NCBI GenBank assembly: GCA_017449075.1
Contig: JAFSKG010000039.1
Coordinates: forward strand, 1 to 50,296
Reading direction: 5' to 3'
Source: Lachnospiraceae bacterium
GTDB lineage: Bacteria; Bacillota; Clostridia; Lachnospirales; Lachnospiraceae
Length of the DNA stretch: 50,296 bases
The notes beneath the pieces were generated by a model. It saw only the letters and a program-made list of their open reading frames with translations, did no database searches and was not told where the DNA came from. This document shows, one piece after another, positions 1 through 50,296 of the stretch (within the stretch, counting starts at the first letter, position 1; each line of letters begins with the position of its first letter). The translations under genes and the position numbers were made by a program.

Positions 1-271
1 AGCAGCAGCACCAGCAGCAGCACCTGCAGCATCATCAGGACCAAAGCCAGCAGCAGGAGCAGGTTCAGTAGTTGCACCTCTTCAAGGTACAGTACAAACT
101 ATTAAGGTTAAGGTTGGTGATAGTGTAAATTCAGGTGATGTAGTTGCCGTTATCGAAGCTATGAAGATGGAAAATGATATTCCAGCAACTGCATCAGGAA
201 CAGTTAAGGCTGTGCACGTATCAGCAGGAGCAAAAGTAGCAGCAGGAGATGTATTACTTGACATTGGTTAA
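1..271 (+). CDS. Biotin carboxyl carrier subunit of a Na+-translocating decarboxylase (5' partial)
   Basis: The gene enters from the left edge, open from base 2, and ends in TAA at 269-271; about 89 residues are visible. The first 20 or so are an Ala/Pro linker, followed by a lipoyl/biotinyl domain with the biotinylation motif EAMKMEN, whose second-last Lys-containing MKM carries the biotin lysine. In this family the carrier shuttles CO2 from a carboxyltransferase subunit to the membrane beta subunit, which is encoded 36 bases downstream. The carboxyltransferase is not in the window, so the decarboxylated acid (malonate, methylmalonyl-CoA, oxaloacetate or glutaconyl-CoA) cannot be read directly. 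The downstream genes make malonate attractive, but that is inference. Confidence 0.95.
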
Positions 272-307
272 TAAGATTTTATTCATTTATTATAGAAGGA
301 GTTATAT

Positions 308-1504
308 ATGCAAGGACTTTTTTTAGCAAATGCCATAGTGGATACATTAGTTACCTTCTGGAAGGGTACGGGATTTTATGATTTCTTTAACCCTATATTT
401 AAAGAAGGTGTGCTTTTACCATTTGGCAATGTAATAATGATTATTATAGCTTGTATCTTGCTCTATCTTGCTATTGCAAAAGAATACGAGCCATATCTAC
501 TTATATCAATTGCATTTGGAATGCTTCTAGTAAATATTCCAATTGCAGGTCTTATGAATGGACCACTTGGGGATGTAAAGGGAGGGCTTCTTTACTATCT
601 TTTCCAAGGAATTGACTTAGGCATCTATCCCCCACTTATTTTCTTATGTATAGGTGCAGGTACGGACTTTGGACCGCTGATTGCTAATCCAAGATCATTA
701 CTTCTTGGTGCAGCAGCTCAGTTTGGTATTTTCTTTACATTTATTGGAGCTATATTCTTAGGTTTCACAGGACCAGAGGCAGCATCTATAGGTATAATTG
801 GTGGAGCAGATGGACCTACAGCACTTTACCTTACATCTAAACTTGCACCACAACTTTTAGGTTCTATAGCTGTAGCAGCTTATTCATATATGGCACTTGT
901 GCCAATGATTCAGCCACCAATTATTAAACTCTTAACCACAGAGAAGGAAAGAGTTATTAAAATGGAACAACTTAGAGAGGTTTCTCAAACTGAGAAGATT
1001 ATATTCCCTATAGTTGTTACTATATTCACTTGTTTATTACTTCCAGATGCTACATCACTTATTGGTATGCTTATGCTTGGAAATCTCTTGAAAGAGTCAG
1101 GAAGAGTTCCACTTCTTGTAAAAGCTATACAGGATGCTCTCATGTATATAGTTTCTATCTTCCTTGGAGTAACAGTAGGAGCTAAGGCATCAGCAGATCA
1201 CTTCCTTACACCTGATACTATAAAGATTATAGTTCTTGGTCTTATAGCATTCTCAATCGGTACTGCAGCAGGTGTTATCATAGGCAAGATTATGTGCTTC
1301 TTCACTAAAGGCAAGATAAACCCAATGATAGGTGCAGCAGGAGTTTCAGCAGTTCCTATGGCAGCAAGAGTTGTACAAAAAGAAGGTGTTAAATATAATC
1401 CAACAAACTTCTTACTCATGCACGCTATGGGACCAAACGTAGCAGGAGTTATCGGTTCGGCAGTTGCAGCAGGAATGTTACTCTTATTCTTCGGCACTAA
1501 GTAA
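308..1504 (+). CDS. Na+-translocating decarboxylase beta subunit (OadB/MmdB/GcdB/MadB family)
   Basis: This 398-residue polytopic membrane protein carries out decarboxylation of the carboxybiotin carrier coupled to Na+ export. It has many hydrophobic segments and the family hallmark GGADGPT at about residues 165-171; D168 corresponds to the membrane aspartate implicated in Na+ transport in OadB. Its C-terminal part has the conserved [16 protein letters not shown] block. The length fits shorter family members (roughly 370-430). ATG at 308 follows an AAGGAG site. It lies 36 bases after the biotin carrier and 26 bases before the amidase, so it appears to belong to the same transcript. The family is clear; which acid is used is not fixed by the beta subunit. 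Confidence 0.95.
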
Positions 1505-1530
1505 TAACGAGCCCGCATAGGAGGAAAACT

Positions 1531-3003
1531 ATGTACGATGTATTAGAACTAACAATTGAAAAGTTTCATAACGATTTAAAATCCGGCGCAACAACTTGCA
1601 AGGAAGTTATGCAGGCCTATATTGATAGAATAAATCTTTATGACAAACAAAATGATAAAATAAATGCAATAATTTTAATTAATCCAAATGCAATTAAAGA
1701 AGCAGAAGAATGCGATAAAAAAATTGCTGAAGATAAATCAATCATAGACAAGTTACCACTTTTCGGATGTCCACTTCTTGTGAAAGATAATTTTGAAACA
1801 TATGATATGCCTACAACTGCAGGTTCAAAAACTCTTGAAGGATTTGAAACTCACAAAGATGCTTTCGTAGTTGATAAACTAAGAAAGGCAGGAGCAGTAA
1901 TAGTTGCAAAAACTAATCTTCATGAGTTTGCAGTGTGGGGTGAAAATGTAAGTTCTATTTTAGGACAGACACATAATCCTTATGACCACAGTAGAAGTAG
2001 TGGAGGAAGTAGCGGCGGTACAGGTGCAGGACTTGCGGCAAACTTTGGACTTATCGGAATAGGAACTGATACAATAAACTCTGTGAGAAGTCCAAGTTCA
2101 GCAAATAGTCTCTGCGGTATAAGACCAACTATAGGACTTGTAAGCCGTATGGGAATAGTTCCTTATTCACTTACTCAAGATACTGCAGGAGCACTTGCAA
2201 GAACACTTACTGATGCAGTTAAGACATTCAACGAGATGATAGGTTCTGACCCTGAAGATGAAGTAACTATAGATGGGGCAAAAAATTCTAAAGGTGATTA
2301 CACTAAGTTTTTGAAAGCTGATGGACTTAAAGGAAAGAAACTTGGTATCCTTAGAAGTTTTATGGGAAATGAAGATGTCCACAAAGAAGTAAATAAGTGT
2401 ATGGAAAATTGCTTCAAAGTTTTGAAAGATAACGGAGCAGAGTTAGTAGACATTACTGAGAAGTTCGACATAGGACATCTAGTATCAGATATAAGTTTAC
2501 ATCTTTGGGATTTTAAATATGAGTTAGAAAAATATTTGAAAGAGCATAACTGTAAATATCAAACATTTGACCAACTTATATCTTGTGGACTTTGCACTCC
2601 AGATATAATTCCAAATCTTGAAGATGCAAATAAGATAGACATTAATTCACCTGCTTACAAAGAAAGAGTAGAGAAGAGATTACAACTTATAAAAGATGTG
2701 AAGGCACTTTTTGACAAATATGGTATAGATGCAATTATCTATCCACATCAACAACAACTTGTATGTAAGGTAGGCAAGACTCAGGCTCAAAGAAATGGTG
2801 CCATAGGTTCAGTCACAGGATTCCCTGCGATAGTTGTACCAGGAGGATTTTCAACACCAGATGAGTTTGCTCCTATCGGAGTACCAGTAGGAATGGAGAT
2901 CCTTGGCAAACCATTTACAGAGGGAACATTACTTGAGATAGCATATGGTTTCGAACAGCATTCACATTTTAGAAAAGTTCCAAAACTTGGCAATAAAAAT
3001 TAA
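1531..3003 (+). CDS. Amidase-signature family amidohydrolase
   Basis: A 490-residue cytoplasmic amidase-signature enzyme that hydrolyses a C-N amide bond. The Lys-cisSer-Ser triad can be read as K85 (VKDN), S160 (GGSSGG) and S184; the spacings of 75 and 24 residues equal those of K142/S217/S241 in fatty acid amide hydrolase. The nucleophile block reads TDTINSVRSP, where most relatives have TDTGGSIRxP or TDTGNSIRxP. ATG at 1531 follows an AGGAGG site. Family members include malonamidase E2, allophanate hydrolase and GatA. No gatC or gatB lies nearby, which argues against a tRNA amidotransferase. Sitting between a decarboxylase subunit and an AllF-like protein, it could release ammonia from malonamate or a similar monoamide; this is inference. 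Confidence 0.9.
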   Translation: MYDVLELTIEKFHNDLKSGATTCKEVMQAYIDRINLYDKQNDKINAIILINPNAIKEAEECDKKIAEDKSIIDKLPLFGCPLLVKDNFETYDMPTTAGSKTLEGFETHKDAFVVDKLRKAGAVIVAKTNLHEFAVWGENVSSILGQTHNPYDHSRSSGGSSGGTGAGLAANFGLIGIGTDTINSVRSPSSANSLCGIRPTIGLVSRMGIVPYSLTQDTAGALARTLTDAVKTFNEMIGSDPEDEVTIDGAKNSKGDYTKFLKADGLKGKKLGILRSFMGNEDVHKEVNKCMENCFKVLKDNGAELVDITEKFDIGHLVSDISLHLWDFKYELEKYLKEHNCKYQTFDQLISCGLCTPDIIPNLEDANKIDINSPAYKERVEKRLQLIKDVKALFDKYGIDAIIYPHQQQLVCKVGKTQAQRNGAIGSVTGFPAIVVPGGFSTPDEFAPIGVPVGMEILGKPFTEGTLLEIAYGFEQHSHFRKVPKLGNKN

Positions 3004-3029
3004 TTATAAAATAAATATAGGAGGGAAAT

Positions 3030-4592
3030 ATGGTAAAAGCACAAATCACACCTGGTGCATACTATGATTCAGTTTCACTTATGATTATTTCTAATGCTGT
3101 CAAGAAAATTCCTGGTGTCACTGAAGCACTTGTGGGCATGGGCACAGACTTAAATCGTGAGCTAAATAGGAATAATCCTAATCTTAATTCACCTGAAGTA
3201 GAAAAAACTACTCCAAATGACTTCTTTGTAGCTGCAAATGTAAATGATGAAGAGACATGGAAAAATGTACTTGCAAAAGTAGAAGAGAAGTTGAATGAAA
3301 AGAAAGAAGATGCAGCTTCGAACTACTATCCAGCAACACTTGATGGTGCACTTAAAGTTCAACCACATACCAATATGGCAGTTATTTCTGTTCCTGGTAA
3401 AGGTGGACATGCATATAATGTTGCAAAAGAGTGCCTAATGCACCATATCAACGTTATGCTTTTTTCTGATAATGTGTCAATCGATGAGGAAAAAGAACTT
3501 AAGACTGAAGCAGTCAAGAGAGGTCTACTAGTTATGGGACCAGATTGTGGCACTGCTATAGTCAACCATGTTCCACTTGCTTTTGCAAATGTAGTTCGTC
3601 CAGGCAATATCGGTATGGTATGTGCATCTGGAACAGGAACTCAAGAGGTATCTTCTATAATTGACTCACTTGGTGGTGGTGTATCACAAGTTCTTGGTAC
3701 AGGTGGAAGAGACCTTAAAAAAGAAATTGGCGGTATAATGTTTAAGCATTGCTTACAAGCTCTCATTGCTGATGATGCTACTAAAGTAATAGTTCTTGTA
3801 TCAAAGCCACCATATCCACCAGTTCAAACTGAAGTATTAAAGATGGCAAAAGAAGGCGGAAAGCCTACAGTTGTCTGCTTTATAGGTGGTAATCCAGAAG
3901 AACCAACGAGCTTTGGTTTAGTTCCTGCAGTTTCGCTTGAGGATGCAGCAAGAAAGGCAGTTGCACTTTCAAAGGGCGAGACTCCAAAGACATTTGATGG
4001 CTTTGATATGAGTCTTGCTGAGGTTGACACATTGGTAAATGAAGCTGTTAAGAGTTTAAAGCCAACTCAAAAGTATATGAGAGCACTCTACACAGGTGGT
4101 ACGCTTTGTGATGAGTCTATGAAGTATTTACTTCCAACTTGCAAGAGAATATTCTCAAATATTCCTCTTCAAGATAATGATAAGTTAGAAAATAAAGATG
4201 TAAGTAGAGAGCATACAGCACTTGACTTTGGAGATGATGAATTTACAGTAGGACGTCCTCATCCAATGATTGATCCAAGCCTTCGTGCAGAGAGAGTTCT
4301 TAAAGAAGCAAATGATGAAACTTGTGCTGTTATCTTAGTTGATTGTGTAATCGGTTATGGTTCTCATGAAGATCCAGCAGCAGATTTGTCAGAATCAATT
4401 AAGAAGGGTAAAGAGGCTGCAAAAGCAGCAGGCCGTGACGTAATTGTTGTAGCAAGTGTTTGCGGAACTGAGGGTGACCCACAGGGACTTACAAAGACTC
4501 GTGAGACACTTAAAGCGGCAGGGGCAATCGTTATGCCTACAAATGCACAAGCTTGCAGATTAGTAAGAAAAATAATAGAGAAGATAGGATAA
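3030..4592 (+). CDS. FdrA/AllF-like acyl-CoA-synthetase-fold protein
   Basis: This 520-residue protein resembles FdrA (AllF) of E. coli, built on the succinyl-CoA synthetase alpha fold. It has a glycine-rich nucleotide-binding region near residue 195 (MVCASGTGTQEV), a following GTGGRDLK segment and a C-terminal RPHPMIDPSLR motif. In E. coli, FdrA with YlbE and YlbF (AllFGH) has been linked to oxamate carbamoyltransferase, which splits oxalurate with phosphate into oxamate and carbamoyl phosphate. Here it is followed by a small FdrA-domain protein and a DUF1116 protein, the AllG equivalent, but no DUF2877 (AllH) gene. A carbamoyl-phosphate-forming role on an N-carbamoyl amide is plausible; the substrate is not shown by the sequence. 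ATG at 3030 follows an AGGAGG site. Confidence 0.88.
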   Translation: MVKAQITPGAYYDSVSLMIISNAVKKIPGVTEALVGMGTDLNRELNRNNPNLNSPEVEKTTPNDFFVAANVNDEETWKNVLAKVEEKLNEKKEDAASNYYPATLDGALKVQPHTNMAVISVPGKGGHAYNVAKECLMHHINVMLFSDNVSIDEEKELKTEAVKRGLLVMGPDCGTAIVNHVPLAFANVVRPGNIGMVCASGTGTQEVSSIIDSLGGGVSQVLGTGGRDLKKEIGGIMFKHCLQALIADDATKVIVLVSKPPYPPVQTEVLKMAKEGGKPTVVCFIGGNPEEPTSFGLVPAVSLEDAARKAVALSKGETPKTFDGFDMSLAEVDTLVNEAVKSLKPTQKYMRALYTGGTLCDESMKYLLPTCKRIFSNIPLQDNDKLENKDVSREHTALDFGDDEFTVGRPHPMIDPSLRAERVLKEANDETCAVILVDCVIGYGSHEDPAADLSESIKKGKEAAKAAGRDVIVVASVCGTEGDPQGLTKTRETLKAAGAIVMPTNAQACRLVRKIIEKIG

Positions 4593-4602
4593 GGAGGAAT
4601 AT

Positions 4603-4776
4603 ATGGAAAACAGAGTAAATGTATTATTTACAAAGAAGATTCAAATCGTAAACTTTGGTATCAAAAGTTTTTATGATGACAATAAGAAACAAGGTATTCC
4701 TTCTGTGCATGTAGATTGGAAGCCTGTAGCAGGCGGTAATAAAGAACTTGCAAGTATTCTTGATGATTTATTGTAA
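4603..4776 (+). CDS. Small FdrA-domain protein, 57 residues
   Basis: ATG at 4603 follows a strong AAGGAGG site directly after the FdrA stop, and the frame closes with TAA at 4774-4776. The predicted protein has a motif run (IQIVNFGIKSFYDD, then VHVDWKPVAGG) that, from memory, resembles a segment fused to the larger partner proteins in other FdrA/DUF1116 systems. It is soluble, without a signal peptide or membrane segment. The position between the two large partners, with a 10-base gap before and 33 bases after, suggests a split-off subunit or linker domain of the same complex. No catalytic residue can be assigned. I am confident that it is translated, and less confident in the domain name. 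Confidence 0.8.
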   Translation: MENRVNVLFTKKIQIVNFGIKSFYDDNKKQGIPSVHVDWKPVAGGNKELASILDDLL

Positions 4777-4809
4777 AAAATATTAAATTAAAATAAAGGA
4801 GAGAAAATT

Positions 4810-6084
4810 ATGGCTATTACAAAGGATGAAATTAACCAAGCGAATGCGGAAGTGTTAAAGATTATTCTTAGTGCTAAACCAACTCTTATTGGTATGGGAA
4901 CTGCTGGAGAAGATATTCCAGGCATGACTCCTACTACGATTTTACACTCAGGACCTCCTGTAGATTGGGAGCATATGAGTGGACCACAAAAGGGTGCTGT
5001 TATTGGTGCTCTTATGTATGAAGGTCTTGCAAAAGATGATAAGGAAGCTGAGCAACTTGCTGCTTCTGGAAAGATCACATTTGATCCTTGCCACCATCAC
5101 TGTGCAGTAGGACCTATGGCTGGTATAGTATCTTATCATATGCCAGTATTTATCGTTGAGAATAAGGAGTATGGCAACAAAGCATACTGTACTTTCAATG
5201 AAGGTCTTGGAAAAGTTTTGAGATTTGGTGCTTATCAACCAGAAGTTATTGAAAGACTGAAATGGTTACAAGATGAGCTTTATCCAATCGTGAAAGAAGC
5301 TCTTGCAATTTGTGGCGAGATAGATTTGAAGGCAATGATTTCAGAAGTTCTTCAAATGGGTGATGATGGTCACAACAGAAATAAAGCAGGCACATCTTTA
5401 TTATTCAGAAAGCTTGCACCAGCTATTGTTCAAACTCATTTCACTGAGGAGCAAAAAGTAAAAGCTCTTAAGTTCATCGATAGCAATGACCACTTCTTCC
5501 TTAACTTAACTATGCCAGCTGCTAAGTGCACAATGGATGCTACATTCTGTGATGTAAATCCAAAGACTAAGGGATCTACAATTGTAGCAACTATGGCTCG
5601 TAATGGTTATGAATTTGGTATAAGAATAGCAGGACTTGGACAAAAGAAATGGTTCACAGCTCCAGCAGAGATCGTTGAAGGATTATATTTCCCAGGATTC
5701 ACAGCAGAAGATGCAAATCCAGACGTTGGCGATTCTTGTATCACTGAGACTTGCGGTATTGGTGGATTCTGTATGGGTGCTGCTCCAGCAATCGTTCAAT
5801 TCGTTGGTGGAACTCCAGAAGATGCTCTTAATTATAGTAGACAAATGTATGAAATCACAGAAGGCGAAGGAACTACATATAAGATTCCTGCACTCAACTT
5901 CCGTGGATCAGCTACAGGTATTGATATTAGAAAAGTTATCAAGACTCAAATCAGACCTGTTATCAACACTGGTGTTGCTGCTAAGAAGCCAGGTGTTGGA
6001 CAAGTTGGTGCTGGTATAGTTCACCCACCAATGAAGTGCTTCGAAGATGCACTCAAAGATTTCCAAGCAACTTACATGTCATAA
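4810..6084 (+). CDS. DUF1116 protein (YlbE/AllG-like)
   Basis: A 424-residue protein of the DUF1116 family, the partner of FdrA. Features seen are GMGTAGEDIPGM near residue 30, a histidine cluster DPCHHHCAVGPMAGIVS at about residues 95-110, and CMGAAPAIVQFVGG near residue 325. In E. coli the relative YlbE (AllG) works with AllF and AllH in making carbamoyl phosphate from oxalurate. The conserved histidine cluster may be part of a metal or phosphate site; that is inference. ATG at 4810 follows an AAAGGAGAG site. The gene is in the run amidase-FdrA-small protein-DUF1116-cyclase, consistent with one pathway. A palindromic repeat lies just after its stop. Confidence 0.9.
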   Translation: MAITKDEINQANAEVLKIILSAKPTLIGMGTAGEDIPGMTPTTILHSGPPVDWEHMSGPQKGAVIGALMYEGLAKDDKEAEQLAASGKITFDPCHHHCAVGPMAGIVSYHMPVFIVENKEYGNKAYCTFNEGLGKVLRFGAYQPEVIERLKWLQDELYPIVKEALAICGEIDLKAMISEVLQMGDDGHNRNKAGTSLLFRKLAPAIVQTHFTEEQKVKALKFIDSNDHFFLNLTMPAAKCTMDATFCDVNPKTKGSTIVATMARNGYEFGIRIAGLGQKKWFTAPAEIVEGLYFPGFTAEDANPDVGDSCITETCGIGGFCMGAAPAIVQFVGGTPEDALNYSRQMYEITEGEGTTYKIPALNFRGSATGIDIRKVIKTQIRPVINTGVAAKKPGVGQVGAGIVHPPMKCFEDALKDFQATYMS

Positions 6085-6087
6085 ACT

Positions 6088-6111
6088 TGTATGGGCGAGT
6101 TATACGAGCCC
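6088..6111 (+). repeat. Short dispersed palindromic repeat, copy A
   Basis: Directly after the DUF1116 stop, the sequence TGTATGGGCGAG..CGAGCCC forms an imperfect hairpin with a GGGC/GCCC outer stem. The same pattern recurs near 27490 and 41308. It lies between two genes of the same apparent operon, so it may act as an mRNA-processing or stability element. Confidence 0.6.
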
Positions 6112-6148
6112 TAAAAAATTAAAATAATTTAAATAGGAGGATATACTT

Positions 6149-6955
6149 ATGAAATGGGATCAAATTAAAATGTATGATTTAACAATCGGTACAGGTGTTA
6201 CAACACCACCTTGGCCAACATATCAACCACTTAGAGTTGAGTATTTTAAGAGACTTTCTTCAAATGGTGCTAATGGACAAATTATCCACACTAGTAACCA
6301 CGTAGGAACTCACCTTGATGGACCAAGACACTTTGATACATCAGGCGGAGACATCGCAGGACTTCCACTTGATAAACTTTGCCATCCAGGCGTAGTTGTA
6401 GATCTTTCTGATGAGTTCGGTGCTGAGGACTGGTCAATCTACAGCGAGAAAGATATCGAGAAGAGAGTAGAAGTAAAAGAAGGAGATATCCTTATCATTA
6501 ATACTGGATATCACAAATATGGGTGGGAAGAGCCAGCTGCTGATGAGCAAAGATACATGGTTCGTCACCCAGGTCCATCACTTTCTTTCGTTGACTGGTG
6601 TCATCAAAAGAAACTTCGTTGGATCGGTGTTGACTGTGGTTCTGCAGATCACCCAATGAATACAAAGATTCGTGATTGGTGTCCAATGGATGCTAAGAAG
6701 TGCGACGAGTATATGAAGAAAAAATATGGAAAGTCTTTAAATGAGATGTATCCATGGCCAGAGCAATATCAAGCAATGCATATTCAAATGTTCCCTAAGA
6801 AATATGGTGAGATAATACATGCTGAGTGTGTAGGCGGAGAGATTGATAAACTTTCTAACAAGAGAGTAGTTATTGGTTGCTTCCCTTGGAAGGGTGTTGA
6901 CATTGAGTCTGCATTCACTCGTATAGTTGCATTTGATGGATTTGAAGGCGTATAA
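6149..6955 (+). CDS. Cyclase-family metal-dependent hydrolase (PF04199-like)
   Basis: A 268-residue protein with the cyclase-family metal motif HxGTHxDxPxH, seen as H51-V-G-T-H55-L-D57-G-P-R-H61. The family includes bacterial kynurenine formamidase and isatin hydrolase, Mn2+ or Zn2+ enzymes that hydrolyse cyclic or N-formyl amides. No signal peptide is present, so it should act in the cytoplasm. ATG at 6149 follows an AGGAGG site. Between the DUF1116 gene and the molybdenum hydroxylase genes, a ring-opening step on an oxidised heterocycle fits best, for example barbiturate to ureidomalonate. The classical barbiturase belongs to a different fold (the AtzD/cyanuric acid hydrolase family), so this would be a non-orthologous replacement. 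The substrate is inference. Confidence 0.9.
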   Translation: MKWDQIKMYDLTIGTGVTTPPWPTYQPLRVEYFKRLSSNGANGQIIHTSNHVGTHLDGPRHFDTSGGDIAGLPLDKLCHPGVVVDLSDEFGAEDWSIYSEKDIEKRVEVKEGDILIINTGYHKYGWEEPAADEQRYMVRHPGPSLSFVDWCHQKKLRWIGVDCGSADHPMNTKIRDWCPMDAKKCDEYMKKKYGKSLNEMYPWPEQYQAMHIQMFPKKYGEIIHAECVGGEIDKLSNKRVVIGCFPWKGVDIESAFTRIVAFDGFEGV

Positions 6956-6964
6956 TATTTTTTT

Positions 6965-6995
6965 AAGCAAGTCACTTTAATGTGGCTTGCTTTTT
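6965..6995 (+). terminator. Intrinsic terminator or attenuator after the cyclase gene
   Basis: An 11-base-pair stem (AAGCAAGTCAC with GTGGCTTGCTT, one G-T pair) around a 6-base loop is followed by a T run. Only 50 bases separate it from the next start codon and I see no clear promoter in between, so partial read-through into the molybdenum hydroxylase genes is likely. Confidence 0.8.
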
Positions 6996-7045
6996 AAGTT
7001 AATCAAACGATATTTTTATAAAAAAATAACGAAAGGAGAGATTGG

Positions 7046-7876
7046 ATGAGAGAATTTGAATATGTTGCACCTAAGACAGTGAAAGAAGCGCTTAGCCTTC
7101 TTGCTACTTATAAAGAAAAAGCAACTATTCTTGCTGGTGGAACTGATGTGGTTGTTCGTCTTCGTGATGAGATTATAGACCCTGAGTTTATAATTGACAT
7201 CAAGCATATCGACGAATTAAATGGCATTAAGTTCGACAAGAAAGAAGGACTTTTTGTAGGTGCAAATGCGACTATGCATGAAATTCAAAACGACAAGAAC
7301 GTTAAAGAATTTTATCCATTTTACGCTGAGGCTTGCGGACATGTAGGCTCAAAGCAAGTCAGAAACAAAGCAACTTCTGTCGGAAATCTTTGTACTGCAT
7401 CACCACTTGGTGATAGCCTTACTCCTATGTATTGTCTTGATGCAACAGTTGTAATTGAAGGACCAAAGGGAAAGAGAGAAGTCCCAGTTCGTGAATTTAT
7501 AACTTTTGTAAGAAAGACTGTTCTTGAAAGAGACGAGTTGGTACTTGGTGTTAAGTTCCCATATGTAGAGTGTAAAGGAATTTATACAAAGAATGCTAGA
7601 CGTCATGAGGTTGATCTTTCAAATATTGTAGCAACAATACTTAAGATTGGTGACGAGTATAGAATTGCCTATGGTTCTGTAGCTCCAACGCCTATAAGAT
7701 TAGTTAAGACTGAAGAATTCTTGAAGGGCAAGAAAATTGATGACAAGGTTATAGAAGAGGCTAAGAAGATTTTAGCAACTGAGATATCACCTATATCAGA
7801 TCTTCGTGCTACTAAAGAATATAGAGTTTCGGTTTCACAAAGTATTTTAGAAAATAGCCTAAAGGCATTAGGTTAG
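7046..7876 (+). CDS. Molybdenum hydroxylase FAD-binding subunit (xanthine dehydrogenase family)
   Basis: This 276-residue subunit is the FAD domain of a three-subunit xanthine-dehydrogenase-type hydroxylase. Visible family features are ILAGGTDVVVRLRD at about residues 28-41, the FAD pyrophosphate loop, and SKQVRNKATSVGNLCTASPLGDS near residue 100. It passes electrons from the Fe-S subunit to the final acceptor. ATG at 7046 follows an AAAGGAGAG site. Genes for the Fe-S and molybdenum subunits follow with 12- and 2-base gaps. Relatives act on purines, pyrimidines, nicotinate or CO; the FAD subunit does not discriminate. The adjacent uracil-type permease favours a nucleobase. Confidence 0.94.
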   Translation: MREFEYVAPKTVKEALSLLATYKEKATILAGGTDVVVRLRDEIIDPEFIIDIKHIDELNGIKFDKKEGLFVGANATMHEIQNDKNVKEFYPFYAEACGHVGSKQVRNKATSVGNLCTASPLGDSLTPMYCLDATVVIEGPKGKREVPVREFITFVRKTVLERDELVLGVKFPYVECKGIYTKNARRHEVDLSNIVATILKIGDEYRIAYGSVAPTPIRLVKTEEFLKGKKIDDKVIEEAKKILATEISPISDLRATKEYRVSVSQSILENSLKALG

Positions 7877-7888
7877 AAAGGAGGGAAT

Positions 7889-8365
7889 ATGAAAAAGATA
7901 AATGTAAAGTTTACTCTTAATGGTGAACCAATTGAACTTGAGGTTCAACCAAATCATACAGCCCTTCGTGTAATTCGTGAGCAACTTGATTTAACTGGTG
8001 CAAAAGAGGGCTGTGGAGCAGGAGAGTGTGGTGCATGCACTATCATAGTTGATGGTCTTGCTGTAAACTCATGTCTTATGCTTGCTCCAGAACTTGATGG
8101 AAAAAATGTATTGACTGTTGAAGGACTTGCCAAAGATGGCAAGCTTACAGACATTCAACAGGCATTCATAGATCACGTAGCACTTCAATGTGGATATTGT
8201 ACTCCAGGATTCATTATGTCTACCACTGCATTCCTTGAGGAGAATAAAAAACCTACTCGTGAAGAGATAGAGATTGCTCTTTCTGGGAATCTATGTAGAT
8301 GTACTGGATACAAGAGAATTATTGAAGCAGTTGAAGATGTAGTAAATAAGAGGGGAGGTAAATAA
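7889..8365 (+). CDS. Molybdenum hydroxylase [2Fe-2S] subunit
   Basis: A 158-residue protein with the two [2Fe-2S] domains of the xanthine dehydrogenase family. The N-terminal plant-type cluster motif is GCGAGECGACTIIVDG, with a further Cys in VNSC, and the C-terminal helical-domain cluster has CGYCTPGF and NLCRCTGY. It relays electrons from the molybdenum site to FAD. The length is typical (150-165). ATG at 7889 follows an AAAGGAGGG site 12 bases after the FAD subunit stop, and the gene runs almost directly into the molybdenum subunit. No residue appears to be missing. Confidence 0.96.
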   Translation: MKKINVKFTLNGEPIELEVQPNHTALRVIREQLDLTGAKEGCGAGECGACTIIVDGLAVNSCLMLAPELDGKNVLTVEGLAKDGKLTDIQQAFIDHVALQCGYCTPGFIMSTTAFLEENKKPTREEIEIALSGNLCRCTGYKRIIEAVEDVVNKRGGK

Positions 8366-8367
8366 GT

Positions 8368-10719
8368 ATGACAATAGATGGTCAATATACAGCGATAGGT
8401 AAGTACCTTCCAAGAGTTGATGGTGTGGCAAAAGTTACAGGTGCAGCAAAGTATGCGGCAGATATCAATATGCCAAGAATGCTCTACTGCGACGTAGTAA
8501 GAAGTCCATATCCACATGCAAAGATTTTAAAAATTGATACCAGTGCTGCTGAGAAACTTCCAGGTGTAAAAAATGTTATAACTGGAGATTACTATGCAAA
8601 GCGTGGAGGACTTTATCTTGCAGATAAAAATTTCCTCGCTCATAAGACAGCAAAGTATAGAGGAGAAGCTGTCGTAGCAGTTTGCGCTGAAACTCCTGAG
8701 ATAGCACATGAAGCTTGCAAACTTGTAAAGATAGATTATGAAGAGTTACCTGCAGTTTTAAGTCCGATGGATGCTATAAAGCCAGATGCTCCACTTGTTC
8801 ACCCAGAACTTGAGACTTATCGTGTAGCTCCTATCTTCCACCCAGTTCCAGGTACAAATATTTCTCATAAGCACTTCTTAAAGAAGGGTGACACTGAAGC
8901 AGCATTTAAGAAATGTGATAAGATAGTTGAGCACGAGTACTATGTACCTCATGTTCAACACTGCCCTATAGAGACACACACTGCAACTGTTAAGTTTGAC
9001 CAAAGTGGAAATCTTACAGTTTGGGCATCTTGCCAATCACCTTATGCAGTTAGAAATGCTCTTTCTGACTCATTTGATATTCCACTTCATAAGATCCATA
9101 TTATATCTGAGTTCGTTGGTGGTGGATTTGGTGCTAAGGCAGGTACTACTATAGAAGGAATTATAATTCCTCTTGCTCAACTCAATGTTGGTCGTCCAGT
9201 AAAATTCACATATACTCGTGAAGAAGAATTCCGTGATGCATATGTTCGTCAAGGAATGCTTGCTAAGATTAAAACTGGTGTGGATAAGACTGGAAAGATT
9301 TTAGCAGTTGAGAATAATTTCTACTGGGATGGTGGTGCTTACAATGAGTATGGTGTAAATATTGCAAAGGCAGCAGGATTTGCAAGTGCTGGTCCATACA
9401 ATATTGACAACATTACAACTAATTCTTATTGTTTATATACTAATCATCCAGTTGGTGGTCCATACAGAGGATTTGGTATGTGTGAAATTCACTTCTGTAT
9501 AGAGCAAAACTTAGATGTAGTTGCAAATGAGATTGGTATATCACCAATCGAGATAAGAAGAATCAATGGTCTTCGCCCAGGCGACAAGACTGGTATGGGC
9601 GAAGTTATGAAAGTTTCAGGATATCAACCATGTCTTGAGACTGTTCTTGATAAATTAAAATATGATCCAACTCCAAAGAAAGTTTCTGAACACAAGATTA
9701 GATGTATGGGTGTAGCAGCAGGATGGAAATCACCTTCACAACCTACTGATGCAGGTTCAGCTTCTATCATTAGGATGAATGAAGATGGTACATTCTATGT
9801 TCACACTAGTGCAGAAGAAATTGGTCAAGGATCAAACACTGCTCTAACTCAGATAGCAGCAGAAGTATTAAATGTAAATCCAAATAGAATTACTCTTAAA
9901 TCAGGTGACACTAATATGAACCCATATGAGTGGCAAACTGTTGCAAGCCGTACAACTTATTGTGCAGGTAATGCAGTTAAACTTGCTGCAGAGGATTTGA
10001 GAAAGAAAATTTTTGATCTTGCTCAGATGAAGTTTGGTTATCCTGCAAGAGATATGTATCTTGAAAGAGATGATGAGCATGATTGTACTTGGGTAGTAGC
10101 AAGTAAATATCATAGAGATATGAGAGTAGATATCAAGACATTTGCTCTTGGTATGCCTCTTAATGATGGTTCAGGTATCGGTGGTCCTGCTATTGGTGTA
10201 GGTACATTTACTTTACCAAATAACATGGCCTATAATGCCGCAGATAGCCAATCTGAAAAAGGTGTTGCTTTCTGGACTATAGGATGTACTGGTGTTGAGA
10301 TTGAAATTGACACTCAGACAGGTCACGTAAAAGTTCTTCAAATGATTTCTTGCTTTGACCCTGGTAAAGTTATAAATACAGAACTCTATGCTGCTCAAGT
10401 TGAAGGAGCTATGATTCAATCACTTGGTACAGCACTTTATGAGGCAATGATATTAAAAGATGGAAAACTTATGAATGGATCATTCCTTGATTACAAGATT
10501 CCAACTGCGTATGAGATGCCAGATGTACTTGAATCATATGTAGTAGAGTTCCCAGAAGAGACAGGTCCATTTGGTGCCCGTGGTATTGGTGAGCCTGCGA
10601 TGGTTCCAGGTGCTCCAGCAATAGCAAATGCAATAGCAAATGCTCTTGGCGTGAGATTTAACCAGATGCCAATCACACCAGATATGGTTCTTGAAGCTAT
10701 AAATAACAAGAAAAATTAA
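8368..10719 (+). CDS. Molybdenum hydroxylase catalytic subunit (xanthine dehydrogenase family)
   Basis: A 783-residue catalytic subunit binding the molybdopterin cofactor. Motifs in order are GGGFGAK near residue 250, GGPYRGFGMCE near 370, AEEIGQGSNTALTQ near 485, and the C-terminal GARGIGEP block (residues 736-743), whose Glu (742) matches the active-site base of xanthine dehydrogenase. The length is usual for the separate large subunit. It hydroxylates a heteroaromatic carbon using water as oxygen source. Purine, uracil/thymine and nicotinate hydroxylases all belong here and I cannot read substrate residues by eye. Next to a UraA-type permease and pyrimidine-compatible hydrolases, uracil to barbiturate is a good candidate; xanthine is the alternative. 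No signal for the Tat pathway is seen. Confidence 0.94.
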   Translation: MTIDGQYTAIGKYLPRVDGVAKVTGAAKYAADINMPRMLYCDVVRSPYPHAKILKIDTSAAEKLPGVKNVITGDYYAKRGGLYLADKNFLAHKTAKYRGEAVVAVCAETPEIAHEACKLVKIDYEELPAVLSPMDAIKPDAPLVHPELETYRVAPIFHPVPGTNISHKHFLKKGDTEAAFKKCDKIVEHEYYVPHVQHCPIETHTATVKFDQSGNLTVWASCQSPYAVRNALSDSFDIPLHKIHIISEFVGGGFGAKAGTTIEGIIIPLAQLNVGRPVKFTYTREEEFRDAYVRQGMLAKIKTGVDKTGKILAVENNFYWDGGAYNEYGVNIAKAAGFASAGPYNIDNITTNSYCLYTNHPVGGPYRGFGMCEIHFCIEQNLDVVANEIGISPIEIRRINGLRPGDKTGMGEVMKVSGYQPCLETVLDKLKYDPTPKKVSEHKIRCMGVAAGWKSPSQPTDAGSASIIRMNEDGTFYVHTSAEEIGQGSNTALTQIAAEVLNVNPNRITLKSGDTNMNPYEWQTVASRTTYCAGNAVKLAAEDLRKKIFDLAQMKFGYPARDMYLERDDEHDCTWVVASKYHRDMRVDIKTFALGMPLNDGSGIGGPAIGVGTFTLPNNMAYNAADSQSEKGVAFWTIGCTGVEIEIDTQTGHVKVLQMISCFDPGKVINTELYAAQVEGAMIQSLGTALYEAMILKDGKLMNGSFLDYKIPTAYEMPDVLESYVVEFPEETGPFGARGIGEPAMVPGAPAIANAIANALGVRFNQMPITPDMVLEAINNKKN

Positions 10720-10795
10720 TATTTTTATACTTTTTTAGCATAAAAATTTGTTAAAAAAATCTTACAAAATTATTTATTTTCTTGTGGATTTATAG

Positions 10796-10801
10796 TATAA
10801 T
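10796..10801 (+). promoter_or_regulatory. Possible -10 element upstream of the uracil permease
   Basis: A perfect TATAAT lies 92 bases before the permease start, but the -35 region at normal spacing (TTTATT near 10773) is poor. The leader of about 85 bases has a small hairpin (AGCG..CGCT) near 10860 just before the AGGAGG site. I see neither a purine riboswitch nor a PyrR site in it. Confidence 0.35.
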
Positions 10802-10893
10802 ATACACATAATATAGTGGTAGAGATGAAAAGATAATTCTATCATTAAAAAAAATTTAGAGCGGTCGTCGCTTAAAAACGAGGAGGAAATTAT

Positions 10894-12165
10894 ATGGCAG
10901 CAACTCAAACAGGCATTTATGATGCTAGGAAGCAGTTAGGATGGCCACAAGCAATTATACTTGGTATTCAACACGTATTCGCAATGTTTGGCGCAACTGT
11001 TTTAGTTCCACTTCTTACTGGACTTTCAGTTTCTGTTACACTATTTTGTGCAGGTATTGCAACACTTTGGTTCCACTTTATAACTAAAGGTAAAGTACCT
11101 GTATTCCTTGGATCTTCATTCGCATTCCTTGGAGCATTTGCTTCGATTGCACCAAATGGTGATCCAGCACTTCTTCCATTTGCTACAGGTGGTATTCTTT
11201 GTGCAGGTCTCGTATATGTTATCCTTGCAGCACTCATCTATGCACTTGGTGCAAAGAGAGTTATGACTTTATTCCCACCAGTAGTTACAGGACCAATTAT
11301 CATATTAATAGGTCTTATACTTGCACCATCAGCACTTAATAACTGTATCAATGGCTCAATCGCTTCAGGACAACCAAGATGGATAATTTCAATTCTTGCT
11401 ATTTTAGTAATTATTATTTGTAACATCTTTGGTAAAGGAATGGTTAAGATACTACCTATCCTTATCGGTATTATAGTATCTTATGTTGTTGCATTTGCTC
11501 TTGGATGGACAAAACCATTTGCATCTGATGGAGTTATAGCATTACCTCCTTTCCACTTCCCAAAATTTGAAGCTGGTGCAATCGTTACTTGTATCGTTGT
11601 TGCTCTTGCGGCAATCATAGAGCACGTTGGTGACATAGCAGCTATCGGCGCAACTTGTGGAAAGAACTTTATCAAGGATCCAGGACTTACAAGAACTCTC
11701 CTTGGTGATGGTATTGGAACATCTCTTGCAGGATTACTCGGTGGACCAGCTAACACTACTTATTCAGAGAATACTGGTGTTGTAGCTCTTACAGGCGTTT
11801 ATGATCCATTTGTATTAAGAATCGCTGCAGTAGTTGCAATTATTCTTTCAGTAATTCGTCCAGTTGATGGATTTATAAACACTATTCCAGATGAAGTTAT
11901 CGGTGGTATTTCATTCATCCTTTATGGTATGATTTCAGCTATCGGTCTTAGAACTCTTGTTGAGCATAAAGTTGATTTTGCAAATCAAAGAAACGTTATC
12001 ATAGCAGCTCTTATCATGGTATCTGGTCTTGCATTCAACTCAAGCCCATTCCAACTTAATCTTGGTTCTATCACATTAAGTTTTGGTGGTCTTGCATGTG
12101 CAGCTGTTATCGGTATCGTACTCAATGCTGTACTTCCTGGAAAAGACTATACTTTTGAAGACTAA
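10894..12165 (+). CDS. Uracil permease-like NCS2 transporter (UraA/PyrP type)
   Basis: This 423-residue polytopic membrane protein belongs to the NCS2 nucleobase permeases. The substrate motif NTTYSENTG at residues 287-295 is of the uracil type (UraA and PyrP have NTTYGENIG), whereas xanthine and urate permeases have a Gln-Asn motif there. E243 in IIEHVGD and E292 match the uracil-contacting Glu241 and Glu290 of UraA; the UraA His245 position is Asp here. GSSFAF near residue 73 is also UraA-like. ATG at 10894 follows a strong AGGAGG site. It lies 174 bases after the molybdenum hydroxylase and is followed by its own terminator, so it could be a separate unit of the same pathway. It should import uracil or a close pyrimidine. 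Confidence 0.92.
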   Translation: MAATQTGIYDARKQLGWPQAIILGIQHVFAMFGATVLVPLLTGLSVSVTLFCAGIATLWFHFITKGKVPVFLGSSFAFLGAFASIAPNGDPALLPFATGGILCAGLVYVILAALIYALGAKRVMTLFPPVVTGPIIILIGLILAPSALNNCINGSIASGQPRWIISILAILVIIICNIFGKGMVKILPILIGIIVSYVVAFALGWTKPFASDGVIALPPFHFPKFEAGAIVTCIVVALAAIIEHVGDIAAIGATCGKNFIKDPGLTRTLLGDGIGTSLAGLLGGPANTTYSENTGVVALTGVYDPFVLRIAAVVAIILSVIRPVDGFINTIPDEVIGGISFILYGMISAIGLRTLVEHKVDFANQRNVIIAALIMVSGLAFNSSPFQLNLGSITLSFGGLACAAVIGIVLNAVLPGKDYTFED

Positions 12166-12180
12166 TTAGCATTTAAATAT

Positions 12181-12209
12181 AGAGCGAGCCTAGTGCTCGC
12201 TCTTTTTTT
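12181..12209 (+). terminator. Intrinsic terminator after the uracil permease
   Basis: A 9-base-pair GC-rich stem (AGAGCGAGC with GCTCGCTCT) with a 5-base loop is followed by seven T residues. It closes region 1. Confidence 0.92.
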
Positions 12210-12222
12210 ATTTACTAAAATA

Positions 12223-12231
12223 TGATATAAT
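12223..12231 (+). promoter_or_regulatory. Extended -10 promoter for the lipoprotein gene
   Basis: TGATATAAT is a perfect extended -10 (TGN plus TATAAT). No good -35 is present because the terminator T run occupies that place, but extended -10 promoters often do without it. It lies 94 bases upstream of the lipoprotein start, and the transcript would begin with the nested hairpins at 12272-12312. Confidence 0.45.
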
Positions 12232-12271
12232 AATATTTAATGGGAACGATATTTGTTGACCATGTAGAGGA

Positions 12272-12312
12272 CGACATTTTGTCGCCCATGTATGGGCGGA
12301 TACCATCCGCCC
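12272..12312 (+). repeat. Nested palindromic repeat, copy B (two overlapping hairpins)
   Basis: Three palindromes lie side by side: CGAC-N5-GTCG, then CGCCCAT-GT-ATGGGCG (12283-12298), then GGGCGGAT-ACC-ATCCGCCC (12294-12312). The last two share five bases and cannot form together. The element ends a few bases before the ribosome binding site of the lipoprotein. The third hairpin matches the repeat core at 27457 and 49511. Confidence 0.75.
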
Positions 12313-12324
12313 GTTAGGAGAGTT

Positions 12325-13377
12325 ATGAAAAAAATATTATTAATTTTATCAACACTATTATTGGCAGGAAGTATTATTTCTTGCGGACAAAAAACTACAA
12401 CTGCAGAAGCAGTTAATGAGACAAAGGTAGAGGAGACTACATTAAAAGAGACTGCAGTAAGCCAAAAAGCGGAGAATGAGATCAAAGAGTCAGTTAATCA
12501 CATGACAGAAAGAGAGTTTAGATTTGATTCAAAGATTAAGTTTGTATATACTGGAGATGATGATTATATTAAAGCAATCACTGATGATATGGTTTTACTA
12601 TCAGAGGATTTATTTGGTGATCAAGGGGCTGTAGAGATACCTAGTCCTCGTATAGTTAAAATTGATGATTCTGATAAAAAAGATGTAAAAATATTTGGTG
12701 ACTTTTGGATTTATGGATACCAAATGTATGGGACTATTTTCAATACAAAGAATGGTGGATCAAATCCAGGTTGCTATCATTTGAAAGATGAAGATGGAAA
12801 GATTACTGTTATAAGTAAAGAGTTTGCAGAAGATGGATCAAATAACTGGAGTAGTCTTGTTAAGATTTGTGGTGGAGATGAAGATCTTGCTAAGATGATT
12901 TTAAATAAATTATCTCCTACTGAGGATGAGCAACTTAGACTTGAGTATGCTAGTATGTATGCAAAGGCAAATAATTTAAAATTCTCTGGTATTAAAGATT
13001 ACGGATGGCCAGTAATTTTATCAAGTGATATAAGTGACGCGGAATTCTTATATAATTTCTATAGTGCTTACTTTTATGAAATTAGACAAGACGATGTATT
13101 AAATGACATGACTGAAAGAATTGAGAACTTAAAAAGTAAGTATATGACTTTAGAACTTATTAAAAAGATGGATGAGAAGTCAAGCGAAGCTGGTGCTGAT
13201 ATGATTATTAATGCTCAAGACGTCACAGATGAGATGTTAGATACTTTGCAAGTTGATGATTTTGGAAATGGCAAACTTCAGATGTCTTATGCACCTGGAA
13301 CTGAAAGTGCAACTAAAATCAATGTAAATGTTGAAATGAGAGACGGTAAAAAAGTTATCGTAGACATGAATTATTAG
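12325..13377 (+). CDS. Lipoprotein of unknown function
   Basis: I chose ATG at 12325, which follows TAGGAG and starts a lipoprotein signal peptide (MKKILLILSTLLLAGS, then the lipobox IISC with the modified Cys at about residue 20); an earlier in-frame ATG at 12292 lies inside the repeat. The mature part, about 330 residues, starts with a Thr/Glu-rich linker, is acidic and soluble, and has no motif I recognise. A repeated alpha/beta pattern (for example DDYIKAITDDMVLLSEDLFGD) gives no family. It is 68 bases upstream of the STAS gene and points the same way, so it might share the partner-switch regulon, but that is not shown. Confidence 0.85.
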   Translation: MKKILLILSTLLLAGSIISCGQKTTTAEAVNETKVEETTLKETAVSQKAENEIKESVNHMTEREFRFDSKIKFVYTGDDDYIKAITDDMVLLSEDLFGDQGAVEIPSPRIVKIDDSDKKDVKIFGDFWIYGYQMYGTIFNTKNGGSNPGCYHLKDEDGKITVISKEFAEDGSNNWSSLVKICGGDEDLAKMILNKLSPTEDEQLRLEYASMYAKANNLKFSGIKDYGWPVILSSDISDAEFLYNFYSAYFYEIRQDDVLNDMTERIENLKSKYMTLELIKKMDEKSSEAGADMIINAQDVTDEMLDTLQVDDFGNGKLQMSYAPGTESATKINVNVEMRDGKKVIVDMNY

Positions 13378-13445
13378 TTTTTAAATTTAAACTATAACAT
13401 AGAATTGTTGACCTGATTTGTTAAAATCAATGAGGAGAGTAAAGT

Positions 13446-13748
13446 ATGACAATTAATAAAAACGAATCTGCAGATAGTATCACTATATCATTATCTGGAA
13501 GACTTGATAAACTTTCATCACCAGAGCTTGATAAATCGATGAAAGAAGAAATTCAAAAAAAGAAAAATATAATTTTTGACATGAAAGACCTGACATATAT
13601 TTCATCAGCAGGTCTTAGAGTATTGCTTGCTACAGAAAAAGAGAATAAGGCTAATGGTAAAAATACGACTATTATTAATGTAAATTCAGATGTAATGGAT
13701 ATTTTTGTTGTCACAGGATTTGTATACATGCTTGATATTCAAAAATAA
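13446..13748 (+). CDS. STAS-domain anti-sigma factor antagonist (SpoIIAA/RsbV type)
   Basis: A 100-residue single STAS domain. The phosphorylation loop reads DLTYISSAGLRVLLAT at about residues 50-65, with the target Ser in ISSAGLR as in SpoIIAA and RsbV. In partner switching this protein binds the kinase/anti-sigma ATPase when unphosphorylated and is reset by a PP2C phosphatase. ATG at 13446 follows a GAGGAGAG site. Its stop overlaps the start of the next gene (TAATG), which encodes both a phosphatase and an RsbW-like ATPase domain, so the pair forms a complete regulatory module. No sigma factor gene is in the window. Confidence 0.93.
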   Translation: MTINKNESADSITISLSGRLDKLSSPELDKSMKEEIQKKKNIIFDMKDLTYISSAGLRVLLATEKENKANGKNTTIINVNSDVMDIFVVTGFVYMLDIQK

Positions 13749-16321
13749 TGAAGAGAAATATACGCAAATTTAGTAGCAAAATTTTTGTAGCAATCATAGC
13801 ACTGATTGTTTTGGTCGTGTGTGCTGTGATTGCTATTTTTTATTATAGTTTATTTAATGTAAGAGGTGAGATAGGGACTTTGTTTGACAGTATGAGAGAT
13901 GACATCAATCAAACTGCCTCTACGACAATAAATAAATATAATGACGAGATGATGGAATACATATTAGATGGACAGGCAAATGCTATTGAGTTTGTAATGG
14001 CGGAACACAATGAAGACTTAAACTATTTAGTTCATCTTATAGAGCAGGCATATAAAAGGAATATAAGAGCCACACATCTAGTGAGTGAACCAAAACCTGA
14101 AAATGAGGGAAAGCTTAGTGTCCAATTAATGCATGAAGAGGGAGTTGATCTAAATAGTAGTGAAGTCAAATACGATATAGAAATTTTGTCTACGTTACAA
14201 AATGAATTAATATATAATGTGCAAGATTCTATAGACAAATTGCGCTGCTACATAGAGACGGAGAGTGGACTTCTTATAATGGCAGACAAGATTACAAAAG
14301 ATAAATTTGAAAAAGATGGAAGCGTCAAATATGCTACTTTTAGAAATGAAGATTGGTATATAGAAGTTGTTGACCCCAAAAAGATGTATGTTTCAAATGT
14401 ATCAATTGATGATTTGACAGGAAAACAAATTATAGTTTTATATAAACCATATTTTGATGAGCGGGGCAAAAAGAAAGGGATAGTGTGCTTTGAATTTGAT
14501 GTAGAAAGTATTTCCGGAAATAGTTGGGCAGTTAAAGACACAAATATATATGATATATTTGTAGTAGATGGGGACAACAACATAGTGTTTGATACAAGTA
14601 AACTTGTATATCCTAATGATGAAAAGACTAGAACAAGATCAAAGAATTTCCTAGATAAGGCACGAGCAAATGGTACTGGGATTGAAAGCTACAAATTTAA
14701 AGGTGTAGAGTATAAGTCATATTATACGAAACTTAGTTTTTCTGACTGGATGATATTTGTCGCACTTAATTACAATACTTTAAAAGAGAGCATAAGTAAT
14801 CTAGAAAATATATTAGATAATACAAATAGAAAAGTTTATGAAGAGATTGATAGTGATAACAGAGATTTTGCAAAGGCAATTTTAATTTTTTCATTTATTT
14901 TGTTAATCTCTGCATTTTTCTTTGCTAAATTATTGGCAAATATGCTATCTGTTCCATTAAATAAGTTCACAAATGACATAAGCAAAATGGATGCAAGCGA
15001 TTTGAAACCAGTACCCGTGGTGGATAGTTCGGAAGAACTATATACGTTATCTACCACATACAACAGTATGATTGCTAAGATGAAAACCTATGTAGATAAT
15101 ATTGAAAAAATAACCGAAGAAAAAGAAAGCATAAATGCTGAACTTAAAGTTGCGAAACGAATACAGCAGGATATGTTACCAAATGACTTTAAAGATTTGT
15201 ACAATAGAAAAGACATAGATATCTATGGCATGAATATCCCGGAAGTAGAAATTGGAGGAGATTTTTACAATTATATACTTGTAGGCAATAAACTCATATT
15301 GATTATCGCTGATGTTTCTGGAAGTGGTATACCTGCAAGCCTTTTTATGGCAAAGACAAATGCCCTTTTGAATAGTGCCATTTCGTGGACTACAAGCCCA
15401 AGGACTATGCTGTCATATGTGAATCATGAATTATATAAAAGCAATACTGAGTATTATTTTGTGACTATAGCGATTTATACGATTGATTTAAAAACTAGAC
15501 ATGTAATTTCAGTCAACGCAGGGCATGAAGACTCTATAATCATTAGAAAAAATGGTGAAGTTGCTAAGCTTAAAGAAAAGAGAACATCTCCTATAGGGGT
15601 GTCTGACGATTTAAGATTTGAGGAAAATGAATTTGATTTAAACGAAGGAGACACATTGTTTTTATTTACTGATGGGGTTATTGAAGCAGTAAATAAAAAT
15701 GAAGAATTGTTTGGAGAAAGTAGACTGCTTGACATAATTAAAGTTAATCGTGATAAAACTATTAAAGAACTTACTTCAAACATAAAAAATGAAATAGATA
15801 AATTTTCTGCAGGATTAGAACAATATGATGATATTACTATGCTAGCGCTAAGAGTTATTGATAGAAATGAAACATACAATGAAAGTTTAGTTTACAATTT
15901 TGAAGAAACTTTTGTAGGTAGCTATGATATTATTGATAGAATTGATAGCTTTTTGAGCCAAAAATTGGCAGTAGCCTATGAAGGAAATGTTGATAAATTC
16001 AAACCATATATTAATAAATTTGAAGTATGTATAGAGGAAATTGTAGTAAATATTTTAGATTATGGGTATAAAAAAGATGAAGAGAAATGGATTAAAATGC
16101 ATGTAACTATAGATAGAAATGATGATAAGGTTACCATTTCGTGCATTGATGGGGGAAAGGAATTTGACCCAACTTCTGTAGATGAGCCAAATATACTAAA
16201 GGATGCTCGTGACAGAAAACTTGGTGGTCTTGGAATTTTTATAACTCGTAAATTTATGGATTTAATGAATTATGAGTATATAGACGGTAAGAATGTATTG
16301 ACTTTAGTTAAATATTTGTAA
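13748..16321 (+). CDS. Membrane SpoIIE-type phosphatase with HAMP and RsbW-like ATPase domains
   Basis: An 857-residue sensor protein. In order: a membrane segment at about 12-34; an extracellular sensor region to about 370 that looks like a Cache domain; a second membrane segment at about 377-400; a HAMP linker; a short coiled coil; a SpoIIE/PP2C domain from about 480 (IQQDMLP, GGDFYNY, DVSGSG, TDGV, DDITMLALR); and a C-terminal HATPase_c2 domain with an N box (EEIVVNILDYGY) and glycine boxes (DGGKEFDP, GGLGIFITR). The phosphatase would dephosphorylate the STAS protein upstream; the ATPase domain could phosphorylate it or bind a target. It overlaps the STAS gene by one base, and the NRPS starts 12 bases later, so it probably controls that operon or its product. 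Confidence 0.94.
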   Translation: MKRNIRKFSSKIFVAIIALIVLVVCAVIAIFYYSLFNVRGEIGTLFDSMRDDINQTASTTINKYNDEMMEYILDGQANAIEFVMAEHNEDLNYLVHLIEQAYKRNIRATHLVSEPKPENEGKLSVQLMHEEGVDLNSSEVKYDIEILSTLQNELIYNVQDSIDKLRCYIETESGLLIMADKITKDKFEKDGSVKYATFRNEDWYIEVVDPKKMYVSNVSIDDLTGKQIIVLYKPYFDERGKKKGIVCFEFDVESISGNSWAVKDTNIYDIFVVDGDNNIVFDTSKLVYPNDEKTRTRSKNFLDKARANGTGIESYKFKGVEYKSYYTKLSFSDWMIFVALNYNTLKESISNLENILDNTNRKVYEEIDSDNRDFAKAILIFSFILLISAFFFAKLLANMLSVPLNKFTNDISKMDASDLKPVPVVDSSEELYTLSTTYNSMIAKMKTYVDNIEKITEEKESINAELKVAKRIQQDMLPNDFKDLYNRKDIDIYGMNIPEVEIGGDFYNYILVGNKLILIIADVSGSGIPASLFMAKTNALLNSAISWTTSPRTMLSYVNHELYKSNTEYYFVTIAIYTIDLKTRHVISVNAGHEDSIIIRKNGEVAKLKEKRTSPIGVSDDLRFEENEFDLNEGDTLFLFTDGVIEAVNKNEELFGESRLLDIIKVNRDKTIKELTSNIKNEIDKFSAGLEQYDDITMLALRVIDRNETYNESLVYNFEETFVGSYDIIDRIDSFLSQKLAVAYEGNVDKFKPYINKFEVCIEEIVVNILDYGYKKDEEKWIKMHVTIDRNDDKVTISCIDGGKEFDPTSVDEPNILKDARDRKLGGLGIFITRKFMDLMNYEYIDGKNVLTLVKYL

Positions 16322-16333
16322 AGAGGTGTTTTT

Positions 16334-19300
16334 ATGAATAACAGCAAATTGTCAAATGAAACAATTAAATTCTATGATGAGTTGTTGACAGGAGTAGAGA
16401 CAGATAATATCCCTGTAAGAGATGTGTATGAAAATGAAGAGGGAGAGAATTGGCTTGAGAAAGAGTTTGCCTTGAGTAAAAAATTAGGCGATGAAATTAC
16501 TGAAAAGGCATATTTCGTCACTGCATTTTCATACTTATTGTGTAAATTTAACATGATGAAAAATATCATTGTCAACGACTTTGATTTAAAGGGTAATAGG
16601 ATTAGCCCGTTTGTATTCTCGTACGATGACAATGATGCCATCAAAGAAAAACTTGTAAAAAGTAAAAGTTATTTGGAAGATATAAGTAAGAATGATATCT
16701 CATTCAGCGAGCTTGTAAAAAAATATGATATCAATAATGAAATAGATTTCATGTATCTGACAGACAATAAGAGTTCAGTTAATACAATTACTTTAAATTC
16801 ACTTTGTTCAGGCGACAACGAGGGAGTTTCATCCCCTAAAATACTCTTTGAATTATTTAAGGTTGAAGAAACTAAGTTTAAAATTAAACTTGGCATACGA
16901 GATGATATGTTTTCTGAAGGATTTTCAGAGAGTTTCTTGAATGCATTTGTTAAGATTGCTGAAGAATTTGCTGTAAAAGAAAAGTTTGCTGATGTCGACT
17001 TGTTGTACGAAGAAGATATCAAGAAACTCGATAGTTTCTTTGGAGCAAAATTATCATATGATAGAAATGATACTATAGTTAGCATGATAAATGAGCAAAT
17101 CAAATCTCATCCAAATAAAATTGCAGTATCGTTTGGTGGTAAGAATTTTACTTATACAGAGTTTAATAAAATTACCAATAAGTTTGCAAACTATCTTATA
17201 AAAGAAAACATAACTAAAGATGATGTTGTAGGTGTAATGATTGGCAGAAATGAGTATATGCCAATTCTCGCATTTTCAGCTTCAAAGACTGGAGCAACTT
17301 ATATGCCACTTGACCCTGGCTACCCTGACGATAGATTGAGTTTTATGCTTGGCGATGCAGGAGCAAAGTTCCTCATAACTACAAAGAGTCTTATTTCAAA
17401 AGTATCAAGCACATTTAAGGGCAATATATTATTGATTGATGATGAATCTGATATGAAAAAAGTTAGTGATGAGACTGATGTTCATGTTGATATTGCTCCT
17501 TCAGATAGATTTATAATGCTCTATACTAGTGGTACTACTGGCACTCCAAAGGGAGTTGAATTACTGCATAGCAATATAGCTGCTATCATTCATCATATTG
17601 ATTGGACAAGAAGAAATGATGGTGACATGAGAGTTGCTGCCTATGCAAGCTTTGGATTTGATGCAAATATGTATGAGATGTACCCACCACTTACTACAGG
17701 TGGTACATTGTTTATAATTCCTGACGAGATTAGACTAGATCTTTTTGCTATAAGAGAGTACTATCAGAAAAATAACATTACACATGGATTTATGACTACA
17801 CAGATGGGACGTCAATTTGTGGAACTCGATGGCTTAAACACATTAAAAGAGTTTACAGTTGGTGGAGAAAAATTGGCAAGTGTAAAACCACCAAAGTTTA
17901 GATTTGTAAATGCATATGGTCCAACTGAAACATCAGTATATGTCACTCAATACATAGTTGATAAGTTATTAAAAGATATACCAATTGGTAAGCCAACATC
18001 AAACTCATGGGTATATGTGCTTGATGAGAAGGGCAAGAGACTCCCGATTGGTGCAAGTGGTGAACTTTTAATATCAGGTCCTCAAGTTGCAAGAGGTTAT
18101 CTCAATAGGCCAGATAAAAATGCAGAAGCATTTGTAAAGAATCCATATTGTGATAAAGCGCCTTATGATAGAGCATATAAGTCTGGAGACGTTGTAAGAT
18201 TTTTACCTGATGGCAATATTCAGTATATCGGTCGCCATGACATGCAGGTTAAGGTCAGAGGATTTAGAATTGAGTTATCTGAAGTAGAAGATGTCATAAG
18301 AAGATGTAGCGGTATAAAAGATTGTACAGTTGTTGCATATGATGATAGTGCTGGCATGAAATATTTGGTTGCCTATGTTGTTTCTGATAGTAAAGTTGAT
18401 GCAAAGAAAGTAAACGATTTTATATTGAAAGAAAAACCTGTATACATGGTGCCAAGTGTCATCATGCAGATTGATAAGATTCCGCTTACTCAAAATCAAA
18501 AAGTAAATAAGAGAGCACTTCCAAAACCTGAAGCTAAAGTTGATGAAAGTTATAAGAAACCAGAAAACAAGAGACAAGAAAAGATTTTTGATTTAGTTGC
18601 ATCGGTAATTGGAAATAAAAACTTTGGCGTAGATACTGACTTATTTATGGCAGGACTTAATTCTATATCGGTTGTTAGACTAAATGTTTTACTTGGCAAA
18701 GAGTTTAATGTGCCAATTAGAATGAATGATATTAATGAAAATAGTACAGTTTTGAAATTAGATGAGTTTTTAAGTAAAAATGATGTAGAACAAATTGACT
18801 ATAGCGTAAAGCTTGAAAGATATCCTATTTCTAAAACTCAAAGTGGTATATTTGTAGAGTGTATAGCAAACCCTACTGCGACTATATATAACTTACCTAT
18901 TTTAATAAAGATGAGCGATGAAATTGATGTCAATAGATTGAAATCTGCAATTGAAAAGGTTGTAGAAGCACATCCTTATATTAAAGCCACTATACATATG
19001 GATGATGCAACAGGAGAAATATATGCAAAACGAAATGACAATGCTTCTATAGATGTTGGCATCACTAAAGCTGAAAAAATGGTAAATTCCGAAACGTTGA
19101 TTAAGCCATTTGCAGTTATTGGCAAAAAACTTTATAGATTTATGATTTTTGCTACAGCTAAGGATGGCAAATATTTATTCATGGATTTGCATCACATCAT
19201 ATTTGACGGAACATCATTAGTTATATTGATGAATGATATTGATAAAGCATATAGAGGTGAAAAGATAGATGCTGAGACATTTGATGGTTTTGCCTATGCA

Positions 19301-22300
19301 TTAAATGAAGAAAAATTACTTAAGACAGATTCGCTCAAGAATGCTAAAGAGTATTATGATAATTTACTTAAAGGTGTTGATGCCGAATCCTTGCTTCCAA
19401 AAGATGATACAGGAATCACTGAATGTGATTTAGTCGCATCAAAAGTTACTAGAAGAATAAATATTGACAGGCATGCTGTTGAAGACTTTTGCAGTAAAAA
19501 CAACATATCAGCAAATTCGTTCTTCAATGCTGTATTTGGATTCGTTCTTTCAAAATATGATTATAAAGAAGAATTAGCATATACTACTGTGTATAGCGGT
19601 AGAAATGATTCGAGAGTTTATAATGTAATTTGCATGCTTGTAAAAACATTGCCAGTGGTTTGCCACTATGATAAAGATACTAAGATTAAAGATTATCTTA
19701 CATCATATTCAAAACAAATATTCGACAGCATGTCAAACGACTTATATGCATTTTCAGATATAAAAAATGATTACAAAATTAGTGCAGATGTTTTATTCAT
19801 ATATCAAGGTGATAATTTTGTATTTGATAAATTCTGCGGAAAATCTTGTAAGACATATTTATTAGATTCAAAGTATGCAATGGAGCCGTTTAAGATTGAA
19901 TTAAATGTTGAAAATGGTGAATATGTAGCACATGCAGATTTTAGAAAAGATTTCTTTTTTGATACAACTGCAGATGGATTTATAGAATGTATGGAAGCCG
20001 TTGCTAAAGAGTTTATGCAAAAAGAAAAACTTTCTGAAGTGAGTCTTCTTACAGCAAGAACTAAAAATTTGATAGATAAGTTCAACGAAACTTATATACC
20101 AGTTGAAAATATTTCTACTGACAAGGCATTTGAAAAGGCTGTAGAAAAGTATAAAGATAGAGTGGCGATAATTGGAAAAGATGAAACTATTACTTATGAT
20201 GAATTAAATAAGAGAGCAAATCGTCTTGCACATTCATTGATAGATTTGGGTGTTAAACCTGATGACTTTGTAGGTTTTATGACTGATAGGTGTGCAAATG
20301 CCTATGTGGGAAGAATAGGTATATGGAAATCTGGCGGAGCTTTCCTTGCGATTGATCCAAAATATCCTGATGATAGAATTTCATATATTTTAGAAGATTC
20401 AAAAACTAAATTATTGGTCACTAAAGAAGAAATTTATGAAAAGAAAAAAGATTTATTTGCAAAACTTGGAGTAAAAGTTTTGCTTATGAATGACATGCTA
20501 AAGAATACAAATGATTCTAATCCAAATGTCGACATCAAGCCACATAATTTAGCATACTGCCTATATACATCTGGTTCTACAGGTAAGCCAAAAGGTGTAA
20601 TGGTTGAGCATGCAGGGGTTGTAAATCTTGCTACAGATAGCGAGAAGAGTGTGCAGGTTCAAGTGTTTACAAAAGATTGTAAAGTTTTGGGTTCTGTAAC
20701 TGCACTTACTTTTGATGTGTCTGTTGGTGAACATGTGATAGCACTTCATAATGGTCTTTCTATAGCCATTGCTTCAGAGGAAGAGATTACTAATCCGCTT
20801 TTGCTCTGTGATATGATTATAAAAAATAAAGTTGATGGATTCACTTGCACTCCATCTTACATAAATAATATGCTTGATATAGTAGAAACTTATCCAGCAC
20901 TTCGTCAAATCAAAGGATTCCAAGTTGGAGCAGAGACATTCCCAAAACAACTTTATAGAAAGATGAGAGAGAATGGAATTAATGCAAGAATAACTAATAG
21001 CTATGGACCTACAGAGGCTACAGACTATACTACGACAAATTTTGTAGAAAATGACAAACACATTACTATAGGTAAACCGCTTCCTAATTATCAGGTTTAC
21101 ATGTTTGACAAGTTTGATAATATTTTACCACCTATGGTTCTTGGTGAACTTGTGATAGGAGGTATAGGTGTTGCAAGAGGATATGTAGGAAGAGAAGACC
21201 TAAATACTACTAAGTTTATAAAAACAGCAGATAATAGACTCTATAAGAGTGGAGACTTAGCAAAATGGAATTATGAAGGAAATATTGATTTCTTGGGAAG
21301 AATGGATAATCAAGTTAAACTCCACGGCCTAAGAATAGAACTTGATGAGATATCAAATGTTATAAATAAGTATGGCGACATAAAACAAAGTATATCAGTT
21401 GTTAAGACAAATAGTGAGGGCGAAGAATATCTTGCGGCATATTTCATAGCATCTTCAAAAGTTGATATAGAAAAACTCTATGCATTTATCAGAAAGTCGC
21501 TTACTGAATATATGGTGCCTGCAATGATAATGCAGCTTGATGCATTCCCTACAAATGTAAATGGCAAGGTGGACAAACATGCACTTCCAGATGCAAGTCA
21601 AGAAGTTGTCAAGAAAGAAGTAAAGGCAGCAAGTAGTGATTTACAAAATACTATACTTGATATGTTTAAACTTGCACTCAATAGAAAAGATGTGGGAGTT
21701 GATGAAGACTTTTTCAAACTTGGGGGAACTTCGCTTTCAGCATCTAAGATTGCTATGAAGGCTATGACACTTAAACTGCCTATTACTTATAGCGATGTAT
21801 TTGATTATCCTACAGTGTTAAGCCTTGAACAATTAGTACTATCAAAACAAAAAGGTGAAGAGACACAGAGTGTAGCCAAGGATGAAAAAGCTGCCGTTAA
21901 GGAGCCACAAAATGCAAATAGTGCTGATGATGAGGTAATTAAGAAAGCATTGTCGCACAATGTCATAGATGAAGTGAGCGATATATGCAGCACAGAATAC
22001 AAAGATGTGTTGCTAACTGGTGCTACTGGATTCTTGGGAATTCATGTATTAAAGTATTTGATTGATAATACTGACAAGAAGATATATTGTTTCATGAGAC
22101 AGGGAAAGATGAGTTCTCTTATGGCAAAACTCAAACATTATCTCATGTACTATTTTGATGATTCAATGGATGAGCTTTTTGGAAAAAGACTATTTTTGAT
22201 TGCTGGAGATATAACTGAGAAAGAAAAAGTTTCGTTCCTAAATAATTATGACTTCGATGTGGTTATAAACTGTGCTGCCTGTGTAAAACACTTTGGCGCT

Positions 22301-23101
22301 GATAATACGCTTATGAATGTAAATGTCAATGGTGTTAAAAACTTAATTGACCTATGCGTAGAAAATAATAAAAAATTGATTCAAGTATCAACAGCAAGTG
22401 TTGCAGGTTCTACTTATGAAGGAAGCGATATAGCGGATGCGGTATTATATGAGAATGTTCTAAATATCGGTCAAGATATTTCTAATAAATATGTCCATAC
22501 TAAGTTCTTGGCTGAAGATGCTATACTTAGAGCAATAGAAGAAAGACAACTTAAAGCTAAAATCATAAGAGTTGGAAATCTTATGAGTAGGTATTCTGAT
22601 GGTGAGTTCCAGATAAACTCAATTGAAAATTCATTTATGAAACAACTAAAAGCATTTTACAAATTAAAATCATTCCCTATATCACGAATGGATGAGCAAG
22701 TTGAGTTTTCACCTATTGACTGTGTAGCAGAAACTATAGTAAGACTTTCTGAGACAAATGATAAGTTTACTGTATTCTTATCTTGTAACAATCACTATGT
22801 CCAGATGGGGGATGTAATCTATGCTATGAATAGGCTCGGATCTGAGATTGCAGTTATTGATGACAAAGATTTTGATGATAGACTTATGAAGCTTATGAGT
22901 GATGATAAAAAGAATGATGCTGTGTCAGTTCTCATCTCTTATAATTCATCTGGCAATAAGAAAACAAAAGAGTTACCATATAACTGCCAATATACTACGA
23001 AAGCTCTCTATAGAATTAATTATAAGTGGCCTATAGTTGATGAAGACTATATTGAGAAATCTTTGCAAGCGCTTATGTCGCTTGGATACTTTGATGAATA
23101 A
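16334..23101 (+). CDS. Nonribosomal peptide synthetase, (partial C)-A-T-C-A-T-reductase
   Basis: A 2255-residue two-module NRPS. Residues 1-240 look like the C-terminal half of a condensation domain, without HHxxxDG. A1 spans about 255-735 (LYTSGTTGTPKG near 397; YKSGD; NQKVNKRALP). T1 has its pantetheine Ser at 777 in GLNS, instead of the usual GG-S. The condensation domain has an intact HHIIFDG at 953-959. A2 has LYTSGSTGKPKG near 1410, and T2 has Ser1800 in LGGTSL. The C-terminal thioester reductase has TGATGFLG near 1895 and a YxxxK pair (Y2053, K2057). The product should be a dipeptide released as an aldehyde, which can cyclise to a pyrazinone. By hand alignment the specificity codes read roughly DAYTTGAVYK and DVGTQGSDYK, matching no code I trust. 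ATG at 16334 follows AGAGGTG. Confidence 0.95.
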   Translation: MNNSKLSNETIKFYDELLTGVETDNIPVRDVYENEEGENWLEKEFALSKKLGDEITEKAYFVTAFSYLLCKFNMMKNIIVNDFDLKGNRISPFVFSYDDNDAIKEKLVKSKSYLEDISKNDISFSELVKKYDINNEIDFMYLTDNKSSVNTITLNSLCSGDNEGVSSPKILFELFKVEETKFKIKLGIRDDMFSEGFSESFLNAFVKIAEEFAVKEKFADVDLLYEEDIKKLDSFFGAKLSYDRNDTIVSMINEQIKSHPNKIAVSFGGKNFTYTEFNKITNKFANYLIKENITKDDVVGVMIGRNEYMPILAFSASKTGATYMPLDPGYPDDRLSFMLGDAGAKFLITTKSLISKVSSTFKGNILLIDDESDMKKVSDETDVHVDIAPSDRFIMLYTSGTTGTPKGVELLHSNIAAIIHHIDWTRRNDGDMRVAAYASFGFDANMYEMYPPLTTGGTLFIIPDEIRLDLFAIREYYQKNNITHGFMTTQMGRQFVELDGLNTLKEFTVGGEKLASVKPPKFRFVNAYGPTETSVYVTQYIVDKLLKDIPIGKPTSNSWVYVLDEKGKRLPIGASGELLISGPQVARGYLNRPDKNAEAFVKNPYCDKAPYDRAYKSGDVVRFLPDGNIQYIGRHDMQVKVRGFRIELSEVEDVIRRCSGIKDCTVVAYDDSAGMKYLVAYVVSDSKVDAKKVNDFILKEKPVYMVPSVIMQIDKIPLTQNQKVNKRALPKPEAKVDESYKKPENKRQEKIFDLVASVIGNKNFGVDTDLFMAGLNSISVVRLNVLLGKEFNVPIRMNDINENSTVLKLDEFLSKNDVEQIDYSVKLERYPISKTQSGIFVECIANPTATIYNLPILIKMSDEIDVNRLKSAIEKVVEAHPYIKATIHMDDATGEIYAKRNDNASIDVGITKAEKMVNSETLIKPFAVIGKKLYRFMIFATAKDGKYLFMDLHHIIFDGTSLVILMNDIDKAYRGEKIDAETFDGFAYALNEEKLLKTDSLKNAKEYYDNLLKGVDAESLLPKDDTGITECDLVASKVTRRINIDRHAVEDFCSKNNISANSFFNAVFGFVLSKYDYKEELAYTTVYSGRNDSRVYNVICMLVKTLPVVCHYDKDTKIKDYLTSYSKQIFDSMSNDLYAFSDIKNDYKISADVLFIYQGDNFVFDKFCGKSCKTYLLDSKYAMEPFKIELNVENGEYVAHADFRKDFFFDTTADGFIECMEAVAKEFMQKEKLSEVSLLTARTKNLIDKFNETYIPVENISTDKAFEKAVEKYKDRVAIIGKDETITYDELNKRANRLAHSLIDLGVKPDDFVGFMTDRCANAYVGRIGIWKSGGAFLAIDPKYPDDRISYILEDSKTKLLVTKEEIYEKKKDLFAKLGVKVLLMNDMLKNTNDSNPNVDIKPHNLAYCLYTSGSTGKPKGVMVEHAGVVNLATDSEKSVQVQVFTKDCKVLGSVTALTFDVSVGEHVIALHNGLSIAIASEEEITNPLLLCDMIIKNKVDGFTCTPSYINNMLDIVETYPALRQIKGFQVGAETFPKQLYRKMRENGINARITNSYGPTEATDYTTTNFVENDKHITIGKPLPNYQVYMFDKFDNILPPMVLGELVIGGIGVARGYVGREDLNTTKFIKTADNRLYKSGDLAKWNYEGNIDFLGRMDNQVKLHGLRIELDEISNVINKYGDIKQSISVVKTNSEGEEYLAAYFIASSKVDIEKLYAFIRKSLTEYMVPAMIMQLDAFPTNVNGKVDKHALPDASQEVVKKEVKAASSDLQNTILDMFKLALNRKDVGVDEDFFKLGGTSLSASKIAMKAMTLKLPITYSDVFDYPTVLSLEQLVLSKQKGEETQSVAKDEKAAVKEPQNANSADDEVIKKALSHNVIDEVSDICSTEYKDVLLTGATGFLGIHVLKYLIDNTDKKIYCFMRQGKMSSLMAKLKHYLMYYFDDSMDELFGKRLFLIAGDITEKEKVSFLNNYDFDVVINCAACVKHFGADNTLMNVNVNGVKNLIDLCVENNKKLIQVSTASVAGSTYEGSDIADAVLYENVLNIGQDISNKYVHTKFLAEDAILRAIEERQLKAKIIRVGNLMSRYSDGEFQINSIENSFMKQLKAFYKLKSFPISRMDEQVEFSPIDCVAETIVRLSETNDKFTVFLSCNNHYVQMGDVIYAMNRLGSEIAVIDDKDFDDRLMKLMSDDKKNDAVSVLISYNSSGNKKTKELPYNCQYTTKALYRINYKWPIVDEDYIEKSLQALMSLGYFDE

Positions 23102-23115
23102 GTAATAATTATAAT

Positions 23116-23742
23116 ATGGCTGACTTAGAAATTAAATATGTTAAAAATAGTATATCTGATCTAGAAATGGAATATATTAAAAAACATATTCCAAATAGAT
23201 ATAATAATAGCTTAAAATATTTATCAATAGAAGCGCGAAATGCATCACTTCTTGCTGGAATACTTATCTTTAACAATCTTGGTATAGATGAAATGGACAT
23301 AAAGTATAATAAGTTAAATAAGCCATACATTGATAATGGGTTATATTTTAATATAAGTCATTCCAATGAATACATAGTATTTGTAAAATCTGAGGATAAA
23401 ATCGGAGTTGACATTGAATTAGTTGATGAAAAAAATATGTGCTTGTTGGATTATGCGTACGATAACATTGAGAAAGATTATATTAAAAATGGGATAGACT
23501 ATGGTACTTCTATAGAAAGATTGATCAAACTTTGGACTATTAAAGAAAGCGTTTTTAAAGCATCTAGTACTGAGGAACGTATTGAACCTAAGAATATAAT
23601 TGTGTCTAATCACAAAAAGGTAGAGTTTTTAAATGAAGTATATAATGTACATACTTTAAAATTTTTTAGCCATATTATATCTACATCAAGTATTATGGGC
23701 TATGATAGTGTAAAGCTTGTTAAAGATAAAGTAATATATTAA
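23116..23742 (+). CDS. Sfp-type 4'-phosphopantetheinyl transferase
   Basis: This 208-residue enzyme should load phosphopantetheine from CoA onto the two T domains of the NRPS, turning them to the holo form. The Mg2+-binding motif GVDIELV is at about residues 96-102 and the WTIKESVFKAS block at about 140-150 has the catalytic Glu and Lys; FNISHS near 75 is the CoA-contact motif. The length suits a short Sfp member. It starts 14 bases after the NRPS stop with no obvious ribosome binding site, which suggests coupled translation. The upstream NRPS is the obvious partner, as in the ausA-ausB pair. A general terminator follows after about 50 bases. Confidence 0.93.
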   Translation: MADLEIKYVKNSISDLEMEYIKKHIPNRYNNSLKYLSIEARNASLLAGILIFNNLGIDEMDIKYNKLNKPYIDNGLYFNISHSNEYIVFVKSEDKIGVDIELVDEKNMCLLDYAYDNIEKDYIKNGIDYGTSIERLIKLWTIKESVFKASSTEERIEPKNIIVSNHKKVEFLNEVYNVHTLKFFSHIISTSSIMGYDSVKLVKDKVIY

Positions 23743-23790
23743 AAGTATATATGTAAGAGAATTAATAGGCTTTCGAATAAATTACGGTTA

Positions 23791-23817
23791 AAATGGCAGA
23801 AAATCTGCCATTTTTTT
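23791..23817 (+). terminator. Intrinsic terminator after the NRPS operon
   Basis: A 9-base-pair stem (AAATGGCAG with CTGCCATTT) and a 5-base loop lead into a T run. It separates the NRPS operon from the arginine-linked ABC operon. Confidence 0.9.
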
Positions 23818-23877
23818 GTGAAAAATGAATAAAAATGCTAATATTTGTAAATTTTTGCATAAATATGAAATTTTTGC

Positions 23878-23905
23878 TTGACAAATCAGATATTTATGAT
23901 ATAAT
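23878..23905 (+). promoter_or_regulatory. Sigma-A promoter of the ABC transporter-argG operon
   Basis: TTGACA (23878-23883) and TATAAT (23900-23905) are both perfect, with a 16-base spacer. This is the strongest promoter in the window. An ARG-box-like operator begins at the next base. Confidence 0.9.
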
Positions 23906-23944
23906 TTTGCATAAATATTCATACAATCTGAATATATTAAATTT
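23906..23944 (+). promoter_or_regulatory. ARG-box-like operator (ArgR/AhrC site)
   Basis: Positions 23906-23923 read TTTGCATAAATATTCATA, matching the ARG box WNTGAATWWWWATTCANW at 17 of 18 places. A second, half-conserved box (left arm TCTGAAT) starts at 23927, leaving the 3-base gap usual between paired ARG boxes. A third partial copy with the same core lies upstream of the -35 at 23854-23871. The site overlaps the expected transcription start, so arginine-dependent repression is likely; argG and argH lie downstream. Confidence 0.72.
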
Positions 23945-23973
23945 GAAATAAAAAGTTTTTGGAGGAAAAAAAT

Positions 23974-24735
23974 ATGAAAAAGTTTTTATCTTTAGTTTTA
24001 TCAATCGTTATGATTTTAGGTTTAGTAGCATGTGGACAAAAGGCTACTACAACAACAGCAAGCGCAGATGGCACAGCAACAAAACTTGTTATGTGTACTA
24101 ATGCAGAGTTCCCACCTTATGAGTTTAAAGATGGTGGAGAATTTAAAGGCATAGATGTAGAGTGCGCAAAATTAATCGGACAAAAAATTGGAGCTGAAGT
24201 TGAAATTCTTGATATCGCTTTTGACTCACTTATACCAACTGTTATGAGTGGCAAAGCTGATTTTGCAATGGCAGGTATGACTGTTACTGAAGATCGTAAA
24301 GAGAATGTTGACTTTTCACACACATATCAAAAAGCAGTTCAGACTATTGTAGTTCCATCTACAAGTGGAATTCAATCAGTTGATGATATGTATGGAAAAA
24401 AGATTGGAGTTCAAACAGGAACTACAGGAGATATCTATTGCTCAGGTGATTTTGGTGAAGAGTCTATGATGAGATATTCTAAAATCGTTGATGGATTCCA
24501 AGCTATGAAGACTGGAAAGATTGATGCTATCGTTGTAGATGACCAAGTTGCAAAAGCAATCGTTGAGCAAGATTCATCATCATTTAAGATTCTTGATACT
24601 GCATATGCAGAAGAAGAATATGCTATAGCAGTTAAAAAAGGAAATTCAGCATTATTAAATAAAATAAATGCTGCAATTGACGAGATGAAGTCAAATGGAG
24701 AATTAAAGAAAATAGTTGATAAGTATATTCAATAA
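23974..24735 (+). CDS. Amino-acid ABC transporter substrate-binding lipoprotein
   Basis: I chose ATG at 23974, just after GGAGG, giving 253 residues; the upstream in-frame TTG lies within the leader. The signal peptide ends in the lipobox LVAC, so the protein should be anchored outside the membrane. The mature protein is a bacterial solute-binding domain of the polar amino acid family: FPPYEFKDGGEFKGIDVE, then AGMTVTEDRKENVDFSHTY, then VGVQTGTTGD-like and DAIVVDDQ segments. It hands the ligand to the permease encoded 2 bases later. The ARG-box promoter and the argG/argH genes behind it suggest arginine, citrulline or another basic amino acid. Lysine, glutamine or cystine cannot be excluded from sequence alone. 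Confidence 0.93.
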   Translation: MKKFLSLVLSIVMILGLVACGQKATTTTASADGTATKLVMCTNAEFPPYEFKDGGEFKGIDVECAKLIGQKIGAEVEILDIAFDSLIPTVMSGKADFAMAGMTVTEDRKENVDFSHTYQKAVQTIVVPSTSGIQSVDDMYGKKIGVQTGTTGDIYCSGDFGEESMMRYSKIVDGFQAMKTGKIDAIVVDDQVAKAIVEQDSSSFKILDTAYAEEEYAIAVKKGNSALLNKINAAIDEMKSNGELKKIVDKYIQ

Positions 24736-24737
24736 TT

Positions 24738-25466
24738 ATGGAAAACATTTTAAAGGCATTACGTCTAAACTTAATAAAAGACAATCGTTATTTATATCTT
24801 GTTGATGGTTTAAAGAATACAATGATAATAACATTGTTTGCAACCATCCTTGGTATAGTTCTTGGACTTATAATTGCTCTTGTAAGGACTACATATGATA
24901 ATACAAATGGATTAAAGAATTCAAATGCTGTTCTTAAAGTGTTGATAAAAATTGCAAATAGTATATGCCAGTTATATATTACAATTATAAGAGGAACACC
25001 GGTAGTAATTCAGCTTATGATTTTGTTCTTTTGTATATTTACTTCAAGAAACGCGAGTGGAGTTCTCATTGCAATAATTGGATTTGGACTCAATTCAAGT
25101 GCCTATGTGGCAGAGATATTTAGGTCCGGGCTTATGTCCATAGATCAAGGACAGATGGAGGCGGGTAGGTCACTTGGACTATCATATATAGACACTATGA
25201 AATATATTATAGTTCCACAGGCATTTAAGGTTGTCCTTCCTTCTCTTTGTAACGAGTTTATCGTTCTAATAAAAGAGACTTCTGTTGCAGGATATGTTGC
25301 AGTTCAAGACTTGACCAAAGGCGGAGATATTATAAGATCAAGAACTTATGATGCATGGACACCACTTCTTATAGTGGCAGGTGTTTACTTACTTCTCACT
25401 TGTATATTCTCTGTGTTTGTAAAGAAGTTGGAAGTAAGTTTAAGAAAGAATGAGAGGACAAATTAG
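24738..25466 (+). CDS. Amino-acid ABC transporter permease (HisM/ArtM/GlnP type)
   Basis: This 242-residue inner-membrane permease has about five hydrophobic segments, the first near residues 25-50. The [11 protein letters not shown]-type region (here [16 protein letters not shown], near residue 87) and the [22 protein letters not shown] coupling loop near residue 145 are typical of polar amino-acid permeases. It starts 2 bases after the binding-protein stop, and its end is 1 base from the chosen start of the ATPase gene. It most likely works as a homodimer, because only one permease gene is present. Confidence 0.94.
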
Positions 25467-25467
25467 T

Positions 25468-26199
25468 ATGGACAAATTGCTTGAAATTAAAGAATTGTGT
25501 AAAAGTTTCGGTGACCATCTCGTCCTCGATAAAATCACAACAGATATTAATAAAGGTGATGTACTTTGCCTTGTGGGACCAAGTGGAGGGGGTAAGTCAA
25601 CATTCCTTAGGTCGCTTAATCTCCTTGAGGTACCAACAAGTGGCAAGATATATTTTGAAAGAACAGACATAACTGACCCAAAAACAAATATAGATGAAGT
25701 GAGAAAAAAAATTGGAATGGTTTTTCAACATTTTAATCTTTTCCCCCATCTTACTATTATGGAAAACATGACACTTTCTCCAATTAATGTTTTAAAGCTC
25801 ACTAAAGAAGAGGCCGAAAATAAAGCGAAAGAACTTTTAAATCGAGTTGGTCTTATAGATAAAAAAGATACTTATCCAAATATGTTATCTGGTGGACAAA
25901 AGCAAAGAGTTGCTATTGTGAGAAGTCTTATGATGAATCCGGATGTTATGTTATTTGATGAACCTACATCAGCACTTGACCCAGAGATGGTTGGAGAAGT
26001 TCTAGATGTTATGAAAGAACTTGCAAAAGAAAAAATGACTATGGTTGTTGTAACACATGAGATGGGATTTGCTAGAGAGGTTGCAAATCGTGTAGCATTT
26101 CTTGACCAAGGACAATTCGCATACGAGAATAGTCCAGATAAATTTTTCAAAGAACCAAACAACGAACGTCTTAAAAACTTCCTAAGTAAAGTATTATAG
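25468..26199 (+). CDS. Amino-acid ABC transporter ATP-binding protein (GlnQ type)
   Basis: I chose ATG at 25468, one base after the permease stop, over ATG at 25450, because GAGAGG at 25452-25457 is well placed as its ribosome binding site and the protein then begins like GlnQ family members ([14 protein letters not shown]). The 243 residues carry Walker [10 protein letters not shown], a Q loop ([12 protein letters not shown]), the signature LSGGQKQR, Walker B VMLFDEP and the H-loop His in VVVTHEMG. It energises uptake by the permease encoded directly before. argG follows after 9 bases, which ties the importer to arginine metabolism. Confidence 0.95.
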
Positions 26200-26208
26200 G
26201 AGCAAAAT

Positions 26209-27438
26209 ATGATTGACAAGAGTAAAATAAAAAAAGTAGTCTTAGCTTATAGCGGAGGTCTCGATACCTCTATCATCATCCCATGGCTTAAAGAAAATTA
26301 TAACAACTGCGAAGTAATAGCAGTTTCTGGTGATGTTGGTCAAGGCGATGAACTTGAAGGTCTTGAAGAAAAAGCTAAAAAGACTGGTGCATCAAAATTA
26401 TATATCCTTGATTTAAAGGATGATTATGTAGATAATTATATAATACCAACTATGAAAGCAGGAGCAATTTATGAAGATTATCTTCTTGGCACAAGTCATG
26501 CAAGACCTTGTATAGCGAAAGGTTTAGTTGAGATTGCACTTAAGGAAAATGCCGATGCTATTGTTCATGGATGCACAGGAAAAGGTAATGACCAAGTTAG
26601 ATTTGAACTCGCTGTAAAACATTTTGCTCCAGATATGCCTATAATAGCTCCATGGAGAGAGTGGAATATAAAATCTCGTGAAGAAGAGATTGACTATGCC
26701 GAAAAACATAATGTTCCTTTGAAAATAAATAGAGAAACAAATTATTCAAAAGATAAAAACTTATGGCATTTATCACATGAAGGTTTAGACCTTGAAGACA
26801 TAGGAAATGAACCTCAGTATGATAAAGAGGGGTTCTTGGAAATGGGCGTATCGCCTATGAAAGCCAAAGATGAGCCAACTTATATCACTATTAAGTTCGA
26901 AAAGGGAGTGCCAGTAGAATTAAATGGTAATAAAAAATCTGCCAAAGATATAATTCTTGAATTAAATAAGATAGGCGGAGAAAATGGTATAGGTCTTCTT
27001 GACATAGTTGAAAATAGACTTGTAGGTATGAAGTGTAGAGGAGTGTATGAGACACCAGGCGGAACTATACTTTATAGAGCTCATGAGGCGCTTGAGACAA
27101 TTTGTCTTGATAAAATGACACTTCATGAAAAACAAAAACTTGCAATTACATTTGCAGAGCTTGTATATAACGGTCATTGGTTCTCGCCTCTAAGAGAGGC
27201 ACTATCTGCTTTTGTAGATAAGACTCAGGAGACTGTGACAGGAACTGTAAAACTTAAATTATATAAAGGAAATATAATTAAGGCAGGACTTGCTAGCCCA
27301 TATTCATTATATGATGATGAGCTTTGCACATTTGGAGAGAGTGATTATAACCAAGCAGATGCAACAGGTTTCATAAACCTCTTTGGCCTTTCAACAAAAG
27401 TAAACGCCCTCATGAGAAAAAAGAATGGGGTAAAGTAA
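26209..27438 (+). CDS. argG: Argininosuccinate synthase
   Basis: A 409-residue enzyme of the ATP-pyrophosphatase family that joins citrulline and aspartate using ATP to form argininosuccinate. The N-terminal ATP loop is AYSGGLDTS (about residues 13-21), with [13 protein letters not shown] near 120 and [17 protein letters not shown] near 182, all conserved in ArgG. The length is normal. It starts 9 bases after the transporter ATPase, so it should be on the ARG-box-controlled transcript. argH follows after 79 bases that contain a palindromic repeat. No other arginine biosynthesis gene is in the window; citrulline would have to come from elsewhere or be imported. Confidence 0.98.
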
Positions 27439-27444
27439 ATTGTT

Positions 27445-27505
27445 ATAAAAATGTAGGGGCGGATATCATCCGCCCGCATCGTAGGGTGCGAGCACTGCGA
27501 GCCCG
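27445..27505 (+). repeat. Palindromic repeat, copy C (two units) between argG and argH
   Basis: The first unit is GGGCGGAT-ATC-ATCCGCCC (27457-27475); its 31-base context from 27445 is identical to 49499-49529, behind hydA. The second unit (about 27480-27504) reads TCGTAGGGTGCGAG then TGCGAGCCC and resembles copies A and D. The element fills nearly all of the gap before argH. Confidence 0.85.
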
Positions 27506-27517
27506 AAAAGGAATCAT

Positions 27518-28930
27518 ATGTCAAAATTATGGAAAGGTCGCACATCTGCCAAAACCAGTGTGCTAGCCGATGAGTTCAACTCATCAATTAAAATCGACAA
27601 AAGAATGTATAAAGAAGATATAGAAGGGAGCATGGCACATGTTGCTATGCTCTCTCATTGTAATATCATATTGAAGAGTGATGCAAAAAAAATCACTGAC
27701 GGTTTGTCTAAGATTTTAAAAGATATTGAGTCTGGTAAACTCAAAATTGATGACAAAGCAGAAGACATACATATGTTTGTAGAGGAAGTGCTAACGAAGA
27801 GAATTGGTGCAGTCGGCAAAAAATTGCATACTGCAAGAAGTAGAAATGACCAAGTGGCACTTGATATAAGACTTAATTTAAGAAAAGAAATTACGCTTAT
27901 AAATTTTACTATAGATAAGCTTATAAGTTTAATTATAGATATTGCAGACAAAAATCGCGACACAATAATGTCTGGCTTCACTCATTTGCAGAAAGCCCAA
28001 CCTATAACATTTGCTCATTATCTACTTGCATATGGGATGATGTTTAAGAGAGATATGGAAAGACTTTATGATTTGTATAAGAGAGTAAACATTTCGCCTA
28101 TAGGTGCTTGTGCACTTGCTGGTACTACTTACAAGACTGATAGAGTTTACGAGGCGAGATTACTTGATATGGACGGCGTGTGCGAAAACTCAATCGATGC
28201 AGTTTCTGATAGAGACTTTATAGTTGAGTTTGCTTCAGACCTTTCTATCATATCTATGCATTTATCAAGACTTGCAGAAGAGATGATTATATTCACAAGT
28301 GCTGAATTTAATTATATAGAATTATCTGATGCTGTTACTACAGGTTCATCAATTATGCCTCAAAAGAAAAATTCAGACATGGCAGAACTCGTGAGAGGAA
28401 AGACTGGAAGAGTTTATGGAAACCTAATGAATATTCTTACGCTACTTAAAGGCTTGCCACTTGCATATAATAAAGATATGCAGGAAGATAAAGAATTGAT
28501 TTTTGATTCAATTGATACAGTGAAAAATTGCATAAATATATTTATTGAAATGTTATCTACAATGAAAATAAATAAAGAGAGAATGAGAGAGGATGCGAGT
28601 GCTGGTTTTATAAATGCAACCGACCTTGCTGACTATCTTGTCACAAAAGGCATGGCATTTAGAGATGCATATAAAATATCAGGGGAGATTGTTAGTTACT
28701 GCTTGAAGAATAAAAGGGACGGAGATAATTATTGCAATAAAAGTGACGGTGTTGTACAAAAAATAACTTTAGAGAATCTGCCAATAGAAGAGTATAAAAA
28801 GTTTTCGAAATTGTTTGATAAAGATGTATATAAGTTCATTGATTTAGAAACTTGCGTGAATAGAAGGACAAGCCTTGGTGGGGCATCGCCTAAAAATATA
28901 GATAGGCAGATTTCATTTCTAAAAAAATAG
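27518..28930 (+). CDS. argH: Argininosuccinate lyase
   Basis: A 470-residue lyase of the fumarase/aspartase superfamily that splits argininosuccinate into arginine and fumarate. Visible are MSKLWKGRTSAKTS at the start, the HTARSRNDQVALD block near residue 108, GFTHLQKAQPITFAHY near 152, and the superfamily signature GSSIMPQKKNSD near 285, whose flexible loop bears the catalytic Ser. The length matches ArgH. ATG at 27518 has an AAAAGGAAT site. Because the gap after argG contains a hairpin repeat and no clear promoter, it is probably co-transcribed with argG, perhaps at a lower level. Confidence 0.97.
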   Translation: MSKLWKGRTSAKTSVLADEFNSSIKIDKRMYKEDIEGSMAHVAMLSHCNIILKSDAKKITDGLSKILKDIESGKLKIDDKAEDIHMFVEEVLTKRIGAVGKKLHTARSRNDQVALDIRLNLRKEITLINFTIDKLISLIIDIADKNRDTIMSGFTHLQKAQPITFAHYLLAYGMMFKRDMERLYDLYKRVNISPIGACALAGTTYKTDRVYEARLLDMDGVCENSIDAVSDRDFIVEFASDLSIISMHLSRLAEEMIIFTSAEFNYIELSDAVTTGSSIMPQKKNSDMAELVRGKTGRVYGNLMNILTLLKGLPLAYNKDMQEDKELIFDSIDTVKNCINIFIEMLSTMKINKERMREDASAGFINATDLADYLVTKGMAFRDAYKISGEIVSYCLKNKRDGDNYCNKSDGVVQKITLENLPIEEYKKFSKLFDKDVYKFIDLETCVNRRTSLGGASPKNIDRQISFLKK

Positions 28931-29067
28931 AAATTTAACCTTTGATTACATTTCATTGTTATGGACACTCTTTAATAGTGTTATTTTTATAGCAATAATG
29001 TCACTTTTATTTCAAAGATTGAGAATTATAAGGAATTTAATATTATTATATTTAAAGGATACAAATT

Positions 29068-29319
29068 ATGAGCAAAGAATATGTATTTACGCCGCAGGGT
29101 GTCTGTGCAAGAGAAATAAAATTTGAAATTGAAGATGGTAAGATTTATAATCTTAGATTTCTTGGCGGTTGCAATGGGAATCTTAAAGCCATCGGAAAAC
29201 TTGTTGAAGGTAAAGATGCAAAAGAAATTGCTAGCATTTTAAAAGGAAATGAATGTGGTAATCGTGGAACATCTTGTGCTGATCAACTAGCTATGGCCAT
29301 AGAGCAAGCAGTGCAATAA
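29068..29319 (+). CDS. TSCPD-domain protein (TIGR03905-like)
   Basis: An 83-residue protein matching the small TSCPD domain family, which is related to the C-terminal part of adenosylcobalamin-dependent ribonucleotide reductase. Conserved features are the YVFTPQGVCAREIKFE start, LRFLGGCNGNLKAIGKLVEG near residue 30 and the closing RGTSCADQLAMAI with the name-giving Thr-Ser-Cys. Its function is unknown; the three cysteines suggest a metal or redox role, which is inference. The 137 bases before it hold only a weak AT-rich hairpin near 28965-28981 and a possible TTGAGA/TATTAT promoter ending shortly before the start. The next gene lies 31 bases on. Confidence 0.85.
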   Translation: MSKEYVFTPQGVCAREIKFEIEDGKIYNLRFLGGCNGNLKAIGKLVEGKDAKEIASILKGNECGNRGTSCADQLAMAIEQAVQ

Positions 29320-29350
29320 TAGGTACGCTTTTTTCATTTAAGGTAGAAAT

Positions 29351-30331
29351 ATGGTTTTTAGTAAAAAAAGTAAGATAGTAAAAAGTATAACATTGTTATT
29401 TTGCATAATAGTTTTTAATTTGATATATGCATGTAGCAATAAAGAATTTAAATCTTCGCAAAACATCTATGTCGCATGGAGCAATGCAAAAGACTCATAT
29501 AGTTTTATTAGTACAATTAAGACCATAGAAGCAGTTGGGGCAAAGCCAGTTGTATTAGAACAAGTGAAGTCAGCTGACCTTCAATATGATGAAAATAGTA
29601 AGATTATAGATGCGACAGATGAAAACGGAATATTGACATTAGATGCTGCAAAACAAATAAAGATAAATACTTGGCAGAATTCTAATGTAAAAGAAGTTAT
29701 GAAAGGTGTTGATTGCGTAGTATTTCCTGGTGGTGTAGATATATGTCCGACGCTATACTATGATGAAGAGGAATGGCATGGAATTTTAGATGATAGCGAA
29801 TATAGCGCAGAAAGAGATGTATCAGATTATTTGCTTCTCTCGTATTGCCTTGAAAATGACGTCCCAATGCTATGTATATGTAGAGGGATGCAAATGTTAT
29901 CAGTGGTCTCTGGAGCAGACATGATACAAGATATTTCTGCTTGGTATACAAACCAAGGATTACAATATCAATTGTTGCATCGTGATATAGATAAAAATGA
30001 TTTTATGCCTCATTCTGTGACTGTTTCATCTAAAGAATCATTATTATATCAAATATATGGAGAAGATATTATAGATAAAGTCCCATCATGGCATCACCAG
30101 GCAGTAGAGAGTGTTGATAATACCAGACTTGTGGTGACTGCATATACAGATACTGATGGATATAAGATTATTGAAGCTGTAGAAAGACCTGATAAGAAAT
30201 TTTGCGTAGGAGTTCAGTTTCATCCAGAAGTTGCGGCGCGAAAAATTCTTGATAAAGAGATAGATGCCGAAAAATTTATGGAATATGATAAAGCGGTAAT
30301 TTTATTTAAGGCTCTACTAGAACGGAAGTAA
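29351..30331 (+). CDS. Class I glutamine amidotransferase-like lipoprotein (peptidase C26 / PuuD type)
   Basis: A 326-residue protein with an N-terminal hydrophobic segment ending in a lipobox (LIYAC, about residues 23-27), so it should be exported and lipid-anchored. The rest is a class I glutamine amidotransferase fold: DCVVFPGGVDICPTLY near 118, the nucleophile in CICRGMQM (Cys177), and FHPE with His291 and Glu293 completing the triad. Relatives such as PuuD hydrolyse gamma-glutamyl amides and are cytoplasmic. An extracellular version is unusual and suggests action on peptides, polyglutamate or cell wall material; the substrate is unknown. Start ATG at 29351 has an AAGGTAG site. Confidence 0.88.
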   Translation: MVFSKKSKIVKSITLLFCIIVFNLIYACSNKEFKSSQNIYVAWSNAKDSYSFISTIKTIEAVGAKPVVLEQVKSADLQYDENSKIIDATDENGILTLDAAKQIKINTWQNSNVKEVMKGVDCVVFPGGVDICPTLYYDEEEWHGILDDSEYSAERDVSDYLLLSYCLENDVPMLCICRGMQMLSVVSGADMIQDISAWYTNQGLQYQLLHRDIDKNDFMPHSVTVSSKESLLYQIYGEDIIDKVPSWHHQAVESVDNTRLVVTAYTDTDGYKIIEAVERPDKKFCVGVQFHPEVAARKILDKEIDAEKFMEYDKAVILFKALLERK

Positions 30332-30362
30332 TAAAAACTTTAGAAATATAATGTCTCGTTAT

Positions 30363-30386
30363 TAGGGCTCAGCAAGCCCTATTTTT
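30363..30386 (+). terminator. Intrinsic terminator after the C26 lipoprotein gene
   Basis: A 7-base-pair stem (TAGGGCT with AGCCCTA) and 5-base loop are followed by TTTTT. The -35 of the next promoter begins two bases after it. Confidence 0.85.
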
Positions 30387-30387
30387 A

Positions 30388-30416
30388 TTGACTATAATCC
30401 ATAAAAATATTATAAT
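30388..30416 (+). promoter_or_regulatory. Sigma-A promoter of typA
   Basis: TTGACT (30388-30393) and TATAAT (30411-30416) have a 17-base spacer. Transcription should begin near 30423, giving a leader of about 77 bases with two hairpins: GGCG-N6-CGCC (30430-30443) and TTTTGTG-TCG-CACAAAA (30450-30466). Confidence 0.82.
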
Positions 30417-30499
30417 ATATCTATAAAATGGCGGTTTGTCGCCTAATGTTTTTGTGTCGCACAAAATGTGACGAGATATTATATAGTATTGGGGAATAT

Positions 30500-32335
30500 A
30501 TGGAGATTACAAGAGAAGACGTAAGAAATATCGCAATTATTGCCCATGTTGACCATGGCAAGACAACCTTGGTTGATGCACTTTTGCATCAATCAGGAAT
30601 TTTTCGTGAGAATCAAGAGGTCCAGACAAGAGTTATGGACTCAAATGACCTTGAGAGAGAAAGAGGAATAACGATCCTTTCTAAAAACACATCTGTAAAC
30701 TATAAGGATGTAAAGATTAATATAGTAGATACTCCGGGTCATGCTGATTTTTCTGGAGAAGTAGAAAGAATACTTAAGATGGTTGATGGTGCGATACTTA
30801 TAGTTGATGCATTTGAAGGAACAATGCCACAAACTAGGTTCGTGCTATCTAAGGCACTTGAACTTAAGCTCCCAATCTTAGTGTGCATAAATAAGATTGA
30901 TAGACCCGAGGCACGACCAAAGGAAGTAGTAGAAGAAGTTTTGGAGTTGTTTTTAGATTTAAATGCAAGTGATGAGCAGCTTGATTGCCCATTCATATAT
31001 ATGTCTGCAAAGGCAGGATATGCAAAACTAAACCTTGAAGATGAATCTACAAATATGATTCCGCTCTTTGACACTATTCTTTCATATTTTAAAGCACCAC
31101 ATGGAGATGTAGATGCACCTGCAAAACTTCTTATATCTACTATAGACTACAATGAGTTTGTAGGAAGAATAGGTATTGGCAAAATTGAGCAAGGCAAGAT
31201 AGAAGTAAATAAAGAGATGGTTGTAGTAAATCATCATGATGCAAATAAAAAAGAAAAAATTAAAATTTCAAAACTATATGAGTTTGAAGGACTTGAGAGA
31301 GTAGAAGTAAAAGATGCTAAACTCGGCTCTATAGTTGCAGTTACTGGTATAGAAGACTTACATATCGGGGATACAATAACTGATGTAAGTGACTTAACTC
31401 CTATTGAATTTCAAAGAATTAGTGAACCTACTATTTCTATGTACTTTATGGTAAATGATTCACCACTTGCGGGTACTGAAGGAAAATTTTTAACATCAAG
31501 ACATATAAGAGAAAGACTTTTTAAAGAATTAAATACAGATGTAAGTCTTAGAGTTGAAGAAACTGATTCTCCTGATTGTTTCAAAGTTTCAGGCAGAGGT
31601 GAGTTGCACCTTTCTATATTGATTGAAACAATGAGAAGAGAGGGATATGAGTTTGCTGTTTCAAAGGCTGAGGTTATTTATAAAGAAGATGCTGATGGCA
31701 AGAAACTTGAACCAATGGAACTTGCATATGTAGATTTGCCTGAAGAATTTTCTGGAGCAGTCATTCAAAAACTTACTCAAAGAAAAGGTGTGTTAAATGG
31801 CATGACAAAAGGTCAAGGTGAATTCGTGAGACTTGAGTTTTTAATCCCATCAAGAGGCTTAATTGGATATAGAGGTGAGTTCTTAACTGATACTAAGGGT
31901 ACAGGAATTTTAAACACCATGTATAATGGCTACGGTCCATATCTTGGAGACCTATCTTATAGACCAACTGGTTCTCTTATAGCGTTTGAATCAGGGGTTG
32001 CTGTTGCCTATGGACTATACAATGCTCAAGAGAGAGGACTTTTATTTATAGGTGCTGGCGACAAAGTTTACAGCGGTATGGTGGTAGGACAAAATCCTAA
32101 GAACGAAGATATAGAAGTAAATGTTTGCAAGACTAAGAAACTCACAAATATGAGATCTTCAGGAGCTGACGAGGCACTTAAACTTGTACCAAAGAAGGTT
32201 ATGTCTCTTGAACAATGTCTTGAGTTTATAGATACTGATGAACTTTTAGAGGTGACACCACAAAGTCTTAGAATTAGAAAGAAAATACTTGACCCTACTC
32301 TTAGAAAACGTGCAAATATGAAAAAAGAGGCTTAA
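30500..32335 (+). CDS. typA: Ribosome-associated GTPase TypA/BipA
   Basis: A 611-residue translational GTPase. I chose ATG at 30500, which starts the family-typical MEITREDVRNIAIIAHVDHGKTTL; an upstream in-frame ATG at 30428 lies in the hairpin leader and would add an unrelated tail. G motifs are AHVDHGKT, the switch ERERGITI, DTPGHADF and NKID. Later come a domain II beta barrel, EF-G-like domains III and V, and the TypA-specific C-terminal domain. The length is normal. BipA binds ribosomes and aids 50S assembly under stress or cold. It has its own promoter and overlaps the next gene by one base (TAATG). Confidence 0.97.
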   Translation: MEITREDVRNIAIIAHVDHGKTTLVDALLHQSGIFRENQEVQTRVMDSNDLERERGITILSKNTSVNYKDVKINIVDTPGHADFSGEVERILKMVDGAILIVDAFEGTMPQTRFVLSKALELKLPILVCINKIDRPEARPKEVVEEVLELFLDLNASDEQLDCPFIYMSAKAGYAKLNLEDESTNMIPLFDTILSYFKAPHGDVDAPAKLLISTIDYNEFVGRIGIGKIEQGKIEVNKEMVVVNHHDANKKEKIKISKLYEFEGLERVEVKDAKLGSIVAVTGIEDLHIGDTITDVSDLTPIEFQRISEPTISMYFMVNDSPLAGTEGKFLTSRHIRERLFKELNTDVSLRVEETDSPDCFKVSGRGELHLSILIETMRREGYEFAVSKAEVIYKEDADGKKLEPMELAYVDLPEEFSGAVIQKLTQRKGVLNGMTKGQGEFVRLEFLIPSRGLIGYRGEFLTDTKGTGILNTMYNGYGPYLGDLSYRPTGSLIAFESGVAVAYGLYNAQERGLLFIGAGDKVYSGMVVGQNPKNEDIEVNVCKTKKLTNMRSSGADEALKLVPKKVMSLEQCLEFIDTDELLEVTPQSLRIRKKILDPTLRKRANMKKEA

Positions 32336-32613
32336 TGGAGAAGAATAATAAAAAAACTATAATTGCAAAAGTGCTCGCTTGGTTAGGACTTATAATCATA
32401 ACTGTTATATTATGCATAATGGCATATGCCTTGATACATTCTGATGGTAAACTAGCTCTTTCAATGATTGTAGTTTTGGTATTTATCTCTATCTTATATT
32501 GGATAGGAATAAAACTTTACAAAGATATGATGGAATATGAAAAACTAAAATCAAAAAGCGAAGAACAGCAAAAGATGAATGACATAGCCAGGATAAACAC
32601 TAAAAGTATTTAA
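32335..32613 (+). CDS. Small two-helix membrane protein, unknown function
   Basis: A 92-residue protein with two membrane segments at about residues 10-33 and 38-60 and a charged, helical C-terminal tail ending in KSEEQQKMNDIARINTKSI. ATG overlaps the typA stop in TAATG, so translation is probably coupled. I recognise no family. The MATE exporter starts 2 bases after its stop. Confidence 0.8.
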   Translation: MEKNNKKTIIAKVLAWLGLIIITVILCIMAYALIHSDGKLALSMIVVLVFISILYWIGIKLYKDMMEYEKLKSKSEEQQKMNDIARINTKSI

Positions 32614-32615
32614 TA

Positions 32616-33983
32616 ATGTTTGATTTTTTAAAAGATAAAAAATTTATGAAACTGGCAATAACCATTGCCATACCTGTAGCTATACAGAACATAATTAATA
32701 CAGGAATTAATTTTGCGGATACTTTGATGGTTGCCACACTTGATGCAGATTCAGTTGCTGCTGTTGGAATAGCAAATAATGTTTTTTACTTTTGGAATAC
32801 ATTCTCATTTGGCATTATTTCAGGCGGAATGATTCTCTGTAGTCAGTTTTATGGGGCAGGAAAACCTGAAGGCCTTAGAAAAACATATGGCCTCACTATA
32901 ATTTTAGATTTTATAGCATCTATGTTTTTCTTTCTGCCATGCTTTTTTGCAACAAATCAAGTAATTTCTGTTTTAACTACATCGCCACAGTTGGTGAATC
33001 AGGGAGTTAAATATTTAAAAATTGTTTGTTTCATGTATCCTATACAATCTGTAACTCTTACTACATTACTCATACTTAGAAGTTTTGGAAAAGTTAGGAT
33101 AACAGTTTTCTCATCACTTGTAACTATGATTACAAATATAATACTTAATTACATTCTTATAAATGGCCATTTCGGAGTTCCGGCACTTGGAGTAGTAGGT
33201 GCTGCTATAGCGACGATAGTGAGTAGACTTCTTGAGGCTGTAATACTAGTTTCGTATTTGTTTATTTCAAAATCAGTACTAGTTGAAAAGTTATCAGACT
33301 TACTCAAGTTTTTTGATAAAACATATTTATCGCTTTACTTTAAGACATCAATTGTTACTATTTTAGATGAATTTGTTTATGGACTTGGCACATCATTATA
33401 TATGGTAGCTTATGGAAGACTCCCTGCTGTGCAAGTTTCTGCCATTACTATAGTACTTGTGATTTATGATTTATTGTTAGTATTCTTTATTGGATTTGGT
33501 TCTGCATGCTCTGTCATACTCGGTATGGAACTCGGTAGTAATAACAAAGATAGGGCTAAGTTATATGCAAAATATTTTATAAAATTATTTACTATGCTAA
33601 GTATAATTGTTGCAGCATTTACGTTTATGAGTAGAGGACTTGTTTGTAGAATGTATGCTAATCTTGGTACAGAAGTTGTATATTATATGAACTTACTTTT
33701 GATGGTTACTACGGTGTTCATGCTAGTAGGAAATTACGGATATTTGTTTTTAGTAGGCATACTTAGGTCTGGTGGAGACATCACAATCACAGTTATAATA
33801 GATATTTTATCATGCTGGTGCTTGGGAGTTACACTGTCGTTTCTATCAGTACTTGTTTGGAAGCAACCTATACATGTAGCATATGCATTACTTCTTGTTG
33901 ATTCTGTAGTTAAAGGAATTTGTGGATATATAAGATATAGACAATTCAAATGGGTAAATAATTTAGTTGTAAATGTAGATTAG
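32616..33983 (+). CDS. MATE-family multidrug/Na+ or H+ antiporter
   Basis: A 455-residue integral membrane protein with about twelve hydrophobic segments arranged as two similar halves. The start (KLAITIAIPVAIQNIINTGINFADTLMVATLD) is the classical MATE N-terminal region of the DinF/NorM superfamily, and GFGSACSVILGMELG near residue 290 is the matching segment in the second half. Such exporters remove cationic drugs or metabolites. The substrate is unknown. It starts 2 bases after the small membrane protein and 8 bases separate it from the yebC-like gene, so typA to yebC may be one transcript. No regulator is adjacent. Confidence 0.93.
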   Translation: MFDFLKDKKFMKLAITIAIPVAIQNIINTGINFADTLMVATLDADSVAAVGIANNVFYFWNTFSFGIISGGMILCSQFYGAGKPEGLRKTYGLTIILDFIASMFFFLPCFFATNQVISVLTTSPQLVNQGVKYLKIVCFMYPIQSVTLTTLLILRSFGKVRITVFSSLVTMITNIILNYILINGHFGVPALGVVGAAIATIVSRLLEAVILVSYLFISKSVLVEKLSDLLKFFDKTYLSLYFKTSIVTILDEFVYGLGTSLYMVAYGRLPAVQVSAITIVLVIYDLLLVFFIGFGSACSVILGMELGSNNKDRAKLYAKYFIKLFTMLSIIVAAFTFMSRGLVCRMYANLGTEVVYYMNLLLMVTTVFMLVGNYGYLFLVGILRSGGDITITVIIDILSCWCLGVTLSFLSVLVWKQPIHVAYALLLVDSVVKGICGYIRYRQFKWVNNLVVNVD

Positions 33984-33991
33984 GAGGATTT

Positions 33992-34723
33992 ATGTCAGGA
34001 CATAGTAAGTTTAACAACATCAAACACAAAAAAGAAAAGGCTGATGCAGCTCGTGGAAAAATTTTCACTGTCATCGGTCACGAAATTGCTATTGCAGTTA
34101 AACAAGGAGGACCAGATCCGACAAGCAATTCAAAACTTCGTGATGTCATAGCTAAGGCCCGTGCAAACAATATGCCAAATGATACAATTGAAAAAGGTAT
34201 AAAGAAGGCAGCCGGAAATGTCGATGCAGTAAATTTTGAAGAACTTGTGTATGAGGGTTTTGGACCATCAGGTGTTGCAATACTTGTTCGTGCACTTACT
34301 GACAATAAAAATAGAACAGGTGGTAATGTCCGCTCTGCGTTCACTAAGGGAAATGGAAACCTAGGTTCGCAGGGTTCAGTATCATATATGTTTAAAGAAA
34401 AAGGTCAGATACTTGTAGATAAGGAAGACTGTGACAAAACTGCAGATGAACTTATGGAACTTGCACTTGAAAATGGAGCATCAGATTTTAATGAAGAAGA
34501 AGATTCATATGAGATACTAACAGAGCCGAATGATTTTTCTGCTTGTAGAGAAGCGCTTGAGAAGGCAGGAATAAACATGGTAGAAGCTGATGTAACTATG
34601 ATACCAGAAAATTATGTATCAGTTACAGATGAAGATGCAGTTTATGGTCTTAGAAAGACCCTTGACTTGCTTGATGAAGATGAAGATGTAAAAGCTTATT
34701 ATACAAATTGGGAAGAAGAATGA
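33992..34723 (+). CDS. YebC/TACO1-family protein
   Basis: A 243-residue member of the YebC/PmpR/TACO1 family with the canonical start MSGHSKFNNIKHKKEKADAARGK and the typical VYEGFGPSGVAILVRALTDNKNRT block near residue 83. The family is annotated as transcriptional regulators, and newer work on relatives links some of them to translation of proline-rich stretches; which applies here is not shown by sequence. The C-terminal acidic tail (DLLDEDEDVKAYYTNWEEE) is also family-typical. ATG at 33992 follows AGGAGG. In many genomes ruvC follows; here glf does. Confidence 0.95.
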   Translation: MSGHSKFNNIKHKKEKADAARGKIFTVIGHEIAIAVKQGGPDPTSNSKLRDVIAKARANNMPNDTIEKGIKKAAGNVDAVNFEELVYEGFGPSGVAILVRALTDNKNRTGGNVRSAFTKGNGNLGSQGSVSYMFKEKGQILVDKEDCDKTADELMELALENGASDFNEEEDSYEILTEPNDFSACREALEKAGINMVEADVTMIPENYVSVTDEDAVYGLRKTLDLLDEDEDVKAYYTNWEEE

Positions 34724-34724
34724 T

Positions 34725-35825
34725 ATGTATGATTATTGTTTAGTCGGAGCTGGACTTTTTAATGCCACTCTTGCAAGACTTATCAAAAAGAATAATAAAG
34801 ATGCAAAAATTATTGTTGTAGAAAAGAGAAACCACATTGCTGGAAATATTTACGATGAAAAAATTGAGAATATAAATGTTCACAAATATGGTGCACATAT
34901 TTTTCATACCAGTGATATGGAAGTGTGGAAGTTTGTAAATGAAGTGACAGATTTTAACAGATTTACAAATTCTCCAATTGCTAACTATAAAGGAGAAATA
35001 TATAATCTTCCATTCAATATGAATACCTTTGTGAGAATGTGGGGCATCACAACAGTAGATGAGGCGAGAGAAATAATTAATAACCAAAGAAAAGAAATTA
35101 AGTGGGAACCAAGAAATCTTGAAGAACAAGCTATTAGTCTTGTAGGAAGAGACATCTATGAAAAGCTGATAAAAGGCTATACTGAGAAACAATGGGGTAG
35201 AGATTGTAAGGATTTGCCAGCATTTATTATAAAGCGAATTCCTGTAAGATATACATTTGATAATAATTATTTCAATGATAGTAAACAAGGTTTGCCACTT
35301 ATGGGTTATACGAAGATGGTTGAAAAGATGTTTGAAGGATGCGATATAGATCTTGATACCGACTACATTCAAAATAAAGATAAGTATAAGGCAAATGTTA
35401 CAGTTTACACTGGTGCAATAGATGAGTACTATGATTATAAATTTGGTGAACTCAATTGGAGAAGTTTAAAATTTGAAGAAGAGATATTACATAAAGAAAA
35501 CTTCCAAGGAAATGCAGTTGTGAATTATACTGAAAGAGAAATCCCATATACGAGGATTATAGAGCATAAACATTTTTTAGGTGATGTATCTCCTGATACT
35601 GTAATTACAAAAGAGTATCCAATGGATTGGAATAAAGGACTTGAAAAATATTATCCGATGAATGATGATAAAAACCAAGAACTTTATAATAAGTACAAAG
35701 ATTATTCACAAAAGGATGATATAATATTTGGTGGTAGACTTGGAATGTATAAATACTATGATATGGATAAAGTAATAAGGGCGGCAATGGATTTATATAA
35801 TGAAAATGAAAAGTTTAAAAAGTAA
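34725..35825 (+). CDS. glf: UDP-galactopyranose mutase
   Basis: A 366-residue flavoenzyme interconverting UDP-galactopyranose and UDP-galactofuranose for cell-surface glycans. The FAD-binding start is DYCLVGAGLFNATLARLI, and the family blocks RNHIAGNIYDE near 35, HKYGAHIFHTSD near 51 and GYTEKQWGR near 150 are present. The length is normal. It starts 1 base after the yebC-family stop, with GAAGAAGAA as a weak site. Glycosyltransferases for galactofuranose are not nearby. The next gene overlaps its end by 26 bases in another frame. Confidence 0.96.
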   Translation: MYDYCLVGAGLFNATLARLIKKNNKDAKIIVVEKRNHIAGNIYDEKIENINVHKYGAHIFHTSDMEVWKFVNEVTDFNRFTNSPIANYKGEIYNLPFNMNTFVRMWGITTVDEAREIINNQRKEIKWEPRNLEEQAISLVGRDIYEKLIKGYTEKQWGRDCKDLPAFIIKRIPVRYTFDNNYFNDSKQGLPLMGYTKMVEKMFEGCDIDLDTDYIQNKDKYKANVTVYTGAIDEYYDYKFGELNWRSLKFEEEILHKENFQGNAVVNYTEREIPYTRIIEHKHFLGDVSPDTVITKEYPMDWNKGLEKYYPMNDDKNQELYNKYKDYSQKDDIIFGGRLGMYKYYDMDKVIRAAMDLYNENEKFKK

Positions 35826-36882
35826 AATAGTTGCATTACTTATATGTGCAATTTGCTTAAATCAGTCAGCATTTGCTGGTCAATTTTTCTATGATGATGG
35901 AGTCAAAAAATATCTTGATGATAATGGACAGCTTGCTAAAGGCTGGAGATGGATTGATGATAATAATGACAATGTTGCAGAATGTTACCGTTTTGGTGAA
36001 GATGGAGCGATAGCAACTGCTTCGAAATTTAAGGGTAAAGATATAAATGCTGAAGGCCAGTGGGTCGTAAATGGTGTTGTACAAAGAATATATAAATATT
36101 CAGGAAGACCATTGTATTCTGCCAACGCTGCACTTGGGGAAGTTGATGACAACGAGTATTTTAATTTAGGAACTTATTCTCAAACTAGAAGATTGAATGC
36201 AACTAAGAAAAAAAATATAAAAGAGTTAATAGAAGCAGACTTAAAGAAAGATGAAGAAGATTATAGAAAAAGCTTGATAGGTCCTAAGGGAGAGTTTGTA
36301 AGACCTGAAGAAGGATATCTGCTTTCAAAAGGTGTTAGAAGTTTAGTTTCTAAAAGACCTATAGCAACAAGAAGTACTTGGCATATTATTGATGACGCGT
36401 TGAAAGAAGAAGAAATTAGATATTTGAGTGCATCTGAAAGTATAATTGCTGGGCGTGAAATGAATAGATTTGTATCTGCTTCAAATAAATTTACTGTTAA
36501 AGCTGAAAATGTAAAGATATGGGGCGGAGAAGTGTGGAGCGAAGCGATGGTCCTTCAAGGAAATGGAGCATACGTTAAGTTCGTAACAACTGACGACAGA
36601 ACTAAGTTTAAAGCAAATTACTTCACTTTTGAAATTGCACATCAAACGCATGGAGAGTCTACTGCAGATACGTATTGTGCTGTAGAATTATATCTTAATG
36701 GAAAATCTGTAGCGGTATATGATGAGTTTTGTGATGATGTTCCTGAAGTGGTTGAAGAGTACTTAGATGATGGTGAGAGTAATATGGAATTAAGGGCTAT
36801 AGTTACTGGTGATGCTCCGGGCAGAAAGATATATATTCGAAATGCACGATTTAGGATGATTAGAGAAAAAAAAGACGAATAA
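35800..36882 (+). CDS. Secreted protein with cell-wall-binding-like N-terminal repeats
   Basis: A 360-residue protein with a signal peptide (cleavage expected after AFA near residue 26). The next 80 residues have two or three aromatic/glycine repeats of the choline- or glucan-binding type (FFYDDGVKKYLDDNGQLAKGW, then CYRFGEDGAIA). A charged middle region follows, and a C-terminal domain from about 235 looks like an all-beta carbohydrate-binding module of the NPCBM kind (KVEAENVKIWGG-like start, IRNARFRMI end). Two in-frame starts, 35800 and 35806, lie inside glf; both give a good signal peptide and neither has a strong ribosome site. It is probably attached to the cell surface; the ligand is unknown. 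Confidence 0.8.
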   Translation: MKMKSLKSKIVALLICAICLNQSAFAGQFFYDDGVKKYLDDNGQLAKGWRWIDDNNDNVAECYRFGEDGAIATASKFKGKDINAEGQWVVNGVVQRIYKYSGRPLYSANAALGEVDDNEYFNLGTYSQTRRLNATKKKNIKELIEADLKKDEEDYRKSLIGPKGEFVRPEEGYLLSKGVRSLVSKRPIATRSTWHIIDDALKEEEIRYLSASESIIAGREMNRFVSASNKFTVKAENVKIWGGEVWSEAMVLQGNGAYVKFVTTDDRTKFKANYFTFEIAHQTHGESTADTYCAVELYLNGKSVAVYDEFCDDVPEVVEEYLDDGESNMELRAIVTGDAPGRKIYIRNARFRMIREKKDE

Positions 36883-36890
36883 TCAATTTG

Positions 36891-36919
36891 TTTACATTAT
36901 GTATATTTTGTGATAGAAT
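36891..36919 (+). promoter_or_regulatory. Promoter of yajC
   Basis: TTTACA (36891-36896), a 17-base spacer and an extended -10, TGA-TAGAAT (36911-36919), lie 26 bases before the yajC start. Confidence 0.6.
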
Positions 36920-36944
36920 TATATAGTATATAAAGGGGGACATT

Positions 36945-37298
36945 ATGGGATTGTTTTTAACTCAAAATGCTGGATTGGCAGGATTATTTGGCGGTAACCA
37001 AACATTAGTTATTGTAGCATATGTTCTATTTTTGATAGCCATTATGTATTTCTTGATGATAAGACCTCAGAAGAAAGAAGAACAGAAGAAAAAAGAACTT
37101 ATGGCATCTCTTGCGATTGGTGATAGTGTATTAACCACTGCAGGTTTTTATGGGATAATAATTGATATGACAGCGGATACTGTTATTGTAGAATTCGGTA
37201 ACAATAAAAATTGTAGAATACCAATGCAAAAACAAGCAATTGTGAGAAGCGAGAAACCAAATTATAATTCAGCATCAACTTCAACTGACAAAAAGTAA
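36945..37298 (+). CDS. yajC: Preprotein translocase subunit YajC
   Basis: A 117-residue protein with one membrane helix at about residues 20-42, followed by the conserved FLMIRPQKKEEQKKKELMASLAIGDSVLTTAGFYGIIIDM block. It is an accessory of the Sec translocase. The length is normal. ATG at 36945 follows AAGGGGGA. It stands alone here, with its own promoter and terminator; secD and secF, its usual neighbours, are absent. Confidence 0.94.
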   Translation: MGLFLTQNAGLAGLFGGNQTLVIVAYVLFLIAIMYFLMIRPQKKEEQKKKELMASLAIGDSVLTTAGFYGIIIDMTADTVIVEFGNNKNCRIPMQKQAIVRSEKPNYNSASTSTDKK

Positions 37299-37308
37299 AA
37301 ATTATTTT

Positions 37309-37337
37309 GAACTCGTATAAAAACGAGTTCATTTTTT
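37309..37337 (+). terminator. Intrinsic terminator after yajC
   Basis: An 8-base-pair stem (GAACTCGT with ACGAGTTC) around a 6-base loop precedes a T run. Confidence 0.9.
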
Positions 37338-37363
37338 ATGTAAATTATTTTTAAGGGGGATTT

Positions 37364-39004
37364 ATGCTTACTAATGATAAAATCCTTATGGCAAAAAATG
37401 GTGACAAAGAGTTTTATATTTTGCCAAAGATGGCAAATCGTCATGGACTTATTGCTGGTGGCACAGGATCTGGAAAAACTATAACTCTTAAGGTGATGGC
37501 TGAGAGTTTTTCTGATGCGGGCGTGCCTGTATTTTTGGCTGATGTAAAGGGAGATCTTGCTGGAATGTGTGAGCCAGGAATTGATAGTGATGACATGAAA
37601 AAAAGAATTGAAAAGTTTAAGCTCAATGACTATGGATTCAAATATAAAAAATATCCGACTCAGTTTTTTGAAATAGATAGAAAGATGGGACTCCCAATTA
37701 GAACCACTATTAGTGAGTTTGGACCAACATTGCTTTCACATATATTTGAATTAAATCAAACACAATCAGATATATTAAATGTAATATTTAAAATTGCAGA
37801 TGATGAGGGTTTGCTTTTACTCGATTTGAAAGATTTGAAGAAAATGCTTGAATATGTGGGAGACCACAGTAAAGATTTTTCTTCTGCTTATGGGAATATA
37901 ACTAAGCCAAGTGTACAATCGATTCTTCGTACTATGATTTCACTTGAACAAGAAGGAATTGATAAACTCTTTGGAGAACCAGAACTTGAATTAGGAGATA
38001 TTATCAAGACTGATTCAAATGGAAAGGGCATGATAAATATAATTCATAGCCAAAGCCTTATATTAAGTCCAAGGGTTTATTCTGCATTTATGCTATGGCT
38101 TATATCTGAACTCTATGAGACCATGCCTGAAGTAGGAGATCTTGATAAACCAAAGTTTGTATTTTTCTTTGATGAAGCTCATATATTATTTAAAGATTGT
38201 TCGCCTGCTCTACTTAAGAAGATAGATCAGATGGCTAAACTTATAAGATCAAAAGGAGTGGGACTTTACTTTATAACACAAGATCCGACTGATATTCCAG
38301 ATACTATACTTCAACAACTTGGAAATAAGGTTCAACATGTACATAGGTCTTATACTGCTAAGGATAAAAGAAATCACAAGGCAATATGTGATAGTTTTCG
38401 AGATAATAAGGATTTAAATATATCAGAGGTTCTTGAAACTCTTGGCACTGGAGAGGCACTCGTGTCATTCCTTGATGAAAAGGGTGCACCTGAAGTAGTT
38501 GATTTTGCAAAAATTCTTCCTCCACAAAGTAAGATGGGAACTATAGATGATGCAACTCGTGATAAGGAAATCAAATCATCAACAATTTATACGAAGTATA
38601 TAAAAGATATAGATAGAGAGTCTGCATATGAAATTTTAAATAAAAAAGTGGAAGAGGCACTTACCAATAATTTAGAATCAGAAAATGATGCTAAATTGAC
38701 TAAGGAGCAAGAGAAACTTTTAAAACAGCAAGCGAAAGAACAAGAGAAAATATTAAAAGAACAACAAAAGGCTTATGAGAAAGCTGTAAAAGAAGAAGCA
38801 AAAAGACAGGCTCAGGCTACAAAAAAGATGAACACAGCAATAAAGAGTGTTATGAAATCTACAGGAAGTACACTTGGTCGGGAAGTGACAAAATCTTTAA
38901 CTGATGCACTTTTTGGGTCAAATAACAAAACAGCATCAAGAGTTGCTGGAAACATAGGTTCGGCTCTTGGAAGAAATATTTTAGGAACATTGTTAAAGGG
39001 GTAA
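37364..39004 (+). CDS. HerA/DUF853-type helicase-like ATPase (YjgR family)
   Basis: A 546-residue P-loop ATPase of the HerA/FtsK-related DUF853 family. Walker A GGTGSGKT is at residues 32-39, Walker B is KFVFFFDEAH near 265, and a GVGLYFITQDPTDIP sensor block lies near 307. From about 435 a Lys/Glu/Gln-rich coiled coil (KLLKQQAKEQEKILKEQQKA) leads into a small glycine-rich C-terminal tail (GSALGRNILGTLLKG). The family is widespread but its function is unclear; a DNA-linked motor role is inferred from HerA. No nurA nuclease gene is nearby. pfkA follows after 3 bases. Confidence 0.92.
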   Translation: MLTNDKILMAKNGDKEFYILPKMANRHGLIAGGTGSGKTITLKVMAESFSDAGVPVFLADVKGDLAGMCEPGIDSDDMKKRIEKFKLNDYGFKYKKYPTQFFEIDRKMGLPIRTTISEFGPTLLSHIFELNQTQSDILNVIFKIADDEGLLLLDLKDLKKMLEYVGDHSKDFSSAYGNITKPSVQSILRTMISLEQEGIDKLFGEPELELGDIIKTDSNGKGMINIIHSQSLILSPRVYSAFMLWLISELYETMPEVGDLDKPKFVFFFDEAHILFKDCSPALLKKIDQMAKLIRSKGVGLYFITQDPTDIPDTILQQLGNKVQHVHRSYTAKDKRNHKAICDSFRDNKDLNISEVLETLGTGEALVSFLDEKGAPEVVDFAKILPPQSKMGTIDDATRDKEIKSSTIYTKYIKDIDRESAYEILNKKVEEALTNNLESENDAKLTKEQEKLLKQQAKEQEKILKEQQKAYEKAVKEEAKRQAQATKKMNTAIKSVMKSTGSTLGREVTKSLTDALFGSNNKTASRVAGNIGSALGRNILGTLLKG

Positions 39005-39007
39005 ATT

Positions 39008-39994
39008 ATGAATAGAGTAAAAACAATTGGAGTTTTGACTAGTGGTGGTGATGCACCAGGAATGAATGCTGCAGTTCGTGGCGTTGTGCGCTGTGCTGTG
39101 AATAATGGAATAAGAGTTTTAGGATTTGAGAGAGGATACAATGGTCTTCTTGATAATGAATATCGTGAGATGGACAAGAGATCGGTATCAGATATAGTTG
39201 ATAGAGGAGGCACAATTCTCTTCACTGCAAGATCAAAAGAGTTTGGGGAAGTAGAAGGCAAGAAAAAAGCTATAGAGATTTTAAAGAAAGATGGAGTTGA
39301 TGCTTTAGTAGTGCTTGGCGGTGATGGTACATTTAAAGGTGCCATGGATATGTCAAATCTTTCCAATGGCGAGATCAATGTAATAGGTATTCCTGCAACT
39401 ATAGACCTTGATATTGCTTGTACAGAATATACTATTGGATTTGATACAGCTATCAATACTGCAATGGAAGGTGTAGATAGAATTAGAGATACAAGTACAT
39501 CTCACGAGAGATGCAGTATAGTAGAAGTTATGGGTAGAAATGCAGGATACATTGCTGCATATACAGGTATCTCTACTGGGGCTGAAGATATAATTATACC
39601 AGAATATAATGAATATGGTGATATAAATAAAATTATTACCCGCGTTCGTATAGCGAATAAAAAAGGAAAGAAACATTACATAATAATAAATGCCGAAGGA
39701 ATAGGTCACTCATCAGATATGGCAAAGATGATTGAGACTATGACCGGCATAGAGACAAGAGCGACAATTTTAGGTCATCTTCAAAGAGGTGGATCACCAA
39801 CTTGTAAAGATAGAGTGTATGCTTCTATTATGGGGTGCAAGGCTGTAGAGGTTTTGATGGAAGGGAAGAAAAATAGACTCATAGTTTATCAAAATGGCGA
39901 GTTTACTGATGTCGATATAAATGAAGGACTCGCAGAGAAAAAAGTTTTTCCACAGTACTTCATTAAAACTGCAGAGGAGTTAGAATCAAAATAA
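39008..39994 (+). CDS. pfkA: 6-phosphofructokinase
   Basis: A 328-residue PfkA-type enzyme that phosphorylates fructose 6-phosphate in glycolysis. It begins MNRVKTIGVLTSGGDAPGMNAAVRGVV; the nucleotide loop is VLGGDGTFKGA near residue 101, and the sugar site has MGRNAGYIAA near 177 and LGHLQRGG near 255. The usual TIDND catalytic motif reads TIDLD here (residues 131-135): the base Asp133 is kept, but the next Asn is Leu. Small residues at the positions where PPi-dependent enzymes carry Lys (PKTIDND) favour ATP as donor. ATG at 39008 is 3 bases after the HerA-like gene, and it overlaps the next gene by one base. Confidence 0.95.
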   Translation: MNRVKTIGVLTSGGDAPGMNAAVRGVVRCAVNNGIRVLGFERGYNGLLDNEYREMDKRSVSDIVDRGGTILFTARSKEFGEVEGKKKAIEILKKDGVDALVVLGGDGTFKGAMDMSNLSNGEINVIGIPATIDLDIACTEYTIGFDTAINTAMEGVDRIRDTSTSHERCSIVEVMGRNAGYIAAYTGISTGAEDIIIPEYNEYGDINKIITRVRIANKKGKKHYIIINAEGIGHSSDMAKMIETMTGIETRATILGHLQRGGSPTCKDRVYASIMGCKAVEVLMEGKKNRLIVYQNGEFTDVDINEGLAEKKVFPQYFIKTAEELESK

Positions 39995-40317
39995 TGAATC
40001 AAATTCCAATTATAGTTTCAAATTCTTACAATAAGAAGTACTATTTAGATGAGCGATTAAATGTATTGCCAAAAGAAGTGAAAGATACATTAAAAATAAT
40101 TTTTGTAAAATTAACCGAAGAGATAGGCGGAGTCACTGAAGTTCTATTTGATAATAATGAATATGATTTAGTTTTTAAAACATATAAAAATGATGATGAC
40201 TGTAACTATGATGAGATCAATGCAAATTACAAGCTTTCAAGAATTGAAAGAGAGTATTCGGAAATATTTTCGCAAATTGCACAGTTTTGTAAATTCAAAT
40301 TAAATGGTCTAGTTTAA
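39994..40317 (+). CDS. Small conserved-looking protein (possibly DUF6145)
   Basis: A 107-residue soluble protein between pfkA and the dihydrouridine synthase gene, overlapping each by one base (ATGA-like and TAATG junctions). It contains no membrane segment or metal motif; the central part (LKIIFVKLTEEIGGVTEVLFDNN) looks like one alpha/beta unit and the rest is charged. I believe it matches DUF6145, a family of Clostridia proteins of unknown function, but this is from memory. The tight coupling to the next gene suggests co-expression. Confidence 0.75.
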   Translation: MNQIPIIVSNSYNKKYYLDERLNVLPKEVKDTLKIIFVKLTEEIGGVTEVLFDNNEYDLVFKTYKNDDDCNYDEINANYKLSRIEREYSEIFSQIAQFCKFKLNGLV

Positions 40318-41270
40318 TGTTTAAAATAGGAAACATTGAAATAAAGAACAGAATATGTGTTGCTCCAATGGCAGGTATAACAGACCTGCCATATCGCATT
40401 ATTTTAAAAGAAATGGGTGCTGCACTTATGACTACAGAACTTGTAAGTGCTAAGGGAATTTACTATAACAATCCTGGAAATGCAACTATAATGGCGACAG
40501 ATAAGAAAGAATCGCCAATTGCACTTCAGCTATTTGGTTCAGACCCAATTATTATGTCTATGGTCGCAAATAAAGTAAAGGAACCCTATGACATAATTGA
40601 TATAAATATGGGTTGTCCTGTTTTAAAAGTAGTGAGAAATGGCGAAGGCGCAGCACTCATGAAAGATGAGGTACTTGCTGCCAGGATTGTTGAGACGATG
40701 GTTCGAGTTGTAAATGACAAACCAATCACGTGTAAAATAAGAATTGGTTTTGATGATAAACATATAAATGCAGTTCGTTTTGCTAAAGCACTTGAGTCTG
40801 CAGGAGCAAGTGCAATAACAGTTCATGGTAGAACTAAAACAGAGTTATATAGTGGTGATGTGCATCGTGATGTAATTAAAGATGTAAAATCATCCGTTAA
40901 GATTCCTGTGATTGCAAATGGAAATATCTGGACTATAGACGATGCAAAAACTATGCTTGATGAGACAGGAGCAGATGCAATTGCGATTGGAAGGGCTATA
41001 AAAGGCAATCCGTGGTTTGTAAAAGAGTGTATAGAGTATATAGAAAATGGGAAGAGAATTGAAAGACCAACTAAAGATGAGATAAAAAAAATGATGTATA
41101 GACATGTGAATGATGCAATTAGTTTTAAAGGAGAGTTCACAGCTATATCAGAACTTAGACATCATATAGCGTGGTATACACATGGTATGCAAAACTCAAC
41201 AAAATTTAGATTAGCACTCAATAGTGCAACCACAAAGGAAGCAATTGTAAAACTTATAGATGAATTGTAA
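40317..41270 (+). CDS. dusB: tRNA-dihydrouridine synthase (DusB type)
   Basis: A 317-residue FMN enzyme with a TIM-barrel fold that reduces uridine to dihydrouridine in tRNA. Visible are the start IKNRICVAPMAGITDLPYR, the catalytic-Cys region DINMGCPVLKVVRNGEGAALM near residue 95, VHGRTKTELYSG near 170, and the FMN-phosphate loop VIANGNIW with AIGRAIKGNPW near 215-235. These match DusB best. The length is normal. It starts within the stop of the preceding small gene (TAATG). A palindromic repeat follows directly. Confidence 0.95.
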   Translation: MFKIGNIEIKNRICVAPMAGITDLPYRIILKEMGAALMTTELVSAKGIYYNNPGNATIMATDKKESPIALQLFGSDPIIMSMVANKVKEPYDIIDINMGCPVLKVVRNGEGAALMKDEVLAARIVETMVRVVNDKPITCKIRIGFDDKHINAVRFAKALESAGASAITVHGRTKTELYSGDVHRDVIKDVKSSVKIPVIANGNIWTIDDAKTMLDETGADAIAIGRAIKGNPWFVKECIEYIENGKRIERPTKDEIKKMMYRHVNDAISFKGEFTAISELRHHIAWYTHGMQNSTKFRLALNSATTKEAIVKLIDEL

Positions 41271-41272
41271 TA

Positions 41273-41326
41273 GCGCTCGTGAAACTCGCGCCTACGACTA
41301 GATGTATGGGCGAGCTATGCGAGCCC
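41273..41326 (+). repeat. Palindromic repeat, copy D (inverted and direct units)
   Basis: An inverted unit (about 41274-41298, whose complement reads TCGTAGGCGCGAG) lies next to a direct unit, GGGCGAGCTATGCGAGCCC (41308-41326). The direct unit ends against the GGAGG site of the aminotransferase gene. Confidence 0.78.
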
Positions 41327-41336
41327 GGAGGATTAG

Positions 41337-42626
41337 ATGAAAAAGTATAGCGAATTGACAACTGAAGAATTAAAAAAAATAAAATCTGAGTTAGAAAATA
41401 AACTTAAAGATTTAAAAGCATTAAATCTTAATCTTGACATGAGCCGTGGCAAACCATGCAAAGAGCAACTTGACCTTTCAATGGACCTTATGAGTGTGCT
41501 TGATAAACATTCTGATCTCATTTGCAAGGACGGAACTGATTGCAGAAATTATGGTCAACTTGGTGGTATAGAAGAGGCGAGAGAGTTGCTTGCTACCTTT
41601 ATGGAGAATAAAATTGAAAACATTTTGATCTATGGAAATTCTTCACTTAATGTAATGTATACCATGATTATGCAGGCTTGGGTATTTGGTATAATGGGAA
41701 GTACTCCTTGGTGTAAACTTCCTAAAGTAAAATTTTTATGTCCAGTACCAGGCTATGATAGACATTTTGCAATTTGTGAAGAATTTGGTATTAAAATGAT
41801 TAACATTCCTCTTTCTGAAACTGGACCTGATATGGATATGGTTGAAAAATTAGTTTCAGAAGATGAAAGTATAAAAGGTATATGGTGTGTGCCAAAGTAT
41901 TCAAATCCGGATGGCTATACTTATAGCGATGACACAATAAGAAGGTTTGCAAGATTAAAACCAAAAGCTACAGACTTTAGAATTTTTTGGGACAATGCAT
42001 ATACAGTTCACCATCTTTATGATGAACCAGAAAAGAGAGACCATATACTTGAAATCTTGGGAGAGTGCGAAAAGGTCGGCAATCCTGATATAGTTTACAA
42101 GTTTGCTTCTACTTCTAAGATTTGTTTTCCTGGTTCCGGTATAGCTTCTATGGCTGCATCTGATAATAATATAAAAGATATAAAGAAACATTTAAAAATA
42201 CAAACTATTGGATATGATAAGGTAAATGAACTTAGGCATGTTCACTATTTCAAAAATTTGCTTGGCATAAAATCTCATATGATGGAACATGCAAAGATAC
42301 TTAGACCTAAGTTTGAATTAGTGCTAAATACATTTGATAGAGAGTTATCAGATGTTGACATGGTTAGGTGGACAAGGCCACATGGAGGATACTTCATATC
42401 TTTCTATGCAATGCATGGCACGGCAAAAGACATAGTGGCAAGATGTAAAGAGGTAGGCGTAAAACTTACTGATGCTGGCGCTTCTTATCCATATCATAAA
42501 GACCCTGATGACTCAAATATTCGTATAGCGCCAACCTATCCGAATATTAAAGACTTAGAAGTAGCTTTAGACGTTTTTACAACTTGTGTTAAATTGTCAA
42601 CAATAAATAAAATGATTATAGATTAA
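41337..42626 (+). CDS. Aspartate aminotransferase-like PLP enzyme (Aminotran_MocR type)
   Basis: A 429-residue fold-type I aminotransferase. The start block NLDMSRGKPCKEQLDLS near residue 38 and the GNSSLNVMY block near 103 are typical of the PF12897 group, which includes the atypical aspartate aminotransferase Rv3722c of Mycobacterium tuberculosis. The PLP lysine is probably K261 in ASTSKICFPGSG, and RIAPTYPN near 400 holds the carboxylate-binding Arg. It would link aspartate or glutamate with their keto acids; the family name (alanine-glyoxylate) is an alternative. ATG at 41337 follows GGAGG, which itself abuts the palindromic repeat. Confidence 0.9.
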   Translation: MKKYSELTTEELKKIKSELENKLKDLKALNLNLDMSRGKPCKEQLDLSMDLMSVLDKHSDLICKDGTDCRNYGQLGGIEEARELLATFMENKIENILIYGNSSLNVMYTMIMQAWVFGIMGSTPWCKLPKVKFLCPVPGYDRHFAICEEFGIKMINIPLSETGPDMDMVEKLVSEDESIKGIWCVPKYSNPDGYTYSDDTIRRFARLKPKATDFRIFWDNAYTVHHLYDEPEKRDHILEILGECEKVGNPDIVYKFASTSKICFPGSGIASMAASDNNIKDIKKHLKIQTIGYDKVNELRHVHYFKNLLGIKSHMMEHAKILRPKFELVLNTFDRELSDVDMVRWTRPHGGYFISFYAMHGTAKDIVARCKEVGVKLTDAGASYPYHKDPDDSNIRIAPTYPNIKDLEVALDVFTTCVKLSTINKMIID

Positions 42627-42646
42627 TGAATGAAGAAAAGAGATAA

Positions 42647-42769
42647 AATATTTATTATTTCGATATAAATGGTTATTGGTATTATTTTGGGTCAGATGGA
42701 GCTATGTATAAAAATCAGTTGACGACAGACGGCTATTATGTCGATGCAGAGGGAAAATATAGAAATTAG
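42647..42769 (+). pseudogene. Remnant of a cell-wall-binding (choline/glucan-binding) repeat protein
   Basis: After an in-frame stop at 42644-42646, the frame reads NIYYFDINGYWYYFGSDGAM, then TTDGYYVDAEGKYRN and a stop at 42767-42769. This is the aromatic/glycine repeat pattern that ends many choline- or glucan-binding surface proteins. It has no usable start: an ATG at 42626 meets the stop after six codons. It is therefore the tail of a lost gene. The rest of the 251-base gap is AT-rich, with a possible promoter near 42777-42806 for the next operon. Confidence 0.7.
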
Positions 42770-42776
42770 TCCAAAT

Positions 42777-42806
42777 TTGCACTAAATTTTATTACTTTTA
42801 TATAGA
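42777..42806 (+). promoter_or_regulatory. Possible promoter of the nfn-hyd operon
   Basis: TTGCAC (42777-42782) is followed 16 bases later by TATATA (42799-42804), or 18 bases later by TATAGA (42801-42806). TTGATA at 42822 is a second candidate -35 with a poor -10. Both are ordinary matches in AT-rich sequence. Confidence 0.35.
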
Positions 42807-42877
42807 TATTTTATTAGAAATTTGATAAAATTATATTATTGGTTTAATCAAAATTTGATTTTGAGGAGAACAAAGAA

Positions 42878-43834
42878 TTGTATAAGATTATCAAAAAGAA
42901 AGATCTTGCCGACAAGCTTTGTTTGTATGAAATTGAGCATAATAGATTGGCTAAGGCTGCTATGCCTGGCCAATTTTTAATTGTAAAAATTGATGAGAAA
43001 GGCGAGAGAATTCCACTAACTATCTGCGATTATGATAGAGAAAAGGGAACAGTTACTATAGTGGTCCAAGAAGTTGGGGCAACAACAAAGAGAATGAATG
43101 CGATGAAGGAGGGAGACTATTTTAAAGATGTTGTAGGACCTCTTGGCAATGCATCTGACCTCATAGGTCTCTCGAAAGATGAACTTAATCAAAAAAAGAT
43201 ATTATTTATAGCAGGCGGACTTGGAGCAGCACCAGTTTATCCTCAGGCTAAGTATTTGTCAGAACTTGGTGTGAGTTTTGATGTGATACTTGGATCAAAG
43301 AGTGTAAATACATTGATACTTGAAAAAGAGTATAGTGATTTAAATTGTAATCTTTATGTTTGTACTGATGATGAAAGTTATGGTTTTAAAGGTCCTGTAA
43401 CAAATGTATTGAAAATGTTATGTGACGGAAGCATCTCTGAGGCAAATTATAAAACAATAGATGGAAAAATTGTTAAAGGTAGAGACATTTGCAAGAGTGT
43501 AGATAAAAAAACTTATGGTCATGCAGTTGCCATTGGCTCTGCTGTGATGATGAAGTTTAGTTGTCTAACTACAAAAGAACTTGGTATACCTACAATTGTA
43601 AGTATGAATACTTTGATGGTAGATGGTACTGGTATGTGTGGCGCTTGTAGACTTATGGTTGGCGATGAATTAAAGTTTTGCTGTATTGATGGACCAGAGT
43701 TTGATGGACATAAGATAGATTTTGATGCAGTTATTAAGAGACAGGCTCAATATAAGGATGAAGAGAGTAGGGCACTACTAAGATTAAATGAAGGCCCAAC
43801 GCATCACGGCAACTGCGGAAATTGTGGAGGTTAA
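42878..43834 (+). CDS. nfnA: NADH-dependent ferredoxin:NADP+ oxidoreductase, alpha subunit (NfnA-like)
   Basis: A 318-residue flavoprotein of the ferredoxin-NADP reductase / PyrK family. It uses a TTG start at 42878, preceded by GAGGAG at 42863-42868; no ATG is better placed. Visible are the FAD block ERIPLTICDYD near residue 44, the nucleotide block LFIAGGLGAAPVYPQAK near 112, and the [2Fe-2S] region DGTGMCGACRLMVGDELKFCC near 250. A segment around 190-215 looks longer than in typical members, and the tail ends in HHGNCGNCGG. With NfnB (next gene) it would form the bifurcating NADH/ferredoxin:NADP+ transhydrogenase. Alternative names used for it are sulfide dehydrogenase or glutamate synthase-associated subunit. 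Confidence 0.88.
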   Translation: MYKIIKKKDLADKLCLYEIEHNRLAKAAMPGQFLIVKIDEKGERIPLTICDYDREKGTVTIVVQEVGATTKRMNAMKEGDYFKDVVGPLGNASDLIGLSKDELNQKKILFIAGGLGAAPVYPQAKYLSELGVSFDVILGSKSVNTLILEKEYSDLNCNLYVCTDDESYGFKGPVTNVLKMLCDGSISEANYKTIDGKIVKGRDICKSVDKKTYGHAVAIGSAVMMKFSCLTTKELGIPTIVSMNTLMVDGTGMCGACRLMVGDELKFCCIDGPEFDGHKIDFDAVIKRQAQYKDEESRALLRLNEGPTHHGNCGNCGG

Positions 43835-43835
43835 T

Positions 43836-45215
43836 ATGGCGGATAGAGTAAAAGTTAGAGAACAAGACCCAAAAGTTCGTGCAAAAAACTTTGATGAAGT
43901 ATGTTTTGGTTACAATGAAGATGAAGCAGCTTTAGAGGCAAGCAGATGTTTACATTGCAAAAATCCACAATGTGTGAAAGGTTGTCCAGTAGGACTTCAT
44001 ATACCAGAGTTTATTGCTGAGTTAAAAAATAAAAATTTTGAAGGCGCAATTTCTGAAATTCATAAATCAAGTTCACTTCCAGCAATCTGCGGAAGAGTAT
44101 GTCCACAAGAAACTCAGTGTGAAGCAAAGTGTGTGCTTGGCATAAAGGGTGAACCAGTTGCTATAGGAAAGCTAGAACGATTTATTGCTGACTATGCAAG
44201 AGAACATGGACTTGAAGATAATATAGAGATTAACAAGAATGGCAAGAAGGTTGCGGTAATTGGCTCTGGACCTGCAGGATTGTCGTGCGCTACTGACCTT
44301 GCTAAGCTTGGATATGATGTCACAATATTTGAAGCCCTACATACAGCAGGTGGAGTTTTGACCTATGGGATACCTGAGTTTCGTCTTCCAAAAGATGAAG
44401 TAGTAAAGGCAGAAGTTGAAAATGTAAAAAAACTTGGAGTTAAGATAGAAACTAATGTAATAGTTGGTAAGACAATTTCAATAGATAGCTTGAGAAATGA
44501 AGAAAAATTTGATGCTATATTTATAGGTTCAGGTGCAGGCCTTCCTATGTTTATGCATATACCTGGCGAAAATTCAAATGGAGTATTTTCGGCTAATGAG
44601 TTTTTAACTCGAGCAAATCTCATGAAGGGTTTTAGAGATGACTATGATACACCTATAAAAGTAGGTAAGAAAGTTATAGTAGTCGGTGGCGGAAATGTCG
44701 CAATGGATGCGGCGAGAACTGCTTTAAGACTTGGTGCAGAAACTCACATAGTTTATAGACGTTCTGAAAATGAATTACCTGCAAGACTTGAAGAAGTACA
44801 TCATGCAAAAGAAGAAGGAATAATCTTTGATACACTTTGTAATCCTGTAGAAATAATTGCAGATGAAAACGACAATGTCAAAGCCGTTAAACTGATAAGA
44901 ATGGAACTTGGTGAGCCGGATGAAAAAGGACGAAGAAGACCGGTTGAAATAAAAGGATCAGAATTTGATATAGATTGTGATATGGTAATAATGGCCTTAG
45001 GTACAACACCAAATCCAATGTTACCAAAAAATACTAAAGGACTTGAAACAGATAAAAAGGGATGTATTTTACATGATGAGGAAACTACTGCCACAAGTAT
45101 AGGTGGTATATTTGTAGGTGGGGATGCAGCGACGGGAGCAGCAACAGTTATACTTGCAATGGGAGCAGGTAAGAAGGCAGCAATTGGCATACACAATTAT
45201 TTAATGAATAAATAA
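43836..45215 (+). CDS. nfnB: NADH-dependent ferredoxin:NADP+ oxidoreductase, beta subunit (NfnB / GltD-like)
   Basis: I chose ATG at 43836, 1 base after the nfnA stop and behind GGAGG; an upstream in-frame ATG at 43788 lies inside nfnA. The 459 residues start with the GltD-type double [4Fe-4S] domain (CLHCKNPQCVKGCPVG, then CGRVCPQETQCEAKCVLG), followed by an FAD-binding Rossmann domain (VIGSGPAGLSCATDL near 137) and an NADP-binding one (VVGGGNVAMDAARTALR near 285), ending in IFVGGDAATGAATVILAMG. With NfnA and no gltB large subunit nearby, NADP-ferredoxin bifurcation is more likely than glutamate synthesis. The hydrogenase genes follow after 21 bases. Confidence 0.9.
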   Translation: MADRVKVREQDPKVRAKNFDEVCFGYNEDEAALEASRCLHCKNPQCVKGCPVGLHIPEFIAELKNKNFEGAISEIHKSSSLPAICGRVCPQETQCEAKCVLGIKGEPVAIGKLERFIADYAREHGLEDNIEINKNGKKVAVIGSGPAGLSCATDLAKLGYDVTIFEALHTAGGVLTYGIPEFRLPKDEVVKAEVENVKKLGVKIETNVIVGKTISIDSLRNEEKFDAIFIGSGAGLPMFMHIPGENSNGVFSANEFLTRANLMKGFRDDYDTPIKVGKKVIVVGGGNVAMDAARTALRLGAETHIVYRRSENELPARLEEVHHAKEEGIIFDTLCNPVEIIADENDNVKAVKLIRMELGEPDEKGRRRPVEIKGSEFDIDCDMVIMALGTTPNPMLPKNTKGLETDKKGCILHDEETTATSIGGIFVGGDAATGAATVILAMGAGKKAAIGIHNYLMNK

Positions 45216-45236
45216 ATATTAAGGAGGATATTTGCA

Positions 45237-45725
45237 ATGAGTAAGTCGTCTATAGCTTTTAGCGGCACTAAAGATCAAGAGAAACAGCTAAAGTCTTTTA
45301 TAAGTGCTCATAAAAGTGATCCGGGTCCACTTATAATGATTATGCAAGAAGCTCAAAAAATTTATGGTTACTTGCCAGAAGAAGTTCAACGTATTATCTC
45401 TAAGGAATTAAATATTCCTATGGAAAAAGTTTATGAGGTTGCAACTTTTTATGCGCAATTTAATTTAGTTCCAAGAGGTAAGTATCACATTTCAGTTTGT
45501 CTTGGCACGGCTTGCTATGTAAAAGGATCAGGAAAGATTCTTGAAGCGATTGAACAGCAGTTAAAGATTAAAAATGGAGAGTGCACTGCTGATAGAAAAT
45601 TCTCACTTGATTCATGTAGATGTCTTGGAGCCTGTGGACTTGCACCTGTAATGAAGGTAAACGAAGAAGTGTATGGCAAGCTTACTCCAGATATGGTTCC
45701 AAAGATATTAGCAGAGTTTAAATAG
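45237..45725 (+). CDS. hydC: [FeFe] hydrogenase thioredoxin-like [2Fe-2S] subunit (HydC/HndA, NuoE-like)
   Basis: A 162-residue NuoE-type subunit. Four cysteines for the [2Fe-2S] cluster are visible in SVCLGTACYVKG (near residue 85) and DSCRCLGACGLAP (near 123). The N-terminal helical part (IMIMQEAQKIYGYLPEEVQ) is also typical. It carries electrons between the flavin subunit and the rest of the complex. ATG at 45237 follows an AAGGAGG site. It stands 11 bases before the flavin subunit gene. The order C-B-A is common in clostridial trimeric hydrogenases. Confidence 0.94.
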   Translation: MSKSSIAFSGTKDQEKQLKSFISAHKSDPGPLIMIMQEAQKIYGYLPEEVQRIISKELNIPMEKVYEVATFYAQFNLVPRGKYHISVCLGTACYVKGSGKILEAIEQQLKIKNGECTADRKFSLDSCRCLGACGLAPVMKVNEEVYGKLTPDMVPKILAEFK

Positions 45726-45737
45726 GAGGGAATTTAT

Positions 45738-47612
45738 ATGACGATTGAAAAATTAAATCAGATAAAAGAAAAATTTGCTCCTATAGTTGAGCAAAGGCTA
45801 CACGAAAATATTCATCCGTGTAAGGATGGCAAGAGAATAATTTCTCTTTGCGCCGGCACTGGATGCCAGTCTTCTAAATCGCTTGTTATTAAAGACAAGT
45901 TTATAGAAGTGTTGAAAGATAGAAAGGCACTTGATAAGGTGACTATTGTCACTACAGGTTGTCATGGTCTCTGTGCTCTTGGTCCTATCATGCAAGTTTA
46001 TCCTGAAGGTATATTTTATACTGGTGTTAAACCTGAGGATGTTGAAAGAATAGTGGATGAGCATATACTAGGCGGAAATCCTGTTAAGGACTTAGTTTAT
46101 AGTGAAACAATAAAAGGCGATAAGTTTGTATCGGTAGAAGACACCAATTTCTTTAAGAAACAAAAGAGAATTGCACTTCAAAACTGTGGAATCATTGACC
46201 CGGAAAAAATTGATGAGTACATTGGAACAGGTGGATATCAAGCACTGTACAAAGTTCTCACAAGTATGGATCCTGATTCAGTTATAAAAGAAGTATTAGA
46301 CTCTGGTCTTCGTGGTCGTGGTGGTGCTGGCTTCCCAACAGGTAAGAAATGGGCACTTGCTCGCCCAAATAAAGCAGATCAAAAGTATGTAGCATGTAAT
46401 GCAGATGAAGGCGACCCTGGTGCATTCATGGATAGATCAATTCTTGAAGGAGACCCACATTGTATCTTAGAAGCTATGGCGATAGCGGGATATTCAATTG
46501 ATGCTACTAAAGGATTTATATATGTTCGTGCAGAATATCCTATAGCAGTTGATAGATTAAATATTGCAATTGCTCAGGCTCGTGAATATGGATTACTTGG
46601 CAAAAATATTTTTGGTACAGGTTTTGATTTTGATATAGAACTTCGTCTTGGTGCTGGAGCATTTGTATGTGGTGAAGAGACAGCACTCATGGCAAGTATA
46701 GAAGGAAAACGTGGTGAGCCACATGCTAGACCACCATTCCCTGCATTAAAAGGTCTATTTGATAAGCCAACAGTTTTAAATAATGTTGAGACTTATGCTA
46801 ATATCCCTAAAATAATTAATAATGGTGCTAAGTGGTTTAAATCTATGGGAACACCTACATCACCTGGTACAAAAGTTTTTGCACTTGGTGGAAAAGTTCA
46901 TAATGTAGGACTCGTAGAAGTACCTATGGGAATAACACTCAGAGAAGTTATAGAAGACATAGGTGGTGGCATACCAGGTGGCAAGAAGTTTAAAGCAGCT
47001 CAGACTGGAGGACCATCAGGTGGATGTATTTCTGCTGAAAATCTTGATGTAAAAATTGATTATGATAACCTTACAAAGATAGGTTCTATGATGGGATCAG
47101 GTGGTCTCATTGTAATGGATGAGACTGATTGTATGGTTGACATTGCAAAGTTTTATATGACATTTATCGCTGAAGAGTCTTGTGGCAAGTGTACTCCTTG
47201 TCGTATAGGTACAAAGAGAATGCTTGAAACACTTGAGAGAATTACTGAAGGAAAAGGTGAAGAAAAAGATTTAGTTGAACTTGAAGAGTTAGCTGGCTAC
47301 ATAAAAGATAATGCTCTCTGTGGACTTGGACAAACTGCACCAAATCCAATTCTCTCTACAATGAAAAACTTTAGGAAAGAATACATAGAGCATATTAAAG
47401 AGAAAAAATGTTCTGCTGGTGTTTGTAAGAAGTTATTACAATATAAGATTGACGCTGATAAGTGTAAAGGTTGTACGCTCTGTGCAAGAAATTGTCCAGT
47501 AAACTGTATAACCGGTACACTTAAGATGCCACATGTAATCGATCAAAGTAAATGTATCAAGTGTGGAACTTGCTTTACTAATTGTAAGTTCGGCGCAATA
47601 ACTAAAGGATAG
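45738..47612 (+). CDS. hydB: [FeFe] hydrogenase NAD(H)-binding flavoprotein subunit (HydB/HndC, NuoF-like)
   Basis: A 624-residue subunit. An N-terminal thioredoxin-like [2Fe-2S] domain (CAGTGCQSSKS, then TTGCHGLCALGP) precedes the NuoF core: GRGGAGFPTGKKW (FMN/NADH site, near residue 196), CNADEGDPGAFMDR, GEETALMASIEGKRGEPHARPP near 312, and the [4Fe-4S] motif SCGKCTPCRIGTKRM near 483. A C-terminal 2x[4Fe-4S] ferredoxin domain follows (CKGCTLCARNCPVNC, CIKCGTCFTNCKFGA). It oxidises or reduces NAD(H) and, in bifurcating enzymes, also handles ferredoxin. ATG at 45738 follows AGGAGGG. It lies 12 bases before hydA. Confidence 0.96.
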   Translation: MTIEKLNQIKEKFAPIVEQRLHENIHPCKDGKRIISLCAGTGCQSSKSLVIKDKFIEVLKDRKALDKVTIVTTGCHGLCALGPIMQVYPEGIFYTGVKPEDVERIVDEHILGGNPVKDLVYSETIKGDKFVSVEDTNFFKKQKRIALQNCGIIDPEKIDEYIGTGGYQALYKVLTSMDPDSVIKEVLDSGLRGRGGAGFPTGKKWALARPNKADQKYVACNADEGDPGAFMDRSILEGDPHCILEAMAIAGYSIDATKGFIYVRAEYPIAVDRLNIAIAQAREYGLLGKNIFGTGFDFDIELRLGAGAFVCGEETALMASIEGKRGEPHARPPFPALKGLFDKPTVLNNVETYANIPKIINNGAKWFKSMGTPTSPGTKVFALGGKVHNVGLVEVPMGITLREVIEDIGGGIPGGKKFKAAQTGGPSGGCISAENLDVKIDYDNLTKIGSMMGSGGLIVMDETDCMVDIAKFYMTFIAEESCGKCTPCRIGTKRMLETLERITEGKGEEKDLVELEELAGYIKDNALCGLGQTAPNPILSTMKNFRKEYIEHIKEKKCSAGVCKKLLQYKIDADKCKGCTLCARNCPVNCITGTLKMPHVIDQSKCIKCGTCFTNCKFGAITKG

Positions 47613-47624
47613 GAGGTAGAGGAG

Positions 47625-49499
47625 ATGAAGAAAACAACGAAGAAAATTGTTGCTAAGAAAACTACTAAGAAAGTTGTTGCAAAAGCAGAAACTACAAAAG
47701 CAAAAGCTACAAAGTCAACTACTAAAAAAGTAGATAGCAAGGTTCAAAATAAAATGTTAAACATCAAAATCAATGGTGTAGACTATAAGGCTCCTGCTGG
47801 TTCAACTATCCTTGATGCATGTAGGCTCGCAAATATTGAAATACCTACATTATGCTTTTTGAAAGATATAAATGAAATAGCAGCTTGCCGTATATGTATG
47901 GTTGAAGTTAAAAATGCAAGGTCACTTGTAGCAGCCTGCGTATATCCTATAAATGAAGGAATAGAGATATTTACAAATACAAAAAGAGTAGTTGAGTCAA
48001 GAAAGAAAACTATAGAACTTATACTTTCAAATCACAGAATGGATTGCTTGTCATGCGTTCGCTCTGGAAACTGTGAACTTCTTGCACTTGCTCGCGCAAA
48101 TGGAGTTGATGATACAAAATATCAAGGTGCTAAAACACCTACTAAGATTGACGATTCTGCAGTTCATCTTATAAGGGATAATTCAAAGTGTGTACTTTGC
48201 CGTAGATGTATAGCAGTATGTTCTAAATATCAGTCAGTTGGAGTTATAGGTACAAATAACAGAGGATTTAAGACTATTGTAGGTAGCCAATTTGATATAC
48301 CACTTGGCGAGACTTCTTGTGTGCACTGCGGACAATGTATTAATGTCTGTCCTGTTGGAGCACTTTATGAGAAGTCAGATGCTGACAAAGTGCTTGATGC
48401 AATAAGAGATCCTGAAAAGTTTGTAGTAGTACAAACTGCACCAGCAGTTCGTGCAACTATAGCAGAAGAGTTTGGTGCACCTATAGGAACCAATGGAGAA
48501 GGTAAGATGGTTGCAGCTCTAAGAAGAATCGGATTTGACAAAGTATTTGATACAGACTTTGCTGCAGACCTCACTATTATGGAAGAAGGAACAGAACTTA
48601 TAGAGAGAATCAAGTCAAAGAAGGCAGTTCTTCCTATGATTACTTCATGTAGTCCAGGGTGGATTAAGTTTATAGAAAACTATTATCCAGATTTATTACC
48701 ACATCTATCAACTTGTAAGTCACCTCAACAGATGTTTGGTGCTACACTTAAGACTTATTATGCACATAAAAATAAGATAGATCCAAAGAAAATAGTTTCA
48801 GTTTCTGTTATGCCATGTACTGCAAAGAAATTTGAGATTCATAGAGAAGACCAGTCAGCAGCTGGAAAAGGCATGCCAGACCTTGATTATACTATGACTA
48901 CAAGAGAACTTGCTCGTATGATTAAAAAACTTGGAATCGATTGGAACTCATTACCTGAAGAAGAATTTGATAGTCCAATGGGAACTGATACAGGTGCAGC
49001 TGTAATCTTTGGAGCATCTGGTGGAGTTATGGAAGCAGCACTTAGAACTGCAGCTGAAGTTCTTGCAGGTAAGAAGATGAAATCACTTGATTATAAAGAA
49101 GTTCGTGGCATGAAAGGAATAAAGGAAGCATCTTATACTATAAAGAAAGGTCTCACAGTAAAAGTTGCTGTAGCATCAGGAACTGCAAATGCAAGAGTAT
49201 TACTTGATGCTATAAGAGAAGGAAAGGCAGATTATCAATTTATTGAAATCATGTGTTGTCCAGGCGGATGTATAAATGGTGGAGGACAACCACAAGTTTC
49301 TGCTCATATAAGAAATACAGTCGATTTTAGACAAAAGAGAGCAGAAGTTTTATATAAACAAGATAAGAGTATGAAACTTAGAAAGTCGCATGAAAATCCA
49401 GACATACAAAAACTCTACAAAGAGTGGTTTGGAAAACCAGGTTCTGAGAAAGCGCATCATGCACTTCATACATCATATGTAAAGAGAGACTGGACTTAA
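47625..49499 (+). CDS. hydA: [FeFe] hydrogenase catalytic subunit, with a Lys-rich N-terminal tail
   Basis: A 624-residue catalytic subunit. The first 40 or so residues are a Lys/Thr/Ala tail (KKTTKKIVAKKTTKKVVAKA and similar) not part of the family core. Next come a [2Fe-2S] domain (DACRLANIEIPTLCFL, AACRICMVEV), a His-ligated [4Fe-4S] (HRMDCLSCVRSGNCEL), two [4Fe-4S] motifs (CVLCRRCIAVC, CVHCGQCINVC) and the H-cluster domain: L1 TSCSPGW (Cys342), L2 MPCTAKKFE, and L3 IMCCPGGCINGGGQP. The small-subunit region lies at the end. It makes or takes up H2. L1 has Ser where many enzymes have a second Cys. ATG at 47625 follows AGGAGG and GAGGAG. The maturases HydEFG are not in the window. Confidence 0.96.
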   Translation: MKKTTKKIVAKKTTKKVVAKAETTKAKATKSTTKKVDSKVQNKMLNIKINGVDYKAPAGSTILDACRLANIEIPTLCFLKDINEIAACRICMVEVKNARSLVAACVYPINEGIEIFTNTKRVVESRKKTIELILSNHRMDCLSCVRSGNCELLALARANGVDDTKYQGAKTPTKIDDSAVHLIRDNSKCVLCRRCIAVCSKYQSVGVIGTNNRGFKTIVGSQFDIPLGETSCVHCGQCINVCPVGALYEKSDADKVLDAIRDPEKFVVVQTAPAVRATIAEEFGAPIGTNGEGKMVAALRRIGFDKVFDTDFAADLTIMEEGTELIERIKSKKAVLPMITSCSPGWIKFIENYYPDLLPHLSTCKSPQQMFGATLKTYYAHKNKIDPKKIVSVSVMPCTAKKFEIHREDQSAAGKGMPDLDYTMTTRELARMIKKLGIDWNSLPEEEFDSPMGTDTGAAVIFGASGGVMEAALRTAAEVLAGKKMKSLDYKEVRGMKGIKEASYTIKKGLTVKVAVASGTANARVLLDAIREGKADYQFIEIMCCPGGCINGGGQPQVSAHIRNTVDFRQKRAEVLYKQDKSMKLRKSHENPDIQKLYKEWFGKPGSEKAHHALHTSYVKRDWT

Positions 49500-49530
49500 T
49501 AAAAATGTAGGGGCGGATATCATCCGCCCC
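49499..49530 (+). repeat. Palindromic repeat, copy E, after hydA; may act as terminator
   Basis: GGGGCGGAT-ATC-ATCCGCCCC (49510-49530) forms a perfect 9-base-pair stem followed by TTTAAATT. Its first 31 bases equal 27445-27475 exactly. It begins at the last base of the hydA stop codon, so it may also end that operon's transcript. Confidence 0.85.
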
Positions 49531-49608
49531 TTTAAATTGTTTGAAAAAATGCTACTGCTAATTTTAATTACAAAAACAGGACTAAAAGTTAATATGGTTA
49601 TCATTTTA

Positions 49609-49637
49609 TTGCTAAAAATTGCTATTTATTGTATAGC
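49609..49637 (+). promoter_or_regulatory. Possible promoter of the 19-residue peptide gene
   Basis: TTGCTA (49609-49614) and TATAGC (49632-49637) with a 17-base spacer lie 63 bases before the small start codon. Both boxes have mismatches. The 49531-49608 stretch shows only AT-rich sequence. Confidence 0.35.
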
Positions 49638-49700
49638 ATAGTTATTAGTTTAAAATAATTAAAATGTTTTTTGATAAAGTAATAAAGGAGGTTTGTGACT

Positions 49701-49760
49701 ATGAGCATATCAGATATTGTAGAACAAGCAAAAAAATGTATAAAAAAGGTTGTTCGTTGA
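49701..49760 (+). CDS. Possible 19-residue peptide gene
   Basis: ATG at 49701 follows a very strong AAAGGAGG site at 49684-49691, and the frame closes with TGA at 49758-49760. The peptide MSISDIVEQAKKCIKKVVR would be a short amphipathic helix with a cationic second half and one cysteine. It could be a small membrane-active or signalling peptide, or the leader peptide of the gene that follows 55 bases later. I recognise no family. The strong ribosome binding site is the main evidence that it is translated. Confidence 0.5.
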   Translation: MSISDIVEQAKKCIKKVVR

Positions 49761-49785
49761 TAAATAGGTTAATTTTTGATAAAAT
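49757..49785 (+). promoter_or_regulatory. Promoter of the last, partial gene
   Basis: TTGATA (49757-49762) and TAAAAT (49780-49785) with a 17-base spacer lie 30 bases before ATG at 49816. The -35 overlaps the stop of the small peptide gene. Confidence 0.55.
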
Positions 49786-49815
49786 AATCGTAGCGGAGAA
49801 AGTAAAGGGGATTAT

Positions 49816-50296
49816 ATGATGAATGAGAATAATAACATACGAAAATTTTTAAGTAAAAATTCATTATTGGAGCGTCGCTTAAAAAATGAAGTCCTAGAGG
49901 ACGGGATTGCTTATATTCCTTGCCGTGTAGAGAATATGGAAGATATTATAAGTAGATATAGTGTTAGGGGGTGTGAGAGTCTTAACTCAGAGTTTGCGGA
50001 TTATATAATGAGTTTTGTTGAGTGTATTCCGATACAGTATCCTATTGTTCTAGAGATATATGGCTCGAAATTTACTGAGGAGGAAAAAAATATCATTATT
50101 GACACAATTGCCTCAGACGGAGACTATCAACTTGGCCGAACCATACAAGAAAATAGACATCACCGACTGGTTTTTATTGAAATGGTAGTAGGTACTGTTG
50201 TTTCAGGTTTACTTATTACATTGATAGGGCAATATATTGGAGGAATCCCACGAGAATTTTTCTATGTCTTATTCTACTTATTTGCAGATTCTTTTG
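49816..50296 (+). CDS. Unrecognised membrane protein (3' partial)
   Basis: ATG at 49816 (or the adjacent ATG at 49819) follows AAAGGGG and the frame stays open to the right edge, about 160 residues. The first 120 or so are soluble and charged (IRKFLSKNSLLERRL, GIAYIPCRVENMEDII, PIVLEIYGSKFTEEEK). A membrane segment follows (FIEMVVGTVVSGLLITLIG) and a second hydrophobic run (EFFYVLFYLFADSF) reaches the edge. I do not recognise the family. It is separated from hydA by about 320 bases that hold the repeat, a possible peptide gene and two promoter-like sites, so it is a separate unit. Confidence 0.75.
   Translation, partial: MMNENNNIRKFLSKNSLLERRLKNEVLEDGIAYIPCRVENMEDIISRYSVRGCESLNSEFADYIMSFVECIPIQYPIVLEIYGSKFTEEEKNIIIDTIASDGDYQLGRTIQENRHHRLVFIEMVVGTVVSGLLITLIGQYIGGIPREFFYVLFYLFADSF

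Follow-up and report, generated by a model that had tools for sequence, protein, structure and literature searches.

In this gut-type anaerobe, the operon at the start of the window (the whole stretch of DNA analysed, 50,296 nucleotides, G000:C32:1-50296) probably encodes the anaerobic oxidation and breakdown of uracil, and perhaps of thymine too, ending via malonyl-CoA and a Na+ pump; we put the probability of this reading at roughly 60%. Uracil would be imported by an NCS2 permease and oxidized to barbiturate by a molybdenum hydroxylase, which would release two electrons, and a cyclase-family metallohydrolase would open the barbiturate ring to ureidomalonate. This acyl-urea would be phosphorolysed by AllF, a 57-aa protein (AllF-C) and AllG to malonamate and carbamoyl phosphate, from which carbamate kinase would make one ATP, and the amidase would convert malonamate to malonate and NH3. 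An MdcA-family CoA-transferase would then form malonyl-CoA from malonate at the expense of acetyl-CoA, and the biotin-dependent Na+ pump MmdA-OadG-BCCP-OadB would decarboxylate malonyl-CoA to acetyl-CoA and CO2 with export of Na+. By balance, the net reaction would be uracil + 4 H2O -> acetate + 2 NH3 + 2 CO2 + 2[H]. While the sequences themselves show which genes are present, their order and families, how far they are conserved and occur together, and the permease residue discussed below, we infer every substrate and reaction of this route; the original prediction, which had read the locus as a uracil pathway, is partly supported by the comparative evidence. A description of the full gene set was not found among the papers listed by searches of the open-licence PMC literature.

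The ten genes listed in that prediction are all open reading frames on the plus strand within 2..12165 and had been placed correctly, but a 57-aa gene had been overlooked (Table 1). Pfam and NCBIfam searches confirmed the families ascribed to the ten: Biotin_lipoyl, OAD_beta, Amidase, CoA_binding/Ligase_CoA (FdrA), AllG (PF06545), Cyclase (PF04199), FAD_binding_5, Fer2_2, MoCoBD_1/2 and Xan_ur_permease. The contig start cuts the first gene, that of the biotin carrier; its N-terminal part is found on C13, another contig of the assembly, the break falling inside an Ala/Pro-rich linker. Since the order of the genes is conserved in four further genomes of the genus, it is not due to chance.

Table 1 Genes of the operon, with their proposed roles and the evidence for their assignment.
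Feature	Position	Strand	Evidence
Biotin carrier protein, C-terminal 89 aa	2..271	+	Pfam Biotin_lipoyl; AMKM biotin site in sequence
OadB/MmdB-type membrane subunit of Na+-translocating decarboxylase	308..1504	+	TIGR01109; OAD beta (6iva) is closest among solved chains
Hydrolase of the amidase-signature family, would convert malonamate to malonate + NH3	1531..3003	+	PF01425
AllF/FdrA, large part of predicted transcarbamylase	3030..4592	+	PRK06091; nearest solved chain 3dmy, FdrA
57-aa protein, AllF C-terminal domain as own gene	4603..4776	+	E. coli AllF match
AllG (DUF1116), predicted transcarbamylase subunit	4810..6084	+	PF06545, 319.2 bits
Metallohydrolase of the cyclase family, would open the barbiturate ring	6149..6955	+	PF04199
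Molybdenum hydroxylase, FAD subunit	7046..7876	+	FAD_binding_5, CO_deh_flav_C
Molybdenum hydroxylase, iron-sulfur subunit	7889..8365	+	Fer2, Fer2_2
Molybdopterin subunit, proposed uracil -> barbiturate	8368..10719	+	MoCoBD_1/2; motifs WQTVAS[RK], YGVN
NCS2 permease, uracil type	10894..12165	+	nearest solved chain E. coli UraA; Glu at UraA-290 position

Two samples of loci from other genomes were compared: the best 80 of 534 stretches matching the cyclase, many of them on short contigs, and, drawn separately, 65 stretches around listed AllG matches in 60 of 398 genomes. To label the genes, tblastn was run with one query each at E 1e-8, so that divergent genes were missed; "cyclase-negative" means that there was no match to the cyclase of the window. 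Among the best 80 of 534 cyclase loci, AllG is found in 75, FdrA in 69, the permease in 48 and the Mo subunit in 47. Related gene sets are thus seen in many other bacteria, among them the isolates Maledivibacter halophilus M1 and Alkaliphilus peptidifermentans DSM 18978, whose loci include a Mo subunit, and Schaedlerella arabinosiphila DSM 106076, in whose locus no Mo subunit was seen. The downstream modules of the loci vary: an amidase or nitrilase is present in 28, a CoA-transferase (CaiB or MdcA) in 45 and both in 24; MmdA or OadB is present in 11, each of which also has an amidase or a CoA-transferase. Four of these 11 belong to the same genus; another four (L049, L050, L052, L053) match at 32-34% only and may represent another malonate type. 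None of the downstream modules sought was found in 16 of the best 80 of 534 cyclase loci and in 8 of the 33 cyclase-positive AllG loci. The comparison of neighbourhoods that had been proposed along with the pathway speaks for it: in the AllG sample, amidase or nitrilase genes (16/33 cyclase-positive versus 0/32 cyclase-negative loci, p 2.7e-6) and, more weakly, OadB (6/33 versus 0/32, p 0.024) track the cyclase, as does the Mo subunit (23/33 versus 3/32, p 6.4e-7). For MmdA or OadB taken together the difference is not significant (6/33 versus 2/32, p 0.26).

The residues of the transporter speak partly for import by a UraA-type permease, as predicted. The substrate-site residues of UraA, which we take to be F73, E241, H245, Y288, G289 and E290, correspond to F, E, D, Y, S and E in the window, four of the six being identical. 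The Glu at position 290 is shared with UraA and RutG, whereas XanQ (xanthine) and UacT (urate) of E. coli have Gln; it is present in 45 of 45 permeases from loci with cyclase and Mo subunit, a count that is biased because these permeases are related and were sought with two UraA-like queries (73 rows of 370-560 aa were kept). The score against the UraA equivalog PRK10720 is below the cut-off (326.5 of 477 bits). Counting against the proposed route, position 245 is Asp as in XanQ, and not His as in UraA and RutG.

The same Asp would suit a purine-derived route, in which a xanthine dehydrogenase would precede opening of a parabanate-like ring by the cyclase, AllF and AllG would act on oxalurate, as members of these families do in E. 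coli (PMC11326118), and oxamate or oxalate would be the end. The Mo subunit indeed has its best NCBIfam score with XdhA (NF043082, 524.2 bits), and one locus (L098) carries a CaiB-type transferase that is 42% identical to the oxalate CoA-transferase YfdE of E. coli. However, the XdhA score is below the cut-off of 780 bits, for which reason an identity as xanthine dehydrogenase was rejected; the subunit, which was aligned in 55 rows of 700-880 aa, one per locus, and compared with E. coli XdhA, matches 13 NCBIfam models, each of them below its cut-off. The pyrimidine-type Glu of the permease also argues against purines, as does AllG: the window protein falls in a group of 23 cyclase-linked AllG rows, apart from E. 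coli AllG (rows of 330-560 aa; these came from 58 of the 65 stretches, with two rows each from three, and 16 hand-picked from the best 80 of 534 cyclase loci were added). Moreover, AllC/HyuA-type ureide genes are nearby in 0/33 cyclase-positive versus 5/32 cyclase-negative AllG loci, and MdcA belongs to a malonate family. An oxalate end was rejected, since oxalyl-CoA decarboxylase was matched at E 1e-10 in none of the 145 loci (the best 80 of 534 cyclase loci and the 65 AllG loci). Taken together, we consider a purine-derived route unlikely. In favour of the proposed route, MoaA is present in 9 of 10 genomes.

For the step from malonate to the Na+ pump in the proposed uracil route, the search upstream for malonate decarboxylase carboxyltransferase subunits, as had been suggested, turned up an MdcA-family protein and a carboxyltransferase. 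In four genomes of the same genus an intact upstream block encodes LysR, MdcA (malonate transferase family), an MmdA-like carboxyltransferase, OadG and the biotin carrier, and the same upstream genes of the window's operon are found on contig C13 of its own assembly. MdcA reaches 806.7 and, on C13, 799 bits against an equivalog cut-off of 789.15 (TIGR01110). OadB passes TIGR01109 (498.8 bits, cut-off 190.6) and the OadG-family small subunit passes TIGR01195 (43.5 bits, cut-off 36.05). MmdA, in contrast, is below the cut-off of TIGR01117 (890.1 of 998.8 bits), which counts against the proposed route.

The pump had been expected to be of the MadB/MadF type of Malonomonas, and in this point the prediction has to be corrected to an Mmd-like pump combined with MdcA. 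OadB scores only 175.2 of 596.9 bits with the malonate-type MadB model TIGR03136, below its cut-off, and the malonate acyl carrier protein (PF06857) was found in 0 of 5 genomes, with the E. coli control positive; a route dependent on this carrier was dropped. With the Na+-dependent malonate decarboxylase (MAD) of Malonomonas rubra the locus shares a transferase of the MdcA/MadA family and a membrane decarboxylase linked to biotin. It differs from that system in that no malonate acyl carrier protein was found, in its single Mmd-type carboxyltransferase and in its OadB-type beta subunit. A MAD-looking set, judged by gene order, is seen in another genome (G030, L193). The Mmd of propionigenic anaerobes has the same set of alpha, delta, gamma and beta subunits, but here the MmdA cut-off is missed, MdcA is added and methylmalonyl-CoA mutase was found in 0 of 10 genomes, with 8 of 14 controls positive. 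Because mutase and malonate acyl carrier protein were not found in these genomes, malonyl-CoA is the likeliest substrate of the pump.

This bears on the question of whether another natural pyrimidine enters the proposed route: thymine, which would lead to methylmalonyl-CoA and propionate, cytosine after deamination, or barbiturate itself. Among solved chains, MmdA is closest to propionyl-/methylmalonyl-CoA enzymes, L098 has a cytosine deaminase over the cut-off, and no Mo subunit is seen in 33 of the best 80 of 534 cyclase loci, a number that includes short contigs. However, MdcA without a mutase points to malonate, the permease is nearest to UraA and cytosine deaminase shows no link to the cyclase (3/33 versus 3/32 in the 65 AllG loci). 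A pyrimidine other than uracil as the natural substrate is thus distinctly unlikely.

A decarboxylase conserved without the other genes had been named as evidence against the pathway, and this is partly what we find. Of the 12 genomes of the genus, 10 have an OadB-type subunit, among them 5 of the 7 without the operon; the pump is therefore not specific to the route. MdcA, on the other hand, is present in 5/5 operon-bearing and 0/7 operon-free genomes. The former finding could mean that two unrelated neighbours are seen, a housekeeping biotin Na+ decarboxylase with its permease, into which a segment for ureide degradation was inserted by chance, and two genomes (G006 and G009) retain MmdA-OadG-BCCP-OadB-permease with the middle genes absent. 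The MmdA of G009 sits on a long branch, however, which could mean decay after loss, and the core is paired with MmdA and/or OadB in other lineages as well (L077, L087, L092, L112, L121, L141, L142). Together with the distribution of MdcA, this makes a chance insertion very unlikely. In support of the proposed route, the same LysR-MdcA-MmdA-OadG-BCCP-OadB block adjoins a PF00939 symporter in G057, without uracil genes.

The predicted transcarbamylase of the proposed uracil route is assigned by its families: AllF/FdrA passes PRK06091 (474.5 bits, cut-off 433) and the AllG score given in Table 1 compares with a cut-off of 27. The 57-aa protein matches residues 509-554 of E. coli AllF (41%, E 4e-12), and a match to it, separate or fused, is present at E <=0.01 in 70 of the best 80 of 534 cyclase loci and in 61 of the 65 AllG loci. 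Its gene lies in the 217-bp gap between FdrA and AllG, and an RNA element in this gap was rejected, with no Rfam match at the gathering score in the window or in L009. With the E. coli AllFGH system the locus shares the AllF and AllG families, an expected acyl-urea substrate and carbamate kinase in the genome; it differs in that AllF is split in two genes and that the cyclase and the Mo hydroxylase replace the allantoin genes as partners. The chemistry had been predicted to be exactly that of AllFGH; against the proposed route, however, no AllH (PF11392), on which nearly full activity depends in E. coli, was found in any of the 5 genomes of the genus that carry the operon (completeness 76-98%; E. 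coli control positive); AllH counts in the loci are lower bounds. E. coli allFG without allH restored oxamate to 7% only (PMC11326118). Carbamate kinase was to be looked for anywhere in the genome: of 7 genomes tested, 6, including that of the window, have one over the cut-off, and none was found in the seventh (G011). In the window's genome it is unlinked to the operon and may therefore serve arginine metabolism.

The nearest solved chains to the cyclase are kynurenine formamidase and isatin hydrolase, members of the same PF04199 family with the HxGTHxDxP metal motif, although the score to any solved relative is <=33 bits. Isatin hydrolase, too, acts by opening a cyclic amide. H51, H55, D57 and H61 are invariant across 27 sequences; the structure model has an overall pLDDT of 72.9 and falls below 50 at residues 46-61, the active site. 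That the cyclase acts on a pyrimidine ring and that the Mo enzyme takes a pyrimidine are proposals, which no sequence feature proves. Among solved chains, the amidase is nearest to peptide amidase (1m21, 223.5 bits), which counts against the proposed route, and malonamidase E2 is weaker (68 bits).

The oxidative pyrimidine pathway, with uracil/thymine dehydrogenase, barbiturase and ureidomalonase, is, to our knowledge, known only from aerobes. The plan shared with it would be uracil -> barbiturate -> ureidomalonate -> malonate, and the pathway has been termed rare (PMC3758960). In place of barbiturase there would be a PF04199 cyclase, phosphorolysis to carbamoyl phosphate would replace the release of urea, and malonate would be decarboxylated by a Na+ pump. 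AtzD/barbiturase (PF09663) was matched in 0 of 7 genomes, with the control genomes silent as well. That the amidase of the operon is instead a ureidomalonase producing malonate and urea, as in the known route of barbiturase and ureidomalonase (PMC3758960), with AllF/AllG acting on another ureido compound, is least probable, since in the best 80 of 534 cyclase loci AllG (75) is a more constant partner of the cyclase than the window-type amidase (17), which is replaced in 11 others by a nitrilase-family gene.

Going further, the odds are about even that the locus is one member of an undescribed, widespread anaerobic pyrimidine pathway with interchangeable malonyl end modules, one of them using a 220-aa protein (p220). 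The general scheme would be oxidation, ring opening by a cyclase-family enzyme and acyl-urea phosphorolysis for ATP, followed by one of several end modules. p220, which has a GNAT-like strand order, might convert malonamate and CoA directly to malonyl-CoA and would then replace both amidase and CoA-transferase. Loci with p220 and/or a thiolase have none of the amidase, nitrilase or CoA-transferase kinds sought (0/15 and 0/7), and a sequence search with p220 against solved structures gave no match.

If the proposed route is true, functions would be assigned to a clade of cyclases, a clade of Mo hydroxylases, AllF/AllG enzymes that do not make oxamate and a hybrid pump of MdcA and Mmd. In rumen, gut and sediment, anaerobes would then be able to ferment uracil from RNA turnover for energy, with ATP and a Na+ gradient as the yield.

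All ten genes that the original prediction read in the operon are present in the families it named, but it overlooked a gene for a protein of 57 residues. This gene encodes the C-terminal piece of AllF, and AllF is therefore split in the window. The unit is a gene of its own here, and in L013 and L029, two of the loci compared, AllG carries it fused at its front. In a scan with one genome per species, 534 stretches encoded a relative of the cyclase, of which the best 80 were kept and labelled by tblastn; the 57-aa unit was matched at E values up to 0.01 in 70 of these 80 loci and in 61 of 65 stretches sampled by AllG. Beyond the operon the window encodes a STAS protein and an 857-aa fusion, probably a partner-switching signalling pair, and a 2255-aa nonribosomal peptide synthetase (NRPS) with two adenylation domains, two carrier domains, one condensation domain and a terminal reductase-type domain, which presumably resembles the gut NRPS making dipeptide aldehydes.

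Features of the window (contig C32), of contig C13 of the same assembly and of one further locus
Feature	Sequence	Positions	Strand	Remarks
Operon genes	C32	2-12165	+	biotin carrier (cut), OadB, amidase, FdrA/AllF, AllG, cyclase, three Mo-hydroxylase subunits, NCS2 permease; from open frames and family assignment
57-aa gene	C32	4603-4776	+	preceded by GGAGG; 41% identity to E. coli AllF residues 509-554
STAS protein and 857-aa fusion	C32	13446-16321		dCache/SpoIIE-phosphatase/HATPase fusion
NRPS, then phosphopantetheinyl transferase	C32	16334-23742		
First operon genes	C13 (L186)			contig of 8083 bases
LysR	C13	2913-3794	-	
MdcA	C13	4238-5878		
MmdA	C13	5894-7438		
OadG	C13	7454-7831		
p220	L039	3770-4441		

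The assembly (49 contigs, 1.64 Mb) is 76% complete. C13 stops within the Ala/Pro-rich linker of the biotin carrier (BCCP) and C32 starts in the same linker; no exact sequence overlap of the two was found, and we infer the join from the gene order in relatives of the same genus. In four of these (L009-L012) the order is MdcA-MmdA-like-OadG-BCCP-OadB-amidase-FdrA-(57 aa)-AllG-cyclase-Mo subunits-permease, following a divergent LysR gene. The proposed look upstream for malonate decarboxylase carboxyltransferase subunits yields an MdcA-family protein, an MmdA-like carboxyltransferase and OadG, both on C13 and in these relatives.

MdcA scores over the cut-off of TIGR01110, the malonate decarboxylase transferase family. 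Methylmalonyl-CoA mutase was found in none of ten genomes, with 8 of 14 controls positive. The simplest reading is that malonate and acetyl-CoA would give malonyl-CoA and acetate, followed by decarboxylation with Na+ export. The predicted biotin-dependent Na+ pump at the malonate end stands with MdcA and the pump subunits, but not in its ACP-type, Malonomonas-like version (malonate ACP in 0/5 genomes). G057 (L192) has the same LysR-MdcA-MmdA-OadG-BCCP-OadB block with an adjoining PF00939 symporter and uracil genes absent nearby, apparently a stand-alone malonate-use module of an MdcA-Mmd hybrid type, and G030 (L193) has a gene set resembling the ACP-type malonate decarboxylase.

Within the genus, OadB is present in 10 of 12 genomes, five of these without the operon, which counts against the pump being operon-specific. 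MdcA was found in all five operon carriers versus none of the seven other genomes, several of which are incomplete (G006 only 55%). Conservation of the decarboxylase without the other genes, named beforehand as evidence against the pathway, is therefore seen in part: in the genus it holds for the beta subunit OadB but not for MdcA. G006 and G009 retain only MmdA-OadG-BCCP-OadB-permease, G003 only OadG-BCCP-OadB, and G002 and G008 only BCCP-OadB. MmdA of G006 and G009 is 86% and 57% identical, respectively, to that of the window's assembly; the G009 protein is a long branch in the MmdA tree, in which the branching order among members of the genus has poor support. G006 and G009 may have lost the middle genes or may show a state preceding their gain; both fit.

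From chemical reasoning and the analogy with oxalurate, the transcarbamylase step would come first and the amidase after it. A search of the operon carriers of the genus turned up no AllH. In E. coli, allFG lacking allH produced 2.9 +/- 3.3 mM oxamate versus 38.3 mM in the wild type (PMC11326118); an enzyme made of split AllF and AllG with no AllH would thus differ in earnest from E. coli AllFGH. A carbamate kinase, to be sought anywhere in the genome, is present but unlinked to the operon; it adjoins genes read by eye as recA and recX, about 2 kb from one read as ornithine carbamoyltransferase.

Co-occurrence of the set was compared in the best 80 of the 534 cyclase loci, 75 of which have AllG beside the cyclase. 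FdrA is present in 69 of these 80, AllH and the permease in 48 each, the Mo subunit in 47, PucR in 42, a CaiB-type CoA-transferase in 37, amidase in 17, carbamate kinase and thiolase in 15 each, p220 (a family of ~220 aa) in 13, nitrilase in 11 and MdcA, MmdA and OadB in 8 apiece. Amidase or nitrilase occurs in 28, CaiB or MdcA in 45 and both kinds in 24. All 11 loci with MmdA or OadB also have amidase/nitrilase or CaiB/MdcA; four are from the same genus and four (L049, L050, L052, L053) match at only 32-34%. The order in L087 and L092 (Anaerotruncus) is CaiB-amidase-MmdA-PucR-AllH-FdrA-AllG-cyclase, and L077 combines nitrilase, CaiB, MmdA and OadB. That different families take up the same roles speaks for malonamate, malonate and malonyl-CoA being putative intermediates common to the loci. 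Thiolase or p220 is found in 15 of the best 80, never alongside amidase/nitrilase, CaiB/MdcA or MmdA/OadB; 16 have none of the downstream modules sought.

p220 has no Pfam match and adjoins the core in loci that lack amidase and CoA-transferase (L039, also L031, L033, L035, L037, L042, L051, L055, L059, L066, L141, L142), together with thiolase and DUF35 or, in L141 and L142, with MmdA-BCCP-OadB instead. The strand-helix order of its model (pLDDT 80.3) may, in our reading, be GNAT acyltransferase-like.

AllG is present in 60 of 398 genomes of the phylum, and the sample drawn by AllG, not by cyclase, comprises 65 stretches, 33 with and 32 without a cyclase match nearby. Comparing these (uncorrected p values for fourteen features, related genomes being non-independent), amidase/nitrilase (16/33 versus 0/32, p 2.7e-6; all 16 hold nitrilase, three amidase too), Mo subunit (23/33 versus 3/32, p 6.4e-7), permease (17/33 versus 7/32, p 0.02), OadB (6/33 versus 0/32, p 0.024), CaiB/MdcA (9/33 versus 2/32, p 0.044) and carbamate kinase (20/33 versus 11/32, p 0.048) are more frequent with cyclase, and AllC/HyuA is rarer (0/33 versus 5/32, p 0.024). 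Differences were not significant for FdrA (33 versus 28, p 0.053), p220 (7 versus 1, p 0.054), thiolase (5 versus 1, p 0.20), MmdA or OadB (6/33 versus 2/32, p 0.26), PucR (26 versus 21, p 0.28) and AllH (8 versus 9, p 0.78), and cytosine deaminase is not tied to the cyclase (3 versus 3, p 1.0). The AllG tree has 79 rows and places the window within a cluster of 23, every one cyclase-linked (support 97/78, bootstrap not settled), nearest to L025 of the same genus, then L087 and L050; E. coli AllG lies outside on a long branch. The cyclase label changes 7 times on the tree versus a shuffled mean of 25.4.

What is the substrate? The solved structure nearest to the window permease is UraA. UraA position 290, which we take to set pyrimidine carriers apart from purine carriers, is Glu in UraA and RutG and Gln in XanQ and UacT of E. 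coli. Among permeases sought with UraA-like queries, it is Glu in the window and in 45/45 from loci with cyclase and Mo subunit; those with cyclase and no Mo subunit have Glu (11), Gln (6) or Ala (5; n=22), and those without cyclase Gln (5) or Glu (1; n=6). Position 245 of the window permease is Asp, as in XanQ, not His. The Mo subunit is under the cut-off of every NCBIfam model matched (13/13); WQTVAS[RK] occurs in 43 of the 52 Mo subunits linked to a cyclase and in none of the 3 others, and E. coli XdhA has PGAFASR at this place. Cyclase residues H51, H55, D57 and H61 are kept in 27/27 aligned sequences, MoaA is present in 9/10 genomes, and L098 holds a cytosine deaminase scoring over cut-off.

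Seven loci (L029, L032, L041, L043, L049, L052, L053; Schaedlerella, Flavonifractor and others) combine the cyclase with part or most of the core, with no Mo subunit seen, and carry a nitroreductase-family gene, amidohydrolases (cytosine deaminase- or 8-oxoguanine deaminase-like) and several permease types; their entry substrate is likely another one. Six (L165, L166, L135, L137, L138, L147) have AllF/AllG, no cyclase match, and carbamate kinase and/or a Gln-type permease, and may be further AllF/AllG clades acting on a putative ureido substrate.

No description of this gene set was found in the literature, as far as partial coverage goes; a term search of PMC12507026, on the reductive urate pathway, found neither 'barbitur' nor 'malon'. 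The oxidative pyrimidine pathway with barbiturase and ureidomalonase is called rare in PMC3758960. Taken together, the main line of the uracil route survives as a series of predicted activities and is strengthened by the upstream genes, but the malonate end had to be corrected, the AllF piece had been missed and AllH is missing. The chemical plan itself is known; what would be new here is that it is carried out by different enzymes and that energy is conserved.
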